Below, piece after piece: positions 1 to 57,127 of a stretch of DNA of 57,127 bases. This DNA comes from Klebsiella pneumoniae (lineage in GTDB: Bacteria > Desulfobacterota > Binatia > UBA12015). Where the stretch lies: the NCBI GenBank assembly GCA_945872365.1, contig CAMBZJ010000020.1:1-57127 (forward strand), in the 5' to 3' direction. The notes under the pieces are model-generated. The model made no database searches and was not told where the DNA came from. It saw only the letters and a list, made by a program, of their open reading frames with translations. Numbering within the stretch: position 1 is the stretch's first letter; every line of letters begins with the position of its first letter. The position numbers were made by a program, and so were the translations under genes.

Positions 1-2085
1 CGCACTCGCCGGTGCCGCTGCGGCGCCGGCGCCCTGGCTGTTCAACGCAGACACCCGGAACACATACGAGGTGCCGTTTGCCAGCCCCGTCACCGTCGCC
101 GCCCTCGCCGTGGACGCCGCGACGGCGAACACCGACCAGGAGCCGGCCGACAGCGCTTTGTACTCAACCCGGTAGCCGGTGATCGCCAAGCCACCATCGC
201 CGAACGGCGCCGACCAACTCAACGACACCGCCCCGTCGCCAGCAGTCGCCGCCACCGGCGTCGGCACACCCGGCAACCGAATCGCATTCGGCAGGTACGA
301 GAACGCCAGGTTCGCACCCGTCATTTTCGCGCCCGTCAGGTCCGAAGCAGTCACCGACGTGTTGGGAATATCCACGCAATAGTCCCCGTACGGATCGCAG
401 TCTTGAGCCACGTTTGCATAGGACAGGTTCGCACCCGACAGGTCCGCTCCCGACAGGTTCGTACCCGACAGGGTCGCCCGTTCCAGGGCCGCATTCCGCA
501 GGTCCGCCCCCGACAGGTCCGCACCCCCCAGTCGCGCATACCGCAGGTCCGCCCCCGACAGGTCCGCTCCCGACAGGTCACAGGAGGACAAGTTCGCGCC
601 GATCCCCGGCAAACAGGGATGCGGCTCAACCTGCGCCGGCGACGGCCAGCCACCGGGGCCATTCCCGTTCACGGCGGCGACCCGAACCTGGTAACCCGCA
701 CCGTTCTGCAGACCTGTCACGGTCGCCGACCTCGCGGTCGACGCCAAGACGGCGAGCGGAATCCACGAACCACCCCCGTTATCCGCGTACTGCACCTGAT
801 AGCCGGTGATCGCCGACCCACCATCGCCGAAGGGCGCAGCCCAGTGCACCGTGAACGAATGGTCGTTAGGCCTCGCCACCACCGACGTGGGAACACCCGG
901 CAACTGAATCGCACCCGTCAGAATCGTCGCACCCGTCAGGATCGCACCCGTCAGATTCGCACCCGTCAGATTCGCATTCGTCAGGTTCGCACCCGTCAGG
1001 TTCGCACCCGTCAGATTCGCATTCGACAGATTCGCACCCGTCAGATTCGCACCCGTCAGGTTCGCATTCGACAGATTCACGTTTATCAAGAACGCCGGAT
1101 AGATCGAGTTCGGACCCACCGACAGGTACGCATTCGTCAGGTCCGCACCCGACAGGTTCGAATTCGTCAGGATCGCATGCGCCAGGTTCGCATTCGTCAG
1201 GTTCGAATTCGTCAGGTTCGCACCGAACAGCTGTACGTCGCGCAGGGTCGCGCCCGACAGGTTCGCGCCCGCCATGGTCACCGGCGTTTGGGTCGCGGTC
1301 GTGAAATCTAGGTTCGCATTCGTCAGGTTCGCATTCGACAGGTTCGCACCATTCAGGCCTGCAACCACCAGGCTCGCACCCACCAGGCTCGCACCCACGA
1401 GGCTCGCACCGTCCAGGCTCGCACTCCCCAGGTTCGCACCGTCCAGGTTCGCATCAGTCAGAGTCCCACCCGTCAGCACCGCAAACGGCAGGGTCGCACC
1501 CGTGAGCGTCGCATCCGACAGGTTCACACTAGGCAGGTACGCGTAGGACAGGTCCGCACCGGACAGGTCCGCACGCGACAGGTCCGAAGGCGTCACGCCG
1601 GCCGAGATGTAGTACACGCATTGGTTGGTGATCAGCGAGCAGTCATCCTCGGGAAAGTTGGCGTGCCACAGGCGCGCTCCCGACAGGTCCGCATCCGACA
1701 GGTCCGTGCCCGACAGATACCCGAAGGTCAGGTTCGTATTCGTCAGGATCGCACCCGACAGGTCCGCTCCCCCCAGGAAGGCACCCGTCAGGTCCGCGCC
1801 CGACAGGTTCGCGCCCGACACGTCCGCATCCGTCAAATTAATGCTCGGCAATTGCGCACTCGACAGGTCCGCGCCCGACAGGTCTGCACCGTTCATCCGC
1901 GGGTTGAGTCCGGTGGCACCCGTCAGGTTCGCATCCGACAGATTCGCACCATCGAGATAGATGTACCGCAGGTACGCATACGACAGGTTCGCACCCGACA
2001 GGTTCGCGCCCTCCAGCTGGGCCTGGTCCTTGTTGCAACCCGACCAGTTCACCCCCGGGGCCGCCGGCGCCGAACAGGTAGCAGG

Positions 2086-2245
2086 TGCCGGCGTCGGTGT
2101 CGGTGCCGGTGTCGGCGTCGGTGCCGGTGTCGGCGCGGGTGTCGGCGTCGGTGTCGGCGTCGGCGCGGGTGTCGGCGTCGGCGCGGGGGTCGGCGTCGGC
2201 GCGGGTGTCGGCGTCGGCGCGGGTGTCGGCGTCGGCGCGGGCGGC
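2086..2245 (-). repeat. Pro-Thr/Pro-Ala linker minisatellite
   Basis: A near-perfect run of 6-base and 18-base GGTGTCGGCGTCGGCGCG-type units encodes a linker of alternating APTPTP residues. It sits between the N-terminal cysteine modules and the pentapeptide domain. The units are multiples of three, so slippage would change linker length without shifting the frame. Confidence 0.8.
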
Positions 2246-2788
2246 TGGTTCAGCCAGACCACCTCATCCGAGTAACCCGCCGTCAGGTCGTCAATGGTCG
2301 TTGCGTTGCCCAGCACGGCGCAGGCCGTCCCGTACTTCGCGTCGGCCTTCGCGTAGGCGTCGTCCATCTTCGACTGGCACTTTGCGTAGCCGGCATCCCG
2401 CTTCTCGATGTCTGCCGTCTCGCCCGCCGATGCCAGGAAAACGCCTGCTGCCGTCAGCCGGCACGATGCAGCCTTGCCCGCCGCCGAAACCTTCGCCTTT
2501 GCGCACGACTGCGTCGGCGGCTGGTTCAGCCGGACCACCTCATCCGAGTAAACCGCTGTCAGGGCGTCAATGGTCGTTGCGTTGCCCGGCACGGCGCAGT
2601 CCGTCCCGTACTTCGCGTCGGCCTTCGCGTAGGCATCGTCCATCTTCGACTGGCACTTTGCTTAGCCGGCATCCCGCTTCTCGATGTCTGCCGCCCCGCC
2701 CGCCGAAGCCAGGAAAACGCCTGCTGCCGTCAGCCGGCACGATGCAGCCTTGCCCGCCGCCGGAACCTTCGCCTTTGCGCACGACTGC
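2243..2788 (-). repeat. two direct copies of a 276-bp coding unit (92 residues each)
   Basis: The stretch around 2245-2512 recurs at 2521-2788 with an exact 276-base offset and only scattered substitutions. Both copies encode the same four-cysteine, Ala/Lys-rich helical module, containing RDAGYAKCQSKMDDAYAKAD in the copy nearer the linker. The offset is a multiple of three, so the duplication keeps the frame. The only disruptive difference is TAC to TAA at 2662-2664 in the N-terminal copy. High identity suggests a recent duplication or ongoing conversion. Confidence 0.85.
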
Positions 2789-2896
2789 GCCGCCGTCGCC
2801 TTCGCCTGTGCTCCTCCCGCCATCAGCGCCAGCGCCGCCAGCGCCAGCACGAACCTTCTCGTTGCGACACTCATCGGGAACTCCTGTTACCGCGCT

Positions 2897-3388
2897 TCAA
2901 GAATCCGTCGCGGGCCGGGGAGCGACGAGAGGGCCGCTGGCCGGCATGGTGCCAGAGGCGCGCACCGGTTGTCCAGCAGGAATCGGCCGGACGAGCGACG
3001 AGCAGCCGGCGGCTAGGCTGACCTCCAGCCGGGTAGGGATCGGGCCGCAGGAGGGCAACACGGGCGCGTGGAGGCCGGGTCGGGGCCGCGTGCCGAAGGC
3101 CTGCACGACCTGCTCGACCCGGTCGAGCGTTCCGAGTGCCTCGCGTGCGGTGGCGAGCAGGTTGATCGCGGCCGACCGCGCCGCCTCGCGGGCCTGGCCG
3201 ACGGACACGTCCTGCCCGCAGCGGCCGACATGGAGAGATCCGTCGGGTCGAGTGCCGGAGTGGCCTCCGACCCACAACTGGGAGCCGCGCAGGACCGCCG
3301 GGACGTACTGGCCGAAGGCGGGCAGAGCGGCCGGAAGCTCCAGGGAAGATCGGGCCAGTCGCTGTTCGGGCGTGGGTTCCTCGGACAT
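2897..3388 (-). CDS. RidA/YjgF-family protein with aberrant C-terminal half
   Basis: ATG 3386-3388 has a strong AGGAAGGGG site 4-12 bases upstream. Residues 1 to about 90 read like the chorismate-mutase-like branch of the RidA/YjgF family: PAFGQYVPAVLRGSQLWVGG, then GQAREAARSAAINLLA and LDRVEQVV. Members usually continue with a second conserved half of about 60 residues that carries the trimer-interface arginine. Here the sequence turns into Pro/Arg/Ser-rich text with no family resemblance in any frame, and the protein ends at 163 residues. It is probably a truncated or rearranged gene. Intact relatives deaminate reactive enamine/imine intermediates; activity is doubtful here. The stop lies 22 bases from the downstream pentapeptide gene, so co-transcription is possible. 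Confidence 0.6.
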   Translation of the reverse strand: MSEEPTPEQRLARSSLELPAALPAFGQYVPAVLRGSQLWVGGHSGTRPDGSLHVGRCGQDVSVGQAREAARSAAINLLATAREALGTLDRVEQVVQAFGTRPRPGLHAPVLPSCGPIPTRLEVSLAAGCSSLVRPIPAGQPVRASGTMPASGPLVAPRPATDS

Positions 3389-3396
3389 GGACCCCT

Positions 3397-3427
3397 TCCT
3401 TTGACATAGGTCTAACCTATGTCAAAG
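3397..3427. promoter_or_regulatory. perfect 14-bp inverted repeat, probable operator
   Basis: The arm CCTTTGACATAGGT (3397-3410) is followed by a 3-base spacer and its exact reverse complement (3414-3427). Each arm contains TTGACA, so a minus-35-like hexamer faces each way. The element lies between the divergent RidA-like gene (start 3388, ribosome site touching the palindrome) and the HD-domain gene (start 3493). Size and symmetry fit a homodimeric repressor site of TetR or MarR type. A long hairpin in the RNA leader is an alternative. No regulator gene is next to it. Confidence 0.6.
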
Positions 3428-3492
3428 GCGGCAACGCGCGGAGGGGCCCGGTCGACGGAGCCCGACTCGTTCGAGCCGCCAGGGAGGCCCCG

Positions 3493-3903
3493 TTGAACCC
3501 ATCGACCTCGGCGCGGCTGCCCGACGGCTCCGTCGTGTCGGAGGCCGCGGCGCTGGTGCGCGCGGCGCTCGACGACCACCTGTGGAACCACACGCTGCGC
3601 ACCCACTTGCTCGCCGTCGCCTGGGCCGAGCGCTTCGACGTCCGCTTCGACCGCGAGCAGTTGGCGCTGGCCTGCCTGTTCCACGACCTCGGCATGGTGC
3701 CGCCGCCGCGCGACCCAGCCCGTTCCTTCACCTCCGCTCAGCATGTTCACGAGGTCGAGAGCCGTCTGCGCGACCGCGACCGAGTCGTCGCCGGAAAACG
3801 CGCCCTCCCCGCGGGCGACGATCACGTCGAGGATCGCGGCCGCGCTCTCGTAGGTCGGACCTTCGCGTCGCGGACGATCGACTCGTCGTCGCCCGGGATG
3901 TGA
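3493..3903 (+). pseudogene. N-terminal part of an HD-domain protein, fused to unrelated sequence
   Basis: A TTG start at 3493 follows a strong AGGGAGG site. Residues 1 to about 78 match the cyanamide-hydratase-like HD family: a histidine in the first helix (HTLRTHLLAVAWA) and the HD pair in ALACLFHDLGM, then PPPRDPARSF. From about base 3728 the DNA is not HD-related. It is the antisense of an M28 peptidase gene tail (see 3728-3926), so the last metal-binding aspartate and the C-terminal helices are missing. The reading frame stays open to 3903 by chance. A functional phosphohydrolase or hydratase is not expected. Confidence 0.7.
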
Positions 3904-3926
3904 CAGCAGCCGCGCCGCTCGCGTCC
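3728..3926 (-). pseudogene. rearranged fragment of an M28 peptidase gene
   Basis: The bases are closely similar to two separate parts of the intact M28 gene downstream. Positions 3728-3857 correspond to about 5808-5938 (YESAA, then VARGEGAFSGDDSVAVAQTA). Positions 3858-3926 correspond to about 6113-6181 (HIPGDDESIVRDAKV, against YHTPGDDESIVHDAKV). About 174 bases between them are missing, and the two parts are now in different frames. This is a decayed partial copy inserted against the truncated HD gene. Confidence 0.8.
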
Positions 3927-3943
3927 GCGGGGCCCGGCGGGCG

Positions 3944-5591
3944 TCACCGGCCCTCGGGGGCGGCCTCGGGAGCCGGCGCGTTCGTCGCGGGCGCACCCGC
4001 GAGCGGCAGCGTCGGTGCGACCGCCAAACCCGTCGTCTGCCGCGGTCGCAGGTCGTAGAGCCAGGCCCCGGCATCGGCGGCCTCGATCGACTCGAGGCGC
4101 ACCCCCTCGCGTCCGAGGGCCGCGAGCCACTCCTTGTGCCGGGTCCTCCCCCCGGTCCGTGGCCTTCACCCCCACGTACCAGGTCCGCCCGCTCGGCGGA
4201 CGAATCGCGTCGAGTTCGGCCTCCGACGAACGCTGTCCTCTCCCCCAGTTGCCCAGCCGGGACATGGGCTTGAACTGCAGTCCGAGCACGCGGCGGTAGA
4301 ATTCAAACGGGGGCCAGGTCTCGTAATGGACGAGGACCGCGTCTCCCGGGTGCCATCGTGACGACAAGCGCTCGAGGACGGGGCGCAGGTCCTGTCGCAG
4401 CGGCGGATGGAGGATGCGCTCGATCGGGTAGCGACTCGCGCAGGCAGCGAGCACCGCGAGCGAAGCGAGGGCGACGATTGCCTTGCCGCCCGCCGTCGAG
4501 ATCCACGGGCGCGCGTACGCGACGCCCGGGACCACCGCGACCAGCAACGCGGCGACCGGCACGAGGTAGAGTACGAGACGATCGCAGAGCGGCATGATGC
4601 GCAGGGCGGCCGACGTCGTCGCGATGGCGAGGAGGAGCGCGAAGACCACACCCCAGAACCCGCGACGTCGCGTGAATAGAATCACCAGGCCGGCCACGGC
4701 GACCGCGGCGGCCATCCCCGGCCATGGAAGGCCCACGGGGTCGGCCATGATCCGCGCCGAGATAGCTGCGAGCCAGGACGGCAGCGCCGAGACGCGCGGA
4801 GGCGGAAAGCACCCGCGCGCTTCCCAGAACCCAACGAGGAAGGAATCGCCGAGGTCGCGGGAAAGGGAGACCATCCACAAGAGGCCGAAACTTGCTGCCC
4901 ACCCGGCGCCGAGCGTCGCGAGCGACGCGAGCGACGCGAAGCGATCGCGAGAGCCCCGCGCCGCGACCGCGAGAGCGAGCCCGAGTCCGATCGCAGCCAG
5001 GACGAAAACGGATGGGTGGGAGAACCACGGCGCGACCGCGCCAGCTGCGAGCAGCGCAAGGAAACGACCCGGATCTCCCGGGGCCTCTCGATGGCGCTCG
5101 GTGGCCAGCAGGAGCCCCACGCAGACGAAGAGGTCGCCCGAGTACTGCTTGAGTTCCGCCGAGAAGTAGATCGCCTGCGGACTCGCCGCCACGATCCCGA
5201 GCGCGACCAGAGCCGCGACCGGACCGACGATGCGGCGCGCGAGCGCCCACGTCACCGGCATCGCCGCGCAGCCGAGGAGGAATGGAACGAGGCGCAGGAC
5301 CCATTCCCGCGGCCCGAAGAGGCTCGTGGCGGCCTTCTCGAGGACGAGGAACCCCACCGGTGCGACCTGCGCGTGGTCGAGATCCCCGACGAGCGCGCCC
5401 CAGCGCCTGAACAGGATGTTGAGCGCGAGCGAGGCCTCGTCGGCCCAGAGCGAGCGGTTCGTCGCGAGGTGCAGGGTCCGCGCCACGACGCCCGCGACGA
5501 CGATCGCCCAGGCGGCAAGCTCGATCGCTCGAGGGCCGCGCGTGCCCGCGGCCCGGGGCTCGAACGAGGAGCCTTCGCTCACCGTGTGCAC
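3944..5591 (-). pseudogene. glycosyltransferase-39-like integral membrane protein with one-base frameshift
   Basis: From GTG 5591 the protein has about ten hydrophobic segments. A first periplasmic loop holds SLWADEASLALNI, whose Asp-Glu pair is the hallmark of GT-C enzymes of the PMT/ArnT/GT39 kind, and FSAELKQYSGD follows. These enzymes move a sugar from a polyprenyl-phosphate donor at the outer face of the inner membrane. A run of six C on the plus strand (4148-4153) breaks the frame near the C-terminus. Removing one base gives TDRGRTRHKEWLAALGREGV and a natural end at TGA 3944-3946, about 548 residues. As written, translation instead runs on into the M28 fragment and stops at 3822. This is either a homopolymer sequencing error or a young pseudogene. 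Confidence 0.65.
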
Positions 5592-5792
5592 GGGCGGCCT
5601 CCCACGGGGTCGACGAGCTGCCGCGCGGCCCGAGGTCTTTCGCCACCAGCACCAGGTCGATCTCGGGATGACCGACGATGTGCTGGCCGCCTGCGCCGGC
5701 TGCGCAACAGACGCCGACGTCGAACTGCCCGTCGCGGATCCGGGAAGACTTCGGAAGTCTGATCGCCGCGCGTCACGGGCCGCCTCGTCCCT
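5592..5792. other. unassigned gap between the glycosyltransferase-like and M28 genes
   Basis: No complete gene was found here. On the minus strand a stretch of about 60 codons reads like real protein (GQFDVGVCCAAG, then HPEIDLVLVAKDLG, about 5735-5600). It has no convincing start and leaves its frame into the next gene. The family was not recognised. Given the broken genes around it, this may be another remnant. Confidence 0.25.
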
Positions 5793-7340
5793 TCAGTTCC
5801 GCTGGCAGGGAAGCTCGCTCAGCAGGTTCACCAGCCCGAGCGCCGTCTGCGCGACCGCGACCGAGTCGTCGCCGGAAAACGCGCCCTCCCCGCGGGCGAC
5901 GATCGCGTCGAGGCTCGCGGCCGCGCTCTCGTAGGTCGCGACTTCCTGCGGCCCGAGCCCGCTCTCGCCGAGTTCGCACGAAGCGCGGCGGATCAGGTCG
6001 CGCAGCGAGACCGCGTCGCGGAAGAGCGGCAGCCCCGGCGCCGAGAATCGCGGCCGTCCCTCGCCGTCCGCGAGTTCCTGCACGAAGCGCGCCGCCATCC
6101 ACGCCGAGCGCAGGACCTTCGCGTCGTGGACGATCGACTCGTCGTCGCCCGGGGTGTGGTAGCAGCCGCCGGTCGCGTCCGAGAAGAAGAGGAGTGGCAC
6201 GCCCTTGTTCGCGAAGACCGCGTGGTCGCTGCGCTCCTGGCCGAAGATGTTCGAGAGCGGGGCCACGGAAAGCGGATCCCCGCCGATCACGCGAGCGACG
6301 AGGTCGGGCAGGTCCGGGCTCGTGTCAAGGCCGACCAGGACGGTGTTGCGACGGAAGCCGCGGACGGGGGCCGCGCCGACGATATCGAAGTTCACGTAGG
6401 CGATGACGTACGCGAGCGGCACGGTCGGCGCGCTCGCCCAGGCGTTCGAGCCCACGAGCCCGTCCTCTTCCGCGTCCCAGAAGGCGAGGATGACCGAGCG
6501 CCGGGTCGCGCGCGGAAGTCGGGCGATCGCGCGCCCGACCTCGAGAACCGCGGCCACGCCGGCCGCGTTGTCGGTGGCGCCGTTGAAGACGACCGCGCCC
6601 GCACCGAGGTGGTCGTAGTGGGCGCCGACGACGACGACCTCCTGGTTCGACGGGTCGCTGCCCGGGATCCGCGCCAGCACGTTCGTGCCTCCGCCGCCCG
6701 GGATCTCCTCGTCGAACGTGCCGCCGGCCGCCGCGGGAAACGCGAACGTCGAGAGCTGCCGCACGATGAAGTCGCGCGAGCGCCGGGAGCCCTCGCTGCC
6801 GTTGTCGCGCCCCTCCTGCGCGTCGTCGGCGAGGAAGGAGACCGCCCGGCGCAGCGCCGCCGGGTCGAGCGTGCAGGAGCGGTCCTCGGGGCCGCAGGAA
6901 GCGGGGATCTCCTCGCAGGCGCCGCCGCCGATCGTCGCGCAGCCCTGGTTGGGGTCGACGAGCCCGTCGGGACATGCCGTCGTGCAGTCGGCGCGACAGC
7001 CGTCGGCGTCGGAGCCGTTCGCGTCGTCGCAGGACTCTTCGCCCTCGCGGATGCCGTTGCCGCAGCAGTCCGCGTCGTCGGGAGACGAGCATGCCGCGAA
7101 GGCGGGCGTGGGAGGGGCCGTGGGCGCGGGCGTCCCGGTCGCAACTGGCGTGCGCGAAGGCGGGGGCGTGCCCGTCGGAGCCATGGTCGGCGACGGGGCC
7201 GGCTCGGTCCCGATCGGCCCGCCGTCGTTGGAGCAGGCCGCGAGCGCGAGCCCGCAGGCGATCGCGAACTTCGCAACGAGGTAGCCTCGCCGGCCGGCCG
7301 GGCCCGTCGTGGGCGTCGAGATCCGCACCTGCCTCGCCAT
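5793..7340 (-). CDS. M28-family metallopeptidase lipoprotein
   Basis: ATG 7338-7340 is chosen over an upstream one because GGAGGAATT lies just before it. The 515-residue product has a signal peptide with lipobox (LALAAC, Cys near residue 36) and a Pro-Thr linker. A cysteine-rich repeat of the Myxococcus type follows (CCGNGIREGEESCDDANG). The M28 domain carries all zinc positions: AHYDHLG, NGATDNAAG, WDAEEDGL, NFDIVG and YHTPGDDES. M28 enzymes are di-zinc aminopeptidases or carboxypeptidases; here the enzyme is probably anchored in the envelope and faces outward. A C-terminal tail of about 90 residues follows the catalytic domain. A scrambled partial copy lies at 3728-3926, implying an old duplication. 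Substrate unknown. Confidence 0.85.
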   Translation of the reverse strand: MARQVRISTPTTGPAGRRGYLVAKFAIACGLALAACSNDGGPIGTEPAPSPTMAPTGTPPPSRTPVATGTPAPTAPPTPAFAACSSPDDADCCGNGIREGEESCDDANGSDADGCRADCTTACPDGLVDPNQGCATIGGGACEEIPASCGPEDRSCTLDPAALRRAVSFLADDAQEGRDNGSEGSRRSRDFIVRQLSTFAFPAAAGGTFDEEIPGGGGTNVLARIPGSDPSNQEVVVVGAHYDHLGAGAVVFNGATDNAAGVAAVLEVGRAIARLPRATRRSVILAFWDAEEDGLVGSNAWASAPTVPLAYVIAYVNFDIVGAAPVRGFRRNTVLVGLDTSPDLPDLVARVIGGDPLSVAPLSNIFGQERSDHAVFANKGVPLLFFSDATGGCYHTPGDDESIVHDAKVLRSAWMAARFVQELADGEGRPRFSAPGLPLFRDAVSLRDLIRRASCELGESGLGPQEVATYESAAASLDAIVARGEGAFSGDDSVAVAQTALGLVNLLSELPCQRN

Positions 7341-7436
7341 CGGAATTCCTCCGCAACCGACCGGAGCCCCGTCCGCTCCGGGAAGTGGCAAAGCGCGCGG
7401 GGCACGGCCTTCCGGCCCGCGCCCCGCGCGCCAGTC

Positions 7437-8843
7437 TCAGGACTTCTTCGTCGAAACCACCTGGATCTGGGTGAACTCCTTGTAGCCCCAGCTCCCGTTC
7501 TCGACCCCGATGCCGCTCCACTTGTGGCCGCCGAAGGGCTGCATCGGCGAGAGGTCGAGGTGGTTGTTCACCCAGGTCGTGCCCGCGTCGAGCTCGCGCG
7601 CGATCTCGGTGCCGCGCTCGACGTTCTTCGTCCAGACCGAAGCGCCGAGCCCGAAGTGGGTGCCGTTGGCCTGCGCGATAGCGTCGTCGAGGTCCTTGTA
7701 CTTCACGATCGGGAGCGCCGTGCCGAACTGCTCGTCGTCGACGAGCTTCGCGCCCTTGCCGACGTTGGTCACGATCGTCGGCGGCAGGAAGTAGCCCTTG
7801 TCGCCGAGCCGCGCGCCGCCGGTCTCGATCTTGCCGCCCTTGCTGCGCGCGTCTTCGACCATCGCGAGCACCTTGTCGAACTGCATCTGGTTGTTGATCG
7901 GGCCGAGTTCGACGTCGGCGTCCATGCCGTTGCCGACCTTGGTGCGCTTCGCGCGCTCGACTAGGTTCGCGACCAGCCGGTCGTGCAACTTCTCGGGAAC
8001 GTAGATGCGCTTGATCGCCGAACAGACCTGGCCCGAGTTCTGGAAGGCGCCCCAGAAAAGTCCCTCGGCGACCTGGTCGGGGTCGACGTCGTCGAGCACG
8101 ATCGCCGGGTCGTTGCCGCCGAGTTCGAGCGTGACGCGCTTCAAGTCCTCGGCCGCGCACATCATGACCTTCTTGCCGGTCGCGACGCTGCCGGTGAACG
8201 AGATCTTGCGGATGTCGGGGTGGCGCGTGAGTTCCGCGCCGAGGTCGTTGCCGCCGGACAGGATGTTGAGCACGCCCGGCGGCAGCACCTCGCGCAGGGC
8301 CTCGGCGACCAGGAGCGAGGAGAGCGGCGTGAACGGCGACGGCTTCGCGACGACCGTATTGCCGGCGAGGAAGGCCGGCGCGAGCTTCCACGAGAGCAGG
8401 ATCACCGGGAAGTTCCACGGCGTGATCGCCGCGACGACGCCGACCGGCTTGCGCACGACCTCGACGCGCTTGTCGGAGTCGTCCTGCAGGATCTCCGGCT
8501 CGACCTGCAGCCCCGCGTAGTAGCCGAACCACATCGACGCGCCGAAGATCTCCATCATCGCGTGGTTGAGCGGCTTGCCCTGTTCCTGGGAGAGGATCGG
8601 TGCGATCTCGGCGGCCTTGGCCTGCAGCACCGCAGCGCACTCGCCGAGCTTCGCGCGGCGCACTCCCTCGTCCTTGCGCCAGCTGTCGAAGGCCTTCTTC
8701 GCCGACGCGACGGCCTCGTCGACGTGCGTCTTCGTGCCACGCGCACAGGTCGCGAACGGCTCGCCGAAGGCGGGGTTGATGACCGGGTCCTGATCCTTCG
8801 TGTTGACGGCGCGACCGTCGATGACCATTCCGTAGCTCTGCAT
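7437..8843 (-). CDS. NAD(P)-dependent aldehyde dehydrogenase
   Basis: ATG 8841-8843 follows AAAGGAAG. The 468-residue length is normal for the family. All catalytic elements are visible: PWNF (Asn about 144), VAKPSPF (Lys about 167), TLELGGND (Glu about 240) and QNSGQVCSA (nucleophile Cys about 274), with GSVATGK for the dinucleotide. The enzyme oxidises an aldehyde to the acid in the cytosol through a thiohemiacetal. The aldehyde cannot be read from sequence. An epoxide hydrolase gene is divergent from it across 172 bases, which would fit a shared role in breaking down xenobiotics or hydrocarbons (inference). Confidence 0.93.
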   Translation of the reverse strand: MQSYGMVIDGRAVNTKDQDPVINPAFGEPFATCARGTKTHVDEAVASAKKAFDSWRKDEGVRRAKLGECAAVLQAKAAEIAPILSQEQGKPLNHAMMEIFGASMWFGYYAGLQVEPEILQDDSDKRVEVVRKPVGVVAAITPWNFPVILLSWKLAPAFLAGNTVVAKPSPFTPLSSLLVAEALREVLPPGVLNILSGGNDLGAELTRHPDIRKISFTGSVATGKKVMMCAAEDLKRVTLELGGNDPAIVLDDVDPDQVAEGLFWGAFQNSGQVCSAIKRIYVPEKLHDRLVANLVERAKRTKVGNGMDADVELGPINNQMQFDKVLAMVEDARSKGGKIETGGARLGDKGYFLPPTIVTNVGKGAKLVDDEQFGTALPIVKYKDLDDAIAQANGTHFGLGASVWTKNVERGTEIARELDAGTTWVNNHLDLSPMQPFGGHKWSGIGVENGSWGYKEFTQIQVVSTKKS

Positions 8844-9015
8844 CGGCTGCTTCCTTTCGCGTGTCGGGGAGCCGCCGGCGGCCGGCGGCGCTGGTGGCGG
8901 GGACGGGCGGGCTCCGGTGGCGGAGGCCGCCCGAGGCAGACGGAGGGTACCGCCGCCCGGCGCGGCGTGGCAAGCCGGCCTTGAGTTGCGCGATTTCCCG
9001 TGCGACTCCCGGGCG

Positions 9016-10164
9016 ATGGAGATCGTCCCGTTCCGCATCCAAGTCCCCGACGCCGACCTCGCCGACCTGCGCGAGCGGCTCGCCCGCACGCGCTTCCCGG
9101 CCGAGATGCCCGGGTCGGGCTGGGGCTACGGCACCGACGTCGCATACCTGCGCGAACTGGTCGCCTACTGGCACGACCGCTTCGACTGGCGTGCCCAGGA
9201 AGCGGCGCTCAACCGCCTGCCGCAATTCCGCGCCCGGGTCGGCGGGCTCGGCATCCACCTGCTCCACGCGCGCGGCAAGGGACCGAAGCCCCTGCCGCTC
9301 GTCATCACCCACGGCTGGCCGGGCTCGGTCTACGAGTTCACGAAGATCATCGGCCCGCTCACCGATCCCGCGGCCCATGGCGGCGACCCCGCCGACGCCT
9401 TCGACATCGTCTGTCCGTCGATGCCCGGATACGGCTTCTCCGATCCGGCGCGCGAACCCGGCATGGACCCCGAGAGGATCGCAGCCCTCTGGGTCGAACT
9501 CATGCACGGGCTCGGCTACCCGCGCTTCGGTGCGCAGGGCGGCGACTGGGGCTCGATGGTCACCACCTACCTCGGCCTCCGCCATCCCGAGTCGCTCGTC
9601 GGCATCCACCTGAACATGGTCGTCGCCTTCCCGCCCAATCCTCAGAACCCGCTGGAGGGCGTGCAGGAGGAGGACATGGCCGGCCTCATGGAGACCGCGC
9701 AATTCCTCAAGGACGAGACCGGCTACCAGCAGATCCAGGGCACGAAGCCGCAGACGCTCTCCTTCGGACTCACCGACTCGCCGGCCGGGCTCGCGGCCTG
9801 GATCGTCGAGAAGTTCCGCACCTGGAGCGACTGCGGCGGCGACGTGGAGAAGCGCTTCACGAAGGACGAACTGCTGACGAACATCATGTTCTACTGGGCC
9901 ACCGCGAGCGCGAATTCTTCGTGCCGGCTCTACTGCGAGTCGATGCGCGCCGGGAAGTTCCCGCCGCAGGGCTTCCGCGTCGAGGTGCCGACGGGCTGCG
10001 CGATCTTCCCGCGCGAGATCATCCGGCCACCGCGGGCCTGGGCGGAGAAGCTCTACGACGTGCGGCGCTGGACGCGCTTTCCCGCGGGCGGCCACTTCGC
10101 GGCGATGGAGGAGCCGGCAGCACTCGTCGAGGACGTGCGCGCTTTCTTCCGGCCATTGCGTTGA
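9016..10164 (+). CDS. epoxide hydrolase, alpha/beta-hydrolase fold
   Basis: The 382-residue protein starts with the epoxide-hydrolase N-terminal domain (PFRIQVPDADLADLRERLAR), as in microsomal/juvenile-hormone-type enzymes. The oxyanion segment HGWPGS follows near residues 99-104. The nucleophile Asp177 lies in GAQGGDWGS, and the catalytic His about 360 in PAGGHFAAMEEP. It has no signal peptide. The reaction opens an epoxide to a trans-diol through an ester intermediate. ATG 9016 is preferred because the family similarity begins there; in-frame starts further upstream add an unrelated leader. It is divergent from the aldehyde dehydrogenase. Confidence 0.9.
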   Translation: MEIVPFRIQVPDADLADLRERLARTRFPAEMPGSGWGYGTDVAYLRELVAYWHDRFDWRAQEAALNRLPQFRARVGGLGIHLLHARGKGPKPLPLVITHGWPGSVYEFTKIIGPLTDPAAHGGDPADAFDIVCPSMPGYGFSDPAREPGMDPERIAALWVELMHGLGYPRFGAQGGDWGSMVTTYLGLRHPESLVGIHLNMVVAFPPNPQNPLEGVQEEDMAGLMETAQFLKDETGYQQIQGTKPQTLSFGLTDSPAGLAAWIVEKFRTWSDCGGDVEKRFTKDELLTNIMFYWATASANSSCRLYCESMRAGKFPPQGFRVEVPTGCAIFPREIIRPPRAWAEKLYDVRRWTRFPAGGHFAAMEEPAALVEDVRAFFRPLR

Positions 10165-10249
10165 AACCGACCGCCACCCCGGCGGCGTCGTCACGGCGAC
10201 GACGCACCGCCTCGCCAAGGCTCTCGCGACCGGCGCGCTCCGTGCGGGG

Positions 10250-11218
10250 ATGAAGGGGCTCGTCCGCATCGCGGTCAGCACGGCCCTACTCGCGCTGCTG
10301 CTCTGGAAGTTCGGCGCGCGCGACGTCTTCGAGCCGATGCTGCGCGCGAAACCGGGGCTGTTCGCCGCGGCCTTCGCCCTCTACTGCGTGAGCCAGCTGC
10401 TCTCGGCTGCCCGCTGGATGTGGCTCGCGCGCGGCGTGGGCTTCGATCTCGGCTTCCGGCGTGCGGCGAAACTCTATTTCGTCGGGATGTTCTTCGGGAT
10501 TGTCGTGCCGAGCACGCTCGGCTCGGACGCCTACCGGGCGCTCCACCTCGGACGGCAGGCGCCGGGCCGTGCCTTCGCACTCTCGACCGTGCTCTTCGAT
10601 CGGCTGGTCGGACTCGTGGCACTCGTGCTGGTCGCGATCACCGCGATCCGGCTCGGTCCGAGCGAACCGCTGCCGGCGCGACTCGTCGCGGGCGTGAACC
10701 TGATCGGACTCGCACTCGTCGGAGGATGGTTCGCGGCCCCGTTCGCGGTCGGCTTTCTCCCCTCGGGCAATCGCCTGCGGCGCTTCGTCGAGTCGGACCT
10801 CGACCCCTACTTCCGGGACCGCCGCCTGCTCGCGACCGTGCTCGGCACGTCGATCGTCGTACACCTGCTGCAGGTCGCCAGCCAGGACCTGCTCGTGGAC
10901 TCGATCCACCTCGCCGTGCCCTACGGCTTCGTCGCGATCTATCACCCGCTGGTCTCGCTCGCGGCGGCGATCCCGTTCACGGTGGGCGGTTTCGGGTTGC
11001 GCGAGGCGGCCTATGCGCTCCTCCTGCCCTACGCCGGGATCAAGCCCGACGACGCGGTCGCCCTCGGGCTCCTGTGGTGGGCGATCGGCGCGCTCGGCGG
11101 GCTCGTGGGCGGACTGATCTATCTGGTCTGGCCGGAACCGAAGCCCGATCCGCGCGACCGGGCGACGGTCGATGCGGTGCGCGTCGACGAATCCCGCGGC
11201 CGCGACTCGGGCGGTTGA
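10250..11218 (+). CDS. lysylphosphatidylglycerol-synthase-TM-region (UPF0104) flippase-like membrane protein
   Basis: The 322-residue protein has about eight hydrophobic helices. Family signatures are LSAARWMWLARGVG near residue 55, IVVPSTLGSDAYRALHLGRQ near residue 85 and IPFTVGGFGLREAAY near residue 240. This is the integral-membrane half of MprF without the tRNA-dependent catalytic domain. Related proteins are thought to flip or stabilise lipids, but the substrate is unknown. A small GC-rich hairpin (about 10182-10203) precedes it. The next gene begins 32 bases after its stop. A diverged paralog lies at 33091-34098. Confidence 0.8.
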   Translation: MKGLVRIAVSTALLALLLWKFGARDVFEPMLRAKPGLFAAAFALYCVSQLLSAARWMWLARGVGFDLGFRRAAKLYFVGMFFGIVVPSTLGSDAYRALHLGRQAPGRAFALSTVLFDRLVGLVALVLVAITAIRLGPSEPLPARLVAGVNLIGLALVGGWFAAPFAVGFLPSGNRLRRFVESDLDPYFRDRRLLATVLGTSIVVHLLQVASQDLLVDSIHLAVPYGFVAIYHPLVSLAAAIPFTVGGFGLREAAYALLLPYAGIKPDDAVALGLLWWAIGALGGLVGGLIYLVWPEPKPDPRDRATVDAVRVDESRGRDSGG

Positions 11219-11250
11219 ATCGCCCGGCGCGCGGGAGCAGCCTCGCGCCG

Positions 11251-12615
11251 ATGGACCGCTCCTCCCTCGGCGCCGCGCTCGAGCGCATCGTCGGCGCGGG
11301 ACACGTGTTCGCGGATCCCGATCGCTGCGCCGGCTACGAGGTCGACTGGACCGGGCGCTGGCGCGGACGCGCGGCCTTCGTCGTGCGGCCCGCGGACTCC
11401 GCCGAGGTCGCGGCGGTCGTCCGCGCCTGCGCCGCTGCAGGGGGCGCGATCGTTCCCCAGGGCGGGAACACCGGGCTGGTCGGCGGGTCGGTGCCGCGCG
11501 GCGGCGAGGTGCTCCTCAGCCTGCGGCGTCTCGACGGGATCGAGCCGGTCGACGGCGGCAGCGGCGGACTCGTCGCCGGCGCCGGCGCGACGCTCGCCGA
11601 CGTCCGACGCGCTGCGGCCGCGGCCGGCTTCGGCTTCGGTGTGGACATCGCGCCGCGCGACTCCTGCACGGTCGGCGGGATGATCGCGACCAATGCCGGC
11701 GGGATGCACGTGGTGCGACACGGGATGATGGCCGAACAGGTCGTCGGGATCGAGGCGGTGCTCGCCGACGGATCGCTCGTCGGGCGCGTGCCCGCGCTGC
11801 TGAAGGACAACGCGGGCTACCGGATCGGCGCGCTGCTCGTCGGAAGCGAGGGGACGCTCGGGATCGTCGTTCGCGCGCACCTGCGGCTGGTGGCGGTCCC
11901 GGCCGCACGCGCCGCAGCGCTCGTCGCATTCGACGACGCCGCGTCCGCGATCGTGGCGATCGCGGAGTTGCGGCGACGCCTGCCGTCCCTGTCGGCGCTC
12001 GAGATCCTGTTCCGCGAGGCACTCGACCTCGCACTTGACGCGACCGGCGGGAGCCGACCCTTCGCGCGCGACTGCGGTGGCGCCCTGCTCGTCGAGTGCG
12101 CGGGGGCCGACGGTGTCGACGAGGAACTCGCGAGCGCCCTCGCCGCGCTCGGCGAAGCATCGCGCGACGCGGTCTTCGCCTCGGGTGCGGCGGTCGGGCG
12201 CCTGTGGCTTCTGCGCGAGGTCGTCCCCGAGGCGATCGCGCGCCTGGGCGTCCCGCACAAGATGGACGTGTCGCTGCCGCTCGCCGCCATCCCCGGCTTC
12301 GCGCATGCGGTGCGCGAGCGGATCGAGGCGATCGCCCCCGGGTCCCGGACGATCCTCTTCGGTCACGGCGCCGACGGGAACCTGCACGTAAACGTGCTCG
12401 GGCTCGCCCCGGGCGACGACCGGGTCGACGAGGCGGTGCTCGACCTGGCCGCGGCCGCGGGTGGCAGCATTGCCGCCGAGCACGGGATCGGGGTAGCCAA
12501 GGTGGCCGCCCTCGCCCGGAGCGCGGAGCCGGCCCGGCTGGCCGCCATGGGCCTCCTCAAGCGCTCGCTGGACCCCGGCGGGCTCCTGAACCCCGGCGTG
12601 ATCTTGGCGGGGTGA
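11251..12615 (+). CDS. FAD-linked oxidase of the GlcD / D-2-hydroxyacid dehydrogenase family
   Basis: The 454-residue protein has a PCMH-type FAD domain: PQGGNTGLVGGSVP (pyrophosphate loop), then DIAPRDSCTVGGMIATNAGG and LLVGSEGTLGIV. The C-terminal FAD-oxidase domain carries GHGADGNLHVNV (putative metal/substrate histidines), AEHGIG and DPGGLLNPG. Such enzymes oxidise D-lactate, D-2-hydroxyglutarate or glycolate and pass electrons to quinone or a partner. The exact substrate is not evident. No glycolate oxidase subunit E or iron-sulfur partner is adjacent. The start at ATG 11251 has GGGAG upstream. Confidence 0.88.
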   Translation: MDRSSLGAALERIVGAGHVFADPDRCAGYEVDWTGRWRGRAAFVVRPADSAEVAAVVRACAAAGGAIVPQGGNTGLVGGSVPRGGEVLLSLRRLDGIEPVDGGSGGLVAGAGATLADVRRAAAAAGFGFGVDIAPRDSCTVGGMIATNAGGMHVVRHGMMAEQVVGIEAVLADGSLVGRVPALLKDNAGYRIGALLVGSEGTLGIVVRAHLRLVAVPAARAAALVAFDDAASAIVAIAELRRRLPSLSALEILFREALDLALDATGGSRPFARDCGGALLVECAGADGVDEELASALAALGEASRDAVFASGAAVGRLWLLREVVPEAIARLGVPHKMDVSLPLAAIPGFAHAVRERIEAIAPGSRTILFGHGADGNLHVNVLGLAPGDDRVDEAVLDLAAAAGGSIAAEHGIGVAKVAALARSAEPARLAAMGLLKRSLDPGGLLNPGVILAG

Positions 12616-12674
12616 GCGGGCCCGACCGCCCCCCCCCGGGTGGCAAGGAGTCCTCCGCGGGCCCGACCGCCCCC
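12616..12674 (+). repeat. 18-base direct repeat downstream of the FAD oxidase gene
   Basis: GCGGGCCCGACCGCCCCC occurs at 12616-12633 and again at 12657-12674, 41 bases apart, in the intergenic space. It is C-rich and not clearly a terminator. Function not apparent. Confidence 0.5.
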
Positions 12675-12705
12675 GAAGACGGCGGCAACACAAGGCGATT
12701 TCGCT

Positions 12706-12734
12706 TTGACAACGGCGCGACCGGCCAGCATCAT
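12706..12734 (+). promoter_or_regulatory. sigma-70-like promoter for the secreted orphan gene
   Basis: TTGACA (12706-12711) is followed after 17 bases by CATCAT (12729-12734). That is a perfect minus-35 with a 4-of-6 minus-10. The implied leader to the ATG at 12828 is about 85 bases. This is a sequence match only. Confidence 0.4.
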
Positions 12735-12827
12735 CCGCGAGTCCGGGCTGGCGCGGGGCCTGCCCCCGTGCGAAGCAAGCCCGGACCGGGCCCGGCCCCT
12801 CATCCGGTCGCAACACGGAGGATTTTC

Positions 12828-13778
12828 ATGCGCATCCACCCGCTCATTCGGACGGTCCAGATCGCGGCGTTGGCCCTTGCCCTCGCCCCGACCGGAGCAT
12901 CGGCTAGCGTCTACGACTTCACCGGCAAGGCGACGAAGCTCGGCCCGGTGCCGGCGGCTCCCGAGAACCAGCAGAACTCGGTCATCTCGCTCAACGGACT
13001 CTTCTCCGTCGGTCAGGATCCCGGCGACCTGCGCGCCTACGAACTCGACTTCTCGAAGGTGCTCTACAGCGAGGGTCTCGGCGCCGAACTCCTGCTCGAT
13101 CCCAAGGTTTCCATGACCATGTGCCCCGACGTGCGTCGCAGCCGCCCCAACAACGCTGTGTACCTGCTCCCGCCCGGCGGCGGCAGCGCGCGGCCCACCG
13201 GGCGCGCCACCGTGAGCAAGCAGGCGGACGGCTCCATCAAGTTTCGCGTCCACCTGAACCGGGCGCTGATCGACTCCTGTGGCGGGGCCTGCATCAACGG
13301 CGACACGCCGCCGCGCGCCTCGATCACGACGGCCTTCCGGCTGAATCCGCTGAGCGCAGCGTGTGGCCAGCCGATCATCGGAGGCACGCCGGTCGAACCG
13401 CAGAGCATCACCGTCCCTTGGAAGGAATTGACCGACACCGACGGCGTCCGGCTGCGCTACACCGGCGGCAACGGCTCGGGCCCGACCACGAGCTCCGGCC
13501 TGCCGAATGCCCGCGTGACGGTGCGCGACCTACCGCTGGGCGACGGAACTTCATGGGTTGAACTCGATGCCTCAGGATCATCCGATGTCGCGACGACGTA
13601 CTTCTATCAGGTACGGGAGCGCGACTCGGGAGCCCTCGTCGCCGGGCCGGAAATGAGTTCCTCGCCCACTTTCCATACGACCCTGCCCGCCCCGGGCGAC
13701 TACGTGGCGGTACTGAGCGTCATGGACGGGGAAGGCGTTCTCTCGAATCCGGCGCGCCGAGGCTTCAGGCTGCACTGA
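12828..13778 (+). CDS. secreted protein of unknown family
   Basis: ATG 12828 follows GGAGGATTTTC. The first 26 residues form a clear signal peptide (ALALALAPTGASASA-like end). The mature part is about 290 residues. It contains paired cysteines, including SCGGAC near residue 146, and repeated Ser/Gly/Pro loops. The last 90 residues (WVELDASGSSD, YFYQVRER, GDYVAVLSVMDGEG) look like a PKD or Ig-like beta sandwich. The family was not recognised and no catalytic motif is seen. The 3' end overlaps the convergent YhhN gene by 14 bases. It is probably a periplasmic or extracellular structural/binding protein (inference). Confidence 0.75.
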   Translation: MRIHPLIRTVQIAALALALAPTGASASVYDFTGKATKLGPVPAAPENQQNSVISLNGLFSVGQDPGDLRAYELDFSKVLYSEGLGAELLLDPKVSMTMCPDVRRSRPNNAVYLLPPGGGSARPTGRATVSKQADGSIKFRVHLNRALIDSCGGACINGDTPPRASITTAFRLNPLSAACGQPIIGGTPVEPQSITVPWKELTDTDGVRLRYTGGNGSGPTTSSGLPNARVTVRDLPLGDGTSWVELDASGSSDVATTYFYQVRERDSGALVAGPEMSSSPTFHTTLPAPGDYVAVLSVMDGEGVLSNPARRGFRLH

Positions 13779-14412
13779 TCCCGAACGCGGTACTGGCGGC
13801 CAGCAGCAGCTGGCCGCCGTAATACAGCGGCAGCCCCCAGAGCTGGTTGGCGAACCCGGGGGCGACGAAGCGCTCCCGGGCGACGGCTAAGTCGGACACG
13901 GCGAACATCACCGCGCCGAGGAGCAGGGCGGCGTTGGGTGCATGTCCGAACGTCCCGAACGCGCAGGCGACCATCGTGCTGATGACCGAGACGTAAGCCC
14001 GAACCGGCACGCTCATCTCCGCGGGAACCCGGTCGCGCAACCAGGCCCACGACGCGAGCGCCGGCCCCACCATGAGGGCGGCCGCCGGCAGCAACCACGC
14101 GATCGAGACGCCGCGCTGCAGGAACGAGATCGCAAAGGCCAGGTGACCTAGGAGAAAACTTCCGAGCCCGGCCAGGAAAGCGCTGCGCGAGCCCTTCGGG
14201 ATGAGCAGCACGTCGCCGAGCCAACCGAGCATGAGACCGGCGAGGACGAGCCGGCCCCAGGAGGTCTCCCGGGCACCGGCCGCGAGGGCGGTCAGGATGA
14301 ACCCGGTCGAGGCGAGCGGCTTTGCAACCCACTTCGCGGCCTGCGAACCCGCGGCCTCCGCCGCGACCAGCAGCGCGACGAGGACGAGCGTGGCGACGAT
14401 CCAAGGCTGCAC
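13765..14412 (-). CDS. YhhN/TMEM86-family lysoplasmalogenase-like membrane protein
   Basis: The 215-residue, eight-helix membrane protein matches the YhhN/TMEM86 family. The two acidic active-site regions LGWLGDVLLIPKG (about residue 65) and VMFAVSDLAVARERF (about residue 175) are present, and the C-terminal LWGLPLYYGGQLLLA is typical. Characterised members hydrolyse the vinyl-ether bond of lysoplasmalogens. An alkylglycerone-phosphate-synthase-like gene is 34 kb away in this window, so ether lipids may be made and turned over by this organism (inference). The ATG lies at 14410-14412. Confidence 0.85.
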   Translation of the reverse strand: MQPWIVATLVLVALLVAAEAAGSQAAKWVAKPLASTGFILTALAAGARETSWGRLVLAGLMLGWLGDVLLIPKGSRSAFLAGLGSFLLGHLAFAISFLQRGVSIAWLLPAAALMVGPALASWAWLRDRVPAEMSVPVRAYVSVISTMVACAFGTFGHAPNAALLLGAVMFAVSDLAVARERFVAPGFANQLWGLPLYYGGQLLLAASTAFGISAA

Positions 14413-14552
14413 GCCCCAGCGCTATCCGATCCGAGGGTACGGCGCGAATCCGCAGCCCGGCCCCCGCTTGCGAAGGCCGGGTCTCGAGCGGAGGGGCTGA
14501 CGACCGCAGTAGCGAACCGAGCCGGAGGGCCATGAGAACCCCTCCTCGCGCT

Positions 14553-14574
14553 CGTGCCGCCCGTCTGCGGCACG
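14553..14574 (-). terminator. GC-rich hairpin just after the aroQ-pheC fusion gene
   Basis: The 8-base arms CGTGCCGC (14553-14560) and GCGGCACG (14567-14574) are perfectly complementary around a 6-base loop. They lie directly after the stop codon at 14576-14578. There is no T-tract, so intrinsic termination is only possible, not certain. Confidence 0.4.
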
Positions 14575-14575
14575 A

Positions 14576-15912
14576 TCAGGGCTCGGCTGGAGGTCGCGAG
14601 ACCCCGGGCGACTGCGGAACCACGGCGGCGGCCGGCAGCGACGCCAGCGCAACCGCCATGCGCGCGACGTCGTCGCGCTCGAGCCCGGGTACCGGCGCGC
14701 TCTCCCGGATCGCCGCCGCGATCTCCAGGGCCGACGCGCCGAGCGGCGCCGAGCGCGCCAACTCCGCGAGAATCTGCCCGTCGATGCGGGTGATCGCCGG
14801 GTGCAGCCCGGCCTCCAGATCCGGCGAGGCCGCTTCGCCGGCATCGGGTGCATTCGCCTCGGTCGCGCTCGCGGCCCGCCCGCGGCGCGGCGCCTCCGCG
14901 GCGAGGACCGCGCGCTGCACATTCTTCGCCGCCTCCATCTGAGCGCGTGCGAAGACCGCCACGCGCGCATCGTCGAGACCCGCGGCGCGCGCGCCGGCAA
15001 GGTAGGACTCCATGACCCTGGCCTCGCGCTCGGGGTCCTCGACCGGGCGGCCGGCGCGGCGCTTCGACTCGGCGACGAGCGGCATGAGCATGAGCCTGCG
15101 TCCGACGAGTTCGGCGACGCGCGTGCGCGCATCGGGTGCGGCGGCGGGCTCGATCCCGAAGCGCGTGCGCAGCGCCGGCAGCGTTCCGTCGGCCTCGCGC
15201 TCCGCGATCCATGCGTCGAGATCGTCGGCGAGGGCCGGGTCGCCGCGCGTCACCCACCAGGCCTTGCGGTCGCGCGAAAGCACGGCGGCGACCTGCGGCA
15301 TCTGTCCGTCGGGGTCGGGATAGAAGCTCGCGAGTTCGGCGGCGTCGATCACGACCGCGTCCACGCGGCCGCGGGCGAGCAGGTCGGCGAGCGAGCGGTT
15401 GTCGTCGACCGGCTCGATTCCGGCCGCGGGCAGCATGCTCCGGGCGATGCGTTCCATATGGCCGCCGTGGTTCACGGCGACCCGGAGGCCGGCGCCGTTC
15501 CTCGCGAGATCGAACCGGGGCGTACCCGCGGGCACGACGAGGACCGCCTCGGTACGTGCCACCGGCATGGTCATCGGCGAGCGGGCCAGCCGATCGCCCC
15601 GGACCGTCACGCCGCTCATCGCGACGTCGAAGTCCCCGCGCTTGAGCCGGTCCGCCAACTCCGGCCAGCGAAACGGCACGAACTCGAGCGGGCGATCGCG
15701 ATCGCGCGCATAGGCGCGCGCCGCGTCGACGTCGAACCCGAAGAAAGCTCCGTCGCCGGCTTCCGCGCTATAGGGCGGGTAGTCGCCGCTCGTGCCGACG
15801 CGCAGGGGGCCGACCGGGGCGGGCCCGCGCCGACCGGCGGTGCATGCGGCACCGAACGCGGCGAGCAGGAGGACCGTGGCGACGAGACGCCCGAGCCCGC
15901 AAGGGAGCGCAT
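14576..15912 (-). CDS. exported fusion: cyclohexadienyl/arogenate dehydratase (PheC-type) + chorismate mutase (AroQ gamma)
   Basis: The N-terminal half is a solute-binding-protein-3 fold of the PheC kind: LRVGTSGDYPPYSAEAGDGA, FGFDVDAARAYARD, GDFDVAMSGVTV, NHGGHMERIARSMLP, and VVIDAAE, whose Glu matches the catalytic position of cyclohexadienyl dehydratase. The C-terminal half is a periplasmic AroQ-gamma chorismate mutase: RRLMLMPLVAESKRRAGRPV, EDPEREARV and FARAQMEAAKNVQ. Together they would turn chorismate into prephenate and then phenylpyruvate (or Phe from arogenate) outside the cytoplasm. A hydrophobic leader ending in AAFGAACTAG suggests a lipoprotein or periplasmic export signal. The main frame has no ATG, GTG or TTG before this leader. 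ATG 15910-15912, with GGAG upstream, is one frame off, so a one-base indel near 15885-15898 is likely. The NPGGTN signature of PheC is altered to NHGGHM. thrH is divergent, 37 bases away. Confidence 0.82.
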
Positions 15913-15949
15913 GCTTGTCGCTCCGCCGGGCCTCGGTTAGCGTCGGCCC

Positions 15950-16564
15950 ATGATCGCGTGCCTCGATCTCGAAGGAGTTCTGGTCCCGGAGATCTGGATC
16001 AACGTCGCGGAGCGCACCGGCATCGCCGAACTGCGCAGGACCACGCGCGAGGAGCCGGACTACGACAAGCTCATGCGCGAGCGGATCGAGATTCTCGACC
16101 GCCACGGCCTCAAGATGCGCGACATCAGCCTCGCCATCGACTCGATGGGGCCGCTGCTCGGTGCGCGCGAGTTCCTCGGCTGGCTGCGCGAGCGCGCACA
16201 GGTGATCATCCTTTCCGACACGTTCTACCAATTTGCTGCCCCCCTCATGCGCCACCTCGATTACCCCTGTCTGTTCTGCAACGACCTCGAGGTGGACGCC
16301 CAGGACAAGGTGACGGGGTATCGGCTCCGCCTCCCCGACGGCAAGCGCCGCGCGGTCGAGGCCCTGCGGACCCTCAACTTCCGCATCGTCGCCGCCGGCG
16401 ACTCCTACAATGACACGACCATGCTCGGGGCGGCCGACGGGGGCATCCTCTTCCGCCCCCCGCAGAACGTGATCGACGAATTCCCGCAGTTCCCGGTCGC
16501 CGCGAACTACGACGAGTTGAGGGACGCCTTCGTGAGCCTCTCCGGGGGCGAGATGGAGCCCTGA
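15950..16564 (+). CDS. thrH: ThrH: bifunctional phosphoserine phosphatase / homoserine phosphotransferase
   Basis: The 204-residue HAD-superfamily protein is of normal ThrH length. Motif I is [11 protein letters not shown], motif [12 protein letters not shown], and motif [20 protein letters not shown]. The segments [10 protein letters not shown] and [15 protein letters not shown] are typical of ThrH rather than SerB. The known activity removes phosphate from phosphoserine and can transfer it to homoserine, linking serine and threonine synthesis. The start ATG 15950 is 37 bases from the divergent fusion gene start, so the promoters must overlap. Confidence 0.92.
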
Positions 16565-16566
16565 AG

Positions 16567-16612
16567 CCGGGCCGAGCCCCCCCCGTCCGGGACGGGCTTC
16601 GGCTCCCCCGGT
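16567..16612 (+). terminator. possible hairpin terminator after thrH
   Basis: GCCGAGCCC and GGGCTTCGGC form a near-perfect stem around a C-rich/GTCCGGGAC loop shortly after the thrH stop. There is no clear T-tract. A weak call. Confidence 0.3.
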
Positions 16613-16663
16613 AGAGTCGGGCGCGACTTTCGCCGACCGCGCCTCTTGTTGTAGGCTCCGGTC

Positions 16664-17128
16664 ATGTATCGCTTGCCCAAGGAGTTGCACGACGACCTGA
16701 AGAAGCATGCCCTCGAGGCCTATCCCGAGGAGTGCTGCGGCTTCATCCTCTTCGACACCGAGGAGGAGGTCGAGATCGTGCGCCGGATCCGCAACGTCGC
16801 CACCGAGCGCCACCAGAAGGACCCGCAGAACTTCCTCCGCGACGGCCGCGACGGCTACGTGATGGACGAGAAGGAACTGCTCGAGGTCAGTCGCGACCTC
16901 GACGGCCAGCGCTTCGAACTGCGCTGCATCTACCACTCCCACCCCAACGGCAAGGCCTACTTCTCCAAGGAAGACGAGGCGCGGGCGAAGATGTGGGACG
17001 AGCCGATCTACCCCGAGGCGATCTACATCGTGCTCGGCGTGGATGGTCATTCGGTGACCGGCATCTCGGGCCACGTCTGGAACGAGGATCGCCTGGAGTA
17101 CGAGGACGTGAAGATCGCTCGGGGTTGA
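16664..17128 (+). CDS. JAMM/MPN+ (Mov34-type) metallopeptidase
   Basis: The 154-residue protein is a single JAMM domain. The catalytic Glu lies in YPEECCGFILF (about residue 24), and the zinc motif is HSHPNGKAYFSKED (HxH, seven residues, SxxD) near residues 88-101. Bacterial members remove C-terminal tails from ubiquitin-like sulfur carriers such as ThiS/MoaD relatives, or cleave isopeptide bonds. No sulfur-carrier gene is adjacent, but the MoaD at 41001 in this window has a tail after its Gly-Gly. The gene sits 22 bases before mlaE. Metal and substrate are inferred from the family. Confidence 0.85.
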   Translation: MYRLPKELHDDLKKHALEAYPEECCGFILFDTEEEVEIVRRIRNVATERHQKDPQNFLRDGRDGYVMDEKELLEVSRDLDGQRFELRCIYHSHPNGKAYFSKEDEARAKMWDEPIYPEAIYIVLGVDGHSVTGISGHVWNEDRLEYEDVKIARG

Positions 17129-17150
17129 GCCGGGGGCCGACAGAACACCC

Positions 17151-18311
17151 ATGCCGCCCGAGGCCACCATTCCCCTCGATCCCACCGGGCGCGCCCGCGT
17201 CGAACTCGCTCGACCGCGCGTCGACACCCTGGAGGTGAGGCTCGACGGCGACTGGCTCCTGCGGGGCACGCGCGCCTCGACCGCCGAGATCGATCGCGAG
17301 ATCGCCGATCGACCGCCGCGCCGCGTGGTCTACGACGGGAGTCGCATCGGCCGCTGGGACTCGGCGCTGCTGACGTTTCTCGAAAGGCTCGAAGGCACGC
17401 TGCGCTCGGCCTCGATCCGCAGCGACCGCACGGGCCTGCCGGAAGGCGTGCGGCGCCTGCTGACGCTCGCCGAGGCGGTTCCCGAGAAGAAGGGAGCCCG
17501 CGGCAGCGACCAGAAGGCGTCCTTCCTCGCCCGGGTCGGCGAGAACGCGGTCGCCGGATGGAAGGGAGCGGGCGACTTCCTCGACTTCCTCGGGCAGGCG
17601 ACGGTCGCTCTCTGGAACCTGCTCCGAATGCGCGCCCGGATGCCGATCGCCGACGTGCTCCTGTTCGTGCAGAACACCGGCATCGAGGCGCTGGGCATCG
17701 TCTCGCTCATCAGCTTTCTCGTCGGCCTGATCCTCGCGTTCGTCGGGGCCGTGCAACTGAAGCAGTTCGGCGCGACGATCTACGTCGCCAACCTCGTCGA
17801 GATCGGCATGGCGCGCGAGATGGGCGCGATCATGACCGGCATCATCATGGCGGGCCGCACCGGCGCGGCCTTCGCAGCCCAGTTGGGTACGATGAAGGTG
17901 ACCGAGGAAATCGACGCGCTCCGGACGCTCGGGATCGACCCGGTCGAATACCTGGTGCTGCCTCGCCTGATCGCCCTCTCGCTCATGATGCCGCTGCTCT
18001 GCCTTTACTCAGACATCGTGGGCATGATCGGCGGCGCCGTCGTCGGCGTCGGCATGCTCGACATCACCCCGGCGCAGTACTGGCAGCAAACGCTCTACTA
18101 CGCCTCGTTGACGCAATTCGCGCTCGGCATCCTGAAGGCGGGGGTCTTCGGGGTGCTCGTCGCGCTCTCGGGCTGCCTGCGCGGCATGCAGTGCGGCGAC
18201 AGCGCGTCCGCGGTCGGCGACGCGGCGACGTCGGCCGTCGTGACCAGCATCGTCCTCATCGTCGTGGCCGACGGGATCTTCGCCGTCATCTTCGAAGCCC
18301 TGGGGCTGTGA
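17151..18311 (+). CDS. mlaE: MlaE-family ABC permease with fused N-terminal STAS-like domain
   Basis: The 386-residue protein has two parts. Residues 1 to about 115 look like a STAS/MlaB-type domain (LDGDWLLRG, RRVVYDGSRIGRWDSALLTF). The rest is the MlaE permease with ISFLVGLILAFVGAVQLKQFG, EIGMAREMGAIMTGIIMAGR, TGAAFAAQLGTMKVTEEIDAL and the closing GDAATSAVV region. It forms the inner-membrane channel of a phospholipid transporter that maintains outer-membrane asymmetry. The stop overlaps a possible GTG of mlaF (GTGA at 18308-18311). The downstream order mlaF-mlaD-pqiC makes a four-gene operon. No separate mlaB or mlaC is present. Confidence 0.9.
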   Translation: MPPEATIPLDPTGRARVELARPRVDTLEVRLDGDWLLRGTRASTAEIDREIADRPPRRVVYDGSRIGRWDSALLTFLERLEGTLRSASIRSDRTGLPEGVRRLLTLAEAVPEKKGARGSDQKASFLARVGENAVAGWKGAGDFLDFLGQATVALWNLLRMRARMPIADVLLFVQNTGIEALGIVSLISFLVGLILAFVGAVQLKQFGATIYVANLVEIGMAREMGAIMTGIIMAGRTGAAFAAQLGTMKVTEEIDALRTLGIDPVEYLVLPRLIALSLMMPLLCLYSDIVGMIGGAVVGVGMLDITPAQYWQQTLYYASLTQFALGILKAGVFGVLVALSGCLRGMQCGDSASAVGDAATSAVVTSIVLIVVADGIFAVIFEALGL

Positions 18312-18316
18312 CGACC

Positions 18317-19123
18317 ATGGAAGGCGATGTGGACCGGGCGCACGGGGACGAGCGGGAGGCACGCATCACCGTGCGCGATCTCACGATGGCCTACGGCAGC
18401 TTCGTGCTCATGCACGACCTGAACTTCGTCGTGCGACGAGGCTCGATCTTCGTCATCATGGGGGGTAGCGGCTGCGGCAAGAGTACGCTGCTCAAGCACC
18501 TGATCGGGCTGCTGGAGCCGGCCAAGGGCGAGATCTTCTACAGCGACGAGAACTTCACCCGTGCGACCGACGCTCGCCGCCAGGAACTCCTGCGCAGCTT
18601 CGGCGTGACCTACCAGCAGGGCGCGCTCTGGAGTTCCAAGACGCTCGCGGAGAACGTCGCGCTGCCCCTCGAACAGTATACCGACCTGAATGCCGTGGAG
18701 ATCCGCGAGATCGCCGAATTCAAGCTCGCGCTCGTCGGACTCAAGGGCTTCGAGGACTACTACCCGAGCCAGATCAGCGGTGGCATGCGCAAGCGCGCGG
18801 GCCTCGCGCGGGCGATGGCTCTCGATCCCGACGTGCTCTTCTTCGACGAGCCGAGTGCCGGCCTCGACCCGATCAGCTCGCACCTGCTCGACGACCTCAT
18901 CCTGGAGTTGCGCGACAGCCTCGGGTCGACGATCGTGCTCGTGACCCACGAGTTGCCGAGCATCTTCGCGATCGCCGACGACTCGGTCTTCCTCGACGCA
19001 GAAACCCGGACGATGATCGCCCAAGGCGACCCCCGCGAACTGCTGAAACACTCGGAGAACCCCACCGTGCACCGCTTTCTCACGCGAGGGGCGGAGGACG
19101 GCGTCGAAGGGAGACCCGCATGA
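18317..19123 (+). CDS. mlaF: MlaF-type ABC transporter ATPase
   Basis: The 268-residue ABC ATPase has Walker A GGSGCGKST (about residue 50), Q-loop TYQQGALW, signature QISGGMRKRAGLARAMA, Walker B VLFFDEPSAGLDP and H-loop VTHELPS. SGGM instead of SGGQ is typical of the Mce/Mla ATPases. It powers lipid transfer through MlaE. Either ATG 18317 or GTG 18308 (overlapping the mlaE stop) may start it. The final ATGA overlaps the next gene, so the two are translationally coupled. Confidence 0.92.
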   Translation: MEGDVDRAHGDEREARITVRDLTMAYGSFVLMHDLNFVVRRGSIFVIMGGSGCGKSTLLKHLIGLLEPAKGEIFYSDENFTRATDARRQELLRSFGVTYQQGALWSSKTLAENVALPLEQYTDLNAVEIREIAEFKLALVGLKGFEDYYPSQISGGMRKRAGLARAMALDPDVLFFDEPSAGLDPISSHLLDDLILELRDSLGSTIVLVTHELPSIFAIADDSVFLDAETRTMIAQGDPRELLKHSENPTVHRFLTRGAEDGVEGRPA

Positions 19124-20067
19124 GCAAGAAGGCCAACCCGGCGGCGATCGGTGCCTTCGTCGTGAGCGCGATCGGACTCGCGGTCGCCGGCGTGCTCGTG
19201 CTCGGGTCGGGTCGGTTCTTCCAGAAGAGCCTCCCGCTCGTGAGCTTCTTCGAGGGTAGCGTGAACGGGCTCTCGGTGGGCGCGCCGGTCAAGTTCAAGG
19301 GTGTCGACGTCGGTGCGGTCACGCACATCTTCATCCAGATGGACCCGAAGGACCAGGAAGCGAGGATCCCGGTCTACATCGCGCTCGATCTCGAAAAGAT
19401 GAAGCGCGCCGGCATCCGCCCGGCTACCGGAGGGCAGAACGACGCCGCCCTCGCCAACGCGATCAACCACGGCCTGCGGGCCCAACTCCAGACCGAGAGC
19501 CTGCTCACGGGCGTGCTCTTCGTCGATTTCAACTTCCACCCGGAGACGCCCGCGACCTTCGTCGGTTCCTGGGACGGGACGATCGAGGTGCCGACGCTCC
19601 CGACCCAGATGGAGCGCGCCCAGGAGGTCCTGAAGAACTTGGTCACCAAGATCAACGAGATCGACTTCAAGGGCCTGATCGACAGCCTGACGAATGCGTC
19701 GGACTCGGTCCGTGACTTCGCTGCCTCGCCGGACCTGAAACACACGATCGTCTCGCTCGACCAAACGCTGGTCAGCATCCGCGACCTGTCGAATTCGGTG
19801 GACAAGAGCGTGAAGCCGGTGAGCGGAAGCCTGACCGCCACCTCGAAACGCATCGACGTGGCCGGCAAGGAGCTGGAGAAGACCCTGATGTTGCTGCGCG
19901 AACTCATCGATCCCGATGCACCGATCGCGGTCGACCTCCGCAACTCGCTCGACGAACTGCAGCGCGCGGCGTCGTCGATCCACTCGCTCGCCGACGAGCT
20001 CGACCGCAACCCGAGTTCGCTCGTCTTCGGGCGAAAGGACGCAAAGACCAAGGAGGCCCCGCGGTGA
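19120..20067 (+). CDS. mlaD: MCE-domain protein (MlaD/PqiB-like)
   Basis: The 315-residue protein has one N-terminal transmembrane helix (AIGAFVVSAIGLAVAGVLVL). A single MCE domain follows: FFEGSVNGLSVGAPVKFKGV, DVGAVTHI, then LRAQLQTESLLTG. The long C-terminal tail (about residues 165-300) has helical, coiled-coil-like repeats, longer than E. coli MlaD. MCE proteins form hexameric rings or tubes that carry lipids across the periplasm. It starts inside the mlaF end (4-base overlap) and ends inside the pqiC start. Confidence 0.9.
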   Translation: MSKKANPAAIGAFVVSAIGLAVAGVLVLGSGRFFQKSLPLVSFFEGSVNGLSVGAPVKFKGVDVGAVTHIFIQMDPKDQEARIPVYIALDLEKMKRAGIRPATGGQNDAALANAINHGLRAQLQTESLLTGVLFVDFNFHPETPATFVGSWDGTIEVPTLPTQMERAQEVLKNLVTKINEIDFKGLIDSLTNASDSVRDFAASPDLKHTIVSLDQTLVSIRDLSNSVDKSVKPVSGSLTATSKRIDVAGKELEKTLMLLRELIDPDAPIAVDLRNSLDELQRAASSIHSLADELDRNPSSLVFGRKDAKTKEAPR

Positions 20068-20705
20068 CGCAGCTTCGACCCGGCGCTCGGGGGATTCGTC
20101 TCGGGCTCGTCGCCGTAGCACTCGGAGGACTCGCCGGCTGCGGCAGCTTCCTCGAGCCGCGCCTGGACCCGTCGCGCTTCTACGTGCTGAGCACCCGTTC
20201 GGCGCCGGAGGTCGCGATGCCGGCGGCGGCCCGCCGCCGGTCCTACGGCATCGGGCCGGTGACCCTGCCCGACTACCTGAAGCGGCCCACCGTGATCACC
20301 CGGATCAGCGAGTCGGAGATCCGTCCGTCTCACGACGACCGCTGGGGGGAGCCCATCGACAAGGGCGTCACGCGCGTCCTCCAGGAGGATCTGCGGCAGC
20401 GGCTCGGCACCCAGCGAGTCAGCCTCTACCCCTGGTACGCCAGCGACCGTCCCGACCTCCAGGTCGTCGTCGACGTGCAGCGACTCGAGCGCGACGCGAC
20501 GGGCAGCGCCTACCTTTCGGCCCACTGGATCCTGCGCAACCCGGCGAGCGACTCGAATCTCCGCAGCGGCGACACGGTGGCGCGCCGGGAGCCGGCCACT
20601 CCCGACTTCGGCGGCTCCGTCGAGGCGGAGAGCGACCTGCTCATGCAACTCGCACAGGAGATCGCCGAGGGAATCGCCTCGATCGGCCCGCCCTCAAGGC
20701 GCTGA
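20064..20705 (+). CDS. ABC-type transport auxiliary lipoprotein (PqiC-like)
   Basis: GTG 20064 overlaps the mlaD stop (GTGA). The 213-residue product has a lipobox (GGLAGC, Cys about 26) and family motifs FYVLSTRSAP, YGIGPVTLPDYLKRP and WGEPIDKGVTRVLQEDLRQ. PqiC-type lipoproteins sit in the outer membrane and receive lipids from the MCE tunnel. Here it seems to replace MlaC/MlaA in the operon. The 3' end overlaps the convergent DUF4105 gene by 12 bases. Confidence 0.85.
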   Translation: MTQLRPGARGIRLGLVAVALGGLAGCGSFLEPRLDPSRFYVLSTRSAPEVAMPAAARRRSYGIGPVTLPDYLKRPTVITRISESEIRPSHDDRWGEPIDKGVTRVLQEDLRQRLGTQRVSLYPWYASDRPDLQVVVDVQRLERDATGSAYLSAHWILRNPASDSNLRSGDTVARREPATPDFGGSVEAESDLLMQLAQEIAEGIASIGPPSRR

Positions 20706-21704
20706 GTCGTAGGCCGGATGCGACGGCCGGGCCGGCAGCCCCTCCCGGATGCGGGAGGAGTACTCCGGCACGTCGCCGCAGGCGTGCGCGCGATCGTCGA
20801 TCGAGCTGCGGCGCCGGATCTCGTCGAAGGGCGCCTCGCGGGAGATCGCCCCGATCTCCCACAGCAACTCGTCGAGGTGGCCGTTCGCGAAGATCCGCCA
20901 GTCGAGCGGGACCGGGATCCCCAGAGCGCGGAAGTTGCGGAAGACCTGCGTCGTGCAGTTCGTCGTGACGGCGTTGTAGAACTCCGGCTGCTTCGCCAGC
21001 CGATCCATGTCGGCAGCGTAGACTTCGAGCAGGCGACGCGCGTTTCCGGGCGAGGTGGCCAGCCGGTACAGGTAGACGTTCTCCCGCCGGTGGTTGGCGC
21101 GCAGCAGTACCAGGTCGTGCTCGTCGGCGGGGACGTAGACGATCTCGTATTTGCGGAAGAACCCGGCCAAGGCCGAGTACTCCTCGCCCTTTTCCTTGCG
21201 GGTCTCGATCGAAATCGGCAGGAACTGGTCGTCTGCGAACTCCCAGATCATGATCGCATGGGCGATCGCGGTCGGCCCCCAGTAGGAGAGCGCCAGGTCG
21301 AGCCCGACGATCTTCGAGAGATCGTAGGTGCGGTCCTCCCAGCGCGGATCGAAGTCGTCCGGACTCCGGTAGCGGAAGTTGCGCACGCCGTGGATCGTGA
21401 GGAGGTCTCCGTTGCGTTCGGTCCAGGGCGCGCGAGCGACGTCGACCTGCCAGTCGCGGTCGTTGGACGGTCGCACGGTGCCCCACCAGAGGAGCAGCAC
21501 CGCCGATAGGGCTGCGCAGCCGAGGGCGGCCACCCAAGCCGGACGAACGAAGAGGGCGGCCAACGCCATGCCGAGGACCCATGCGGCGGCGAGCGCGCGG
21601 GCCAGTCCGTCGGGCCGGGGTCCTGAAATCGCCAGCGCGAGCCCACCCCAGACGACGAACGGCAGGAAGGCGAGGCCGGCGAGGCCACTTGCCAGAAGCC
21701 TCAT
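20694..21704 (-). CDS. DUF4105-containing membrane protein
   Basis: The 336-residue protein has two or three N-terminal hydrophobic helices, then a soluble domain of the DUF4105 kind. Signatures are AHAIMIWEF, YEIVYVPADEHDLVLLRANHR and FYNAVTTNCTTQVFRNFR, with the Asn-Cys-Thr-Thr motif suggesting a cysteine active site. The family has no established function; the soluble domain probably faces the periplasm. ATG 21704 was chosen; ATG 21725 in the same frame is an alternative. It is divergent from the lipase gene across about 210 bases. Confidence 0.8.
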   Translation of the reverse strand: MRLLASGLAGLAFLPFVVWGGLALAISGPRPDGLARALAAAWVLGMALAALFVRPAWVAALGCAALSAVLLLWWGTVRPSNDRDWQVDVARAPWTERNGDLLTIHGVRNFRYRSPDDFDPRWEDRTYDLSKIVGLDLALSYWGPTAIAHAIMIWEFADDQFLPISIETRKEKGEEYSALAGFFRKYEIVYVPADEHDLVLLRANHRRENVYLYRLATSPGNARRLLEVYAADMDRLAKQPEFYNAVTTNCTTQVFRNFRALGIPVPLDWRIFANGHLDELLWEIGAISREAPFDEIRRRSSIDDRAHACGDVPEYSSRIREGLPARPSHPAYDSAP

Positions 21705-21917
21705 GCGCCCACCCACCAAGACCATGGCCATCCGGGAGGGGCGAAGGCAGGAATGCGGCCCGCCGGGTTCTCGGAAAGTCGTCTCATCGGCCCGACCGAC
21801 CGGGACCATGCGCCCGGCAACGCCGGAAAGCAAGACGGTTCCGCCTTCTAATCGAACCCTTACCGTGTTTGAATCGGCGGAGTTCACGCGAGCCAGCCAG
21901 CGGAGGTCCAACCGAGC

Positions 21918-23813
21918 ATGACGCCCCCTTTTTGGAGACCGGCGAATTCTGCGCCCCTGTTGCGTCGCCCCGGGTTCTGCGGGCCGCTCGCCGGACTTCT
22001 GGTGCTCGTGCTCGCCGGCTGCGGCGTTCCGATCGGCGTGAAGCAGGCGAACCCGCAGGTCGTCCACCGCCGGCTCACGGCCGACGTCCTTTCCTCGGGC
22101 GAGTTGAGCGTCCCCACGTGGAACCGGCTGCGGGCGCACGGACTCGACGAGCGTTGGAAGGAGAACCCGCAGCTCGCAATCAACCTGATGCAGCGCGATC
22201 TCAACGGCGCGAACTCGACGTCGGGCGACTACTTCGCCCTCGCCGAGATGTCCTTCCAGTTCGCGGAAAAGTCGCGGTCCCGCAACTACTTCCTCGCCGC
22301 TGCCGTCTACGCCTACGCGTTCCTCTTTCCGGAGCTTCCCGGAGAGCCGCCCAACCCGTTCGACCAGCGGCTGCGCGTCGCCGCCGACATCTACAACCGC
22401 GGGCTGACCGACGCCTTCGAAGCGTCGCGCACAAGCGACGTGGCGGTCGCCCCCGGTCTCGTCGCGGTGCCCTTCGGCACCGTCGACGTCGAGCTGTCGC
22501 GCGACACCACGCAGTGGAAGGATCGCGAGCTCTCGAGCTTCGTCCCGGTCGCCGAGCTCGAGGTCTTCGGACTGCGCAACCGCTACCGCCAACCCGGCAT
22601 CGGCGCCCCGCTCGCCGCGAGCGCAAACGTCCTTCCGGACAACGTCACGGCAGCCGACCACCTCGACGAGAAGGAGAAGGTCTCGGTCACGGCGGTCATG
22701 AAGATCGCGCGACCGCGCGAGGGGATTCGGGCGGGCCACGTGACGGGCACCATCCATCTCTATCCCGGACGGGTCGGGCGCACCGTCGAGATCGACGGCC
22801 TCGAAGTGCCGCTCGAGGCCGAGCCGACGGCGGCGCTCGCCGCGACCCTCGCCGAGTCGCCGATCTGGGAGCGCGAGATCAAGGGCTTCTTCCTCGATCT
22901 CGTCGGCGCCACCCAGACCCCCAACCTGCTGTTCAGCGAACCCTACGTGCGCGGCAAGATCCCGGTGGTGCTGGTGCACGGCACCGCGTCGAGCTCAGGG
23001 CGCTGGGCCGACATGCTGAACGACCTCTCGAACGACCACCGCGTGAGCGAGAACTACACCTTCTGGATGTTCACCTACGACACCGGCGCGCCTGTCGCCT
23101 ACTCCGCGATGCAGCTGCGCAGGGCGTTGTCGGACGTCGCGCGCCAGCTCGACCCGACCGGCACCGATCCCGCCCTGAACAGGATGGTCGTGATCGGTCA
23201 CAGCCAGGGTGGACTGCTCACCAAGATGACCGCGATCGACAGCGGCGACGCCTTTTGGAAGAACGTGAGCCGCAAGCCGATCGACGACCTGAGTCTCTCC
23301 AAGGAGGACCGCGACCTGTTGGGGTACATGCTGTTTGTGAAGCCCCTGCCCTTCGTGCACCGCCTGATCTTTCTCGCCACCCCGCACGGCGGCAGCTACC
23401 TCACGCTCTTCAGCCCGGCGGGCTGGCTGCGCTCGTTCATCAAGCTGCCTTCGACGCTGCTCAAGACGGGCACGACCCTGCTCACGCTGAACCGGGACGC
23501 GCTCACGCTCGGCGGCGGCACCGGGCGGGTGCCGACCAGCCTCGACAACATGACGCCGGGCAATCCCTTTCTGAAGGCCCTCCACGAAGTACCGGTCGCA
23601 CCGGGCGTCACCGCCCACTCGATCATCGCTGTGCAGGGCGGCGACCCGGCCTCCGGCGGGGGCGACGGAGTGGTCAAGTACGAGAGCGCCCACATCGACG
23701 GCGTCGCCTCGGAACTCGTCGTGGACTCGAGCCACTCCTGCCAGGCCAACCCGTTCGTCATCGCGGAGGTGCGGCGGATCCTGCTGCTCAACGCCGAAGG
23801 GACCGACCCCTGA
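21918..23813 (+). CDS. large alpha/beta-hydrolase (lipase-like) lipoprotein
   Basis: The 631-residue protein has a signal peptide with lipobox (LLVLVLAGC, Cys about 36). The N-terminal half of about 300 residues lacks a recognised domain (LPTWN, NYFLAAAVYAYAFLFPE, AELEVFGLRNRY). The C-terminal hydrolase carries PVVLVHGTASS, the nucleophile elbow VIGHSQGG (Ser about 428), FLATPHGGS, and a late DSSHSC that can supply the His. It is probably an envelope-bound lipase or esterase. GGAGG lies 12 bases before ATG 21918. A potassium-channel-like gene follows on the same strand. Confidence 0.85.
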   Translation: MTPPFWRPANSAPLLRRPGFCGPLAGLLVLVLAGCGVPIGVKQANPQVVHRRLTADVLSSGELSVPTWNRLRAHGLDERWKENPQLAINLMQRDLNGANSTSGDYFALAEMSFQFAEKSRSRNYFLAAAVYAYAFLFPELPGEPPNPFDQRLRVAADIYNRGLTDAFEASRTSDVAVAPGLVAVPFGTVDVELSRDTTQWKDRELSSFVPVAELEVFGLRNRYRQPGIGAPLAASANVLPDNVTAADHLDEKEKVSVTAVMKIARPREGIRAGHVTGTIHLYPGRVGRTVEIDGLEVPLEAEPTAALAATLAESPIWEREIKGFFLDLVGATQTPNLLFSEPYVRGKIPVVLVHGTASSSGRWADMLNDLSNDHRVSENYTFWMFTYDTGAPVAYSAMQLRRALSDVARQLDPTGTDPALNRMVVIGHSQGGLLTKMTAIDSGDAFWKNVSRKPIDDLSLSKEDRDLLGYMLFVKPLPFVHRLIFLATPHGGSYLTLFSPAGWLRSFIKLPSTLLKTGTTLLTLNRDALTLGGGTGRVPTSLDNMTPGNPFLKALHEVPVAPGVTAHSIIAVQGGDPASGGGDGVVKYESAHIDGVASELVVDSSHSCQANPFVIAEVRRILLLNAEGTDP

Positions 23814-23899
23814 AGAGACTGCGAATCCGGAGAGTCCCGATCCGACGGGAACGCCTGCCGTTCTTCTCCGCCTGGGTCTCCGACCGGGCCCTGACGGTC

Positions 23900-24601
23900 A
23901 TGCTCGGACTTCTCTCTTTCTTCGTCATGTCGGGTGCGTCGGCCTTTCCGCATGCCCCGGTGCTCGCCACCGCGACCGAAATGCTCTTCCTCCTCGCGCT
24001 GGTCGCGGGGATCGCGGCCCTGTCCGAGCGCACATGGGTCTGGTCGCTGGCCGCCGGCGGGGCCATCTTCCTGATCCTGATCCAGGTACTGCGCTCGATC
24101 GATCCGACCCCTCGGCTGGTCCTGCTGGGAACGACGGCGGGAATGTCCGCCTTCCTCCTCTTGACGGCGGTCGTGCTGCTGCAGACCTTCCGCGAGGGGC
24201 CGGTCACGCGGCGTCGCATCGAGGGAGCCGTCGCGACCTACCTGCTGTTCGGCATTCTCTTCGCGTTCGCCTACACGCTGATCGAACGCCTGAGGCCGGG
24301 GTCTTTCACGCTGGCAGCCGGGTCCGACGACCCGAGCCGCAACCTGATCGGCTCGCTCGTCTACTACAGCTTCGTCACGCTGACTTCGGTCGGCTTCGGC
24401 GACGTCCTTGCGGTGTCTGCGTCAGCGCGCGGGCTGACGATGGCGGAAGCGGTCGTCGGTCAGCTCTTCCCGGCGATCCTGCTCGCTCGCCTCGTGTCGC
24501 TGAGCCTGCTCGAGCAAGCATCGCACGAGGCTGTCGTCCTGATCGAGGAGGCCGCCGAACTCGATGGCCCGCGCGGAGTGCGACGAGAGGGCGAGGAGTG
24601 A
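23900..24601 (+). CDS. potassium-channel-family (Ion_trans_2) membrane protein
   Basis: The product has about six hydrophobic segments and one pore loop with the filter TSVGFGD (about residues 161-168), against TVGYGD in canonical potassium channels. ATG 23900 is the first standard start. The open frame reaches back over Arg-rich codons to the end of the lipase gene, so a CTG at about 23812 would give 29 more residues. No RCK/TrkA-N regulatory domain is attached. The role is cation conductance across the inner membrane (family knowledge). The stop is 4 bases from the convergent binding-protein gene. Confidence 0.75.
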   Translation: MLGLLSFFVMSGASAFPHAPVLATATEMLFLLALVAGIAALSERTWVWSLAAGGAIFLILIQVLRSIDPTPRLVLLGTTAGMSAFLLLTAVVLLQTFREGPVTRRRIEGAVATYLLFGILFAFAYTLIERLRPGSFTLAAGSDDPSRNLIGSLVYYSFVTLTSVGFGDVLAVSASARGLTMAEAVVGQLFPAILLARLVSLSLLEQASHEAVVLIEEAAELDGPRGVRREGEE

Positions 24602-24605
24602 AGGT

Positions 24606-25433
24606 TCAGCGCGGCTCCCACTTCGGCACCCAGCGGCGCAGGACGCCCCCGAGTGTTCCGTCGCGCTTCCAGCGCTCGAGCGCCTGGTCCACCCGCTCGC
24701 GCAGGCGACGGCTCGCGGGCCGGAGGCCCCAGCCGATCGAGTCTTGGGTGAGCAGCGGGTGCAGGAGGGGGAGCAGGGCGCCCTCGTCGCTCGCCGCGTA
24801 CCAGGCCACCGTCGGCCCGTCGGAGACGAAGGCGTCGATACGGCGCTGCTCGAGTTCGGCGATCGCGTTGGTGTTCGAAGCGTAGCTGAACACCTGGCTG
24901 TCGGGTGCGTTCTCCCGCACGTATTTCTCGCCCGTCGTACCCTTGGTGACGCCGATGCGCTGGGCCTCCTTGAGCGCCTTCGTCGGGGTCTTGAAGCGGG
25001 TCGCGTCGCCGCGCCGGACCAGCACCGCAAGGCCGGACTTGAGATAGGGCTGGCTGAAGTCGACCTGCAACTCGCGAAGCCGGGTGATCGTCATGCCCGA
25101 CATGACGATGTCGACCCGCTTGTCGAGGAGCGCGGGCACGAGTTCCTCATAGGACATCGTGAAGACCCGGAGCGGGTGCCCGAGTTCCTGGCCCAGGTAG
25201 GTCGCGAGATCGACGTCGATGCCCGCTGGGTGATCCCCCTGGCGGAAGGAGAAGGGCGGCGCGTCCTGGACCATTCCGATGCGGATCGGGGGGATCGGCG
25301 TCGGCGTCGGAACCAGATCCATCGGATCGGGCGGTCGCGACGCGGAACAACCTGCACTCGCTACCAGCACCGCGACGAGGAGCAGGCTCGCCCCCCACCC
25401 GCGCACCCTCGAAGCGACGCTGCGCAAGATCAC
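24606..25433 (-). CDS. amino-acid-type substrate-binding lipoprotein (SBP family 3)
   Basis: The 275-residue protein has a signal peptide with lipobox (VLVASAGC, Cys about 29) and a short Pro-Thr linker. The SBP_bac_3 fold follows: IRIGMVQDAPPFSFRQGDHP, AGIDVDLATYLGQELG, DIVMSGMTIT and RIDAFVSDGPTVAWY. Such proteins bind polar amino acids or similar solutes. No ABC permease or ATPase gene lies nearby, so it may serve a distant transporter, a sensor, or be an enzyme derived from this fold. The ligand is not predictable here. Confidence 0.85.
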   Translation of the reverse strand: MILRSVASRVRGWGASLLLVAVLVASAGCSASRPPDPMDLVPTPTPIPPIRIGMVQDAPPFSFRQGDHPAGIDVDLATYLGQELGHPLRVFTMSYEELVPALLDKRVDIVMSGMTITRLRELQVDFSQPYLKSGLAVLVRRGDATRFKTPTKALKEAQRIGVTKGTTGEKYVRENAPDSQVFSYASNTNAIAELEQRRIDAFVSDGPTVAWYAASDEGALLPLLHPLLTQDSIGWGLRPASRRLRERVDQALERWKRDGTLGGVLRRWVPKWEPR

Positions 25434-25587
25434 GGATCCGAACGAGTCGCCGCGGCCGGGCGCGCCGCCAGGGCGGGAAATGCGACGGCTCTACGCATGG
25501 ACTCGTTCCTCCCCGGTGGCGTCGATTCCGCCGGCCGGCTCTCTTGGACCACGGCGAAACGGCCCCGTCAACGGGAAGCGAGTCGGG

Positions 25588-27009
25588 TCAGACGTCGCGC
25601 AGCCGGTTCAGTCCGTTGAACGCGGCAACCTTGTAGCACTCGGCCAGCGTCGGGTAGTTGAACACGGTATCGACGAAGTAGTCGATCTTGCCGTCGAAGG
25701 CCATGACCGCCTGGCCGACGTGGACGAGTTCGGTCGCGCCGGTACCGATGGCGTGCACGCCCAGCAGTGCGTGGGTGTCGGCGTGGAAGATGAGCTTGAG
25801 CATCCCGGTCTCGTCGCCCAGGATCTTGCCGCGCGCGATCTCCGAGTAGCGCGCGATGCCGCACTCGTAGGGGACTCCTGTGGCCGTGAGTTCGCCCTCG
25901 TTCGAGCCGACCATCGAGATTTCCGGCACCGAGTAGATGCCGAAGGGCAATAGGCGCCCGACCGACGCGCTGGCGACCCCGAACATGTTGCAGGCGGCGA
26001 TGCGCCCCTGGTCCATGCTGGTGGACGCGAGGGCCGGGAAGCCGATCACGTCGCCGACCGCGAACACGTTGGGAACCTTGGTGCGGAAGCTCGCGTCCAC
26101 CGTGATCCGGCCGCGCAAGTCGGCTTCCAGCCCGATGTTCTCGAGGCCGAGCCGCAGCGTCGCTCCCTGCCGGCCGATGCAGTAGAGGATGCAGTCGGCG
26201 TGCAGGCGCTTGCCGCTCTCGAGAATGGCTTCCGCCGTCGTACCGTCCTCGCTGCGCGAACCCGGATCGGCGGGCCGCGTTTCGATGCGGACCAGCTTCT
26301 CGCCGAGCCGCAGCGTGACGCCTTCGCGACGCAGGTGGAACTGCAGCGCCTCGACGAGTTCGGAATCGGCGAACTCGAGGAGCCGGTCGCGCCCCTCGAC
26401 CAACGTGATGCGGATCCCGAGCAGCGCCAGCATGGACGCATACTCGGTCCCGATGACCCCGCCCCCCACGATGATCATCGAGTGCGGCAGCCGATCGAGG
26501 AGCAGGAGTTCGTCGGTCGTGATGACGTTCTCGTGATCGAAGGGGATGCCTTCGGGCCGGGTCGGCTCGGTTCCGACGGCGATCAGGACGAAGTCCGCTT
26601 GTACCGTCTCGATCGTGCCGTCGGGGCACGCCACCTCGACGACGTTGGCGTCGACGAATCGCGCGGTGCCGGCCAAGGAGGCCACTCCGTTGGACATTAG
26701 GTGTTCATGGACGAGCTGGCCCTCGTCGCGAACGATCTGCTCGTAATCGCCCCACAGGCGCTTCATCGTCTCCGGACGGAAGGCGACCACCGAATCGCGC
26801 ATTTCCGGGGAGACGGCCGTCGCACCGACCAGGCGCCGGATCATCTCGCGGAGGGCCTTCGAGGGTATGGTCCCGGTGTTGACGGCGACACCGCCCATGC
26901 GGTCGCGGGCCTCCACCACGCAGACACTCTTGCCGAGCTTCGCGGCCTGGACGGCCGCCTTCTCGCCGCCCGGGCCACTGCCGATCACGCAGAGATCGAC
27001 GCGCTTCAC
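25588..27009 (-). CDS. sthA: soluble pyridine nucleotide transhydrogenase
   Basis: The 473-residue flavoprotein starts at GTG 27009. FAD site: VIGSGPGGEKAAVQAAKLGK. The segment GVAVNTGTIPSKALRE lacks the redox cysteine pair of lipoamide/glutathione reductases and matches SthA. The NAD(P) site is IIVGGGVIGTEYASMLALLG, the second FAD motif VFAVGDVIGFP, and the C-terminal dimer domain ends HVGQAVMAFDGKIDYFVDTV. SthA moves hydride between NADPH and NAD+. Its start codon overlaps the stop of the upstream outer membrane channel gene (GTGA), so it is co-translated with an RND efflux operon. Confidence 0.93.
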   Translation of the reverse strand: MKRVDLCVIGSGPGGEKAAVQAAKLGKSVCVVEARDRMGGVAVNTGTIPSKALREMIRRLVGATAVSPEMRDSVVAFRPETMKRLWGDYEQIVRDEGQLVHEHLMSNGVASLAGTARFVDANVVEVACPDGTIETVQADFVLIAVGTEPTRPEGIPFDHENVITTDELLLLDRLPHSMIIVGGGVIGTEYASMLALLGIRITLVEGRDRLLEFADSELVEALQFHLRREGVTLRLGEKLVRIETRPADPGSRSEDGTTAEAILESGKRLHADCILYCIGRQGATLRLGLENIGLEADLRGRITVDASFRTKVPNVFAVGDVIGFPALASTSMDQGRIAACNMFGVASASVGRLLPFGIYSVPEISMVGSNEGELTATGVPYECGIARYSEIARGKILGDETGMLKLIFHADTHALLGVHAIGTGATELVHVGQAVMAFDGKIDYFVDTVFNYPTLAECYKVAAFNGLNRLRDV

Positions 27010-28586
27010 GGCATCGGGTCCACGGCCGCAGGCGAGTCGGGTGGTGCGGGCGGCGTGGTGCGAAGCGTACCGACGCTCGCGGACCCGGCACCCGGCCCCC
27101 CCCTCGGAAGCGGCGTCGTGGCGGCCGTGCTGCCGATCGGGTCGGACTCCCAGCCCTCGTCGGGAAGCTGCCAGCCACCGCCGAGGGAGCGGTAGAGCCG
27201 GACCACGACGAGCAACTGGTCGCGCTGCACCTGCGCCAGTTGCGCAAGAGCCGGGAAGAGAAACTGTTGCGCCTCGAGCACCTCGTAATAGGTGGCGAGT
27301 CCGGCTTCGTAGCGCAAGAGCGCGAGCCGGACCGATTCGCGATACGCCGCCACCTCGCGCTCCTTGGCCGAGCGTACCGCGGCGAGCTTCCCGTGCAGGA
27401 CGAGCGCGCTCGAGACCTCGGCGAAGGAATTCACCACCGCCTGCCCCCAACGCGCCCTGGCCTCCTGCCACGCGGCGACCTGTGCCCGGTACTGCTCGAT
27501 GAGCTGGCCACCGGTGAAGATCGGACCCGAGAGCGACCCGAGCAGGTTCCAGACGCTGGCGGGGCTCTTGGCGATGTCGCCGAGCTGTGCGCTCTGGCCG
27601 CCGTAGAGGCTGGTGAGGCCAATGCGCGGGAAGAAGTTCGCCACCGCGACGCCGACCTCGGCGTTGGTGGCCATGACGTCCGCCTCGGCCGCCTGCACGT
27701 CCGGGCGACGCCGGAGCAGTTCCGACGGCAACCCGGCCGGGATCACGGGGGGCACCGTCTGCTCGGTCATCGGGCGGCCCCGGGGGATCGGCCCGGGGGA
27801 GCGTCCGAGGAGCACGCAGATGCGGTTCTCGGTCTGCACGATCCCCGCTTCGAGCCCGGGGATCTGGGCCTCGGCTGCAGCGAGTGCACCGGCCGCCCGC
27901 GAGGTCTGCAGCTTCGAGCCGACGCCGCCCTGGAATCGGCGCTCGAAGAGTTCGAGGGTCGAGCGGAACGAAGCGGCGCTCTCGTGCGCGATCTCGAGTT
28001 CGCGATCGAGTTCGAGCAGCTCGAACCAGGCGAGCGCCACCTCGCTCACGAGGTCGAGAAGCACGCCGCGCTGCACGTCCTCGACGGAGAGCAGACGACC
28101 GCGGGCCGCTTCGGTCGCACGGCGGATGCGACCCCAGACGTCGATCTCCCACGCGAGGTCGAAGGCCCCGGTGAAGGCGTTGTAGGTCGCGCTCGCGTTC
28201 GTCGGCGGGAAGACCGCACGCTGCCGGCCCGTGCCCGCCTGGTAGCCGACCTGCGGGAAGAGCGGGGCACGCGCGACGCCGACCTGCGCCCGGTACTGGT
28301 CGACCCGCGCGATCGCGGCCTCGAGATCGTAGTTGCCACGAATCGCCTCGTCGACGAGCGAGCGCAGGACCGGGTCGCCAAATACCTGCCACCAGGGCAG
28401 GTCGGCGAGCGAGGCCGGGGAGGCGCCGGCCGCACCGATCGCCGCACCGGAACTCTCGGGCGCGGCACCGCGGAAGCTCGCGGGCGCGGCGATCTCCGGC
28501 GGCCGGTAATTCGGTCCGACCGGACAGCCGGCGAGCAGGATCGCGCCGAACAGGAACGCCGCGAGACGGAAGGCGATCCGCGTCAC
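27006..28586 (-). CDS. outer membrane efflux channel lipoprotein (NodT/OprM family)
   Basis: The 526-residue protein starts at GTG 28586, overlapping the RND pump stop. It has a lipobox (AILLAGC, Cys about 21), then CPVGPNYRPPEIAAPASFR, WWQVFGDPVLRSLVDEAI, FDLAWEIDVWGRIRRATEAA and LPSELLRRRPDVQAAE, all typical of the NodT branch of TolC-like proteins. It forms the trimeric outer membrane exit duct. The last 50 residues are an unusual Pro/Gly/Ala/Thr-rich tail. It is coupled on both sides by 4-base overlaps. Confidence 0.93.
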   Translation of the reverse strand: MTRIAFRLAAFLFGAILLAGCPVGPNYRPPEIAAPASFRGAAPESSGAAIGAAGASPASLADLPWWQVFGDPVLRSLVDEAIRGNYDLEAAIARVDQYRAQVGVARAPLFPQVGYQAGTGRQRAVFPPTNASATYNAFTGAFDLAWEIDVWGRIRRATEAARGRLLSVEDVQRGVLLDLVSEVALAWFELLELDRELEIAHESAASFRSTLELFERRFQGGVGSKLQTSRAAGALAAAEAQIPGLEAGIVQTENRICVLLGRSPGPIPRGRPMTEQTVPPVIPAGLPSELLRRRPDVQAAEADVMATNAEVGVAVANFFPRIGLTSLYGGQSAQLGDIAKSPASVWNLLGSLSGPIFTGGQLIEQYRAQVAAWQEARARWGQAVVNSFAEVSSALVLHGKLAAVRSAKEREVAAYRESVRLALLRYEAGLATYYEVLEAQQFLFPALAQLAQVQRDQLLVVVRLYRSLGGGWQLPDEGWESDPIGSTAATTPLPRGGPGAGSASVGTLRTTPPAPPDSPAAVDPMP

Positions 28587-31500
28587 GGCGCCGTGTTCTC
28601 CGCGGCCTTCGCGTCGCCGGCCACCGCTGCGTCCGCCCCTGCGGCTTCGATTCCCGCACCCGGCTGGTCGCCCCCGCGCAGCTTCTCCACGACGTAGAAC
28701 GAAACCGGGATGATGAAGATCGCAATCGTCGTGGCGGCAAGCATGCCGCCCATGACCGCGCTGCCCATGATGCGCCGGGAGACGGCGCCCGCACCGGTCG
28801 CTCGCACCAGCGGCAGGACGCCGAGGATGAAGGCGAAGGCGGTCATGATGATCGGGCGCAGCCGCAGCCGGGCCCCCGAGAGCGTCGCGTCGACGAGCGA
28901 TTTTCCCGACTCGTATTCCAGCTTCGCGAACTCGACGATCAGAATCGCGTTCTTGGCCGCGAGTCCGATCAGCATGACGAGTCCGATCTGCGCGAAGACG
29001 TCGTTCACGTAGCGGCGCAGCGTGAGCGCGAGGAACGCGCCCATGACCGCGATCGGCATGCCGAGGAGCACGCTGAACGGCAGTGACCAGCTCTCGTACT
29101 GCGCGGCGAGGATGAGGAACACCATGAGCAGCGAGAAGGCGAAGATGACACTCGGCGGGATGCCCTTGGCGGCGACGTCCTCCTGGAAGGACATGCCGGA
29201 GTAGTCGAAGGCCATGTCCCTCGGCATGGTCTCGGCGAAGACCTCCTCGAGCGCCTTCATGGCCTGCCCGGAGCTGAAGCCCGTACGCAGGATCGCGTTG
29301 ATCTGGGCGGACCGGTACTCGTTGAATCGGACGGTGAACTCGGGGCCGTAGATCGTCTTCATGTCGACCAGCGCCGAGAGCGGAACCATCCCCTTGTCGG
29401 CGTTGCGGACGTAGAACTGGCCGAGGTAGTCGGGCGTCGTCCGGTAGTCGCCCTCGGCCTGCACGTAGACCTGCCAGACCCGGCCGAACTTGTTGAAGTA
29501 GTTGACGAAGGCCCCGCCCATGTAGACCTGGAGCGTCTTGTAGACGCTCTGCAGATCGACGCCCTGCTTCAGAACCTTGTCGCGGTCGACGGTCGCGAAG
29601 TACTGCGGCACGCTCGGGATCAGCGTCGTATTGATCGTCGCGAACTCCGGCCGCTTGGCGGCTGCGTCGAGGAACTTCCGCGTGTTCTCGGCGAGGAAGG
29701 CCACGTCCTTGCCGGAGCGGTCCTCGAGCATCATGGTGACGCCGCCCGATGTGCCGACGCCGGGGATCGCCGGCGGCGGGAACGCGAAGCTGACGGCATC
29801 GGGCAGTTCGTGAAGCTCGAGATTCAGCCGCTGCATGATGACGTCGGCGTCGAGTCCCTTCGCGTCGCGCACCGCCCACGGCTCGAGCGTCACGAAGTAA
29901 AAGGCGTTGTAGGTGGTATTCGCCTGCGAGAGCAGGCTGTACCCGACGATGGTGTTGAAGCTCTGCACACCCGGCGTCCTGGCGAGGATCTCCTCGATCT
30001 TCATGCAGGCCGCGTCGGTGCGCTGCAGCGAGGAGGCGTAGGGCAACTGGACGTTCATGTAGAAGTAGCCCTGGTCCTCCTCCGGCAGGAAGCCTCCGGG
30101 CAGCCGCGAGCCGAGGAGCCCGGCGAGCACCGCGATGCCGGCGAGACCGATCATCGACAGGGCCGACTTGCGGATGAGTCGGTGCGAGACGCCGACGTAG
30201 CCGTCGGTGATGCGGCCAAAGACCCGGTTGAAGCCGCGGAAGAACGCGCCGAGCGGACCGCGCGTCTCGGTGCGCGGCTTCAGGAGAAGTGCGGCGAGCG
30301 CCGGCGAGAGCGAGAGCGCGTTGAAGGCCGAGATGACGACCGAGACGGCGATCGTCACCGCGAACTGCTGGTAGAGACTGCCGGTGATCCCGGGGATGAA
30401 GGCCGTCGGGACGAAGACCGCGGTCAGGATGAGTGCGGTCGCGATGACCGGTCCAGTGACCTCCTCCATCGCCTTCAGCGCAGCGTCGCGCGGCGACATT
30501 CCCAGCTCGATGTGGTGCTCGACCGCTTCGACCACGACGATCGCGTCGTCGACGACGATGCCGATCGCGAGCACGAGACCGAATAGCGAAAGGGTGTTGA
30601 TCGAGAAGCCGAGCAGCGGAAAGACCGCGAAGGTGCCGACGAGCGAGACCGGTACCGCCAGCATCGGGATGAGCGTGGCGCGCCAGTTCTGCAGGAACAC
30701 GAACACCACGAGGAGGACCAGCACGATCGCCTCGAAGAGCGTGTGGATGATCTCGTTGATGCCCTCGCTCACGGCGAGCGTGGTGTCGAGCGAGACCGTG
30801 TAGTCGACGTCCTCGGGGAAGCGCGCCTTCATCTCCTCCATGAGGGCTTCGGCGGCCTTCATCGTCTGGATCGCGTTCGATCCGGGCAGCTGGTAGATCG
30901 CGACGATCGCCGCCGGCTTTCCGTTCAACCGGCCCTTCATCATGTAGTTCTGGGCGCCGAGTTCGACACGGGCGACGTCCTTCACCCGGATGATCGAGCC
31001 GTCCTGATTGGCGCGGATCACGACCTGCTCGAAGTCCTCCTTCGATTGCAGGCGCCCCTGCGCCCGCACCGTGTAGGTGAACTCCTGGCCCGCCGGGATC
31101 GGCTCGCCACCGATCTGTCCGGCGGGGTTCACCGTGTTCTGCACGTTGATCGCGTCGAGGACCTCCGCGGTCGTCACGCCAAGCTTCGCCAGCGTGTCCG
31201 GGCGCACCCAGAGTCGCATCGCGTACTGGCCGGTGCCGAAGATCTGCACCTGCGCGACGCCCGGCACGCGCGTCATCGGGTCGTTGACGTTGATGTAGGC
31301 GTAGTTGGTCAGGAAGAGCGCGTCGTAGGTTCCCTTGGGGGAGTAGATCGAGAAGAGTCCGAGTGGGCTCGTCGCCGAGGGTCGGATCGTCACGCCGTAG
31401 TTCTGCACGGCTAGAGGCAGCTGCGAGGCCGCCTGCGAGTATCGCATCTGGGTCAGGATCTGGTCGGTGTTGACATCCGTCCCGTTGTCGAAGTCGACGC

Positions 31501-31771
31501 GCAGGGTCATCTGCCCGTTGTTCGCGTTGTTCGAGTACATGTAGATCGAGCCGTCGACGCCGCTCATCTGCTGCTCGATGGGTGTCGCGACCGACTCTTC
31601 GACCGTGAGCGCGTCGGCTCCGACGTAGTTCGCGGTGAGCTGGATCTCCGGCGGGGCGATGTTCGGGAACTGCGCGACCGGGAGCCGGGTGATCGCGACG
31701 ACGCCGAGGATCACCATGATGATCGAGATCACCATGGCGACGATCGGCCGGTTGACGAAGAACCGGGACAT
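28583..31771 (-). CDS. RND multidrug efflux permease, HAE1 (AcrB/MexB) family
   Basis: The 1062 residues give the normal length. The start is MSRFFVNRPIVAMVISIIMV. Proton-relay aspartates lie in GLVLAIGIVVDDAIVVVEAV (about residues 407-408). LPGSNAIQTMKAAE and the GGFLPEEDQGYFYMNVQLPY segment are typical of AcrB. The C-terminal helices include MLIGLAAKNAILIVEFAK. Substrates are usually hydrophobic drugs, solvents or bile-like compounds, driven by the proton gradient. It follows the adaptor gene by 6 bases and overlaps the outer membrane channel gene by 4 bases, so all three parts of the pump are one operon. Confidence 0.97.
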   Translation of the reverse strand: MSRFFVNRPIVAMVISIIMVILGVVAITRLPVAQFPNIAPPEIQLTANYVGADALTVEESVATPIEQQMSGVDGSIYMYSNNANNGQMTLRVDFDNGTDVNTDQILTQMRYSQAASQLPLAVQNYGVTIRPSATSPLGLFSIYSPKGTYDALFLTNYAYINVNDPMTRVPGVAQVQIFGTGQYAMRLWVRPDTLAKLGVTTAEVLDAINVQNTVNPAGQIGGEPIPAGQEFTYTVRAQGRLQSKEDFEQVVIRANQDGSIIRVKDVARVELGAQNYMMKGRLNGKPAAIVAIYQLPGSNAIQTMKAAEALMEEMKARFPEDVDYTVSLDTTLAVSEGINEIIHTLFEAIVLVLLVVFVFLQNWRATLIPMLAVPVSLVGTFAVFPLLGFSINTLSLFGLVLAIGIVVDDAIVVVEAVEHHIELGMSPRDAALKAMEEVTGPVIATALILTAVFVPTAFIPGITGSLYQQFAVTIAVSVVISAFNALSLSPALAALLLKPRTETRGPLGAFFRGFNRVFGRITDGYVGVSHRLIRKSALSMIGLAGIAVLAGLLGSRLPGGFLPEEDQGYFYMNVQLPYASSLQRTDAACMKIEEILARTPGVQSFNTIVGYSLLSQANTTYNAFYFVTLEPWAVRDAKGLDADVIMQRLNLELHELPDAVSFAFPPPAIPGVGTSGGVTMMLEDRSGKDVAFLAENTRKFLDAAAKRPEFATINTTLIPSVPQYFATVDRDKVLKQGVDLQSVYKTLQVYMGGAFVNYFNKFGRVWQVYVQAEGDYRTTPDYLGQFYVRNADKGMVPLSALVDMKTIYGPEFTVRFNEYRSAQINAILRTGFSSGQAMKALEEVFAETMPRDMAFDYSGMSFQEDVAAKGIPPSVIFAFSLLMVFLILAAQYESWSLPFSVLLGMPIAVMGAFLALTLRRYVNDVFAQIGLVMLIGLAAKNAILIVEFAKLEYESGKSLVDATLSGARLRLRPIIMTAFAFILGVLPLVRATGAGAVSRRIMGSAVMGGMLAATTIAIFIIPVSFYVVEKLRGGDQPGAGIEAAGADAAVAGDAKAAENTAP

Positions 31772-31777
31772 CGCGGA

Positions 31778-32983
31778 TCAGCGGGCTCCGGTGACGGTCG
31801 GCGCGGCGGTCGGTGCGACGGTCGGCGCGGCGGTCGGCGACGGGGCCACGACACGGACCTGCACGCCGTCGCGCACCTTGTCCACGCCCTCGACGACGAC
31901 CTGCTCGCCGGCGGCGAGCCCCGCGGCGATCACCCAGTCGCTGCCGGTGCGCGGCCCCGGCGTGACCGAGTTCGCCACCACCTTGCCGTCGGAGGCCACG
32001 GTGTACACGCGGTAGGTTCCCTGCGTCTCGACGACGGCACGCTGCGGAACCACGACGGCGTTCGGCAGCGTCGCGGTGCGAGTTCGGATCTTCGCGAACT
32101 GCCCGGGACGGAGCAGGTTGTCGGGATTCGGAAAGAGCGCCTGGATGATAATCGTGCCGGTGCGCGGATCGACCTCGCGGTCGGCGGCGGACACCTGTCC
32201 CTCGTGCGCATAGTCCTGGCCGGTCGAGAGCGTCATCCGGACGGTGGGCGCCGCCCCGGGCTTGCCCGCCACCCGGTCGGCGATGGCTGCCGCGAAGCGG
32301 AGGTATTCCTGCTCGCTGATCGGGAACTGCACCTTGATCGGGTCGAGCGTCGACATCGTCGTCAGCGACGTCGTCGGACCGACGAGGTCACCGATCTGGG
32401 CGGTGTTGATCGCGACGATGCCGTCGATCGGCGCGTAGACCTTCGTCCACTGGAGGTTGAGCTGGGCCTTCTCCACGTCCGCCTTGGCCTGAGCCACAGC
32501 GGCCTCGTTGGCCAGGTTCTGCTGGACGGCGTTGTCGAGTTCCTGCTGGCTGACCGCGCCCTGCTTGACGAGCGGGCGATAGCGACGGACGTCGATCTGG
32601 GTGCGGCCAAGCTCCGCCTGCGCGCGCCCGAGCGCGCCGTTCGCCTCGTCGACCGCCGCCTGGAACTGACGCGGGTCGATCGTGAAGAGGGGTTGCCCCT
32701 TCCGGACGAAGTGGCCGTTCTGGTAGTTCTGTTCGAGCAGATAGCCCTGGACCTTCGGCTGGATCGAGGCGGTGACGAAACCGACCGTCGTACCGACCCA
32801 CTCCGAGGTGATCGGCACGTCGCGCGACACGGCGGGCGCGACCACCACCTCGGCGGGCGGAGGCGCGGGTAGCGCCTGGTGGCCGCCGCAGGCGACGACG
32901 GCGAGGGTGGCGATCGCGAACGCACCGGCGAAGGGAATCGGTTTGCGGCGCAAGCGCGGCGGCAGATCTGGTGTTCCCTGCAC
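31778..32983 (-). CDS. RND efflux periplasmic adaptor lipoprotein (AcrA/MexA-type)
   Basis: GTG 32983 has a strong GGAGGACGAAC site. The 401-residue product has a hydrophobic leader with lipobox-like LAVVACGG. The lipoyl half motif is GYLLEQNYQNGHFVRKGQPL with its partner VYAPIDGIV. A helical hairpin is rich in Gln and Ala (LVKQGAVSQQELDNAVQQ), and a beta-barrel and membrane-proximal domain follow. The C-terminus is a low-complexity Ala-Pro-Thr-Val repeat. It links the inner membrane pump to the outer membrane channel. Confidence 0.93.
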   Translation of the reverse strand: MQGTPDLPPRLRRKPIPFAGAFAIATLAVVACGGHQALPAPPPAEVVVAPAVSRDVPITSEWVGTTVGFVTASIQPKVQGYLLEQNYQNGHFVRKGQPLFTIDPRQFQAAVDEANGALGRAQAELGRTQIDVRRYRPLVKQGAVSQQELDNAVQQNLANEAAVAQAKADVEKAQLNLQWTKVYAPIDGIVAINTAQIGDLVGPTTSLTTMSTLDPIKVQFPISEQEYLRFAAAIADRVAGKPGAAPTVRMTLSTGQDYAHEGQVSAADREVDPRTGTIIIQALFPNPDNLLRPGQFAKIRTRTATLPNAVVVPQRAVVETQGTYRVYTVASDGKVVANSVTPGPRTGSDWVIAAGLAAGEQVVVEGVDKVRDGVQVRVVAPSPTAAPTVAPTAAPTVTGAR

Positions 32984-33090
32984 GTTCGTCCTCCGGGCGG
33001 CGGCGCGTGCCTCGGCGCTGCGGCCCCGCTGCCGTCGCAAGACCTCGTCGAGGCCTTCGCGGCGGACGCTAGGCGGATCGGTACCGAGAG

Positions 33091-34098
33091 TCAAAGCTTC
33101 CTGCCGCACCTGCCCCGCCCGGCGAAGGTCGCGCGGAACCAAATGCGGTGCTCCCGTCGCCGCGTTCCCGCCACCAGCCAGGCGAGGCCGGGAAGGGTCC
33201 AGGCGAGATCGCGCAGGCGGGCCGCCGTCGCCGCCGTGATCGCGAGCGAAGCGTCGCCGCCCGCGGCCCCGACGAGTGCCGCCTGCGCAACCTCGAGCGC
33301 CCCGATCGAGCCCGGAACCGGCAGGGCGTGCGCGAGGCCGACGCCGAGCAGCGAACCCGCGAGTTCGGGCAGGCTCGGCCGTGCGCCGAAGGCGGCGAAG
33401 AGCGCCGCGTACTCGGCGAAGACGAGTGCGTTCAGGAAGAGGGCCGACACGAGGGCGACGAAGAGCAGCGGCCGGTGATCGAAAAGCAGCTTCCGCAGCG
33501 CCGACTCGGTCTCCACGAGCGCGGCCCGGGTGCCGCCGAAGCGCTCGAGCACCGGCAGGAAACGCGAGGGCACGAGGCTCGCACCGCGGCCCAGGCGTCG
33601 CGCGAGGACGATCGCCGCGCCGAGCAGCCCGATGCCACTCGCGAGCACGACGGGTAGCACACGGCGTGCACCCTCCGCGTCGCGCATCGCGAAGAGTGCG
33701 CAATAGCCGCCCGCGAACGCCACGTTGGCGAGCAACTCGATCCCGCGGTCGACGACCACGCTCGCGATTGCCGGGCCGGCGGACACGCCGGCTTCCGCGA
33801 GCAGCAGGGCGCGCAACGGCTCACCGCCGACCTTGGCACCGGGGGCCAGCGCGCCGACGGAGATGCCCGCGAGGCGCGCACCGAGCAGCCGTCCGAAGGA
33901 CGCCCGGGCGCCGGCGGCCGCGAGGATCCGCCCCCAGCGGATCGCGTAGCCGGAGAAGATCGCGGCCTCGATCCCGGCGCAGAGCGCGAGCCAGCGCGGA
34001 TCGAGGTCGCGCAGGCGAGCCGCGATTCCGGCGACACCCGCGCGCCTGACGAGAATGACGAGGGCGACCGTGCCGAGAAGCGCGAGAGCGAGCCTCAC
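33091..34098 (-). CDS. lysylphosphatidylglycerol-synthase-TM-region (UPF0104) flippase-like membrane protein
   Basis: The 335-residue membrane protein has about eight helices. Family features are GYAIRWGRILAAAGA, GISVGALAPGAKVGGEPLRA and ALPVPGSIGALEVAQAALV. It is a diverged paralog of the gene at 10250-11218. It starts 19 bases after the LolA-like gene and ends 107 bases before the RND adaptor, all on one strand, so envelope-lipid handling and efflux may share a transcript. Substrate unknown. Confidence 0.8.
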   Translation of the reverse strand: MRLALALLGTVALVILVRRAGVAGIAARLRDLDPRWLALCAGIEAAIFSGYAIRWGRILAAAGARASFGRLLGARLAGISVGALAPGAKVGGEPLRALLLAEAGVSAGPAIASVVVDRGIELLANVAFAGGYCALFAMRDAEGARRVLPVVLASGIGLLGAAIVLARRLGRGASLVPSRFLPVLERFGGTRAALVETESALRKLLFDHRPLLFVALVSALFLNALVFAEYAALFAAFGARPSLPELAGSLLGVGLAHALPVPGSIGALEVAQAALVGAAGGDASLAITAATAARLRDLAWTLPGLAWLVAGTRRREHRIWFRATFAGRGRCGRKL

Positions 34099-34117
34099 CC
34101 GCGTCGCGCGCGCGTGG

Positions 34118-34789
34118 TCAGCGATCGGGGTCCACCGGCTGGTCGCGGATCGCCTCGATGAGCTGCACCTCGGTACGCGTGCCGTCCTTCTCGTGGATGA
34201 CCGCGCGGCGCAGCAGGCCGGTCGACGGGTCGACCTCGAGATCGACGGTTTCGACCGTCTCGGACTTGCCGCGGTTGCGCGGCACGAGACGCATCGTCTG
34301 CGGCCCGTCCGGACCCTCGGTCGTATCGAAACGGCTGCCGACGTACTGTTCGGTCGCGGTGAAGAGAATCCCGAGATCGCGGAAGAGATCCTCGGTCGGG
34401 GTCATCGCGGTCGGATCGACCGATTGCACGTTGCCCGGCTTGCCGGCGCTGGTGTTTCCGCCCTGCGTCTCGACCACGAACGGATCGGGCGGGTCGATCT
34501 CCCAACGGACCAGATTGGGTGCCTTGAAGGTCAATCGACCCGAGGCGACGACCGGCTGCTGGCCCGGCAGGGTGCGGGTCTCGCGAAAGCCCGACGAGAT
34601 CGTGCGCAGCGCTCGCTGCTTGCCCGCGAAGCCGTCGAAACAGGCGCGGGAGTCCGCGCAACCGGGGCCGCGGTTGCGCACGCTTGGCCCGCCCTTTGCG
34701 TCGGCAAAGGCGGGGCGCGCATCGGGGCCGGCGAGCAGGGCGATCACGCCGAACGCCGCGCCGAGTCGTCTGGCTCGTTGCGTCGACAT
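34118..34789 (-). CDS. LolA-like outer membrane lipoprotein carrier
   Basis: The 223-residue protein has a signal peptide (VIALLAGPDARPAFA). A LolA-type half barrel follows: SSGFRETRTLPGQQPVVASG, RLTFKAPNLVRWEIDPPDPF, then LEVDPSTGLLRRAVIHEKDG. Canonical LolA carries lipoproteins across the periplasm from LolCDE to the outer membrane. Homologs next to RND or acyltransferase genes may carry other lipids. ATG 34787-34789 has only a weak ribosome site; an in-frame ATG 36 bases upstream is possible. Confidence 0.75.
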   Translation of the reverse strand: MSTQRARRLGAAFGVIALLAGPDARPAFADAKGGPSVRNRGPGCADSRACFDGFAGKQRALRTISSGFRETRTLPGQQPVVASGRLTFKAPNLVRWEIDPPDPFVVETQGGNTSAGKPGNVQSVDPTAMTPTEDLFRDLGILFTATEQYVGSRFDTTEGPDGPQTMRLVPRNRGKSETVETVDLEVDPSTGLLRRAVIHEKDGTRTEVQLIEAIRDQPVDPDR

Positions 34790-34917
34790 TCCCGGAGAGT
34801 AGGCCGATTTGCGAACCCCGCGCAATCCGCGAACGCGATTCGAGCCGGGCCGCGGAAGGAGCCCCGGGGTGGCGAGCGACGACCGCCATCGTCTAAGGTC
34901 GGGTCGGGAGAGCCGCC

Positions 34918-35694
34918 CTGGAATCGACGATCGAACTAGAGCGCGTCCGTATCCGCTACGTCGACGAGGGCACCGGTCCGGCGGTGGTCTTCCTGCACGG
35001 CCTCGCGGCCGACCACGAGACCTTCGCAGCGCAGGCCGAGCACCTGCGCGGCCGATGGCGCTGCATCCGACCCGACATGCGCGGGCACGGCGGATCGGCG
35101 ACCCCGCCGGGCCCGTGGTCGATCGCCGACCTGGCCGCGGACGTCGCCCGGTTGCTGGCGCACCTCGGGATCGAGCGCGCCCACTTCGTCGGCCACTCGG
35201 CGGGCGGCGTGGTCGCGAGCCGCCTCGTGCTCGATCGTCCGGACCTGGTGCGAAGCCTATGCCTGGTCGCCACCGCTCCCGAGTGCAACGAGAAGGCCGC
35301 GAACGAGTTCTACCTCCGCTGGGCTGGCGTCGCCGAGGAAGAGGGCATGGCAGCGGCTCTGGCGGCGATGGGCGCGAAGCGCCTGCCCGACCCCGATCGC
35401 CTCGGCGATGCGCAGGGCTTCGCGCGCGGCTGTCGAGCGATCGCGACGCTCTTTCCCGAACCGCTCACGCCGCGCCTCGCAGCGGTTCGCGTCCCGGCAC
35501 TCGTCGTCGTCGGGGAGAAGGACTGGATCGGAGTCGGAGGCTCGGTGAAGGCGCACCGCGCACTTGCCGGGTCCGAACTGGTGATCCTGCCCGGACTCGG
35601 ACACCAGCCCTTCACCCAGGATCCCCGGGGCTTCAATGCCCGGCTCGACGCCTTCCTCGCACGCGCGGAAGCGGCGGGGTCGAGCGCGGCCTGA
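34918..35694 (+). CDS. alpha/beta hydrolase, possibly starting at CTG
   Basis: The fold is complete only if translation begins near 34918: VRIRYVDEGTGPAVVFLHG gives the first strands and oxyanion loop. The nucleophile is VGHSAGGVVASRL, the acid VVVGEKDWIGVG and the histidine PGLGHQPFTQDP. After the stop at 34894-34896 the frame has no ATG, GTG or TTG before GTG 34984, which would delete the first strand and leave the product starting at the oxyanion loop. CTG 34918 has GGGAGAG at a proper distance. Length from CTG is about 258 residues. Substrate unknown; it resembles esterases and 3-oxoadipate-enol-lactonase-like enzymes. Confidence 0.8.
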   Translation: MESTIELERVRIRYVDEGTGPAVVFLHGLAADHETFAAQAEHLRGRWRCIRPDMRGHGGSATPPGPWSIADLAADVARLLAHLGIERAHFVGHSAGGVVASRLVLDRPDLVRSLCLVATAPECNEKAANEFYLRWAGVAEEEGMAAALAAMGAKRLPDPDRLGDAQGFARGCRAIATLFPEPLTPRLAAVRVPALVVVGEKDWIGVGGSVKAHRALAGSELVILPGLGHQPFTQDPRGFNARLDAFLARAEAAGSSAA

Positions 35695-35834
35695 AGCACG
35701 CTGCGCTCGCGCCTGGGGGCGCGGCGATCCGAGCGGCGAATTCCGCGGGACGCTCGCCGGTCGCGTGAGCCTCGCCCGATCGTCGCGGCGGTTTCCGCAC
35801 TCCGAGCCGCGACGACCCCCGTGCTTGCGCCGAC

Positions 35835-37175
35835 CTACGGCACCCGCTGAGCAGCCGGCATCGGGCCGAGCGGCTCGGCCATCAGTGTGTGCGCGGTCGC
35901 GTCGGCGATCCGCACCCGGAAGAGGCTGCCCGCTTCGGCGCCGGGAGCGGCGAAGATTGCCGTCTTGAAGTCGCGGGTCTTGCCGTGCACGTGGCCGGGC
36001 GGTCGTTTCGACGGTCCCTCGACCAGGACCTCGGCCTCGCGACCGACGAGGGCGCGATTCTTCTCGAGCGCGATCGTCTGCTGCAGCGCGATCAGGCGCT
36101 CGAGGCGGCGACCCTTCTCCGGCTCGTCGACGGTCTCCTCCAGCTTCCACGCCCGGGTGCCCTCGCGCGGCGAGTACTTGAAGAGATACGCGAAGTCGTA
36201 GCGCGTCTCGGCGAGGAAGTGCTCGGTGGCCGCGAAGTCGGCGTCGGTCTCCCCGGGAAAGCCGACGATCACGTCGGTGGACACGGCGATCCCCGGGATT
36301 CGTGCGCGAATCGCGTCGAGGAGACGGCGGTAGTCGTCGATCGAATAACCGCGCTCCATCGCCGCCAGCACCGGGTCCGACGCCGACTGCAGCGGCAAGT
36401 GGAGATAGGGCATCACCTTCTCCTCCTCGGCCATCGCGTCGATCATCGAACCGCTCACGTCCGACGGGTGCGGCGAGGTGAAGCGGATGCGCTCGACACC
36501 CTGCACTCGCGCCGCGCGCCGGAGGAGATCGCCGAAGTCCTCCCCGTCGCTGCGCCAGGCGTTCACCGTCTGCCCGAGGAAAACGATTTCGCGCTTGCCC
36601 GCGGCCACCGCGGCACGCACCTGCTCGAGGACCGCCGGCGCGGGCAGGCTGCGCTCGCGGCCCCGGGTGAACGGCACGACGCAGAAGGTGCAGAACTTGT
36701 CGCAACCGCGCATCACGGTGAGGAAGGCGCGCGGCCCCGGCGCGAGTGCGGGCTCCAGGTCGGCGTAGGTCTCGTCGCGGTCGAGGCGGACCTCGACCCG
36801 CGGATCCGCTCCGCCGCGCAGCAGCGACGGCAGGTCGCGGTAGCCGTCGGGGCCGACGATCACGTCGAGGTAGGGGGCGCGGTCGAGCAGGCGCTCGCGC
36901 TGGTGGGTGGCGACGCAGCCGAGCAGCCCGAGCTGTACCTCGGGTCGCGCCTGCTTGTACTGCAGGAGCTGGCTCATGCGGCCGAGCACCCGCTCCTCGG
37001 CGTTGTCGCGGATGGCGCAGGTGTTCACGAGGATCGCGTCGGCCTCGGCCGGATCGGACACCGCGAGCCAGCCGTCGCGGGCCAGCACCCCGCGCACCAG
37101 CTCCGAGTCGGCGACGTTCATCTGGCAGCCGTAGGTCTCGAGGAAGACCCGGCGCGGGGTGTCTGTCGGGGCCAC
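35835..37175 (-). CDS. miaB: tRNA-2-methylthio-N6-dimethylallyladenosine synthase
   Basis: The 446-residue radical-SAM methylthiotransferase starts at GTG 37175. The N-terminal UPF0004 domain opens FLETYGCQMNVADSELV, with further cluster cysteines in VNTCAIRDNAEERV and LLGCVATHQRE. The radical-SAM site is MRGCDKFCTFCVVPFTRGRE (CxxxCxxC). A TRAM domain closes the protein. It adds a methylthio group to i6A37 in tRNAs reading codons that start with U. Convergent with the hydrolase gene, across about 140 bases without a visible gene. Confidence 0.96.
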   Translation of the reverse strand: MAPTDTPRRVFLETYGCQMNVADSELVRGVLARDGWLAVSDPAEADAILVNTCAIRDNAEERVLGRMSQLLQYKQARPEVQLGLLGCVATHQRERLLDRAPYLDVIVGPDGYRDLPSLLRGGADPRVEVRLDRDETYADLEPALAPGPRAFLTVMRGCDKFCTFCVVPFTRGRERSLPAPAVLEQVRAAVAAGKREIVFLGQTVNAWRSDGEDFGDLLRRAARVQGVERIRFTSPHPSDVSGSMIDAMAEEEKVMPYLHLPLQSASDPVLAAMERGYSIDDYRRLLDAIRARIPGIAVSTDVIVGFPGETDADFAATEHFLAETRYDFAYLFKYSPREGTRAWKLEETVDEPEKGRRLERLIALQQTIALEKNRALVGREAEVLVEGPSKRPPGHVHGKTRDFKTAIFAAPGAEAGSLFRVRIADATAHTLMAEPLGPMPAAQRVP

Positions 37176-37373
37176 CCGGTGGGCTATAGCGGCGCCTCCC
37201 CGGCTCGCAATGCCCGTCCCGCCGCCGCCGGGGTGAGGCCGGGTGGCTCGATCGACCGACGTCTTGACCGGACCCGGAGCCGCGCGATAGCCGGTGGTGT
37301 CGCCACGCGCGCTTCCGGGCCGGGGCGGACGACGACCGCGCTTGCCCGGCCACGGCAGGGGAAGCGGGGTTTC

Positions 37374-39215
37374 ATGCGGCAACTTCCGCGAGGATCGGCG
37401 ACGATGACGATGCATTCGAAGCAGTCGAACCGGGTCCGCCCCGACCGCCCCGCCGCCGCATCCGGCGCGACTTCGGTCGCGGTGATCGCAGCCGTGGCGG
37501 CCGGCCTGCTCCTCGCCGCCTGCGGCGGCGGCTCCGGCGGGGGTGGCAGCGCCGTACCGGTCGATCCAGCCTGCCAGGGCGTGAGCTACTCCGGCACCTG
37601 GGACGGCATCCAGAAAACGGTCTTCGCCCGCAACGGTTGCACGGAGAAGCTCTGCCACGGCGGCGCCGGGGCCGGAGGACTCGACCTCTCGCCCGAGGTC
37701 GCCTACGCGAACCTCTTCGACGTGGCGTCGACCGAGAGTTCGCTGAAGCGCATACTCCCCGGCGACAAGGACCGCAGTTGGCTCTGGCTCAAGCTCGCGG
37801 CGAAGACGCGCCCGGGAAGCGTTTCGATCGTCGGGTCGCCGATGCCGGCGAACCTGCCCGCGATCGGCGAGGACGAACTCGAACTCGTCCGCCGCTGGAT
37901 CTACGCCGGCGCCCCCGAGACCGGCACGGTCGCCGGAACCGAAGACCTGCTCGGCGCCGGGGCGTGCCTGCCCACGGTCGAGCCGGTCTCGATCAAGCCG
38001 CTCGATCCGCCGCCGCCGGGCGAGGGCGTGCAATTCGTCCTGCCGCCGATCGACCTGCCCGCCGCGACCGAGCAGGAGTACTGCTTCGCGACCTACTACG
38101 ACCTGAGCGACCAGGTACCGGATTCGATGAGCGACCCGAGCGGCAAGCTTTTCCGCTACGACCAGCAGGAACTGCGTCAGGACGCGCTCAGCCACCACCT
38201 GGTCCTGCTCTACTCCGACCTCCCGATCGAGAAGATCCACGATCCCGCCTTCGGGGTCTGGAGCTGCGCGGGTGGCGAGCGCGCAGGCGAAACCTGCGAA
38301 CCGCTCGATCGCACCTCCTGCGGCGCCGAGGGCTTCTGTCGCAGCGAGCCGCAGGTGAAAGTCGGCTGCGTCGGCTTCGGCCCGCCCGGCGGCGGATTCG
38401 CCATCATCACCCACCAGATGGGCGGCGCCCAGGCGACCAACGCCTTCCAGCAACTCCGTCCCGGCGTCTACGCCCAGATCCCGAAGAAGGGGATCGCGTT
38501 CTGGAACACGCACGCCTTCAACCTCTCGGACAAGCCCCACCTGCTCAACGGACGTATCAACTTCCGCTTCGCGAAGGACCAGCGCCTCCCGCTGCAGTCG
38601 TTCTTCGATCCCTCGAACGTGTTCCTGCCCAACGCCGCGCCGTTCACGACCCAGACGGTGTGCGCGAAGTACACGATGCCCCGGGGCTCGCGCCTGTTCG
38701 GACTCACCTCGCACAACCACAAGCGCGGCAAGCGCTTCATCGCGAAGCTGCCCGACGGCACGCAGATCTTCGAGAACACCGTCTACAACGACCCGAACAA
38801 GGCGCGCTTCGAGCCGCCGCTCGAGTTCGACTCGCCCGACCCGGCCCAGCGCGCGATCGAGTACTGCGGGACCTACAACAACGGCGTCGCGCCCGACGGT
38901 TCCCCAGACCCGGAGACGGTGACCCGTGCCTCGCGCATGCCGGCGCCGGACCGCCTCGAACTCATGCGCGGCTGCAAGCCGATCGCCTGCGTCTCCGGCC
39001 GGATCGGCGCCGCCTGCAACGGCGTCGGTGACGACCGTACCTGCGACTCCGCCCCTGGCGCGAACGACGGCTCCTGCGACGCCTGTCGCATCACCGGCGG
39101 CGAGAGCACTGAGAACGAGATGTTCATCCTGATCGGGCAGGCCTACATCGACGAGAAGTTCCCGCAGCCGCCCGACGACCAGCCGGCCTACGGCGGGCTC
39201 GCCTCGCTGCCCTGA
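37374..39215 (+). CDS. cytochrome-like domain fused to copper type II ascorbate-dependent monooxygenase, lipoprotein
   Basis: The 613-residue product has a signal region with lipobox LLLAACGGGS. Next comes a cytochrome-c-like domain (about residues 65-185) with the odd heme-type motif GCTEKLCHGG (CX4CH) and the distal GSPMPANLP methionine. The rest resembles peptidylglycine-monooxygenase-like copper enzymes: ALSHHLVLLYSD (HH), NTHAFNLSDKPH, LTSHNHKRGKRF (HxH) and ENEMFILIGQ, whose Met fits the CuM ligand. Such enzymes hydroxylate substrates with O2 at two copper centres; the substrate is unknown. ATG 37374 was chosen; ATG 37404 is also in frame. It is divergent from miaB across about 200 bases and followed by a strong hairpin. 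Confidence 0.82.
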   Translation: MRQLPRGSATMTMHSKQSNRVRPDRPAAASGATSVAVIAAVAAGLLLAACGGGSGGGGSAVPVDPACQGVSYSGTWDGIQKTVFARNGCTEKLCHGGAGAGGLDLSPEVAYANLFDVASTESSLKRILPGDKDRSWLWLKLAAKTRPGSVSIVGSPMPANLPAIGEDELELVRRWIYAGAPETGTVAGTEDLLGAGACLPTVEPVSIKPLDPPPPGEGVQFVLPPIDLPAATEQEYCFATYYDLSDQVPDSMSDPSGKLFRYDQQELRQDALSHHLVLLYSDLPIEKIHDPAFGVWSCAGGERAGETCEPLDRTSCGAEGFCRSEPQVKVGCVGFGPPGGGFAIITHQMGGAQATNAFQQLRPGVYAQIPKKGIAFWNTHAFNLSDKPHLLNGRINFRFAKDQRLPLQSFFDPSNVFLPNAAPFTTQTVCAKYTMPRGSRLFGLTSHNHKRGKRFIAKLPDGTQIFENTVYNDPNKARFEPPLEFDSPDPAQRAIEYCGTYNNGVAPDGSPDPETVTRASRMPAPDRLELMRGCKPIACVSGRIGAACNGVGDDRTCDSAPGANDGSCDACRITGGESTENEMFILIGQAYIDEKFPQPPDDQPAYGGLASLP

Positions 39216-39232
39216 TCCTCCGCCGACGCCGT

Positions 39233-39258
39233 GGCCCGGCCCCCTGCGTGGCCGGGCC
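39233..39258 (+). terminator. GC-rich hairpin after the copper monooxygenase gene
   Basis: The perfect 9-base arms GGCCCGGCC (39233-39241) and GGCCGGGCC (39250-39258) flank an 8-base loop 18 bases after the stop codon. Only a short T-containing stretch follows, so it may be a Rho-independent terminator or an RNA-stabilising hairpin. Confidence 0.6.
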
Positions 39259-39264
39259 GGTCGT

Positions 39265-39420
39265 TCAACCGCCGTATTGCTTGCGGTAGTCGACGGACAG
39301 CCAGCGCTGCGGCTTCATGCGCACCAGCATGTTGCCCCCGGCTGTGCCGGCCGAGCCGCTCGTCTCGGCGACGTAGGCGTCGCCCAGTTCGGGCCCCCGC
39401 TCGGGGAGACTGCTGCTTGT
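39265..39420 (-). pseudogene. possible gene-tail remnant
   Basis: A minus-strand stretch reads like the C-terminus of a normal protein: LGDAYVAETSGSAGTAGG, then MKPQRWLSVDYRKQYGG and a stop at 39265-39267. Upstream the frame runs into the start region of the cobalamin-binding-type gene and has no plausible start. The family was not recognised. It may be a remnant of a lost gene, or chance. Confidence 0.25.
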
Positions 39421-39455
39421 CTGGCCTCGCACGGGAGCGTACCAAGGGAAAGCCG

Positions 39456-40424
39456 ATGACCCCTCGACCGCGCATCGTCTCGCTCCTGCCGGGCGCGACC
39501 GAGATCGTCTGTGCACTCGGACTCCGGGAGAACCTGGTCGGGGTGTCCCACGAGTGCGATTTTCCACCGGACGTGCGTGGCCTGCCGGTGGTCACCGCAC
39601 CCGAGATCGACCCGGGCTGCACCAGCCGGGAAATCGACCGCGCCCTGCGGGAGCGCCTCGCCGCGGGCCTCTCGATCTACCGCGTCGACGAGCCGCTGCT
39701 CGCCTCGCTCGCACCCGACCTAATCGTCACCCAGGACCAATGCGAGGTCTGCGCGGTCTCCCCTCGCCAGGTCCTGGAAGCGATCCGTCGGATCGCCGGC
39801 GGCGCGACCGAAATCCTCTCGCTGCGGCCTTCGCGGCTCGCCGACGTCTGGGATGACGTCGAGCGCGTCGCCTGCGCCGCCGGCGTCGCCGGGCGCGGCC
39901 ACGATCTCGCGGAGGCGCTTCGCGCGCGCGTCGCGGCGCTCGCCGCAGCGACCGCACGGGTCGGTTCGCGACCGCGCCTCGCCTGCATCGAGTGGCTCGA
40001 TCCCCTCATGGTGGCCGGCAACTGGGTGCCGGAACTCGCGGCGGCCGCCGGTGCGGAATCTCTTCTCGCGACGGCCGGCGCGCACAGCCCGTGGCTCGAG
40101 TGGAGCGCCCTCGAGGCGAGTGCCCCCGAGGTGCTCTGTGCGATGCCCTGCGGCTTCGGCCTCGCGCAGACGCGGCGGGAGATCGCGGATCTCGTCGCCG
40201 AGCCGCGCTGGCAGTCGCTTCCGGCCATCCGCCGGGGGCGCGTGTACGCGGTCGACGGCAACGCCTACTTCAATCGCCCGGGACCGCGTCTCGTCGAATC
40301 CGCGGAGATCCTGGCCGGACTCGTGCACCCAGACGCCTTCGGCCATCTCGTCCCGACGGGTGCGGCCGAAGCGGTTGCCTGCGGACCCCGTGGCGCGCTT
40401 TCGCCTGCCGTCGGGGCCGACTGA
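39456..40424 (+). CDS. cobalamin-binding-type periplasmic-binding-fold protein without signal peptide
   Basis: ATG 39456 follows AAGGGAAAG. The 322-residue protein has the BtuF/FhuD fold: RIVSLLPGATEIVCALGLRE, LVGVSHECDFP, then SLAPDLIVTQDQCEVCAVS and NAYFNRPGPRLVESAEILAG. There is no export signal, so it is likely cytosolic, as in a known branch of this family. Binding of cobalamin or another metal chelate is inferred. It lies 22 bases before moaB on the same strand, so the group may be co-transcribed. Confidence 0.8.
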   Translation: MTPRPRIVSLLPGATEIVCALGLRENLVGVSHECDFPPDVRGLPVVTAPEIDPGCTSREIDRALRERLAAGLSIYRVDEPLLASLAPDLIVTQDQCEVCAVSPRQVLEAIRRIAGGATEILSLRPSRLADVWDDVERVACAAGVAGRGHDLAEALRARVAALAAATARVGSRPRLACIEWLDPLMVAGNWVPELAAAAGAESLLATAGAHSPWLEWSALEASAPEVLCAMPCGFGLAQTRREIADLVAEPRWQSLPAIRRGRVYAVDGNAYFNRPGPRLVESAEILAGLVHPDAFGHLVPTGAAEAVACGPRGALSPAVGAD

Positions 40425-40446
40425 GACACAGGTACGAGGACACGTC

Positions 40447-41004
40447 ATGGCAAACGGACACGGGCACCACGGCGAACACCGCGCTTCGAGCCAGCGGCAG
40501 CCCGGCGACGCCGGGCACCACGGCGGCGACCGGCCGGTGGCGCGCTGCCTCGTCGTCACCGTGAGCGACACTCGCACGCTCGAGGACGATCCGAGCGGCG
40601 ATCGCGCCTGCGAGCTCCTGCGCGAGGCCGGCCACGAGGTGCGCGAGCGCGAGGTGGTGCGCGACGACCGGCACGCGATCGCCGCGGTCGTGCGGGCCGG
40701 TGCGGTCAACCCGGAGATCGACGCGGTCCTCCTGACCGGAGGCACCGGACTCGCGCCGCGCGACGTGACGCCCGAGGCGGTGGCGGAGATCCTCGAACGC
40801 CGCCTCGACGGCTTCGGCGAACTCTTCCGGATGCTCTCCTTCGAGGAAATCGGCCCGGCGGCGATGCTGAGCCGCGCGGTTGCCGGTACGATCGGCCGGA
40901 CGGTGATCTTCGCGCTGCCCGGTTCGACGGCGGCCGTCGACCTGGGCGTGCGACGGCTGATCGTCCCCGAACTCGCCCACATCGCGGGACTGCTCTCGTC
41001 ATGA
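40447..41004 (+). CDS. moaB: molybdopterin biosynthesis protein MoaB/MogA family
   Basis: The 185-residue protein has a His/Gly-rich N-terminal tail of about 30 residues (GHGHHGEH). The molybdopterin-binding domain follows: LVVTVSDTRTLEDDPSGDRA, VLLTGGTGLAPRDVTPEA and VIFALPGSTAAVDLG. The family adenylylates molybdopterin before molybdate insertion. ATG 40447 lies after an ACGAGGAC site. The end overlaps the moaD start by 4 bases (ATGA). Confidence 0.9.
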   Translation: MANGHGHHGEHRASSQRQPGDAGHHGGDRPVARCLVVTVSDTRTLEDDPSGDRACELLREAGHEVREREVVRDDRHAIAAVVRAGAVNPEIDAVLLTGGTGLAPRDVTPEAVAEILERRLDGFGELFRMLSFEEIGPAAMLSRAVAGTIGRTVIFALPGSTAAVDLGVRRLIVPELAHIAGLLSS

Positions 41005-41342
41005 GGGTCCGGGTCCTGTTCTTCGCCTCGCTGCGCGAGCGGGTCGGCGACCGGGAGGTCGTGCGCACGGTCGAAGACGGTGCGACCGCAGCGGATCTGG
41101 TGGCTCGGCTTCGCGCGGATTTTCCCGCTCTCGACGAGGCGGGGCGCTTCGCGATCGCCGTGAACTCGGAGTACACCGACGGTGGGCACCGCCTCGCCGA
41201 CGGCGACGAGGTGGCGCTGATCCCGCCGGTGAGCGGTGGCCGGGGTTCTGACCGGGAACTTCGGCGCGACGTGCCGGCGGCGACGGCGGGGGCGGGTGCG
41301 GGGACGAGCGGCCTTCGCATACGAGCTGCGCGCACCCGTTAG
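41001..41342 (+). CDS. moaD: molybdopterin synthase small subunit MoaD with C-terminal extension
   Basis: Residues 1-80 are a complete MoaD: MRVRVLFFASLRERVG at the start and DGDEVALIPPVSGG at the end. MoaD normally stops at this Gly-Gly, whose carboxylate is adenylated and thiolated. Here 33 more residues follow (RGSDRELRRDVPAATAGAG and an Arg-rich end), so the active terminus is buried. Either the tail is removed by a protease, or the stop codon has been lost. Overlaps moaB by 4 bases and lies 19 bases before moaE. Confidence 0.85.
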   Translation: MRVRVLFFASLRERVGDREVVRTVEDGATAADLVARLRADFPALDEAGRFAIAVNSEYTDGGHRLADGDEVALIPPVSGGRGSDRELRRDVPAATAGAGAGTSGLRIRAARTR

Positions 41343-41361
41343 CGAAGATGGAGTGTTGCGC

Positions 41362-41880
41362 ATGATCCGACTCACCCCCGACCCGATCCTGCTCGACGAC
41401 CTCCTCGCCGCGGTCAGCGACCCCAAGGCCGGTGCGATGGTCCTCTTCGTCGGCACGACGCGCGACCACAACGAGGGTCGCAACGTCGAACGACTGGAGT
41501 ACGAGGCCTATCCCGGCATGGCAGAGAGGGAGATGGAGCGGATCGCCGCCGAGGCCCGCGAGCGCTGGTCGATCGCCCGCGTGGCCGTGGTGCACCGCAC
41601 CGGCGTGGTGCCCGTCGGCCAGGCTAGCGTCGCGATCGCCGTGTCCTCGGCGCATCGTGCCGACGCCTTCGAGGCCGCCCGCTTCACGATCGACCGGCTG
41701 AAGGAACTGGTGCCGATCTGGAAGAAGGAGTTCTTCGAGGGGGGTGCGGTCTGGATCGGCGACCAGGCGTGCCGCGTCGGCACCTGGAGCGACTCGGCGG
41801 AGGGAGCCGGCGGCGCGACCGGGGGTGCGACGCCCGGTGGCTCCGGCGCGAGCCCCTCGAACAGGCGCGGCGGGGTCTGA
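41362..41880 (+). CDS. moaE: molybdopterin synthase large subunit MoaE
   Basis: The 172-residue protein has typical MoaE segments: AGAMVLFVGTTRDHNEGRNV, LEYEAYPGMAEREME, VAVVHRTGVVPVGQASVAIA and the catalytic Lys region PIWKKEFFEGGAVWIG. It joins with thiocarboxylated MoaD to make molybdopterin from cPMP. ATG 41362 was chosen; the frame is open back to a stop at 41230, so starts at GTG 41353 or GTG 41236 are possible. A Gly/Ala/Ser-rich tail of about 35 residues ends the protein. mutS2 follows after 14 bases. Confidence 0.92.
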   Translation: MIRLTPDPILLDDLLAAVSDPKAGAMVLFVGTTRDHNEGRNVERLEYEAYPGMAEREMERIAAEARERWSIARVAVVHRTGVVPVGQASVAIAVSSAHRADAFEAARFTIDRLKELVPIWKKEFFEGGAVWIGDQACRVGTWSDSAEGAGGATGGATPGGSGASPSNRRGGV

Positions 41881-41894
41881 GGGAAGCGCCCGGA

Positions 41895-44369
41895 GTGCGT
41901 CCGTCCGACCTCGACACCCTCGAGTTCCCGCGCCTGCTCGCCGCGGTGGCGGACCACGCCGCTTCGTCGGCCGGGCGCGAGGGATGTCTCGCCCTGCGCC
42001 CGGCGACCGCCGCGGTTCTCGTGCGCGACGAGCTCGCGCGGGTCGCCGCCTACCGGGCGATCACCGACGACGAGGCCCCGCCACTCGGCGACATCCCCGA
42101 CGTACGCGCCCTGCTCGCCGAGTCGCGCGCCGGCGGCGCGCGACTCTCCGGCGGCGAACTCAAGGAGATCGAGAGCGTGCTCGTCACGATCGCCGCCATG
42201 CGCACCTACCTGCGCATGCGCGCCGCCGGGCAACCGCTCCTGCTCGGCTTCGTCGGCGAACTCCACGCCCTGCCGGAACTCGAGGCATTGCTCGTGGGCG
42301 CTCTCGACGAAGAGGGTGGCCTGCGTGACGACGCGAGTCCCAAGCTGCGTGCCTTGCGGCGTGAGTTGCGCGCGCTGCGGGGCGACATCGAGGCGCGCCT
42401 TTCGCGCCTCTTCCGGCAGTCGGGCGCCTCCGGTGCGATCGCCGACCAGTACGTCACGGTGCGCAACGGTCGCTACGTCGTCCCGGTCCGCGCCCAGGCG
42501 GCGTCCGAGATCGCGGGAATCGTGCAGGACCGGTCCGCCTCCGGGGAGACACTTTTCGTCGAGCCGCTATTCGCGGTCGAGTCGAACAACCGGGTGATGA
42601 TCGCCCAGCGCGAGGAAGCCCAGGAGGAGGCCCGCATCCTCGCGGAGATCACCGCGGAGATCGGCCGCAACGCCGATGCACTCGCGGAGGCCTTCGCGGC
42701 CCTGGTGGCGCTCGACATGCTCGGCGCACGTGCGAAGTTCGCCCGGCGGCACGACGCGACGTGCCCGGAGATGGTCGGAGCGGGGATCGCGCTGCGACTC
42801 GCCCGACATCCGCTGCTCGCTCTCACCGGTCGCCCGGTCGTCCCCGTCGACGTCGAACTCGACGAGGAGGTGCGCCTGCTCGTGGTGACGGGCCCCAATA
42901 CCGGCGGCAAGAGCGTCGCGCTCAAGACGCTGGGGCTCGCCGCCCTGATGGCGCAGTCCGGAATCCCCGTCCTCGCGGCCCCGGGTGCGAGGCTGCCGCT
43001 CTTCGACGCGGTGTGGACCGACATCGGCGATCCGCAGAACGTCTCCGGCGACCTCTCGACGTTCTCCGGTCACGTGCGCAATCTCGGCGAGATCGTCGCG
43101 GGTGCCACCGCGCACTCGCTCGTACTGCTCGACGAGCCCGGCACCGGCACCGATCCGGAGGACGGCGCCGCACTCGCCAAGGTCCTGCTGCGCGATCTCG
43201 CCGGGCGGGGCGCCCGCGTCCTCGCCACCACGCACTTCCAGGGCGTGAAGGCGGCCGCGCTCGCCGCCGCAAACGCTCGGGTTGCCTCGGTCGACTTCGA
43301 CCCGGAAACCTTCGCACCGCGCTACCGGCTGGTGATGGGGAGCGTCGGGCCGAGTCTCGGCCTGACCATGGCCCGGCGACTGGGTCTTCCCGAGCGCCTG
43401 CTCGTCGAGGCGGAGGCCGAGCGCGGCACGGCCACGGCGGACCTCGCGGCGGCCGCTGGTCGGCTCGAGGACGAGCGGCGCCGATACGAGGCGGAGGCCG
43501 AGCGGACGCTGGCCGAGCGCGAGGGGCTCCGGGCGGCCCGCCTCGAGCAGGAACGGCTGGCCGCGGAGTTGCGGGCCAAGCGGGAACGCAAGTGGTCCGA
43601 CGAACTCGGGGAGGCCAAGCGCTTCGCCGACGACCTGAAGCGCGAGGCCCGACGGATCCTCGGCGAGGCGAAGCAGCAGGCGCGCGAGGACGCGCGGGGG
43701 GCCTCCCGGCGACTCACCGAGGCGGGCCGCGCCCAGGGTGAAGCGATCTCGGCGAAGGAACGCGAACTCGCCGGCGGCTCGAGCGAACGGGATGGTGCGG
43801 CGTCCGTCGGTCGCCCCCTCGCCGTCGGTGACGCGGTCGAGGTGATCGGCAGCGGACTACGCGGGACGATCGGCCGGATCGACGGTGCACGCGCGGGCGT
43901 TGCCCGTGGGTCCGTCCGCTTCGACGTCCCGCTCGCCCAACTCCGGCTGGTCGCGGGCACACCCGCCGCGACCGCAACCTCGAGCGGCCGGCGCGCCCCC
44001 TCGCCGGGCGCGCTGATGCGTCGCGCCGCGCGCCACGCCGCCGCCGACCCGTTCCGGGAGCGCGCCGCGCCGACCACCGGGGAAGAGCCCGACGACATGG
44101 CCGAGGGAGCACCTCGCCCGCTCGTTGCCTTCACCGAGTTGAACCTGATCGGCGAGCGCGTGGCTCCCGCACTGGAGAGGCTCGAGGCCTTCCTCGACCA
44201 GTCGCTGCTCGAGGATCGGACAGCCGTGCGTGTCGTCCACGGCTTCGGGACGGGCGCGCTGCGCACCGCGGTGCGTGACTTCCTCTCGCGCTCGCCCTAC
44301 GTCGCCCGCTTTGCCGAGGCGGATCCGGGGCACGGCGGCGCCGGCGCGACCGTGGTCGAATTGCGCTGA
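41895..44369 (+). CDS. mutS2: MutS2 ATPase/nuclease with Smr domain
   Basis: GTG 41895 lies downstream of GAGGGAAG. The 824-residue protein has core/clamp helices, then the MutS ATPase: Walker A VTGPNTGGKSVALKTLGLAA, Walker B VLLDEPGTGTDPEDGAALA and ATTHFQGVK. A long coiled coil rich in Arg/Glu/Ala (about residues 505-630) and a KOW-like segment follow. The C-terminal Smr domain has HGFGTGALR. MutS2 suppresses recombination and can rescue collided ribosomes in some species. It lacks the mismatch-binding domain of MutS1. Confidence 0.95.
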   Translation: MRPSDLDTLEFPRLLAAVADHAASSAGREGCLALRPATAAVLVRDELARVAAYRAITDDEAPPLGDIPDVRALLAESRAGGARLSGGELKEIESVLVTIAAMRTYLRMRAAGQPLLLGFVGELHALPELEALLVGALDEEGGLRDDASPKLRALRRELRALRGDIEARLSRLFRQSGASGAIADQYVTVRNGRYVVPVRAQAASEIAGIVQDRSASGETLFVEPLFAVESNNRVMIAQREEAQEEARILAEITAEIGRNADALAEAFAALVALDMLGARAKFARRHDATCPEMVGAGIALRLARHPLLALTGRPVVPVDVELDEEVRLLVVTGPNTGGKSVALKTLGLAALMAQSGIPVLAAPGARLPLFDAVWTDIGDPQNVSGDLSTFSGHVRNLGEIVAGATAHSLVLLDEPGTGTDPEDGAALAKVLLRDLAGRGARVLATTHFQGVKAAALAAANARVASVDFDPETFAPRYRLVMGSVGPSLGLTMARRLGLPERLLVEAEAERGTATADLAAAAGRLEDERRRYEAEAERTLAEREGLRAARLEQERLAAELRAKRERKWSDELGEAKRFADDLKREARRILGEAKQQAREDARGASRRLTEAGRAQGEAISAKERELAGGSSERDGAASVGRPLAVGDAVEVIGSGLRGTIGRIDGARAGVARGSVRFDVPLAQLRLVAGTPAATATSSGRRAPSPGALMRRAARHAAADPFRERAAPTTGEEPDDMAEGAPRPLVAFTELNLIGERVAPALERLEAFLDQSLLEDRTAVRVVHGFGTGALRTAVRDFLSRSPYVARFAEADPGHGGAGATVVELR

Positions 44370-44386
44370 TCCGGCGCGCAGGTGGC

Positions 44387-44833
44387 TCAGCGCAGCTGGA
44401 TCGAACGCAGGTAGTCGACCAGCACACGGGAGCGGAGCAGGTTCTGGCGAACCGCATGCGGCCGGCCCGTCAGTTCGGCGTCGAATACGTCGCCCCACAC
44501 CGGCATAGCGCGCGAGCCGTGCGCGGCGACCGCGCGGCGACCGTCGATCACCGCGACGAGTCCACGCTCGTCGAACTTCCCGTGGTTGCGCGCGGCGAGC
44601 CGGGTGAGATCCGGAAGGCTAACCCGCATCTCCGCGGCGACCGGACCGTCGCCCCGTCCGGCGATGCCGTGGCACGAAGCGCAATAGCGCAGGTAGAGCA
44701 CCTCGCCTCCGGTCGCGCCCTGGCGAGGGGCCGGCAGATTTGAGGATCCCGACACCATTTCGGTCCCCGACCCGCCCGACGCAGGCCCGGCGGCCGTCGC
44801 GAGGGCCACCGCCGCGGCAAGAGCGCGCGCCAT
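44387..44833 (-). CDS. secreted class I cytochrome c
   Basis: The 148-residue protein has a signal peptide (LAAAVALATAAGPASG), the heme motif YCASCHGIAGRGDGP, and a distal Met in SRAMPVWGDVF. A single heme domain would carry electrons in the periplasm. It is the last gene of a minus-strand group behind an oxygenase-like protein and an acyl-CoA dehydrogenase. The stop is 17 bases from the convergent mutS2 end. ATG 44833 was chosen because it leads directly into the signal peptide. Confidence 0.88.
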   Translation of the reverse strand: MARALAAAVALATAAGPASGGSGTEMVSGSSNLPAPRQGATGGEVLYLRYCASCHGIAGRGDGPVAAEMRVSLPDLTRLAARNHGKFDERGLVAVIDGRRAVAAHGSRAMPVWGDVFDAELTGRPHAVRQNLLRSRVLVDYLRSIQLR

Positions 44834-44877
44834 TCGCGCACACGACACGGCCCGAAGGCGGCTCGAAAGGCTCGATC

Positions 44878-45924
44878 TCAAGCGAGCTCCGCCGCGGACG
44901 CCGGCGACACGCCCGGGCGCATGTGCGGCGGCAGCGGGAAGCGCACGTACTCGTCCATGAGCATCTCGGCGAGCTGGCGGTCGGGCGGGGTCTCTCCGGC
45001 GAGTCGCCCGCGGCGGCGCAAGTCCTCGGCGAGCATTCCCAGGATGATCTCGTGGCCGAGGTCGTCGGTGTGCTCCTCGACCATGCGACGCTCCTGCTCG
45101 TCGGCGAAGCAGTAGGCCTTCCAGGAGATCGACAGGCGGATGTCGTCCCAGTGGTAACGGGCGACGTCGCGGCCATCCGCTTCGATCGCCCAGTCGTCGC
45201 CGCCGCGGTGCCGCAGGCGGATGCCCGGCGGGTACTCGGGCACGGCGGCGCCGGGCGCGCCCACGCTGTCGACGCCGTGGAAGACGCTGTCGGTGTCGAG
45301 CAGCACGGCGGTGTTGTGCTCGGGGTCGAGCGACACCTCGGGGCCCTCGGGGCCCTCGGGGTAGTAGTAGAAGCCGCCCCCGGTGCACCGTCCGTACCAC
45401 GAGACGCCGGTCGCGATCGGCATCCGCCAGCGGTCGAAGAGTCCGGAGTGGTGCATCACGACGAGAAGCCATTCCGGCTCGTGCTTGCGGTTCGCGCCGC
45501 GAAACTCGGGCACGTCGGTGTGGACGCCGAGTTCCTGGCCGGGCAGGATGATGTTCGCGTAGACGATGTTCGGCACGACGACCGGCTTGCCGAAGAGCCG
45601 CTTTGCCGCCGCGACGAAGCTTTCGTTCGCGAGCATCGGCTCGATGCCCGCCACCACCGGTCGGTCGTAGGCGTAGGTTTCGCGCAGCGTGTTGCCGCGG
45701 GCGACCAGTTGCTCGAACGTCATCTTCTCCGGCGAGCGACCGCCGGTCTTGAACAGGTAGGTCGCCGCGTCGTGCCGCTGGAGCAGGCCCGCGCCGATCC
45801 CCTGCGCAGGCGACGACTGGGGGTAGTTGCCGTAGCCGCCGGGGAACGACTCGCAGAGTCGCAGCATCGCGTCGGCGTCCGCCGACGAAAGGAACGGATC
45901 GAACCTCTCGATGAAGACGCCCAT
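44878..45924 (-). CDS. putative iron/2-oxoglutarate-type oxygenase-like protein
   Basis: The 348-residue soluble protein is of no family recognised with certainty. A facial triad is suggested by LGVHTDVPEF (HxD, about residues 135-140) and DSVFHGVDSVG (distal His about 235), followed by IRLSISWKAYCF, where an Arg could hold 2-oxoglutarate. There is no signal peptide. ATG 45924 has a GGGCAGG site. It lies between an acyl-CoA dehydrogenase (30 bases upstream) and cytochrome c (44 bases downstream). The oxygenase assignment is inference from motif spacing. Confidence 0.55.
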   Translation of the reverse strand: MGVFIERFDPFLSSADADAMLRLCESFPGGYGNYPQSSPAQGIGAGLLQRHDAATYLFKTGGRSPEKMTFEQLVARGNTLRETYAYDRPVVAGIEPMLANESFVAAAKRLFGKPVVVPNIVYANIILPGQELGVHTDVPEFRGANRKHEPEWLLVVMHHSGLFDRWRMPIATGVSWYGRCTGGGFYYYPEGPEGPEVSLDPEHNTAVLLDTDSVFHGVDSVGAPGAAVPEYPPGIRLRHRGGDDWAIEADGRDVARYHWDDIRLSISWKAYCFADEQERRMVEEHTDDLGHEIILGMLAEDLRRRGRLAGETPPDRQLAEMLMDEYVRFPLPPHMRPGVSPASAAELA

Positions 45925-45954
45925 GTTCGCCTGCCCTTTCCCGGTCGACCGGGC

Positions 45955-47100
45955 CTAGAACCCCTGCAGCGTCGCGAACCGATCGCGGTGGAAGGTCGCG
46001 TCGCCGAGCGTCTGCTCCGCGGCTCGGGCCCGCTTGAGATAGAAGCCGATGTCGTACTCGTCGGTCATGCCGATCCCGCCGTGCATCTGCACCGCCTCGT
46101 TGGCGATCTGGACGTAGCCCTCGGAGAGGCGCGCCTTGACGACCGAGGCGAGCAGGCTCGCGTCCGGGGAGCCGGTATCGATCGCGCGGGCCGCCGCCAT
46201 CACCGCCGAGCGACCGAGTTCGACCTCGACCAGCATCCGGGCCGCCCGGTGCTTGAGCGCCTGGAAACTGCCGATCTGCACGCCGAACTGCTTGCGCTCC
46301 TGGAGGTAGGCGACGGTCGCCTCGAAGGCGCGGGACATGCCGCCGAGCATCTCGGCGCAGAGTCCGACGACCGCGCGATCGAGCACCTGCTCGACGAGAG
46401 CGCCGCCCTGACCGGGCTTGCCGACCAGCGCGCTCTCGCCGACCTCGACGCCGTCGAGGACGATCAGTGCCGAAGAGCGATGATCCACGAGCTGCTGGCG
46501 CTGCACCGTCACGCCCGGTGCATGGCGGTCGACGAGGAAGAGCGCGATTCCGTCGCGGTCGTCGGCCTCACCCGCGACTCGCGCCGAGACGACCAGGCAC
46601 TGGGCGCCATGCCCGTCGAAGACCATGTCCTTGTTGCCGGTGAGCCGGAAGCCGCGCGAGGACTTCTCCGCCCGCGTACGCACGCGGAAAGGACGGTGGC
46701 GAGCACCCGGCTCGTGGTGGGCGAAGGCGAGCACCGCCTCACCCGCGGCCACGCGGGGCAACCAGGCCTTCTTCTGTTCCGCATCGCCGCCGAGCAGGAT
46801 GGCGTTGCCGGCGAGAAGGACGGTCGAGAGGAATGGCTCCGGCGCCAGCGCGGCACCGACCTGCTCGAGCACGACCGCGAGTTCCGCGTACCCGAGTCCC
46901 AGTCCGCCGAATTCCTCGGGCAGGACGATCCCGGGCCACCCGAGGTCGCCCATCTGCTTCCAGACCTCCGGCGAGAAGCCGAGCGGATCGGCGGCGTCCC
47001 GCATCCGCCGCAGGCGCCCCACCGGAAGGTGCGCACGGACGAAGTCGGCGGCGGTCTTACGCAGCAGTTCCTGTTCCTCGGTCAAGACCAGATCGCTCAC
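45955..47100 (-). CDS. acyl-CoA dehydrogenase
   Basis: The protein is about 381 residues from GTG 47100, whose GAGGAG site is better placed than that of GTG 47106. Domains run in the usual order: an N-terminal helical domain (GWPGIVLPEEFGGLGLGYAE), a middle beta domain, and a C-terminal four-helix domain with YLQERKQFGVQIGSFQALKH and the flavin segment VQMHGGIGMTDEYDIGFYLK. It oxidises an acyl-CoA to the 2-enoyl-CoA with FAD; chain type is unknown. The middle domain is rather short and Arg-rich. Such divergent members are common in steroid or branched-acid degradation gene sets. Confidence 0.9.
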   Translation of the reverse strand: MSDLVLTEEQELLRKTAADFVRAHLPVGRLRRMRDAADPLGFSPEVWKQMGDLGWPGIVLPEEFGGLGLGYAELAVVLEQVGAALAPEPFLSTVLLAGNAILLGGDAEQKKAWLPRVAAGEAVLAFAHHEPGARHRPFRVRTRAEKSSRGFRLTGNKDMVFDGHGAQCLVVSARVAGEADDRDGIALFLVDRHAPGVTVQRQQLVDHRSSALIVLDGVEVGESALVGKPGQGGALVEQVLDRAVVGLCAEMLGGMSRAFEATVAYLQERKQFGVQIGSFQALKHRAARMLVEVELGRSAVMAAARAIDTGSPDASLLASVVKARLSEGYVQIANEAVQMHGGIGMTDEYDIGFYLKRARAAEQTLGDATFHRDRFATLQGF

Positions 47101-47221
47101 GTTCACTCCTCGGATGGATGCCTCGACGGCCAGCGGCGCCGACGCCCGGAGGACCTAGCATGGCGTCCGGTCCGCCAGAAACCGCCAACAGCCCGAGGTC
47201 GTCGGCCGAGCGAGGATCGGC

Positions 47222-47863
47222 CTATCGGCCCCGGGGCGGTCCGCCGAAGGCTGCGACCACGTCGTCGCAACGGACGATGGTCGCGAGCAGACGGAGCGTG
47301 TTCTCCAGCACCGCCGCGGCGTACTCGCGCGGCGTGCCGGTCACGCCGTCCTCGGGCATCACCACCTGGTAGCCCCGATTCACGGCCTCAATCGTCGTAC
47401 CGAGGAGCGCGATATTGAGGCTCACCCCGACCAGGACGATCGTGCGGACGCCGAGGCTGCGCAGGATCGAGTCCGTCTCGCCGTCGTGGAACACCGAGAC
47501 CCCGTGGTGGCGGGGCACCATGTAGTCGGTCTCGGCCGGTCCGAGTTCGGACGCCAGCATCGCCGCGTCGCTGCCGGCGAGCAGCCCCGGGCCGCCGGCC
47601 TTGCGCGTCGCCGCGAAGAGCCGGCAGTTGAGCGTCGTGCCGCCACCGTCGGGTCGACGCACGACCGTGCCGTGCAGGACCGGCACCCTCGCTCCGCGCG
47701 CCGCCTCGAGCACCCCGCCGATCCGCGGCAGGATGCCGCTCTCCCGTACCGCTTCGGCGAGCGCCGAGAGTGCGCCCGACGTGCCGACGACGCCCCGCTG
47801 GCATTCCACCGTGATGACGGCGGTCGTGCGCGGATCGAGAAGGTTGCGCAGATCGATCGGCAT
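47222..47863 (-). CDS. isochorismatase-fold protein lacking the catalytic triad
   Basis: The 213-residue protein has the overall fold of cysteine hydrolases (TTAVITVECQRGVVG, VPVLHGTVVRRPDG, IVLVGVSLNIALLGTTIEAV, NRGYQVVMPEDGVTG). The usual Asp of the first strand is Glu (VECQ). The Lys region reads VPRHHG, and the nucleophile Cys position in GVSLNIALLGT is Ala. It therefore cannot act as a nicotinamidase/isochorismatase by the known mechanism. The text resembles a conserved branch of such proteins rather than a decaying gene. It is between AGPS-like and acyl-CoA dehydrogenase genes on the same strand. Confidence 0.8.
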   Translation of the reverse strand: MPIDLRNLLDPRTTAVITVECQRGVVGTSGALSALAEAVRESGILPRIGGVLEAARGARVPVLHGTVVRRPDGGGTTLNCRLFAATRKAGGPGLLAGSDAAMLASELGPAETDYMVPRHHGVSVFHDGETDSILRSLGVRTIVLVGVSLNIALLGTTIEAVNRGYQVVMPEDGVTGTPREYAAAVLENTLRLLATIVRCDDVVAAFGGPPRGR

Positions 47864-47989
47864 ACAAGGCCTCCCGTGCCACCCGGATCACCGGGAAGGG
47901 TTCGGCGGATCGCATCCGGTTCTAGCCGGGGGTACGGCGCGCAGCCAACGGCGGAGTCTCACGGAGACGCCATGCGGTCGATGTCTCGC

Positions 47990-49597
47990 TCAGCCGATCA
48001 GGACACCCGGGTTCAGGATGCCGCTTGGGTCGAGCGCCTCTTTTGCGGCAAAGAGAGCGCGCGCGAAGAGATCCGGTCGCTGCCCGTCGTACCAGGGCCG
48101 GTGATCGCGACCGACTGCGTGGTGGTGGGTGATCGTCCCACCGAGGCGCGACAGCGTCTCGGAGGCGGCGGCCTTGATCTCCGCCCACTGCTCGAGTTGC
48201 GCGCCCGGACGCCCGGGCGCGATCACCGAGTAGTAGGGCGCGGGGCCGTCGGGGTAGACGTGCGTGAGACGGCAGGTCACCTGCCCCGCGCCGCAGACCC
48301 GGCGCACCGCGTCGCTTGTCGCCGCCACCAGATCGCGGTGGAAGGCCGGGAAGCGGTCCCAGGTGATCGCCGTCTCGAAGGTCTCCGACACCAGCCCGAG
48401 CCGGACGAGCAGGTCGCGCAGGTAGGGGCCGCCAAGGAAGGCCTGACGCCAGGCACCGACCGCGCCCTCGCGCGCCGCGGCATCGTCGGTCCGGGTGCGA
48501 CCGGCTCCTTGCGGAACCACGCCGCCGTGGTCGCGCGCGATCTCGAGCGCGCGCGCCATCGACGGAGCCGGGTCGTGGTCGGCCGACTCGAAGCCGAGCA
48601 CGAGTACGCTCTCGGCCCCGCTCCCGGCCCCGGAGTTCGCGGCCTCGCCCGCGTCGAGCAGTCGACAATTCGTCGGGTGAAGTCCCGACTGGCTGACCGC
48701 GCGCACCGCTTCGGCTGCGGCGAGGAAGTCGGCGAAGCCAACCGAGGCCGAGGCGCGCATCCGCGGCCGGTCCTGGAGACGCATCCAGGCCTCCGTGATC
48801 ACGCCGAGAATGCCCTCGGAGCCGATGAAGAGCCGGTCGGGGCTGGGCCCCGCACCCGATCCCGGGAGGCGTCGCGATTCGACGACGCCCGAGGGCGTGA
48901 CCACGCGCAGCGACTCCACGAAGTCGTCGATGTGGGTGTAGAGCGTCGCGAAGTGCCCACCCGAACGCGTCGCGATCCAGCCGCCGAGCGAACTCACCTC
49001 GAAGGATTGCGGGAAGTGGCGCAGCGTGAGGCCGTGGACGCGGAGCTGGTCCTCGAGGGCCGGCCCGAGTACGCCGCCCTGGATCCTCGCCGCCCGCGAC
49101 GTGCGATCGACCTCGAGGACGCGGTCGAGCGCGCCCAGGTCGATCGTCACGACGCCGCGGCGCGGTTCGCGCGGCGGCTCTACACCGCCGACGACGCTCG
49201 ATCCTCCGCCGTAGGGAATCGCGACTAAATCGCTCGAACCGCACCAGTCGAGCACCGCCGCGACCTCCGACTCGTCGCGCGGACGCGCCACCACGTCGGG
49301 CGGGTTCCGGAACTCCCGGCGCAGCGCGCGCACGACGTCGCGAAAGCTCTTGCCGTAGGCGTGCCCGGCGCGCTCGAGCGGCGCGCTGGAACAGATCCCG
49401 GCGAGAGCCGCCGGGGGGCGGACGCGCGCCTCCGGCAACTCGATCTCCTCGATCCGCGGCTCGGGCAGGGGAGCCGGCAGCGCCTTGCCGAGGCGCTCGC
49501 CGAGCATGCGCGCGATGCCCGCCTGCTGCTCCGGGTTCGGCCCCCCGCCCTCGTAGCCCCAACCCCAGAACTTGCGACGCGCGGCCTTGCCGTCCAT
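47990..49597 (-). CDS. alkylglycerone-phosphate-synthase-like FAD-binding oxidase
   Basis: ATG 49597 has GGGAGGTCGCA upstream. The 535-residue protein opens KFWGWGYEGG and has the PCMH-type FAD domain: VVARPRDESEVAAVLDWC, IPYGGGSSVVGGV, FPQSFEVSSLGGWIATRSGG and LFIGSEGILGVITEAWMRLQ. The C-terminal part carries RLTHVYPDGPAPYYSV and GTITHHHAVGRDHRPWY, the His-rich active loop of alkyl-DHAP synthases. That enzyme swaps the acyl for an alkyl chain to make ether lipids. Bacterial relatives may act on other substrates. Its presence with a YhhN homolog supports ether lipid metabolism. Confidence 0.85.
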   Translation of the reverse strand: MDGKAARRKFWGWGYEGGGPNPEQQAGIARMLGERLGKALPAPLPEPRIEEIELPEARVRPPAALAGICSSAPLERAGHAYGKSFRDVVRALRREFRNPPDVVARPRDESEVAAVLDWCGSSDLVAIPYGGGSSVVGGVEPPREPRRGVVTIDLGALDRVLEVDRTSRAARIQGGVLGPALEDQLRVHGLTLRHFPQSFEVSSLGGWIATRSGGHFATLYTHIDDFVESLRVVTPSGVVESRRLPGSGAGPSPDRLFIGSEGILGVITEAWMRLQDRPRMRASASVGFADFLAAAEAVRAVSQSGLHPTNCRLLDAGEAANSGAGSGAESVLVLGFESADHDPAPSMARALEIARDHGGVVPQGAGRTRTDDAAAREGAVGAWRQAFLGGPYLRDLLVRLGLVSETFETAITWDRFPAFHRDLVAATSDAVRRVCGAGQVTCRLTHVYPDGPAPYYSVIAPGRPGAQLEQWAEIKAAASETLSRLGGTITHHHAVGRDHRPWYDGQRPDLFARALFAAKEALDPSGILNPGVLIG

Positions 49598-49854
49598 TGC
49601 GACCTCCCACGAACTCCCGCCGGGGAGCCTCTCGCAGGATGAAGAATCAGATTGGCCCGCCCGTTGCACCTCCCGCGGTCGCTCCCGACCGGGTGCGTCG
49701 GTCGAGTTCGAGAAACCGTCAGGCGATGCGGGCCCGCGTCTCCGCTGCGCGCGCACTCGGCGCTCGACTGCGCGGGACGGACCGCCCTCGGCGATCATGG
49801 CTGCGCGGAGGCACGGTGGATTGCAAGGACGTCTGGACCCGATAAAGCCGGCGC

Positions 49855-51696
49855 ATGAGGTTCACTGCTCTCCCGGCGGTCGCGCTCGCATCCCTGCTCC
49901 TTCCGGCGTGCTCGCGAAGCCGGGTGCCGGCCGCACTCGTCGCGGATGGCGCGACACAGCGCCGAGTCGTCGCGGGCGAGGTCGTGGGCGGCGACGGTCG
50001 CTACGGCGCGCACGCCTGGCTCGGGATCCCCTACGCGAAGCCACCGGCCGGCGACCTGCGCTGGCGCGCGCCCCGTGCAGCCGAGGGCTGGACGGGGGTG
50101 CGCGACGCGCTGCAACCCGGAGCGCCCTGCGTGCAATACGCGAGTCCCTTCGGCGGTGTCGACAGCGCGCCTGTGAACACGCCGGTCGGCCGCGAGGACT
50201 GCCTCACGCTGAGCGTCTGGACACCGCGCTTCACCCGCGATGCGGTGCCGGCCGGCGACCGGCGGCTCCCGGTCATGGTGTGGATCCACGGGGGCGGCAA
50301 CTCGATCGGACAGACCGCCTTCTATGACGGGGGAAGACTCGCGACAGAGGAGAACGTCGTCGTGGTCGCGGTGCAATACCGGCTCGGCCCCTTCGGTTGG
50401 TTCCGCCATGCGGCGTTGCAGGAAGGAGCGGACGAACTCGACGGGTCCGGCAATTTCGGCACGCTCGACCTGATACGCGCTCTGGAATGGGTACGCGACG
50501 ACGTCTCCGCCTTCGGCGGCGACCCGGGGAACGTGACGATCTTCGGCGAGTCGGCCGGGGCGCAGAACGTCTACTCGCTGCTCCTCTCGCCGCGAGCGCG
50601 GGGGCTCTTCCAGCGCGCGATCGTCGAGAGCGGTGGTCTTGCCTTCTACGGCGCCGAGGAGTCCGAGAACCTCGCCGACGCAGCGGTTCCCGGTCATGCC
50701 CAGGGTTCGGGCGAGATCGTGTTGCGCCTGCTCGAAAAGCAGGGGCGCGCCACCGACCGTGCCTCGGCGCAGGCGGCCCTCGCCGGCGGGACGGCGGCCG
50801 AAACCGCCGCCTGGCTGCGCTCGCTCGACGCAACCGAGATCCTTCGCGCCTACGATCCGACGAAGTCCTCGGGCATGATCGACATGCCGCGCGTCATCGC
50901 GGAGGGTTCGGTCGTTCCGACCGGCAAGCCGCTCGACCGCCTGCGCGCGGGCGAATGGGCCCGGGTGCCGGTCCTCGTCGGAACCAACCGGGACGAGAAC
51001 AAGCTCTTCCTGTTCGCCGATCCGAACCGGATCACCAAACGGCTCTGGCTCCTGCCCCGCTTCGTCGACGAGAACTCGTACCTGGCGACCGCCGACGCGA
51101 TGTCGCGACAGTGGAAGGCGACCGGCGCCGACGCCCCGGCGCGCGCGATGCAGGCCTCGACCGCCGCGACGGCGGGACCGTCGGTCTTCGTCTACCGCTT
51201 CGACTGGGACGAGGAGCCGACGGTGCTTGGCGCGGATCTCTCGAAGATGCTCGGCGCGTCGCATGGTTTCGAGATCCCGTTCGTCTTCGGCCACTTCGAC
51301 CTGGGGCGCGCCGGAAACGTCGTCTTCGACGGCCGCAACGAACCCGGGCGTGAGGCGCTCGGCCGGGCCTTGCGCAGCTACTGGGCCCAGTTCGCGCGCA
51401 CCGGCGACCCGGGACGCGGCGGACGCGGCGACCTGCCGGCCTGGACCCCGTGGCAGCCCGAGGGGCCCTCGAAGACGCTCGTCCTCGATACGCCCGCGAG
51501 CGGCGGCATCCACATGACCCCGATCGAGGAGACGACCGAGGCGGTGGTCGCCTCGGTGGAGTCCGATCCCAGGCTGCCGAACCAGGCCGACCGCTGCCGG
51601 GTCTTCGCGGAGATGGCGCGCTGGGGCCGGTCGTTCTCGCGCGAGGACTACCTGCGCACGGGATGCGGGGCGTTCCCGCTCGAAGCGCCTCGCTGA
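49855..51696 (+). CDS. type-B carboxylesterase lipoprotein
   Basis: The 613-residue protein has a lipobox signal (ASLLLPAC, Cys about 19). The carboxylesterase/cholinesterase fold follows: YAKPPAGDLRWRAP, EDCLTLSVWTP, the oxyanion loop VMVWIHGGGNSIG, the nucleophile VTIFGESAGAQNVY (Ser about 232), the acid near GTNRDENKLF and the histidine SHGFEIPFVFG. It hydrolyses carboxylic esters in the envelope; the substrate is unknown. ATG 49855 follows a GCCGGCGC leader without a strong ribosome site. gshA starts 49 bases after its stop. Confidence 0.92.
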   Translation: MRFTALPAVALASLLLPACSRSRVPAALVADGATQRRVVAGEVVGGDGRYGAHAWLGIPYAKPPAGDLRWRAPRAAEGWTGVRDALQPGAPCVQYASPFGGVDSAPVNTPVGREDCLTLSVWTPRFTRDAVPAGDRRLPVMVWIHGGGNSIGQTAFYDGGRLATEENVVVVAVQYRLGPFGWFRHAALQEGADELDGSGNFGTLDLIRALEWVRDDVSAFGGDPGNVTIFGESAGAQNVYSLLLSPRARGLFQRAIVESGGLAFYGAEESENLADAAVPGHAQGSGEIVLRLLEKQGRATDRASAQAALAGGTAAETAAWLRSLDATEILRAYDPTKSSGMIDMPRVIAEGSVVPTGKPLDRLRAGEWARVPVLVGTNRDENKLFLFADPNRITKRLWLLPRFVDENSYLATADAMSRQWKATGADAPARAMQASTAATAGPSVFVYRFDWDEEPTVLGADLSKMLGASHGFEIPFVFGHFDLGRAGNVVFDGRNEPGREALGRALRSYWAQFARTGDPGRGGRGDLPAWTPWQPEGPSKTLVLDTPASGGIHMTPIEETTEAVVASVESDPRLPNQADRCRVFAEMARWGRSFSREDYLRTGCGAFPLEAPR

Positions 51697-51745
51697 GCTA
51701 CGACTTGTCAGCGAGGGGGGCCGCCTCTACCCTCTCGGCTGCCGC

Positions 51746-53128
51746 ATGAGCGACTACGTCGAAACCGGGCCAGACGCCCTGCCGATCGATTCGATCGGAC
51801 AACTGATCGAGCACATCGAGCGCGGCTGCAAGCCGCGCTCGAATTGGACGATCGGCACCGAGTACGAGAAGGTGGCGGTCGATCGCAAGACGGGCCGGGC
51901 GATCCCCTTCGGCGGACGGCGCGGCGTGGAGGCGATCCTGCGCGGACTCGCCGACCGCTTCGGCTGGGAGCCGCAAGAGGAGCGCGGCCGGATCATCGCG
52001 CTGTCGCGGCCCGGCGACGGCAGCATCACGCTCGAGCCCGGCGGCCAGATCGAGTTGTCGGGCCGAACCTGCCGGACGCTCCACGAGTCGCACGACGAAC
52101 TCGCCCGACATGCCTCCGAGATCATCACGGTCGCCGACGGGCTGGACGTCGCCCTCCTCGGACTCGGCATCCAGCCGATCTCCCGGGTGGACGAGATCGA
52201 GTGGGTCCCCAAGCCGCGCTACGACATCATGGGTCCCTACATGAAGCGGGTCGGTACGCTCGGCCAGCAGATGATGAAGCAGACCGCGACCGTGCAGGTG
52301 AACCTCGACTTCGAGAGCGAATCCGACGCGATGGCCAAGATGCGGGTCGCGATGGGCGTGGGCGCGATCATCAACGCGATCTTCGCCAACTCGCCGATCA
52401 GCGACGGTTCGGCCAACGGCTTCCTGTCCTATCGCGGCCACATCTGGACCGACACGGACTCCTCCCGCAGCGGGCTCCTGCCCTTCGTCTTTCGCGCGAG
52501 CGCCGGCTTCGAGGACTATGTCGAGTGGGCACTCGACGTCCCCATGTACTTCGTGCGCCGCGACGGGGGATTCCGCGACATGACCGGCACGACCTTCCGA
52601 CGCTTCTGGAAAGAGGGCCGCGACGGCCTGCGCGCGACCGTTGGCGACTTTGCCCTGCACCTCTCGACGCTGTTCCCCGACGCCCGGCTCAAGACCTACA
52701 TCGAGATGCGCACCACCGACAGCCAGCCACCGGCTACGATGCTCGGTCTCTCCGCGATCGCCAAGGGCGTGATGTACGAGCCGGACTGCCTCACCGCCGC
52801 CTGGGACCTGGTGAAGGACTTCGAGCTGGAGGAGCGGCAGCGCATGGGGCGCGACGTCCACCGGGCCGCGCTCGCCGCCCCGGTACGGCGCTTCCGCGTA
52901 CGCGACCTCGCAATCGAACTGGTGGAGATCGCCGAGGAGGGCCTGCGCAGGCAGGCGTGCCGGAACGAGCGCGGCGACGACGAACGCGCCTACCTCGAGA
53001 CCACCCGCGAGATCGTGCGCAGCGGCCGTACGCTCGCGGAATCGGCCCTCGCGCGCTGGCAGGGCGAGTGGAACCGGGAGCCGTCGCGACTGGTCGCCGC
53101 GACGGCATGGACCCCGCTGCTCGCCTGA
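51746..53128 (+). CDS. gshA: glutamate-cysteine ligase (plant/proteobacterial GCS2-type)
   Basis: The 460-residue protein is of the class found in plants, alphaproteobacteria and some other bacteria. Features are WTIGTEYEKVAVDRKTGRAI, GSITLEPGGQIELSGRTCRT, QMMKQTATVQVNLDFESESD and the closing YIEMRTTDSQPPATM. It makes gamma-glutamylcysteine from Glu and Cys with ATP, the first step of glutathione synthesis. No gshB is present in the window. ATG 51746 is the first start after the carboxylesterase. Confidence 0.94.
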   Translation: MSDYVETGPDALPIDSIGQLIEHIERGCKPRSNWTIGTEYEKVAVDRKTGRAIPFGGRRGVEAILRGLADRFGWEPQEERGRIIALSRPGDGSITLEPGGQIELSGRTCRTLHESHDELARHASEIITVADGLDVALLGLGIQPISRVDEIEWVPKPRYDIMGPYMKRVGTLGQQMMKQTATVQVNLDFESESDAMAKMRVAMGVGAIINAIFANSPISDGSANGFLSYRGHIWTDTDSSRSGLLPFVFRASAGFEDYVEWALDVPMYFVRRDGGFRDMTGTTFRRFWKEGRDGLRATVGDFALHLSTLFPDARLKTYIEMRTTDSQPPATMLGLSAIAKGVMYEPDCLTAAWDLVKDFELEERQRMGRDVHRAALAAPVRRFRVRDLAIELVEIAEEGLRRQACRNERGDDERAYLETTREIVRSGRTLAESALARWQGEWNREPSRLVAATAWTPLLA

Positions 53129-53141
53129 AGGCGCGGCCTCG

Positions 53142-53666
53142 TCAGTTCGCCGGAGCGACCGGTGCGCTCGGGACGGTGGTCGCCCCGGCCTGCTTGAGGA
53201 AGTCGGCAGCCTGCGGCCCGGCGGGCACGACGGTCTTGCCGTCCAGGTCCACGTTGTACTCGGCGCGCTTGTGCTCGCTGCCTTCCATCCAGTTGAGCTT
53301 CACCGTGTAGTTCGGCCCCTGGATCTGGCTCGCCGACCATGCGAACTGGCCGACGAAAGTCCCCTTGTCGCGCGCCTGGTTGCTCAGTTCGATCGTCGAG
53401 TCGGAGAAGCTGCGCGCCATGCCCGGCAGCTTCAGATCCTTGACCATCGACAGGGCCTGATTTTCCCGACCCTCCCAGCCCGCCCCGAGTTGGTGGCTCA
53501 CGAACCAGATGAACCCGAGCGTCCCGAGGGCGAGCGCGAGCCAGCCGAGCGCACCGCCGAGGCTCCAGCCCTGGTTCGCTTCCGCTCCGGCCGGTGCGAC
53601 GACCCTTCCGTCTGCCTTGTCTGCGCGCAGAGTCTGATCCCGATCCGTCCGATCCCGATCCGCCAT
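53142..53666 (-). CDS. membrane-anchored protein of unknown function
   Basis: The 174-residue protein starts at ATG 53666 (GAGGGAAAACC upstream). It has a charged cytosolic N-terminus (ADRDRTDRDQT), one transmembrane helix (LGWLALALGTLGFIWFVSHQ, about residues 36-56) and an outer domain of about 115 residues. That domain contains YTVKLNWMEGSEHKRAEYNV and a Pro/Ala tail. The family was not recognised. It is convergent with gshA, 13 bases apart. Confidence 0.7.
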   Translation of the reverse strand: MADRDRTDRDQTLRADKADGRVVAPAGAEANQGWSLGGALGWLALALGTLGFIWFVSHQLGAGWEGRENQALSMVKDLKLPGMARSFSDSTIELSNQARDKGTFVGQFAWSASQIQGPNYTVKLNWMEGSEHKRAEYNVDLDGKTVVPAGPQAADFLKQAGATTVPSAPVAPAN

Positions 53667-53938
53667 GATGGTTTTCCCTCGGTTGTTGAATGCTCCCGGA
53701 CATCCGGTGGAGGCGTCCGCGGTATATCCCACACCCGCGCGCGGGGGAACAGGTCACCCCTCACGAAGTAGGCCACGCCGCATTAGCGCTACTAACGGTG
53801 CTAAGTAGACGAATTTGCTTGGTTCAATCGATCGACCCGGGTTAGCAAGGATTCCGTGCTGCATCGTCTTCCACCGCCCCGCAGCACCCGACTCCAGGTC
53901 GGTCGAGGGGCGGATTCGCAAGGAGAACGGGGAATTCC
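53667..53938. other. intergenic region between divergent genes
   Basis: No gene was found in these 272 bases. They include an unusually AT-rich stretch for this window (about 53783-53850). This contains an imperfect inverted repeat TTAGCGC/GTGCTAA around 53785-53806, which may belong to promoters or an operator for either neighbour. Confidence 0.3.
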
Positions 53939-54325
53939 ATGCAAGATCGATCAGGGGGTCTCTTCGAGCCGGACGTGCTTCTGCCCGACCAGTTCTTTTC
54001 CTTCTTCCGCAAGGAGGTCGGTTTCGACCGGGAAAGGCGCCTCATGCTCGCCGTTCTCGAGGACGCGATCGACTGCTTCCAGAAAAACGCCCACGCCGAA
54101 GAGGCGCGCAGCAAGCAGCTGTTCGCCGAGTCGCTGGAGTGGATCATGTCCCCGGACCGCCGCTGGCTCTTCTCCTTCGAGAACATCTGCCAGATCGTCG
54201 ACATGAACCCGGACTACCTCCGGCAGGGCCTCAAGCGCTGGCGCGTCGATCATGCGCCGCGATGTGAGGAACAAGTCACCACAAGCGCTCTGCGGAGCGA
54301 GGATTCGGCGGCTGCCGGACTCTGA
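53939..54325 (+). CDS. small conserved cytosolic protein of unknown function
   Basis: The 128-residue protein reads like a small conserved family seen in deltaproteobacterial genomes. The first half is ERRLMLAVLEDAIDCFQKNA. The second half (about residues 60-102) is LFAESLEWIMSPDRRWLFSF, then ENICQIVDMNPDYLRQGLKRW, which looks like a small helix-turn-helix-like segment. There is no signal or membrane segment. AAGGAGAACGGGG lies about 10 bases before ATG 53939. A strong terminator follows. Role unknown; a regulatory or nucleic-acid-binding role is speculation. Confidence 0.75.
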   Translation: MQDRSGGLFEPDVLLPDQFFSFFRKEVGFDRERRLMLAVLEDAIDCFQKNAHAEEARSKQLFAESLEWIMSPDRRWLFSFENICQIVDMNPDYLRQGLKRWRVDHAPRCEEQVTTSALRSEDSAAAGL

Positions 54326-54345
54326 GCCACCCGACGACGGTCGAG

Positions 54346-54384
54346 TGAAAAGCGCCCCTCGTCTCCGACGAGGGGCGCTTTTCA
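54346..54384. terminator. strong bidirectional Rho-independent terminator
   Basis: The arm TGAAAAGCGCCCCTCGTC (54346-54363), a 3-base loop and its exact complement (54367-54384) form an 18-bp stem. It has an A-tract on one side and a T-tract on the other, so it works in both directions. It ends both the small gene and the convergent L,D-transpeptidase gene, whose TGA stop (54382-54384) is inside the stem. Confidence 0.92.
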
Positions 54385-55845
54385 GTTGTGGGCCGACTTC
54401 GTCGAGGTCGAGGAAGTCGGCCTAGGCTTCGAGGTCGACGAAGTGGTCGAAACGGTCTTGGCCGCACTCGTCTTCGCGGCCGCGGTGGCGGTCGTCTTGA
54501 CGGTGCTGGTCTTCACCACCGTCGGTGGATTCGCCTTGACGGTCGCGGGGGCTCCGCCTCTTCGACGGGGGTCCGAACTCAGGTTCGTACCCAGCGCGGC
54601 GCGAGCCGGCAGCGACTCGCCGCGGGGAGCCGCCGCTTGCGGCCGCGGAGTCGTCGGAGCGTAGACCGCTGGCGGCCGCACCACCGGCGGCGCGACCGCC
54701 GCAGGACGGACGGGGGCCGGGCGAGGGGCCGGAGCGCTCGTCTTGGGAGCCGGGGCCGCCGCCGGAATCGGCTCGACATTGCCTCTCGTCTCCACGGGCA
54801 GAGTCGATCGATCCGGCGCCACCGCGGCAGGCGCGAGTCGCACGTCCGGCGCGAAGTGCGCGGGGCCTTCGCCCGCGGTCACGTCGGTCGGCACGCCGTT
54901 CTCCGCCTGCACGACCGCCATCAGCTTGTCCTGGTCGACGTAGTCGAGCAGCCTGCGCTCGCGCAGCGTGTTCATCGCGATGCGATGGGCACCAGGCTGG
55001 ATCCCGTAGAGATCCTTGTGAACCTCCGCGAAGATGCGGCCATCGCGCAAGCCGATCTTGACGCGCTGGTAGACGAGTTCGCCCTCGGTTCCGACCGGAA
55101 CCATCGGGAAGAGCTTGTCGATGTCCTCCGGGTAGAGGCGCACGCAGCCGTGGCTCACAAGCATGCCGACGCCCCACGGAATATTCGTGCCGTGGATGCC
55201 GTACATGGGCAGCGTGAGACGCATCCGGTACTTGCCGAGCGGGTTCGCCGGGTCTCCACCGGGAATCATGGTCTCGCTGAAACCCTTGTCGGCGATGCGC
55301 TCCTTGCGGATCGAGTCGGGGATCACCCAGGTCGGGTTGACGTTCTTCTCGCGCACTTTGAACTTGCCGGTGGGCGTCTTCCAGTCCTCGCGACCGAGGC
55401 CGACCGGGAAAGTCACGAGCGTGTTCGGCCCTTTGGCCCCATAGTAGTAAATGCGCATCTCGGGGATGTTCACGACCAGCCCGCTGTAGCGGCAGCAGGG
55501 CAGGACGAACTGGGTCGCCACCACGAGCGGGGTACCCGCACGCGAGGGGATCCACTCGTCGGCTCCCGGATTGGCCTCGGCGAACTCGTTGAAGCCGAGA
55601 CCGTAGTACCGGGCGAGGTCGAGGAACGTGTCCCCGTGCTCCGGGATGCGGGTCTGCATCTCGCCGATCACGGTGTCGACGCGATCGAGCGGGGCCGAGC
55701 CTGGCGGGACGAACGAGTAGACCTTCGGCTCGTCCTGGCCGAAGTCGGATTCCTGCCAGACCTTGGCTTGGGAGGGGCGGGCGGCGAGACAAGCGGCCAG
55801 AGCGAGGGCCGCGAGCCGAGTCATTCGTCTGATCGATGGCGACAC
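54382..55845 (-). CDS. L,D-transpeptidase (YkuD/ErfK family) with long low-complexity tail
   Basis: GTG 55845 has the best site (GGAAGGAG). The 487-residue protein has a signal peptide (LAALALAACLAARPSQA) and a LysM-like segment (IPEHGDTFLDLARYYGLGFN). The YkuD domain carries HGTNIPWGVGMLVSHGCVRL, in which SHGCVR holds the nucleophile Cys and His. The last 150 residues are Pro/Ala/Thr/Ser-rich and Lys-tailed. It makes 3-3 crosslinks in peptidoglycan or attaches proteins to it. A D,D-carboxypeptidase gene is divergent from it across about 166 bases, fitting shared cell-wall control. Confidence 0.92.
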   Translation of the reverse strand: MSPSIRRMTRLAALALAACLAARPSQAKVWQESDFGQDEPKVYSFVPPGSAPLDRVDTVIGEMQTRIPEHGDTFLDLARYYGLGFNEFAEANPGADEWIPSRAGTPLVVATQFVLPCCRYSGLVVNIPEMRIYYYGAKGPNTLVTFPVGLGREDWKTPTGKFKVREKNVNPTWVIPDSIRKERIADKGFSETMIPGGDPANPLGKYRMRLTLPMYGIHGTNIPWGVGMLVSHGCVRLYPEDIDKLFPMVPVGTEGELVYQRVKIGLRDGRIFAEVHKDLYGIQPGAHRIAMNTLRERRLLDYVDQDKLMAVVQAENGVPTDVTAGEGPAHFAPDVRLAPAAVAPDRSTLPVETRGNVEPIPAAAPAPKTSAPAPRPAPVRPAAVAPPVVRPPAVYAPTTPRPQAAAPRGESLPARAALGTNLSSDPRRRGGAPATVKANPPTVVKTSTVKTTATAAAKTSAAKTVSTTSSTSKPRPTSSTSTKSAHN

Positions 55846-56011
55846 GGGACTCCTTCCTACCATGACGGAACCGAGCGTCGTTGTAGCGGCAGGATGCCCG
55901 GCAGACAACGAGGAAAGACGGACGGGACGAGGTTTTCCTTTCCGTTGGGCTTCATCTTGCGCTATGGTCGGGACGGGTTCGTCGGGAGGTGGTGGTGTCG
56001 AGGTGGATGGC

Positions 56012-57127
56012 ATGCTTGCGCGCGTGATTGGCTGGGTCGCGGCCACGACCGCAGTTCTGCACATCGTCGCTGCGGCGAGTCCGGTCGCGGCAATGCCTGA
56101 GCCGCCGACGGTCGCGGCGCGGGCCGCCCTGGTCATGGACGCGGCCAACGGCCACGTACTGTGGGAGCGCAACGGCGAAATGGCGCTGCCCCCGGCCAGC
56201 ACCACTAAGGTGATGACCACCATCCTGGCCCTCGAGAGCGGCCAGATGAAAGAGGACATCGAGGTAAGCGCCTACGCCGCCTCCCAGCCGCCCTCGAAGC
56301 TCGGCCTGCGCCCCGGCCAGCAGGTACGGCTGCGCGACCTGACCTATGCGCTCATGCTCAAGTCGGCCAACGATGCCGCGGTGGCCGTGGCCGAGGGGCT
56401 CGCGGGCAGCGTTCGGGCCTTCGCACGCCGGATGAACCTCAAGGCCCGCCAGATCGGCGCTCGCAACACCTACTTCACCAACCCGAGCGGGCTGCCCGAC
56501 GACGACCATCGGACCTCGGCGCACGACCTCGCCCTGATGCTGCGCTACGCGATGACCGTGCCGGGCTTCCGCACCATCGCGGGCACGCGCTCCACCTTCG
56601 TCCCGGTCGAGGGCAAATCGGTGCGCATGGTGCCGGTGACGACCCACAACCGGCTGCTCGACAACTACGTCGTCCAGGTGTTCGGCAAGACCGGCTATAC
56701 GCGCGCGGCGGGCAAGTGCTTCGTCGGGGCCGCCGAGATCGACGGACGCGCCGTGATGGTCGCCGTACTGGGCTCGACGAACGTCTGGGGCGACACCCGC
56801 AAGCTCATCGAGTACGGCCTGAATCTGGTCGCCCCGCAATCGGTCGCCGGGCTCGACTTCGGCACGGGCGCGGGCGGTGGTACCTGGAACGACCGCGACG
56901 ACCGGGACGATCTCGACGTGCCCCCACCACCTCCACCTAGCGGAACGCGCTGGGCCCGGGGCGTCGCCGCCCCGGATCCCGAGCGCCTGGAGCGGGCCTG
57001 GGCGGGCACGGGCCGGCGGGTCGTCGACCCCGAGGAGCAACGCCGCCGCGACGAAGCGGAAGCGGAGCGGGCGGCGCTCGCGGCCGAGCGGGCCTCGATG
57101 CGAGAGGCGCGCGCCGAGCGTGCGGCG
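56012..57127 (+). CDS. D-alanyl-D-alanine carboxypeptidase, S11 family (3' end outside window)
   Basis: ATG 56012 follows GAGGTGGATGGC. It has a signal peptide (VLHIVAAASPVAA). The penicillin-binding fold of class S11 is present: SxxK in LPPASTTKVMTT, SxN in LKSANDAAVAVAEG, and KTG in VQVFGKTGYTRAAGKCFVG. It trims the terminal D-Ala from peptidoglycan stem peptides, which also makes the tetrapeptide donors used by L,D-transpeptidases. After about residue 310 the protein becomes Arg/Glu/Ala-rich and coiled-coil-like, and it runs past the right edge without a stop. Confidence 0.92.
   Translation, partial: MLARVIGWVAATTAVLHIVAAASPVAAMPEPPTVAARAALVMDAANGHVLWERNGEMALPPASTTKVMTTILALESGQMKEDIEVSAYAASQPPSKLGLRPGQQVRLRDLTYALMLKSANDAAVAVAEGLAGSVRAFARRMNLKARQIGARNTYFTNPSGLPDDDHRTSAHDLALMLRYAMTVPGFRTIAGTRSTFVPVEGKSVRMVPVTTHNRLLDNYVVQVFGKTGYTRAAGKCFVGAAEIDGRAVMVAVLGSTNVWGDTRKLIEYGLNLVAPQSVAGLDFGTGAGGGTWNDRDDRDDLDVPPPPPPSGTRWARGVAAPDPERLERAWAGTGRRVVDPEEQRRRDEAEAERAALAAERASMREARAERAA

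Follow-up and report, generated by a model that had tools for sequence, protein, structure and literature searches.

The window, that is, the whole stretch of 57,127 nucleotides that was analysed, contains a single open frame on its minus strand, running from about 15913 to 14576, in which a hydrophobic leader, a PheC-like (cyclohexadienyl dehydratase, CDT) domain and a chorismate mutase (CM) domain follow one another up to a TGA stop codon (Table 1). In a Pfam search the 423-amino-acid stretch matched SBP_bac_3 (E 6e-23, residues 15-230) and then CM_2 (E 3e-10, residues 244-312), so that the proposal made in an earlier note on this DNA, namely that both domains lie in one frame, was borne out. 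The motifs that had been singled out (DAAE, NHGGHM, EDPERE and AQMEAAKNVQ) are all present in the translation of the fusion, and the predicted hydrophobic leader does precede the domains in the same frame, with a lipobox-like end (...AAFGAAC). The 5' end that had been placed at 15912 has to be abandoned, as 14576-15912 spans 1337 nt, which is no multiple of three, and the ATG at 15912 belongs to another frame that stops after 98 amino acids.

Table 1. Features at the fusion locus, in window coordinates.
Feature	Position	Strand	Basis
Mature fusion protein (from the residue preceding the lipobox Cys), including the stop codon at 14576-14578	14576..15847	-	Translation; Pfam SBP_bac_3 and CM_2; closest solved structure 8cq6, E 1.2e-34
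PheC-like (cyclohexadienyl dehydratase) domain, altered site NHGGHM ... DAAE	15150..15805	-	PaCDT identity 28%; model residues 1-218 against 5hpq, Z 27.0, rmsd 1.8 Å over 214 residues
AroQ-gamma chorismate mutase domain	14640..15135	-	CM_2 E 3e-10; TIGR01806 59.5 bits; CM-domain profile to 6cnz 5e-30 and 2f6l 1e-15
Export leader, relaxed lipobox end LLLAAFGAAC, no in-frame ATG/GTG/TTG inside	15842..15913	-	Leader sequence
thrH (phosphoserine phosphatase/homoserine phosphotransferase), divergent neighbour, not part of the enzyme	15950..16564	+	NCBIfam NF010109 E 1e-92
Prok-JAB metalloprotease-like gene, after thrH	16664..17128	+	E 8e-18; kept in 11 loci of the window's family

Reading upstream from the mature part in the frame of the domains, the first possible start (ATG, GTG or TTG) is a GTG at a distance of 100 codons. 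By a simple rule, a start codon of one of these three types is absent from the n-region of the signal peptide in nine of the 12 distinct loci of the window's family (the window copy together with L009, L014, L018, L019, L023, L025, L026 and L027), compared with five of 80 loci elsewhere. A programmed frameshift supplying the start was considered and rejected, since the CATG-derived ATG is missing in L009, L024 and L025 and the required shift varies by locus. A simple consensus scan of positions 14300-16700 for a sigma-70 promoter and a terminator returned none. The divergent thrH gene adjoins the fusion in all 12 distinct loci of the family. Eleven of these carry a promoter-like element, TTGTCG-N17-TAG(C/G)GT-N6-ATG (15915-15952 on the plus strand of the window), which is absent from the output of the consensus scan and would give a leaderless thrH mRNA. 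It was also observed that in each of the same 11 loci the thrH ATG and the start of the mature fusion are separated by a multiple of three nucleotides (99-201 nt, with 10 distinct values); in the twelfth, L031, which has its own ATG, the separation is 101 nt.

The AlphaFold2 model of the protein was obtained with a pLDDT of 91.5 and a pTM of 0.89. The best PDB sequence matches, far beyond chance, are the solved CDT-CM fusions 8cq6 (E 1.2e-34) and 8cq4 (E 3.6e-33), which have the same domain order, and Foldseek also ranks these two first, over 399-402 alignment columns. The CDT part of the model superposes on 5hpq at 1.8 Å over 214 residues, although the fold alone is indecisive as to function because AncCDT-1, an ancestor that binds amino acids, reaches a Z score of 27.4 against 27.0 for PaCDT. 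When the full chain was compared with 8cq6, 348 residues were aligned at an rmsd of 24 Å (23-24 Å for both solved fusions), which suggests that the domain orientation predicted by the model differs from that in the solved fusions. The VIA-align rows mostly span model residues 1-223 and thus carry little information on the CM part.

Relatives were collected by two routes. A search of 58 whole genomes near the window's genome yielded a strong match (E 2e-39 or better) in 29, most of them across both domains; G048 gave a further match, at a contig end. A scan of GTDB 220, with one genome per species, employed two short patterns (one being VN[RA]GG[HY]LE), and the best 80 of 121 related stretches were retained. 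After removal of broken, cut and duplicate rows (L021 and L038, in which the CM frame is broken; L042, at a contig end; L016, whose protein equals that of L031; and 14 duplicates at >97% identity) the final set comprised 92 distinct sequences, the majority of them belonging to the window's own class or to records that carry the label Myxococcota or Deltaproteobacteria. L070, which came in via the GTDB 220 pattern scan, is the same contig as L021, and its CM frame looks broken. As many as 89 of the 92 sequences continue into a CM domain, the remaining three (L009, L130 and L132) being cut by contig ends. A class-wide profile search gave matches at E 1e-30 in 48 of 148 genomes, of which four (G023, G029, G203 and G265) match the solute-binding part alone; the fusion family is present in 44 of the 148, some copies being cut by contig ends or frame-broken. 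Copies cut by contig ends excepted, no unfused protein with the A-H/Y-L site was seen in the relatives surveyed. Branch members were also encountered in records titled Xanthovirga aplysinae (Bacteroidota; L103), Opitutales (L095), Thermoanaerobaculia (L138) and Spirochaeta (L076), which may be transfers or mislabelled bins. The protein of L072, from a record titled Klebsiella pneumoniae (isolate TH-08apr19-175), is >97% identical to that of the same-class genome G049 (L020), and the record is probably a mislabelled metagenome bin.

The dehydratase site was compared using PaCDT numbering and the nine PheC site residues Y22, W60, K100, N128, T132, N133, N152, T169 and E173, the last of which has been described as the general acid of cyclohexadienyl dehydratase in PMC7683729. 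Across the 92 sequences Y22, W60, R85, N128, E134, N152 and E173 are invariant, while K100, T132 and N133 are retained in none. Position 100 is occupied by Ala (82), Pro (6) or Val (4), position 132 by His (80), Tyr (7), Ile (3) or Val (2), and position 133 by Leu (90) or Met (2); position 169 is more varied, with Thr in 72, Ser in 16, Ala in two, and Ile and Val in one each, the lone Ile being that of the window's protein. The combinations at 100/132/133 are AHL (73), AYL (7), VHL (4), PIL (3), AHM (2), PVL (2) and PHL (1), with E173 present throughout. These counts must be read with the knowledge that H/Y132 and L133 were partly selected for, because the scan used the pattern given above and only its best 80 of 121 stretches were retained; in the pattern-free subset of 26 rows from the 58-genome search, positions 132/133 read HL in 20, YL in four and HM in two. 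The motif NxGGHL/M is characteristic of the branch as a whole. The cysteines of the PheC disulfide have also been lost (C106 in all 92 sequences, C185 in all except one). The protein of the window carries K100A, T132H, N133M and T169I next to Y22, W60, N128, N152 and E173 as in PheC, and thus the statement that the catalytic region is kept holds for E173 and fails for four of the nine site residues, because of which the dehydratase activity is treated here as predicted. In PMC10520331 all nine residues and the disulfide cysteines are reported as conserved in every fusion investigated there, and in JbCDTCM Thr159 (the T132 equivalent) is described as contacting a bound buffer sulfonate directly and Lys127 (the K100 equivalent) through water.

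Comparison with binding proteins helps to interpret this pattern. Among the solute-binding paralogues encoded in the family of the window, both N128 and E173 are missing in 16 cases out of 16, which makes a catalytic domain likelier than a binding domain; a further locus, L052, yielded no translation and is not counted. The absence of the N128/E173 pair, by which an amino-acid solute-binding protein would be recognised, is not what the branch displays, as the pair is present in 92 of 92. Identity to PaCDT ranges from 26 to 38% across the branch, and the invariance of Y22, W60, N128, N152 and E173 at such distances argues for catalysis. Three of the four class matches confined to the solute-binding part were read: L181 and L182 are devoid of Y22, N128, N152 and E173, and the unfused L183 possesses W60 and aligns a Glu with position 173, but lacks Y22, N128 and N152; a Ruegeria protein annotated as substrate-binding only (L146) has a Glu aligned at 173 without N128. 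As judged from these alignments, a Glu at 173 alone is no proof of a dehydratase. A second SBP_bac_3 protein (24606-25433, minus strand; E 1e-30), without E173 and N128, is encoded about 9 kb from the fusion, and its counterpart in G001 (L023:3915-4589), likewise without both residues, lies about 8 kb from the fusion there (L054 and L055 are the two copies).

The mutase domain scores 59.5 bits against TIGR01806, under the curated cut-off of 74.15, and across 148 genomes of the phylum this model gave weak matches in 49 genomes and none above the cut-off. A profile built from eight CM domains (six of the branch and two of published fusions) retrieved the exported mutases 6cnz (5e-30), 5ts9 (9e-21) and 2f6l (1e-15). 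Among the 89 CM domains, the equivalents of MtCM R49, K60, E73 and V/I76 are each found in all 89, A105 in 77, D69 in 42 and R72 in 62, with Lys at position 106 in 65 and Gln at position 109 in 83. The position that probably corresponds to R134, assigned by alignment alone, holds Arg in 87 of 89 and His in the window's protein, which keeps the equivalents of R49, K60, D69 and R72. This His and T169I are each unique to the window's copy among the rows.

The origin of the branch was addressed with an IQ-TREE phylogeny of the CDT domain from which columns 100, 132 and 133 had been removed and in which 53 of the 92 branch rows were included. The CDT domains of the branch form a single clade (support 100/97), whereas those of the Janthinobacterium and Duganella fusions group with PaCDT (100/96) inside the set of ordinary CDTs, ten in all, which as a clade has weak support (89/28). 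A constraint uniting the two published fusions with the branch was rejected by the AU test on this domain (p-AU 0.00101), and two or more independent origins of the CDTCM order are indicated by the evidence of this domain. Thus, on the CDT domain alone, the fusion branch appears to be of separate origin.

Regarding localisation, the export signal that characterises CDTCM enzymes is present here as a hydrophobic leader and a lipobox-like Cys. The latter follows the leader in all 12 loci of the window's family (six strict and six relaxed, the window copy being relaxed) and, by a simple pattern that gives a lower bound, in at least 36 of the 92 branch loci. In the window's family the fusion is probably an exported, membrane-held lipoprotein, and the many relatives in which no lipobox pattern is recognised may be soluble proteins of the periplasm.

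Recurrent neighbours across the 92 loci include an alpha/beta hydrolase cluster (46 loci), a cold-shock-domain gene (44), NadE and queuosine salvage (39 each), a YegS-type kinase (36), a MaoC-domain gene (35), a short ArsP_1-type predicted permease (24) and aconitase (22), clusters that were named from one to five scanned members each, the others being without a Pfam match or overlapping the fusion in antisense. About 40 of the 92 loci have a common gene order, with NadE upstream and a divergent cold-shock gene, and with queuosine salvage and the YegS-type kinase downstream on the opposite strand; the NadE and MaoC genes are located upstream, on the same strand as the fusion. The ArsP_1-type gene (about 170 amino acids in L120, at L120:7225-7728 on the minus strand) matches the first half of the ArsP_1 profile and is no operon mate, because it lies downstream on the opposite strand. 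No aromatic-pathway gene, aminotransferase or ABC transporter was found among the recurrent neighbours identified in the 92 loci, and the transport argument made in PMC10520331 finds little echo here, the ArsP_1-type gene apart. The window's genome (G000) encodes a cytoplasmic-type PheA (CM-PDT; C9:60868-61644), and a cytoplasmic-type PDT (PF00800) occurs in 55 of the 58 genomes, this one included, so that housekeeping phenylalanine synthesis by the fusion is unlikely. A function as a defence protein was also considered and dropped, with no PADLOC match.

Taken as a whole, the evidence suggests that the fusion is probably a separately evolved, exported bifunctional chorismate mutase/prephenate dehydratase with a rebuilt pocket. 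The C-terminal AroQ-gamma domain would convert chorismate to prephenate, and the PheC-like domain at the N-terminus, in which Glu173 would serve as the general acid, would convert prephenate to phenylpyruvate, the intermediate passing by free diffusion between the two sites. The protein would work as the published CDTCM fusions do, but, to go by the CDT domain, would have arisen through a fusion event of its own. In its dehydratase site the Lys100, Thr132 and Asn133 of PheC have mostly given way to Ala, His and Leu. Its most likely role may be the disposal or salvage of chorismate and prephenate outside the cytoplasm, because the genome has a normal cytoplasmic PheA. The view of the earlier note that one exported protein performs both steps to phenylpyruvate is sustained insofar as an exported CDT-CM fusion is present and its published counterparts do both (PMC10520331), whereas for this protein the activity is a predicted one. 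Its further suggestion of a channelled route fared worse: published fusions of the same architecture have active sites 35-40 Å apart, and PMC10520331 reports neither a kinetic gain from fusion nor feedback inhibition, nor any evidence for channelling.

It could be argued that the PheC-like domain has returned to binding or sensing, the mutase making prephenate and the second domain acting as a receptor that holds prephenate, chorismate or phenylpyruvate without turnover. The solute-binding fold, to which amino-acid binders are as close as PaCDT, the universal replacement of K100, T132 and N133, the Glu at 173 in L146 and L183, where the rest of the site is missing, and the short ArsP_1-type predicted permease gene that 24 of 92 loci carry downstream of the fusion, on the other strand, are consistent with such a function, and a signalling role has been proposed for their own fusions by the authors of PMC10520331. 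This reading is nevertheless rather unlikely in view of the five residues that never vary, of the 16 paralogous binders that are without E173 and N128, and of the recurrent neighbours identified, among which there is no signalling-type ABC transporter, chemoreceptor or kinase.

Alternatively, the second domain may be an enzyme whose substrate is prephenate (or arogenate, or some analogue derived from chorismate) and whose product or preference differs from that of PheC, owing to the Ala/His/Leu pocket. This would fit a near-fixed replacement set (AHL in 73 of 92) combined with an E173 that is always kept, and is also considered unlikely, given that the fused partner should supply prephenate and that the rest of the site matches PheC. 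A decaying or misassembled gene in the window's genome might be suspected from the leader devoid of an in-frame ATG, GTG or TTG and from the two site changes seen in no other row; this is very improbable, since the frame is open throughout, a start codon is likewise missing from eight further loci of the family, and purifying selection acts on the fusion, with dN/dS against the same-genus genome G001 of 0.335 (CDT) and 0.337 (CM). One CM-domain pair (loci L028-L029) gave a dN/dS of 0.84, at a low dS of 0.118. A broader and bolder proposal is that the branch constitutes a separate class of enzyme derived from solute-binding proteins and acting on prephenate, in which the Ala100/His132/Leu133 pocket confers a non-PheC product, specificity or sensing output and whose fusion to the exported mutase was maintained as Myxococcota and Binatota evolved; we regard it as doubtful. 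With respect to the favoured reading, a bifunctional enzyme with a rebuilt pocket, what the alignments indicate is an architecture that is known by its layout, in a separately evolved and widespread variant with a rebuilt dehydratase site.

The reason why bacteria export a chorismate mutase together with a prephenate dehydratase is a standing puzzle (the 'hidden overflow pathway'), and the presence of a distinct branch with a far wider distribution suggests repeated selection for joining both enzymes outside the cytoplasm. An invariant Glu173 next to a replaced triad represents a natural test of which PheC residues turn a binder into an enzyme. Carriers deposited as named strains, such as Archangium lansinium MIWBW and Hyalangium versicolor H56D21, offer the opportunity of a deletion study.

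Exported CM/CDT fusions have been reported as extremely rare, from nine species (JBC 2023, PMC10520331), and the present branch is far commoner than that. Searches for chorismate mutase with Binatota and for cyclohexadienyl dehydratase with Myxococc-, in a literature coverage mostly outside the subscription journals, retrieved no published account of it. According to the same paper, the order CDTCM occurs in beta-proteobacteria and CMCDT in gamma-proteobacteria, and both activities were demonstrated in vitro for six fusion enzymes, with published kinetics and complementation. The same architecture has been published and solved and is thus known already, as is the double activity that it probably confers. 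The closest systems are the CDTCM enzymes of Janthinobacterium sp. HH01 and Duganella sacchari (8CQ4 and 8CQ6), which are alike in the order of CDT and AroQ-gamma CM, in the export signal and in both folds, the CDT parts being 30% and the CM parts 30-35% identical; they differ in that K100, T132, N133 and the disulfide are gone here and the CDT clade is separate. The gamma-proteobacterial CMCDT of Aequoribacter fuscus (8CQ3) joins the same two domains in one exported chain, in the opposite order. The periplasmic PheC/PaCDT of Pseudomonas aeruginosa (5HPQ and 3KBR) shares the fold and E173, Y22, W60, N128 and N152, whereas the protein described here is 28% identical to it, has an altered A-H-M set, where most of the branch has A-H-L, and is fused to a mutase. 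The exported AroQ-gamma mutases (6CNZ, 5TS9, 2GBB and MtCM 2F6L/2FP2), which were matched at profile E values of 1e-15 to 5e-30, have the export signal in common with it and are stand-alone proteins, unlike the fused domain found here, which falls under the TIGR01806 cut-off and in which Lys and Gln replace E106 and E109 of MtCM, as they do in the published fusions.
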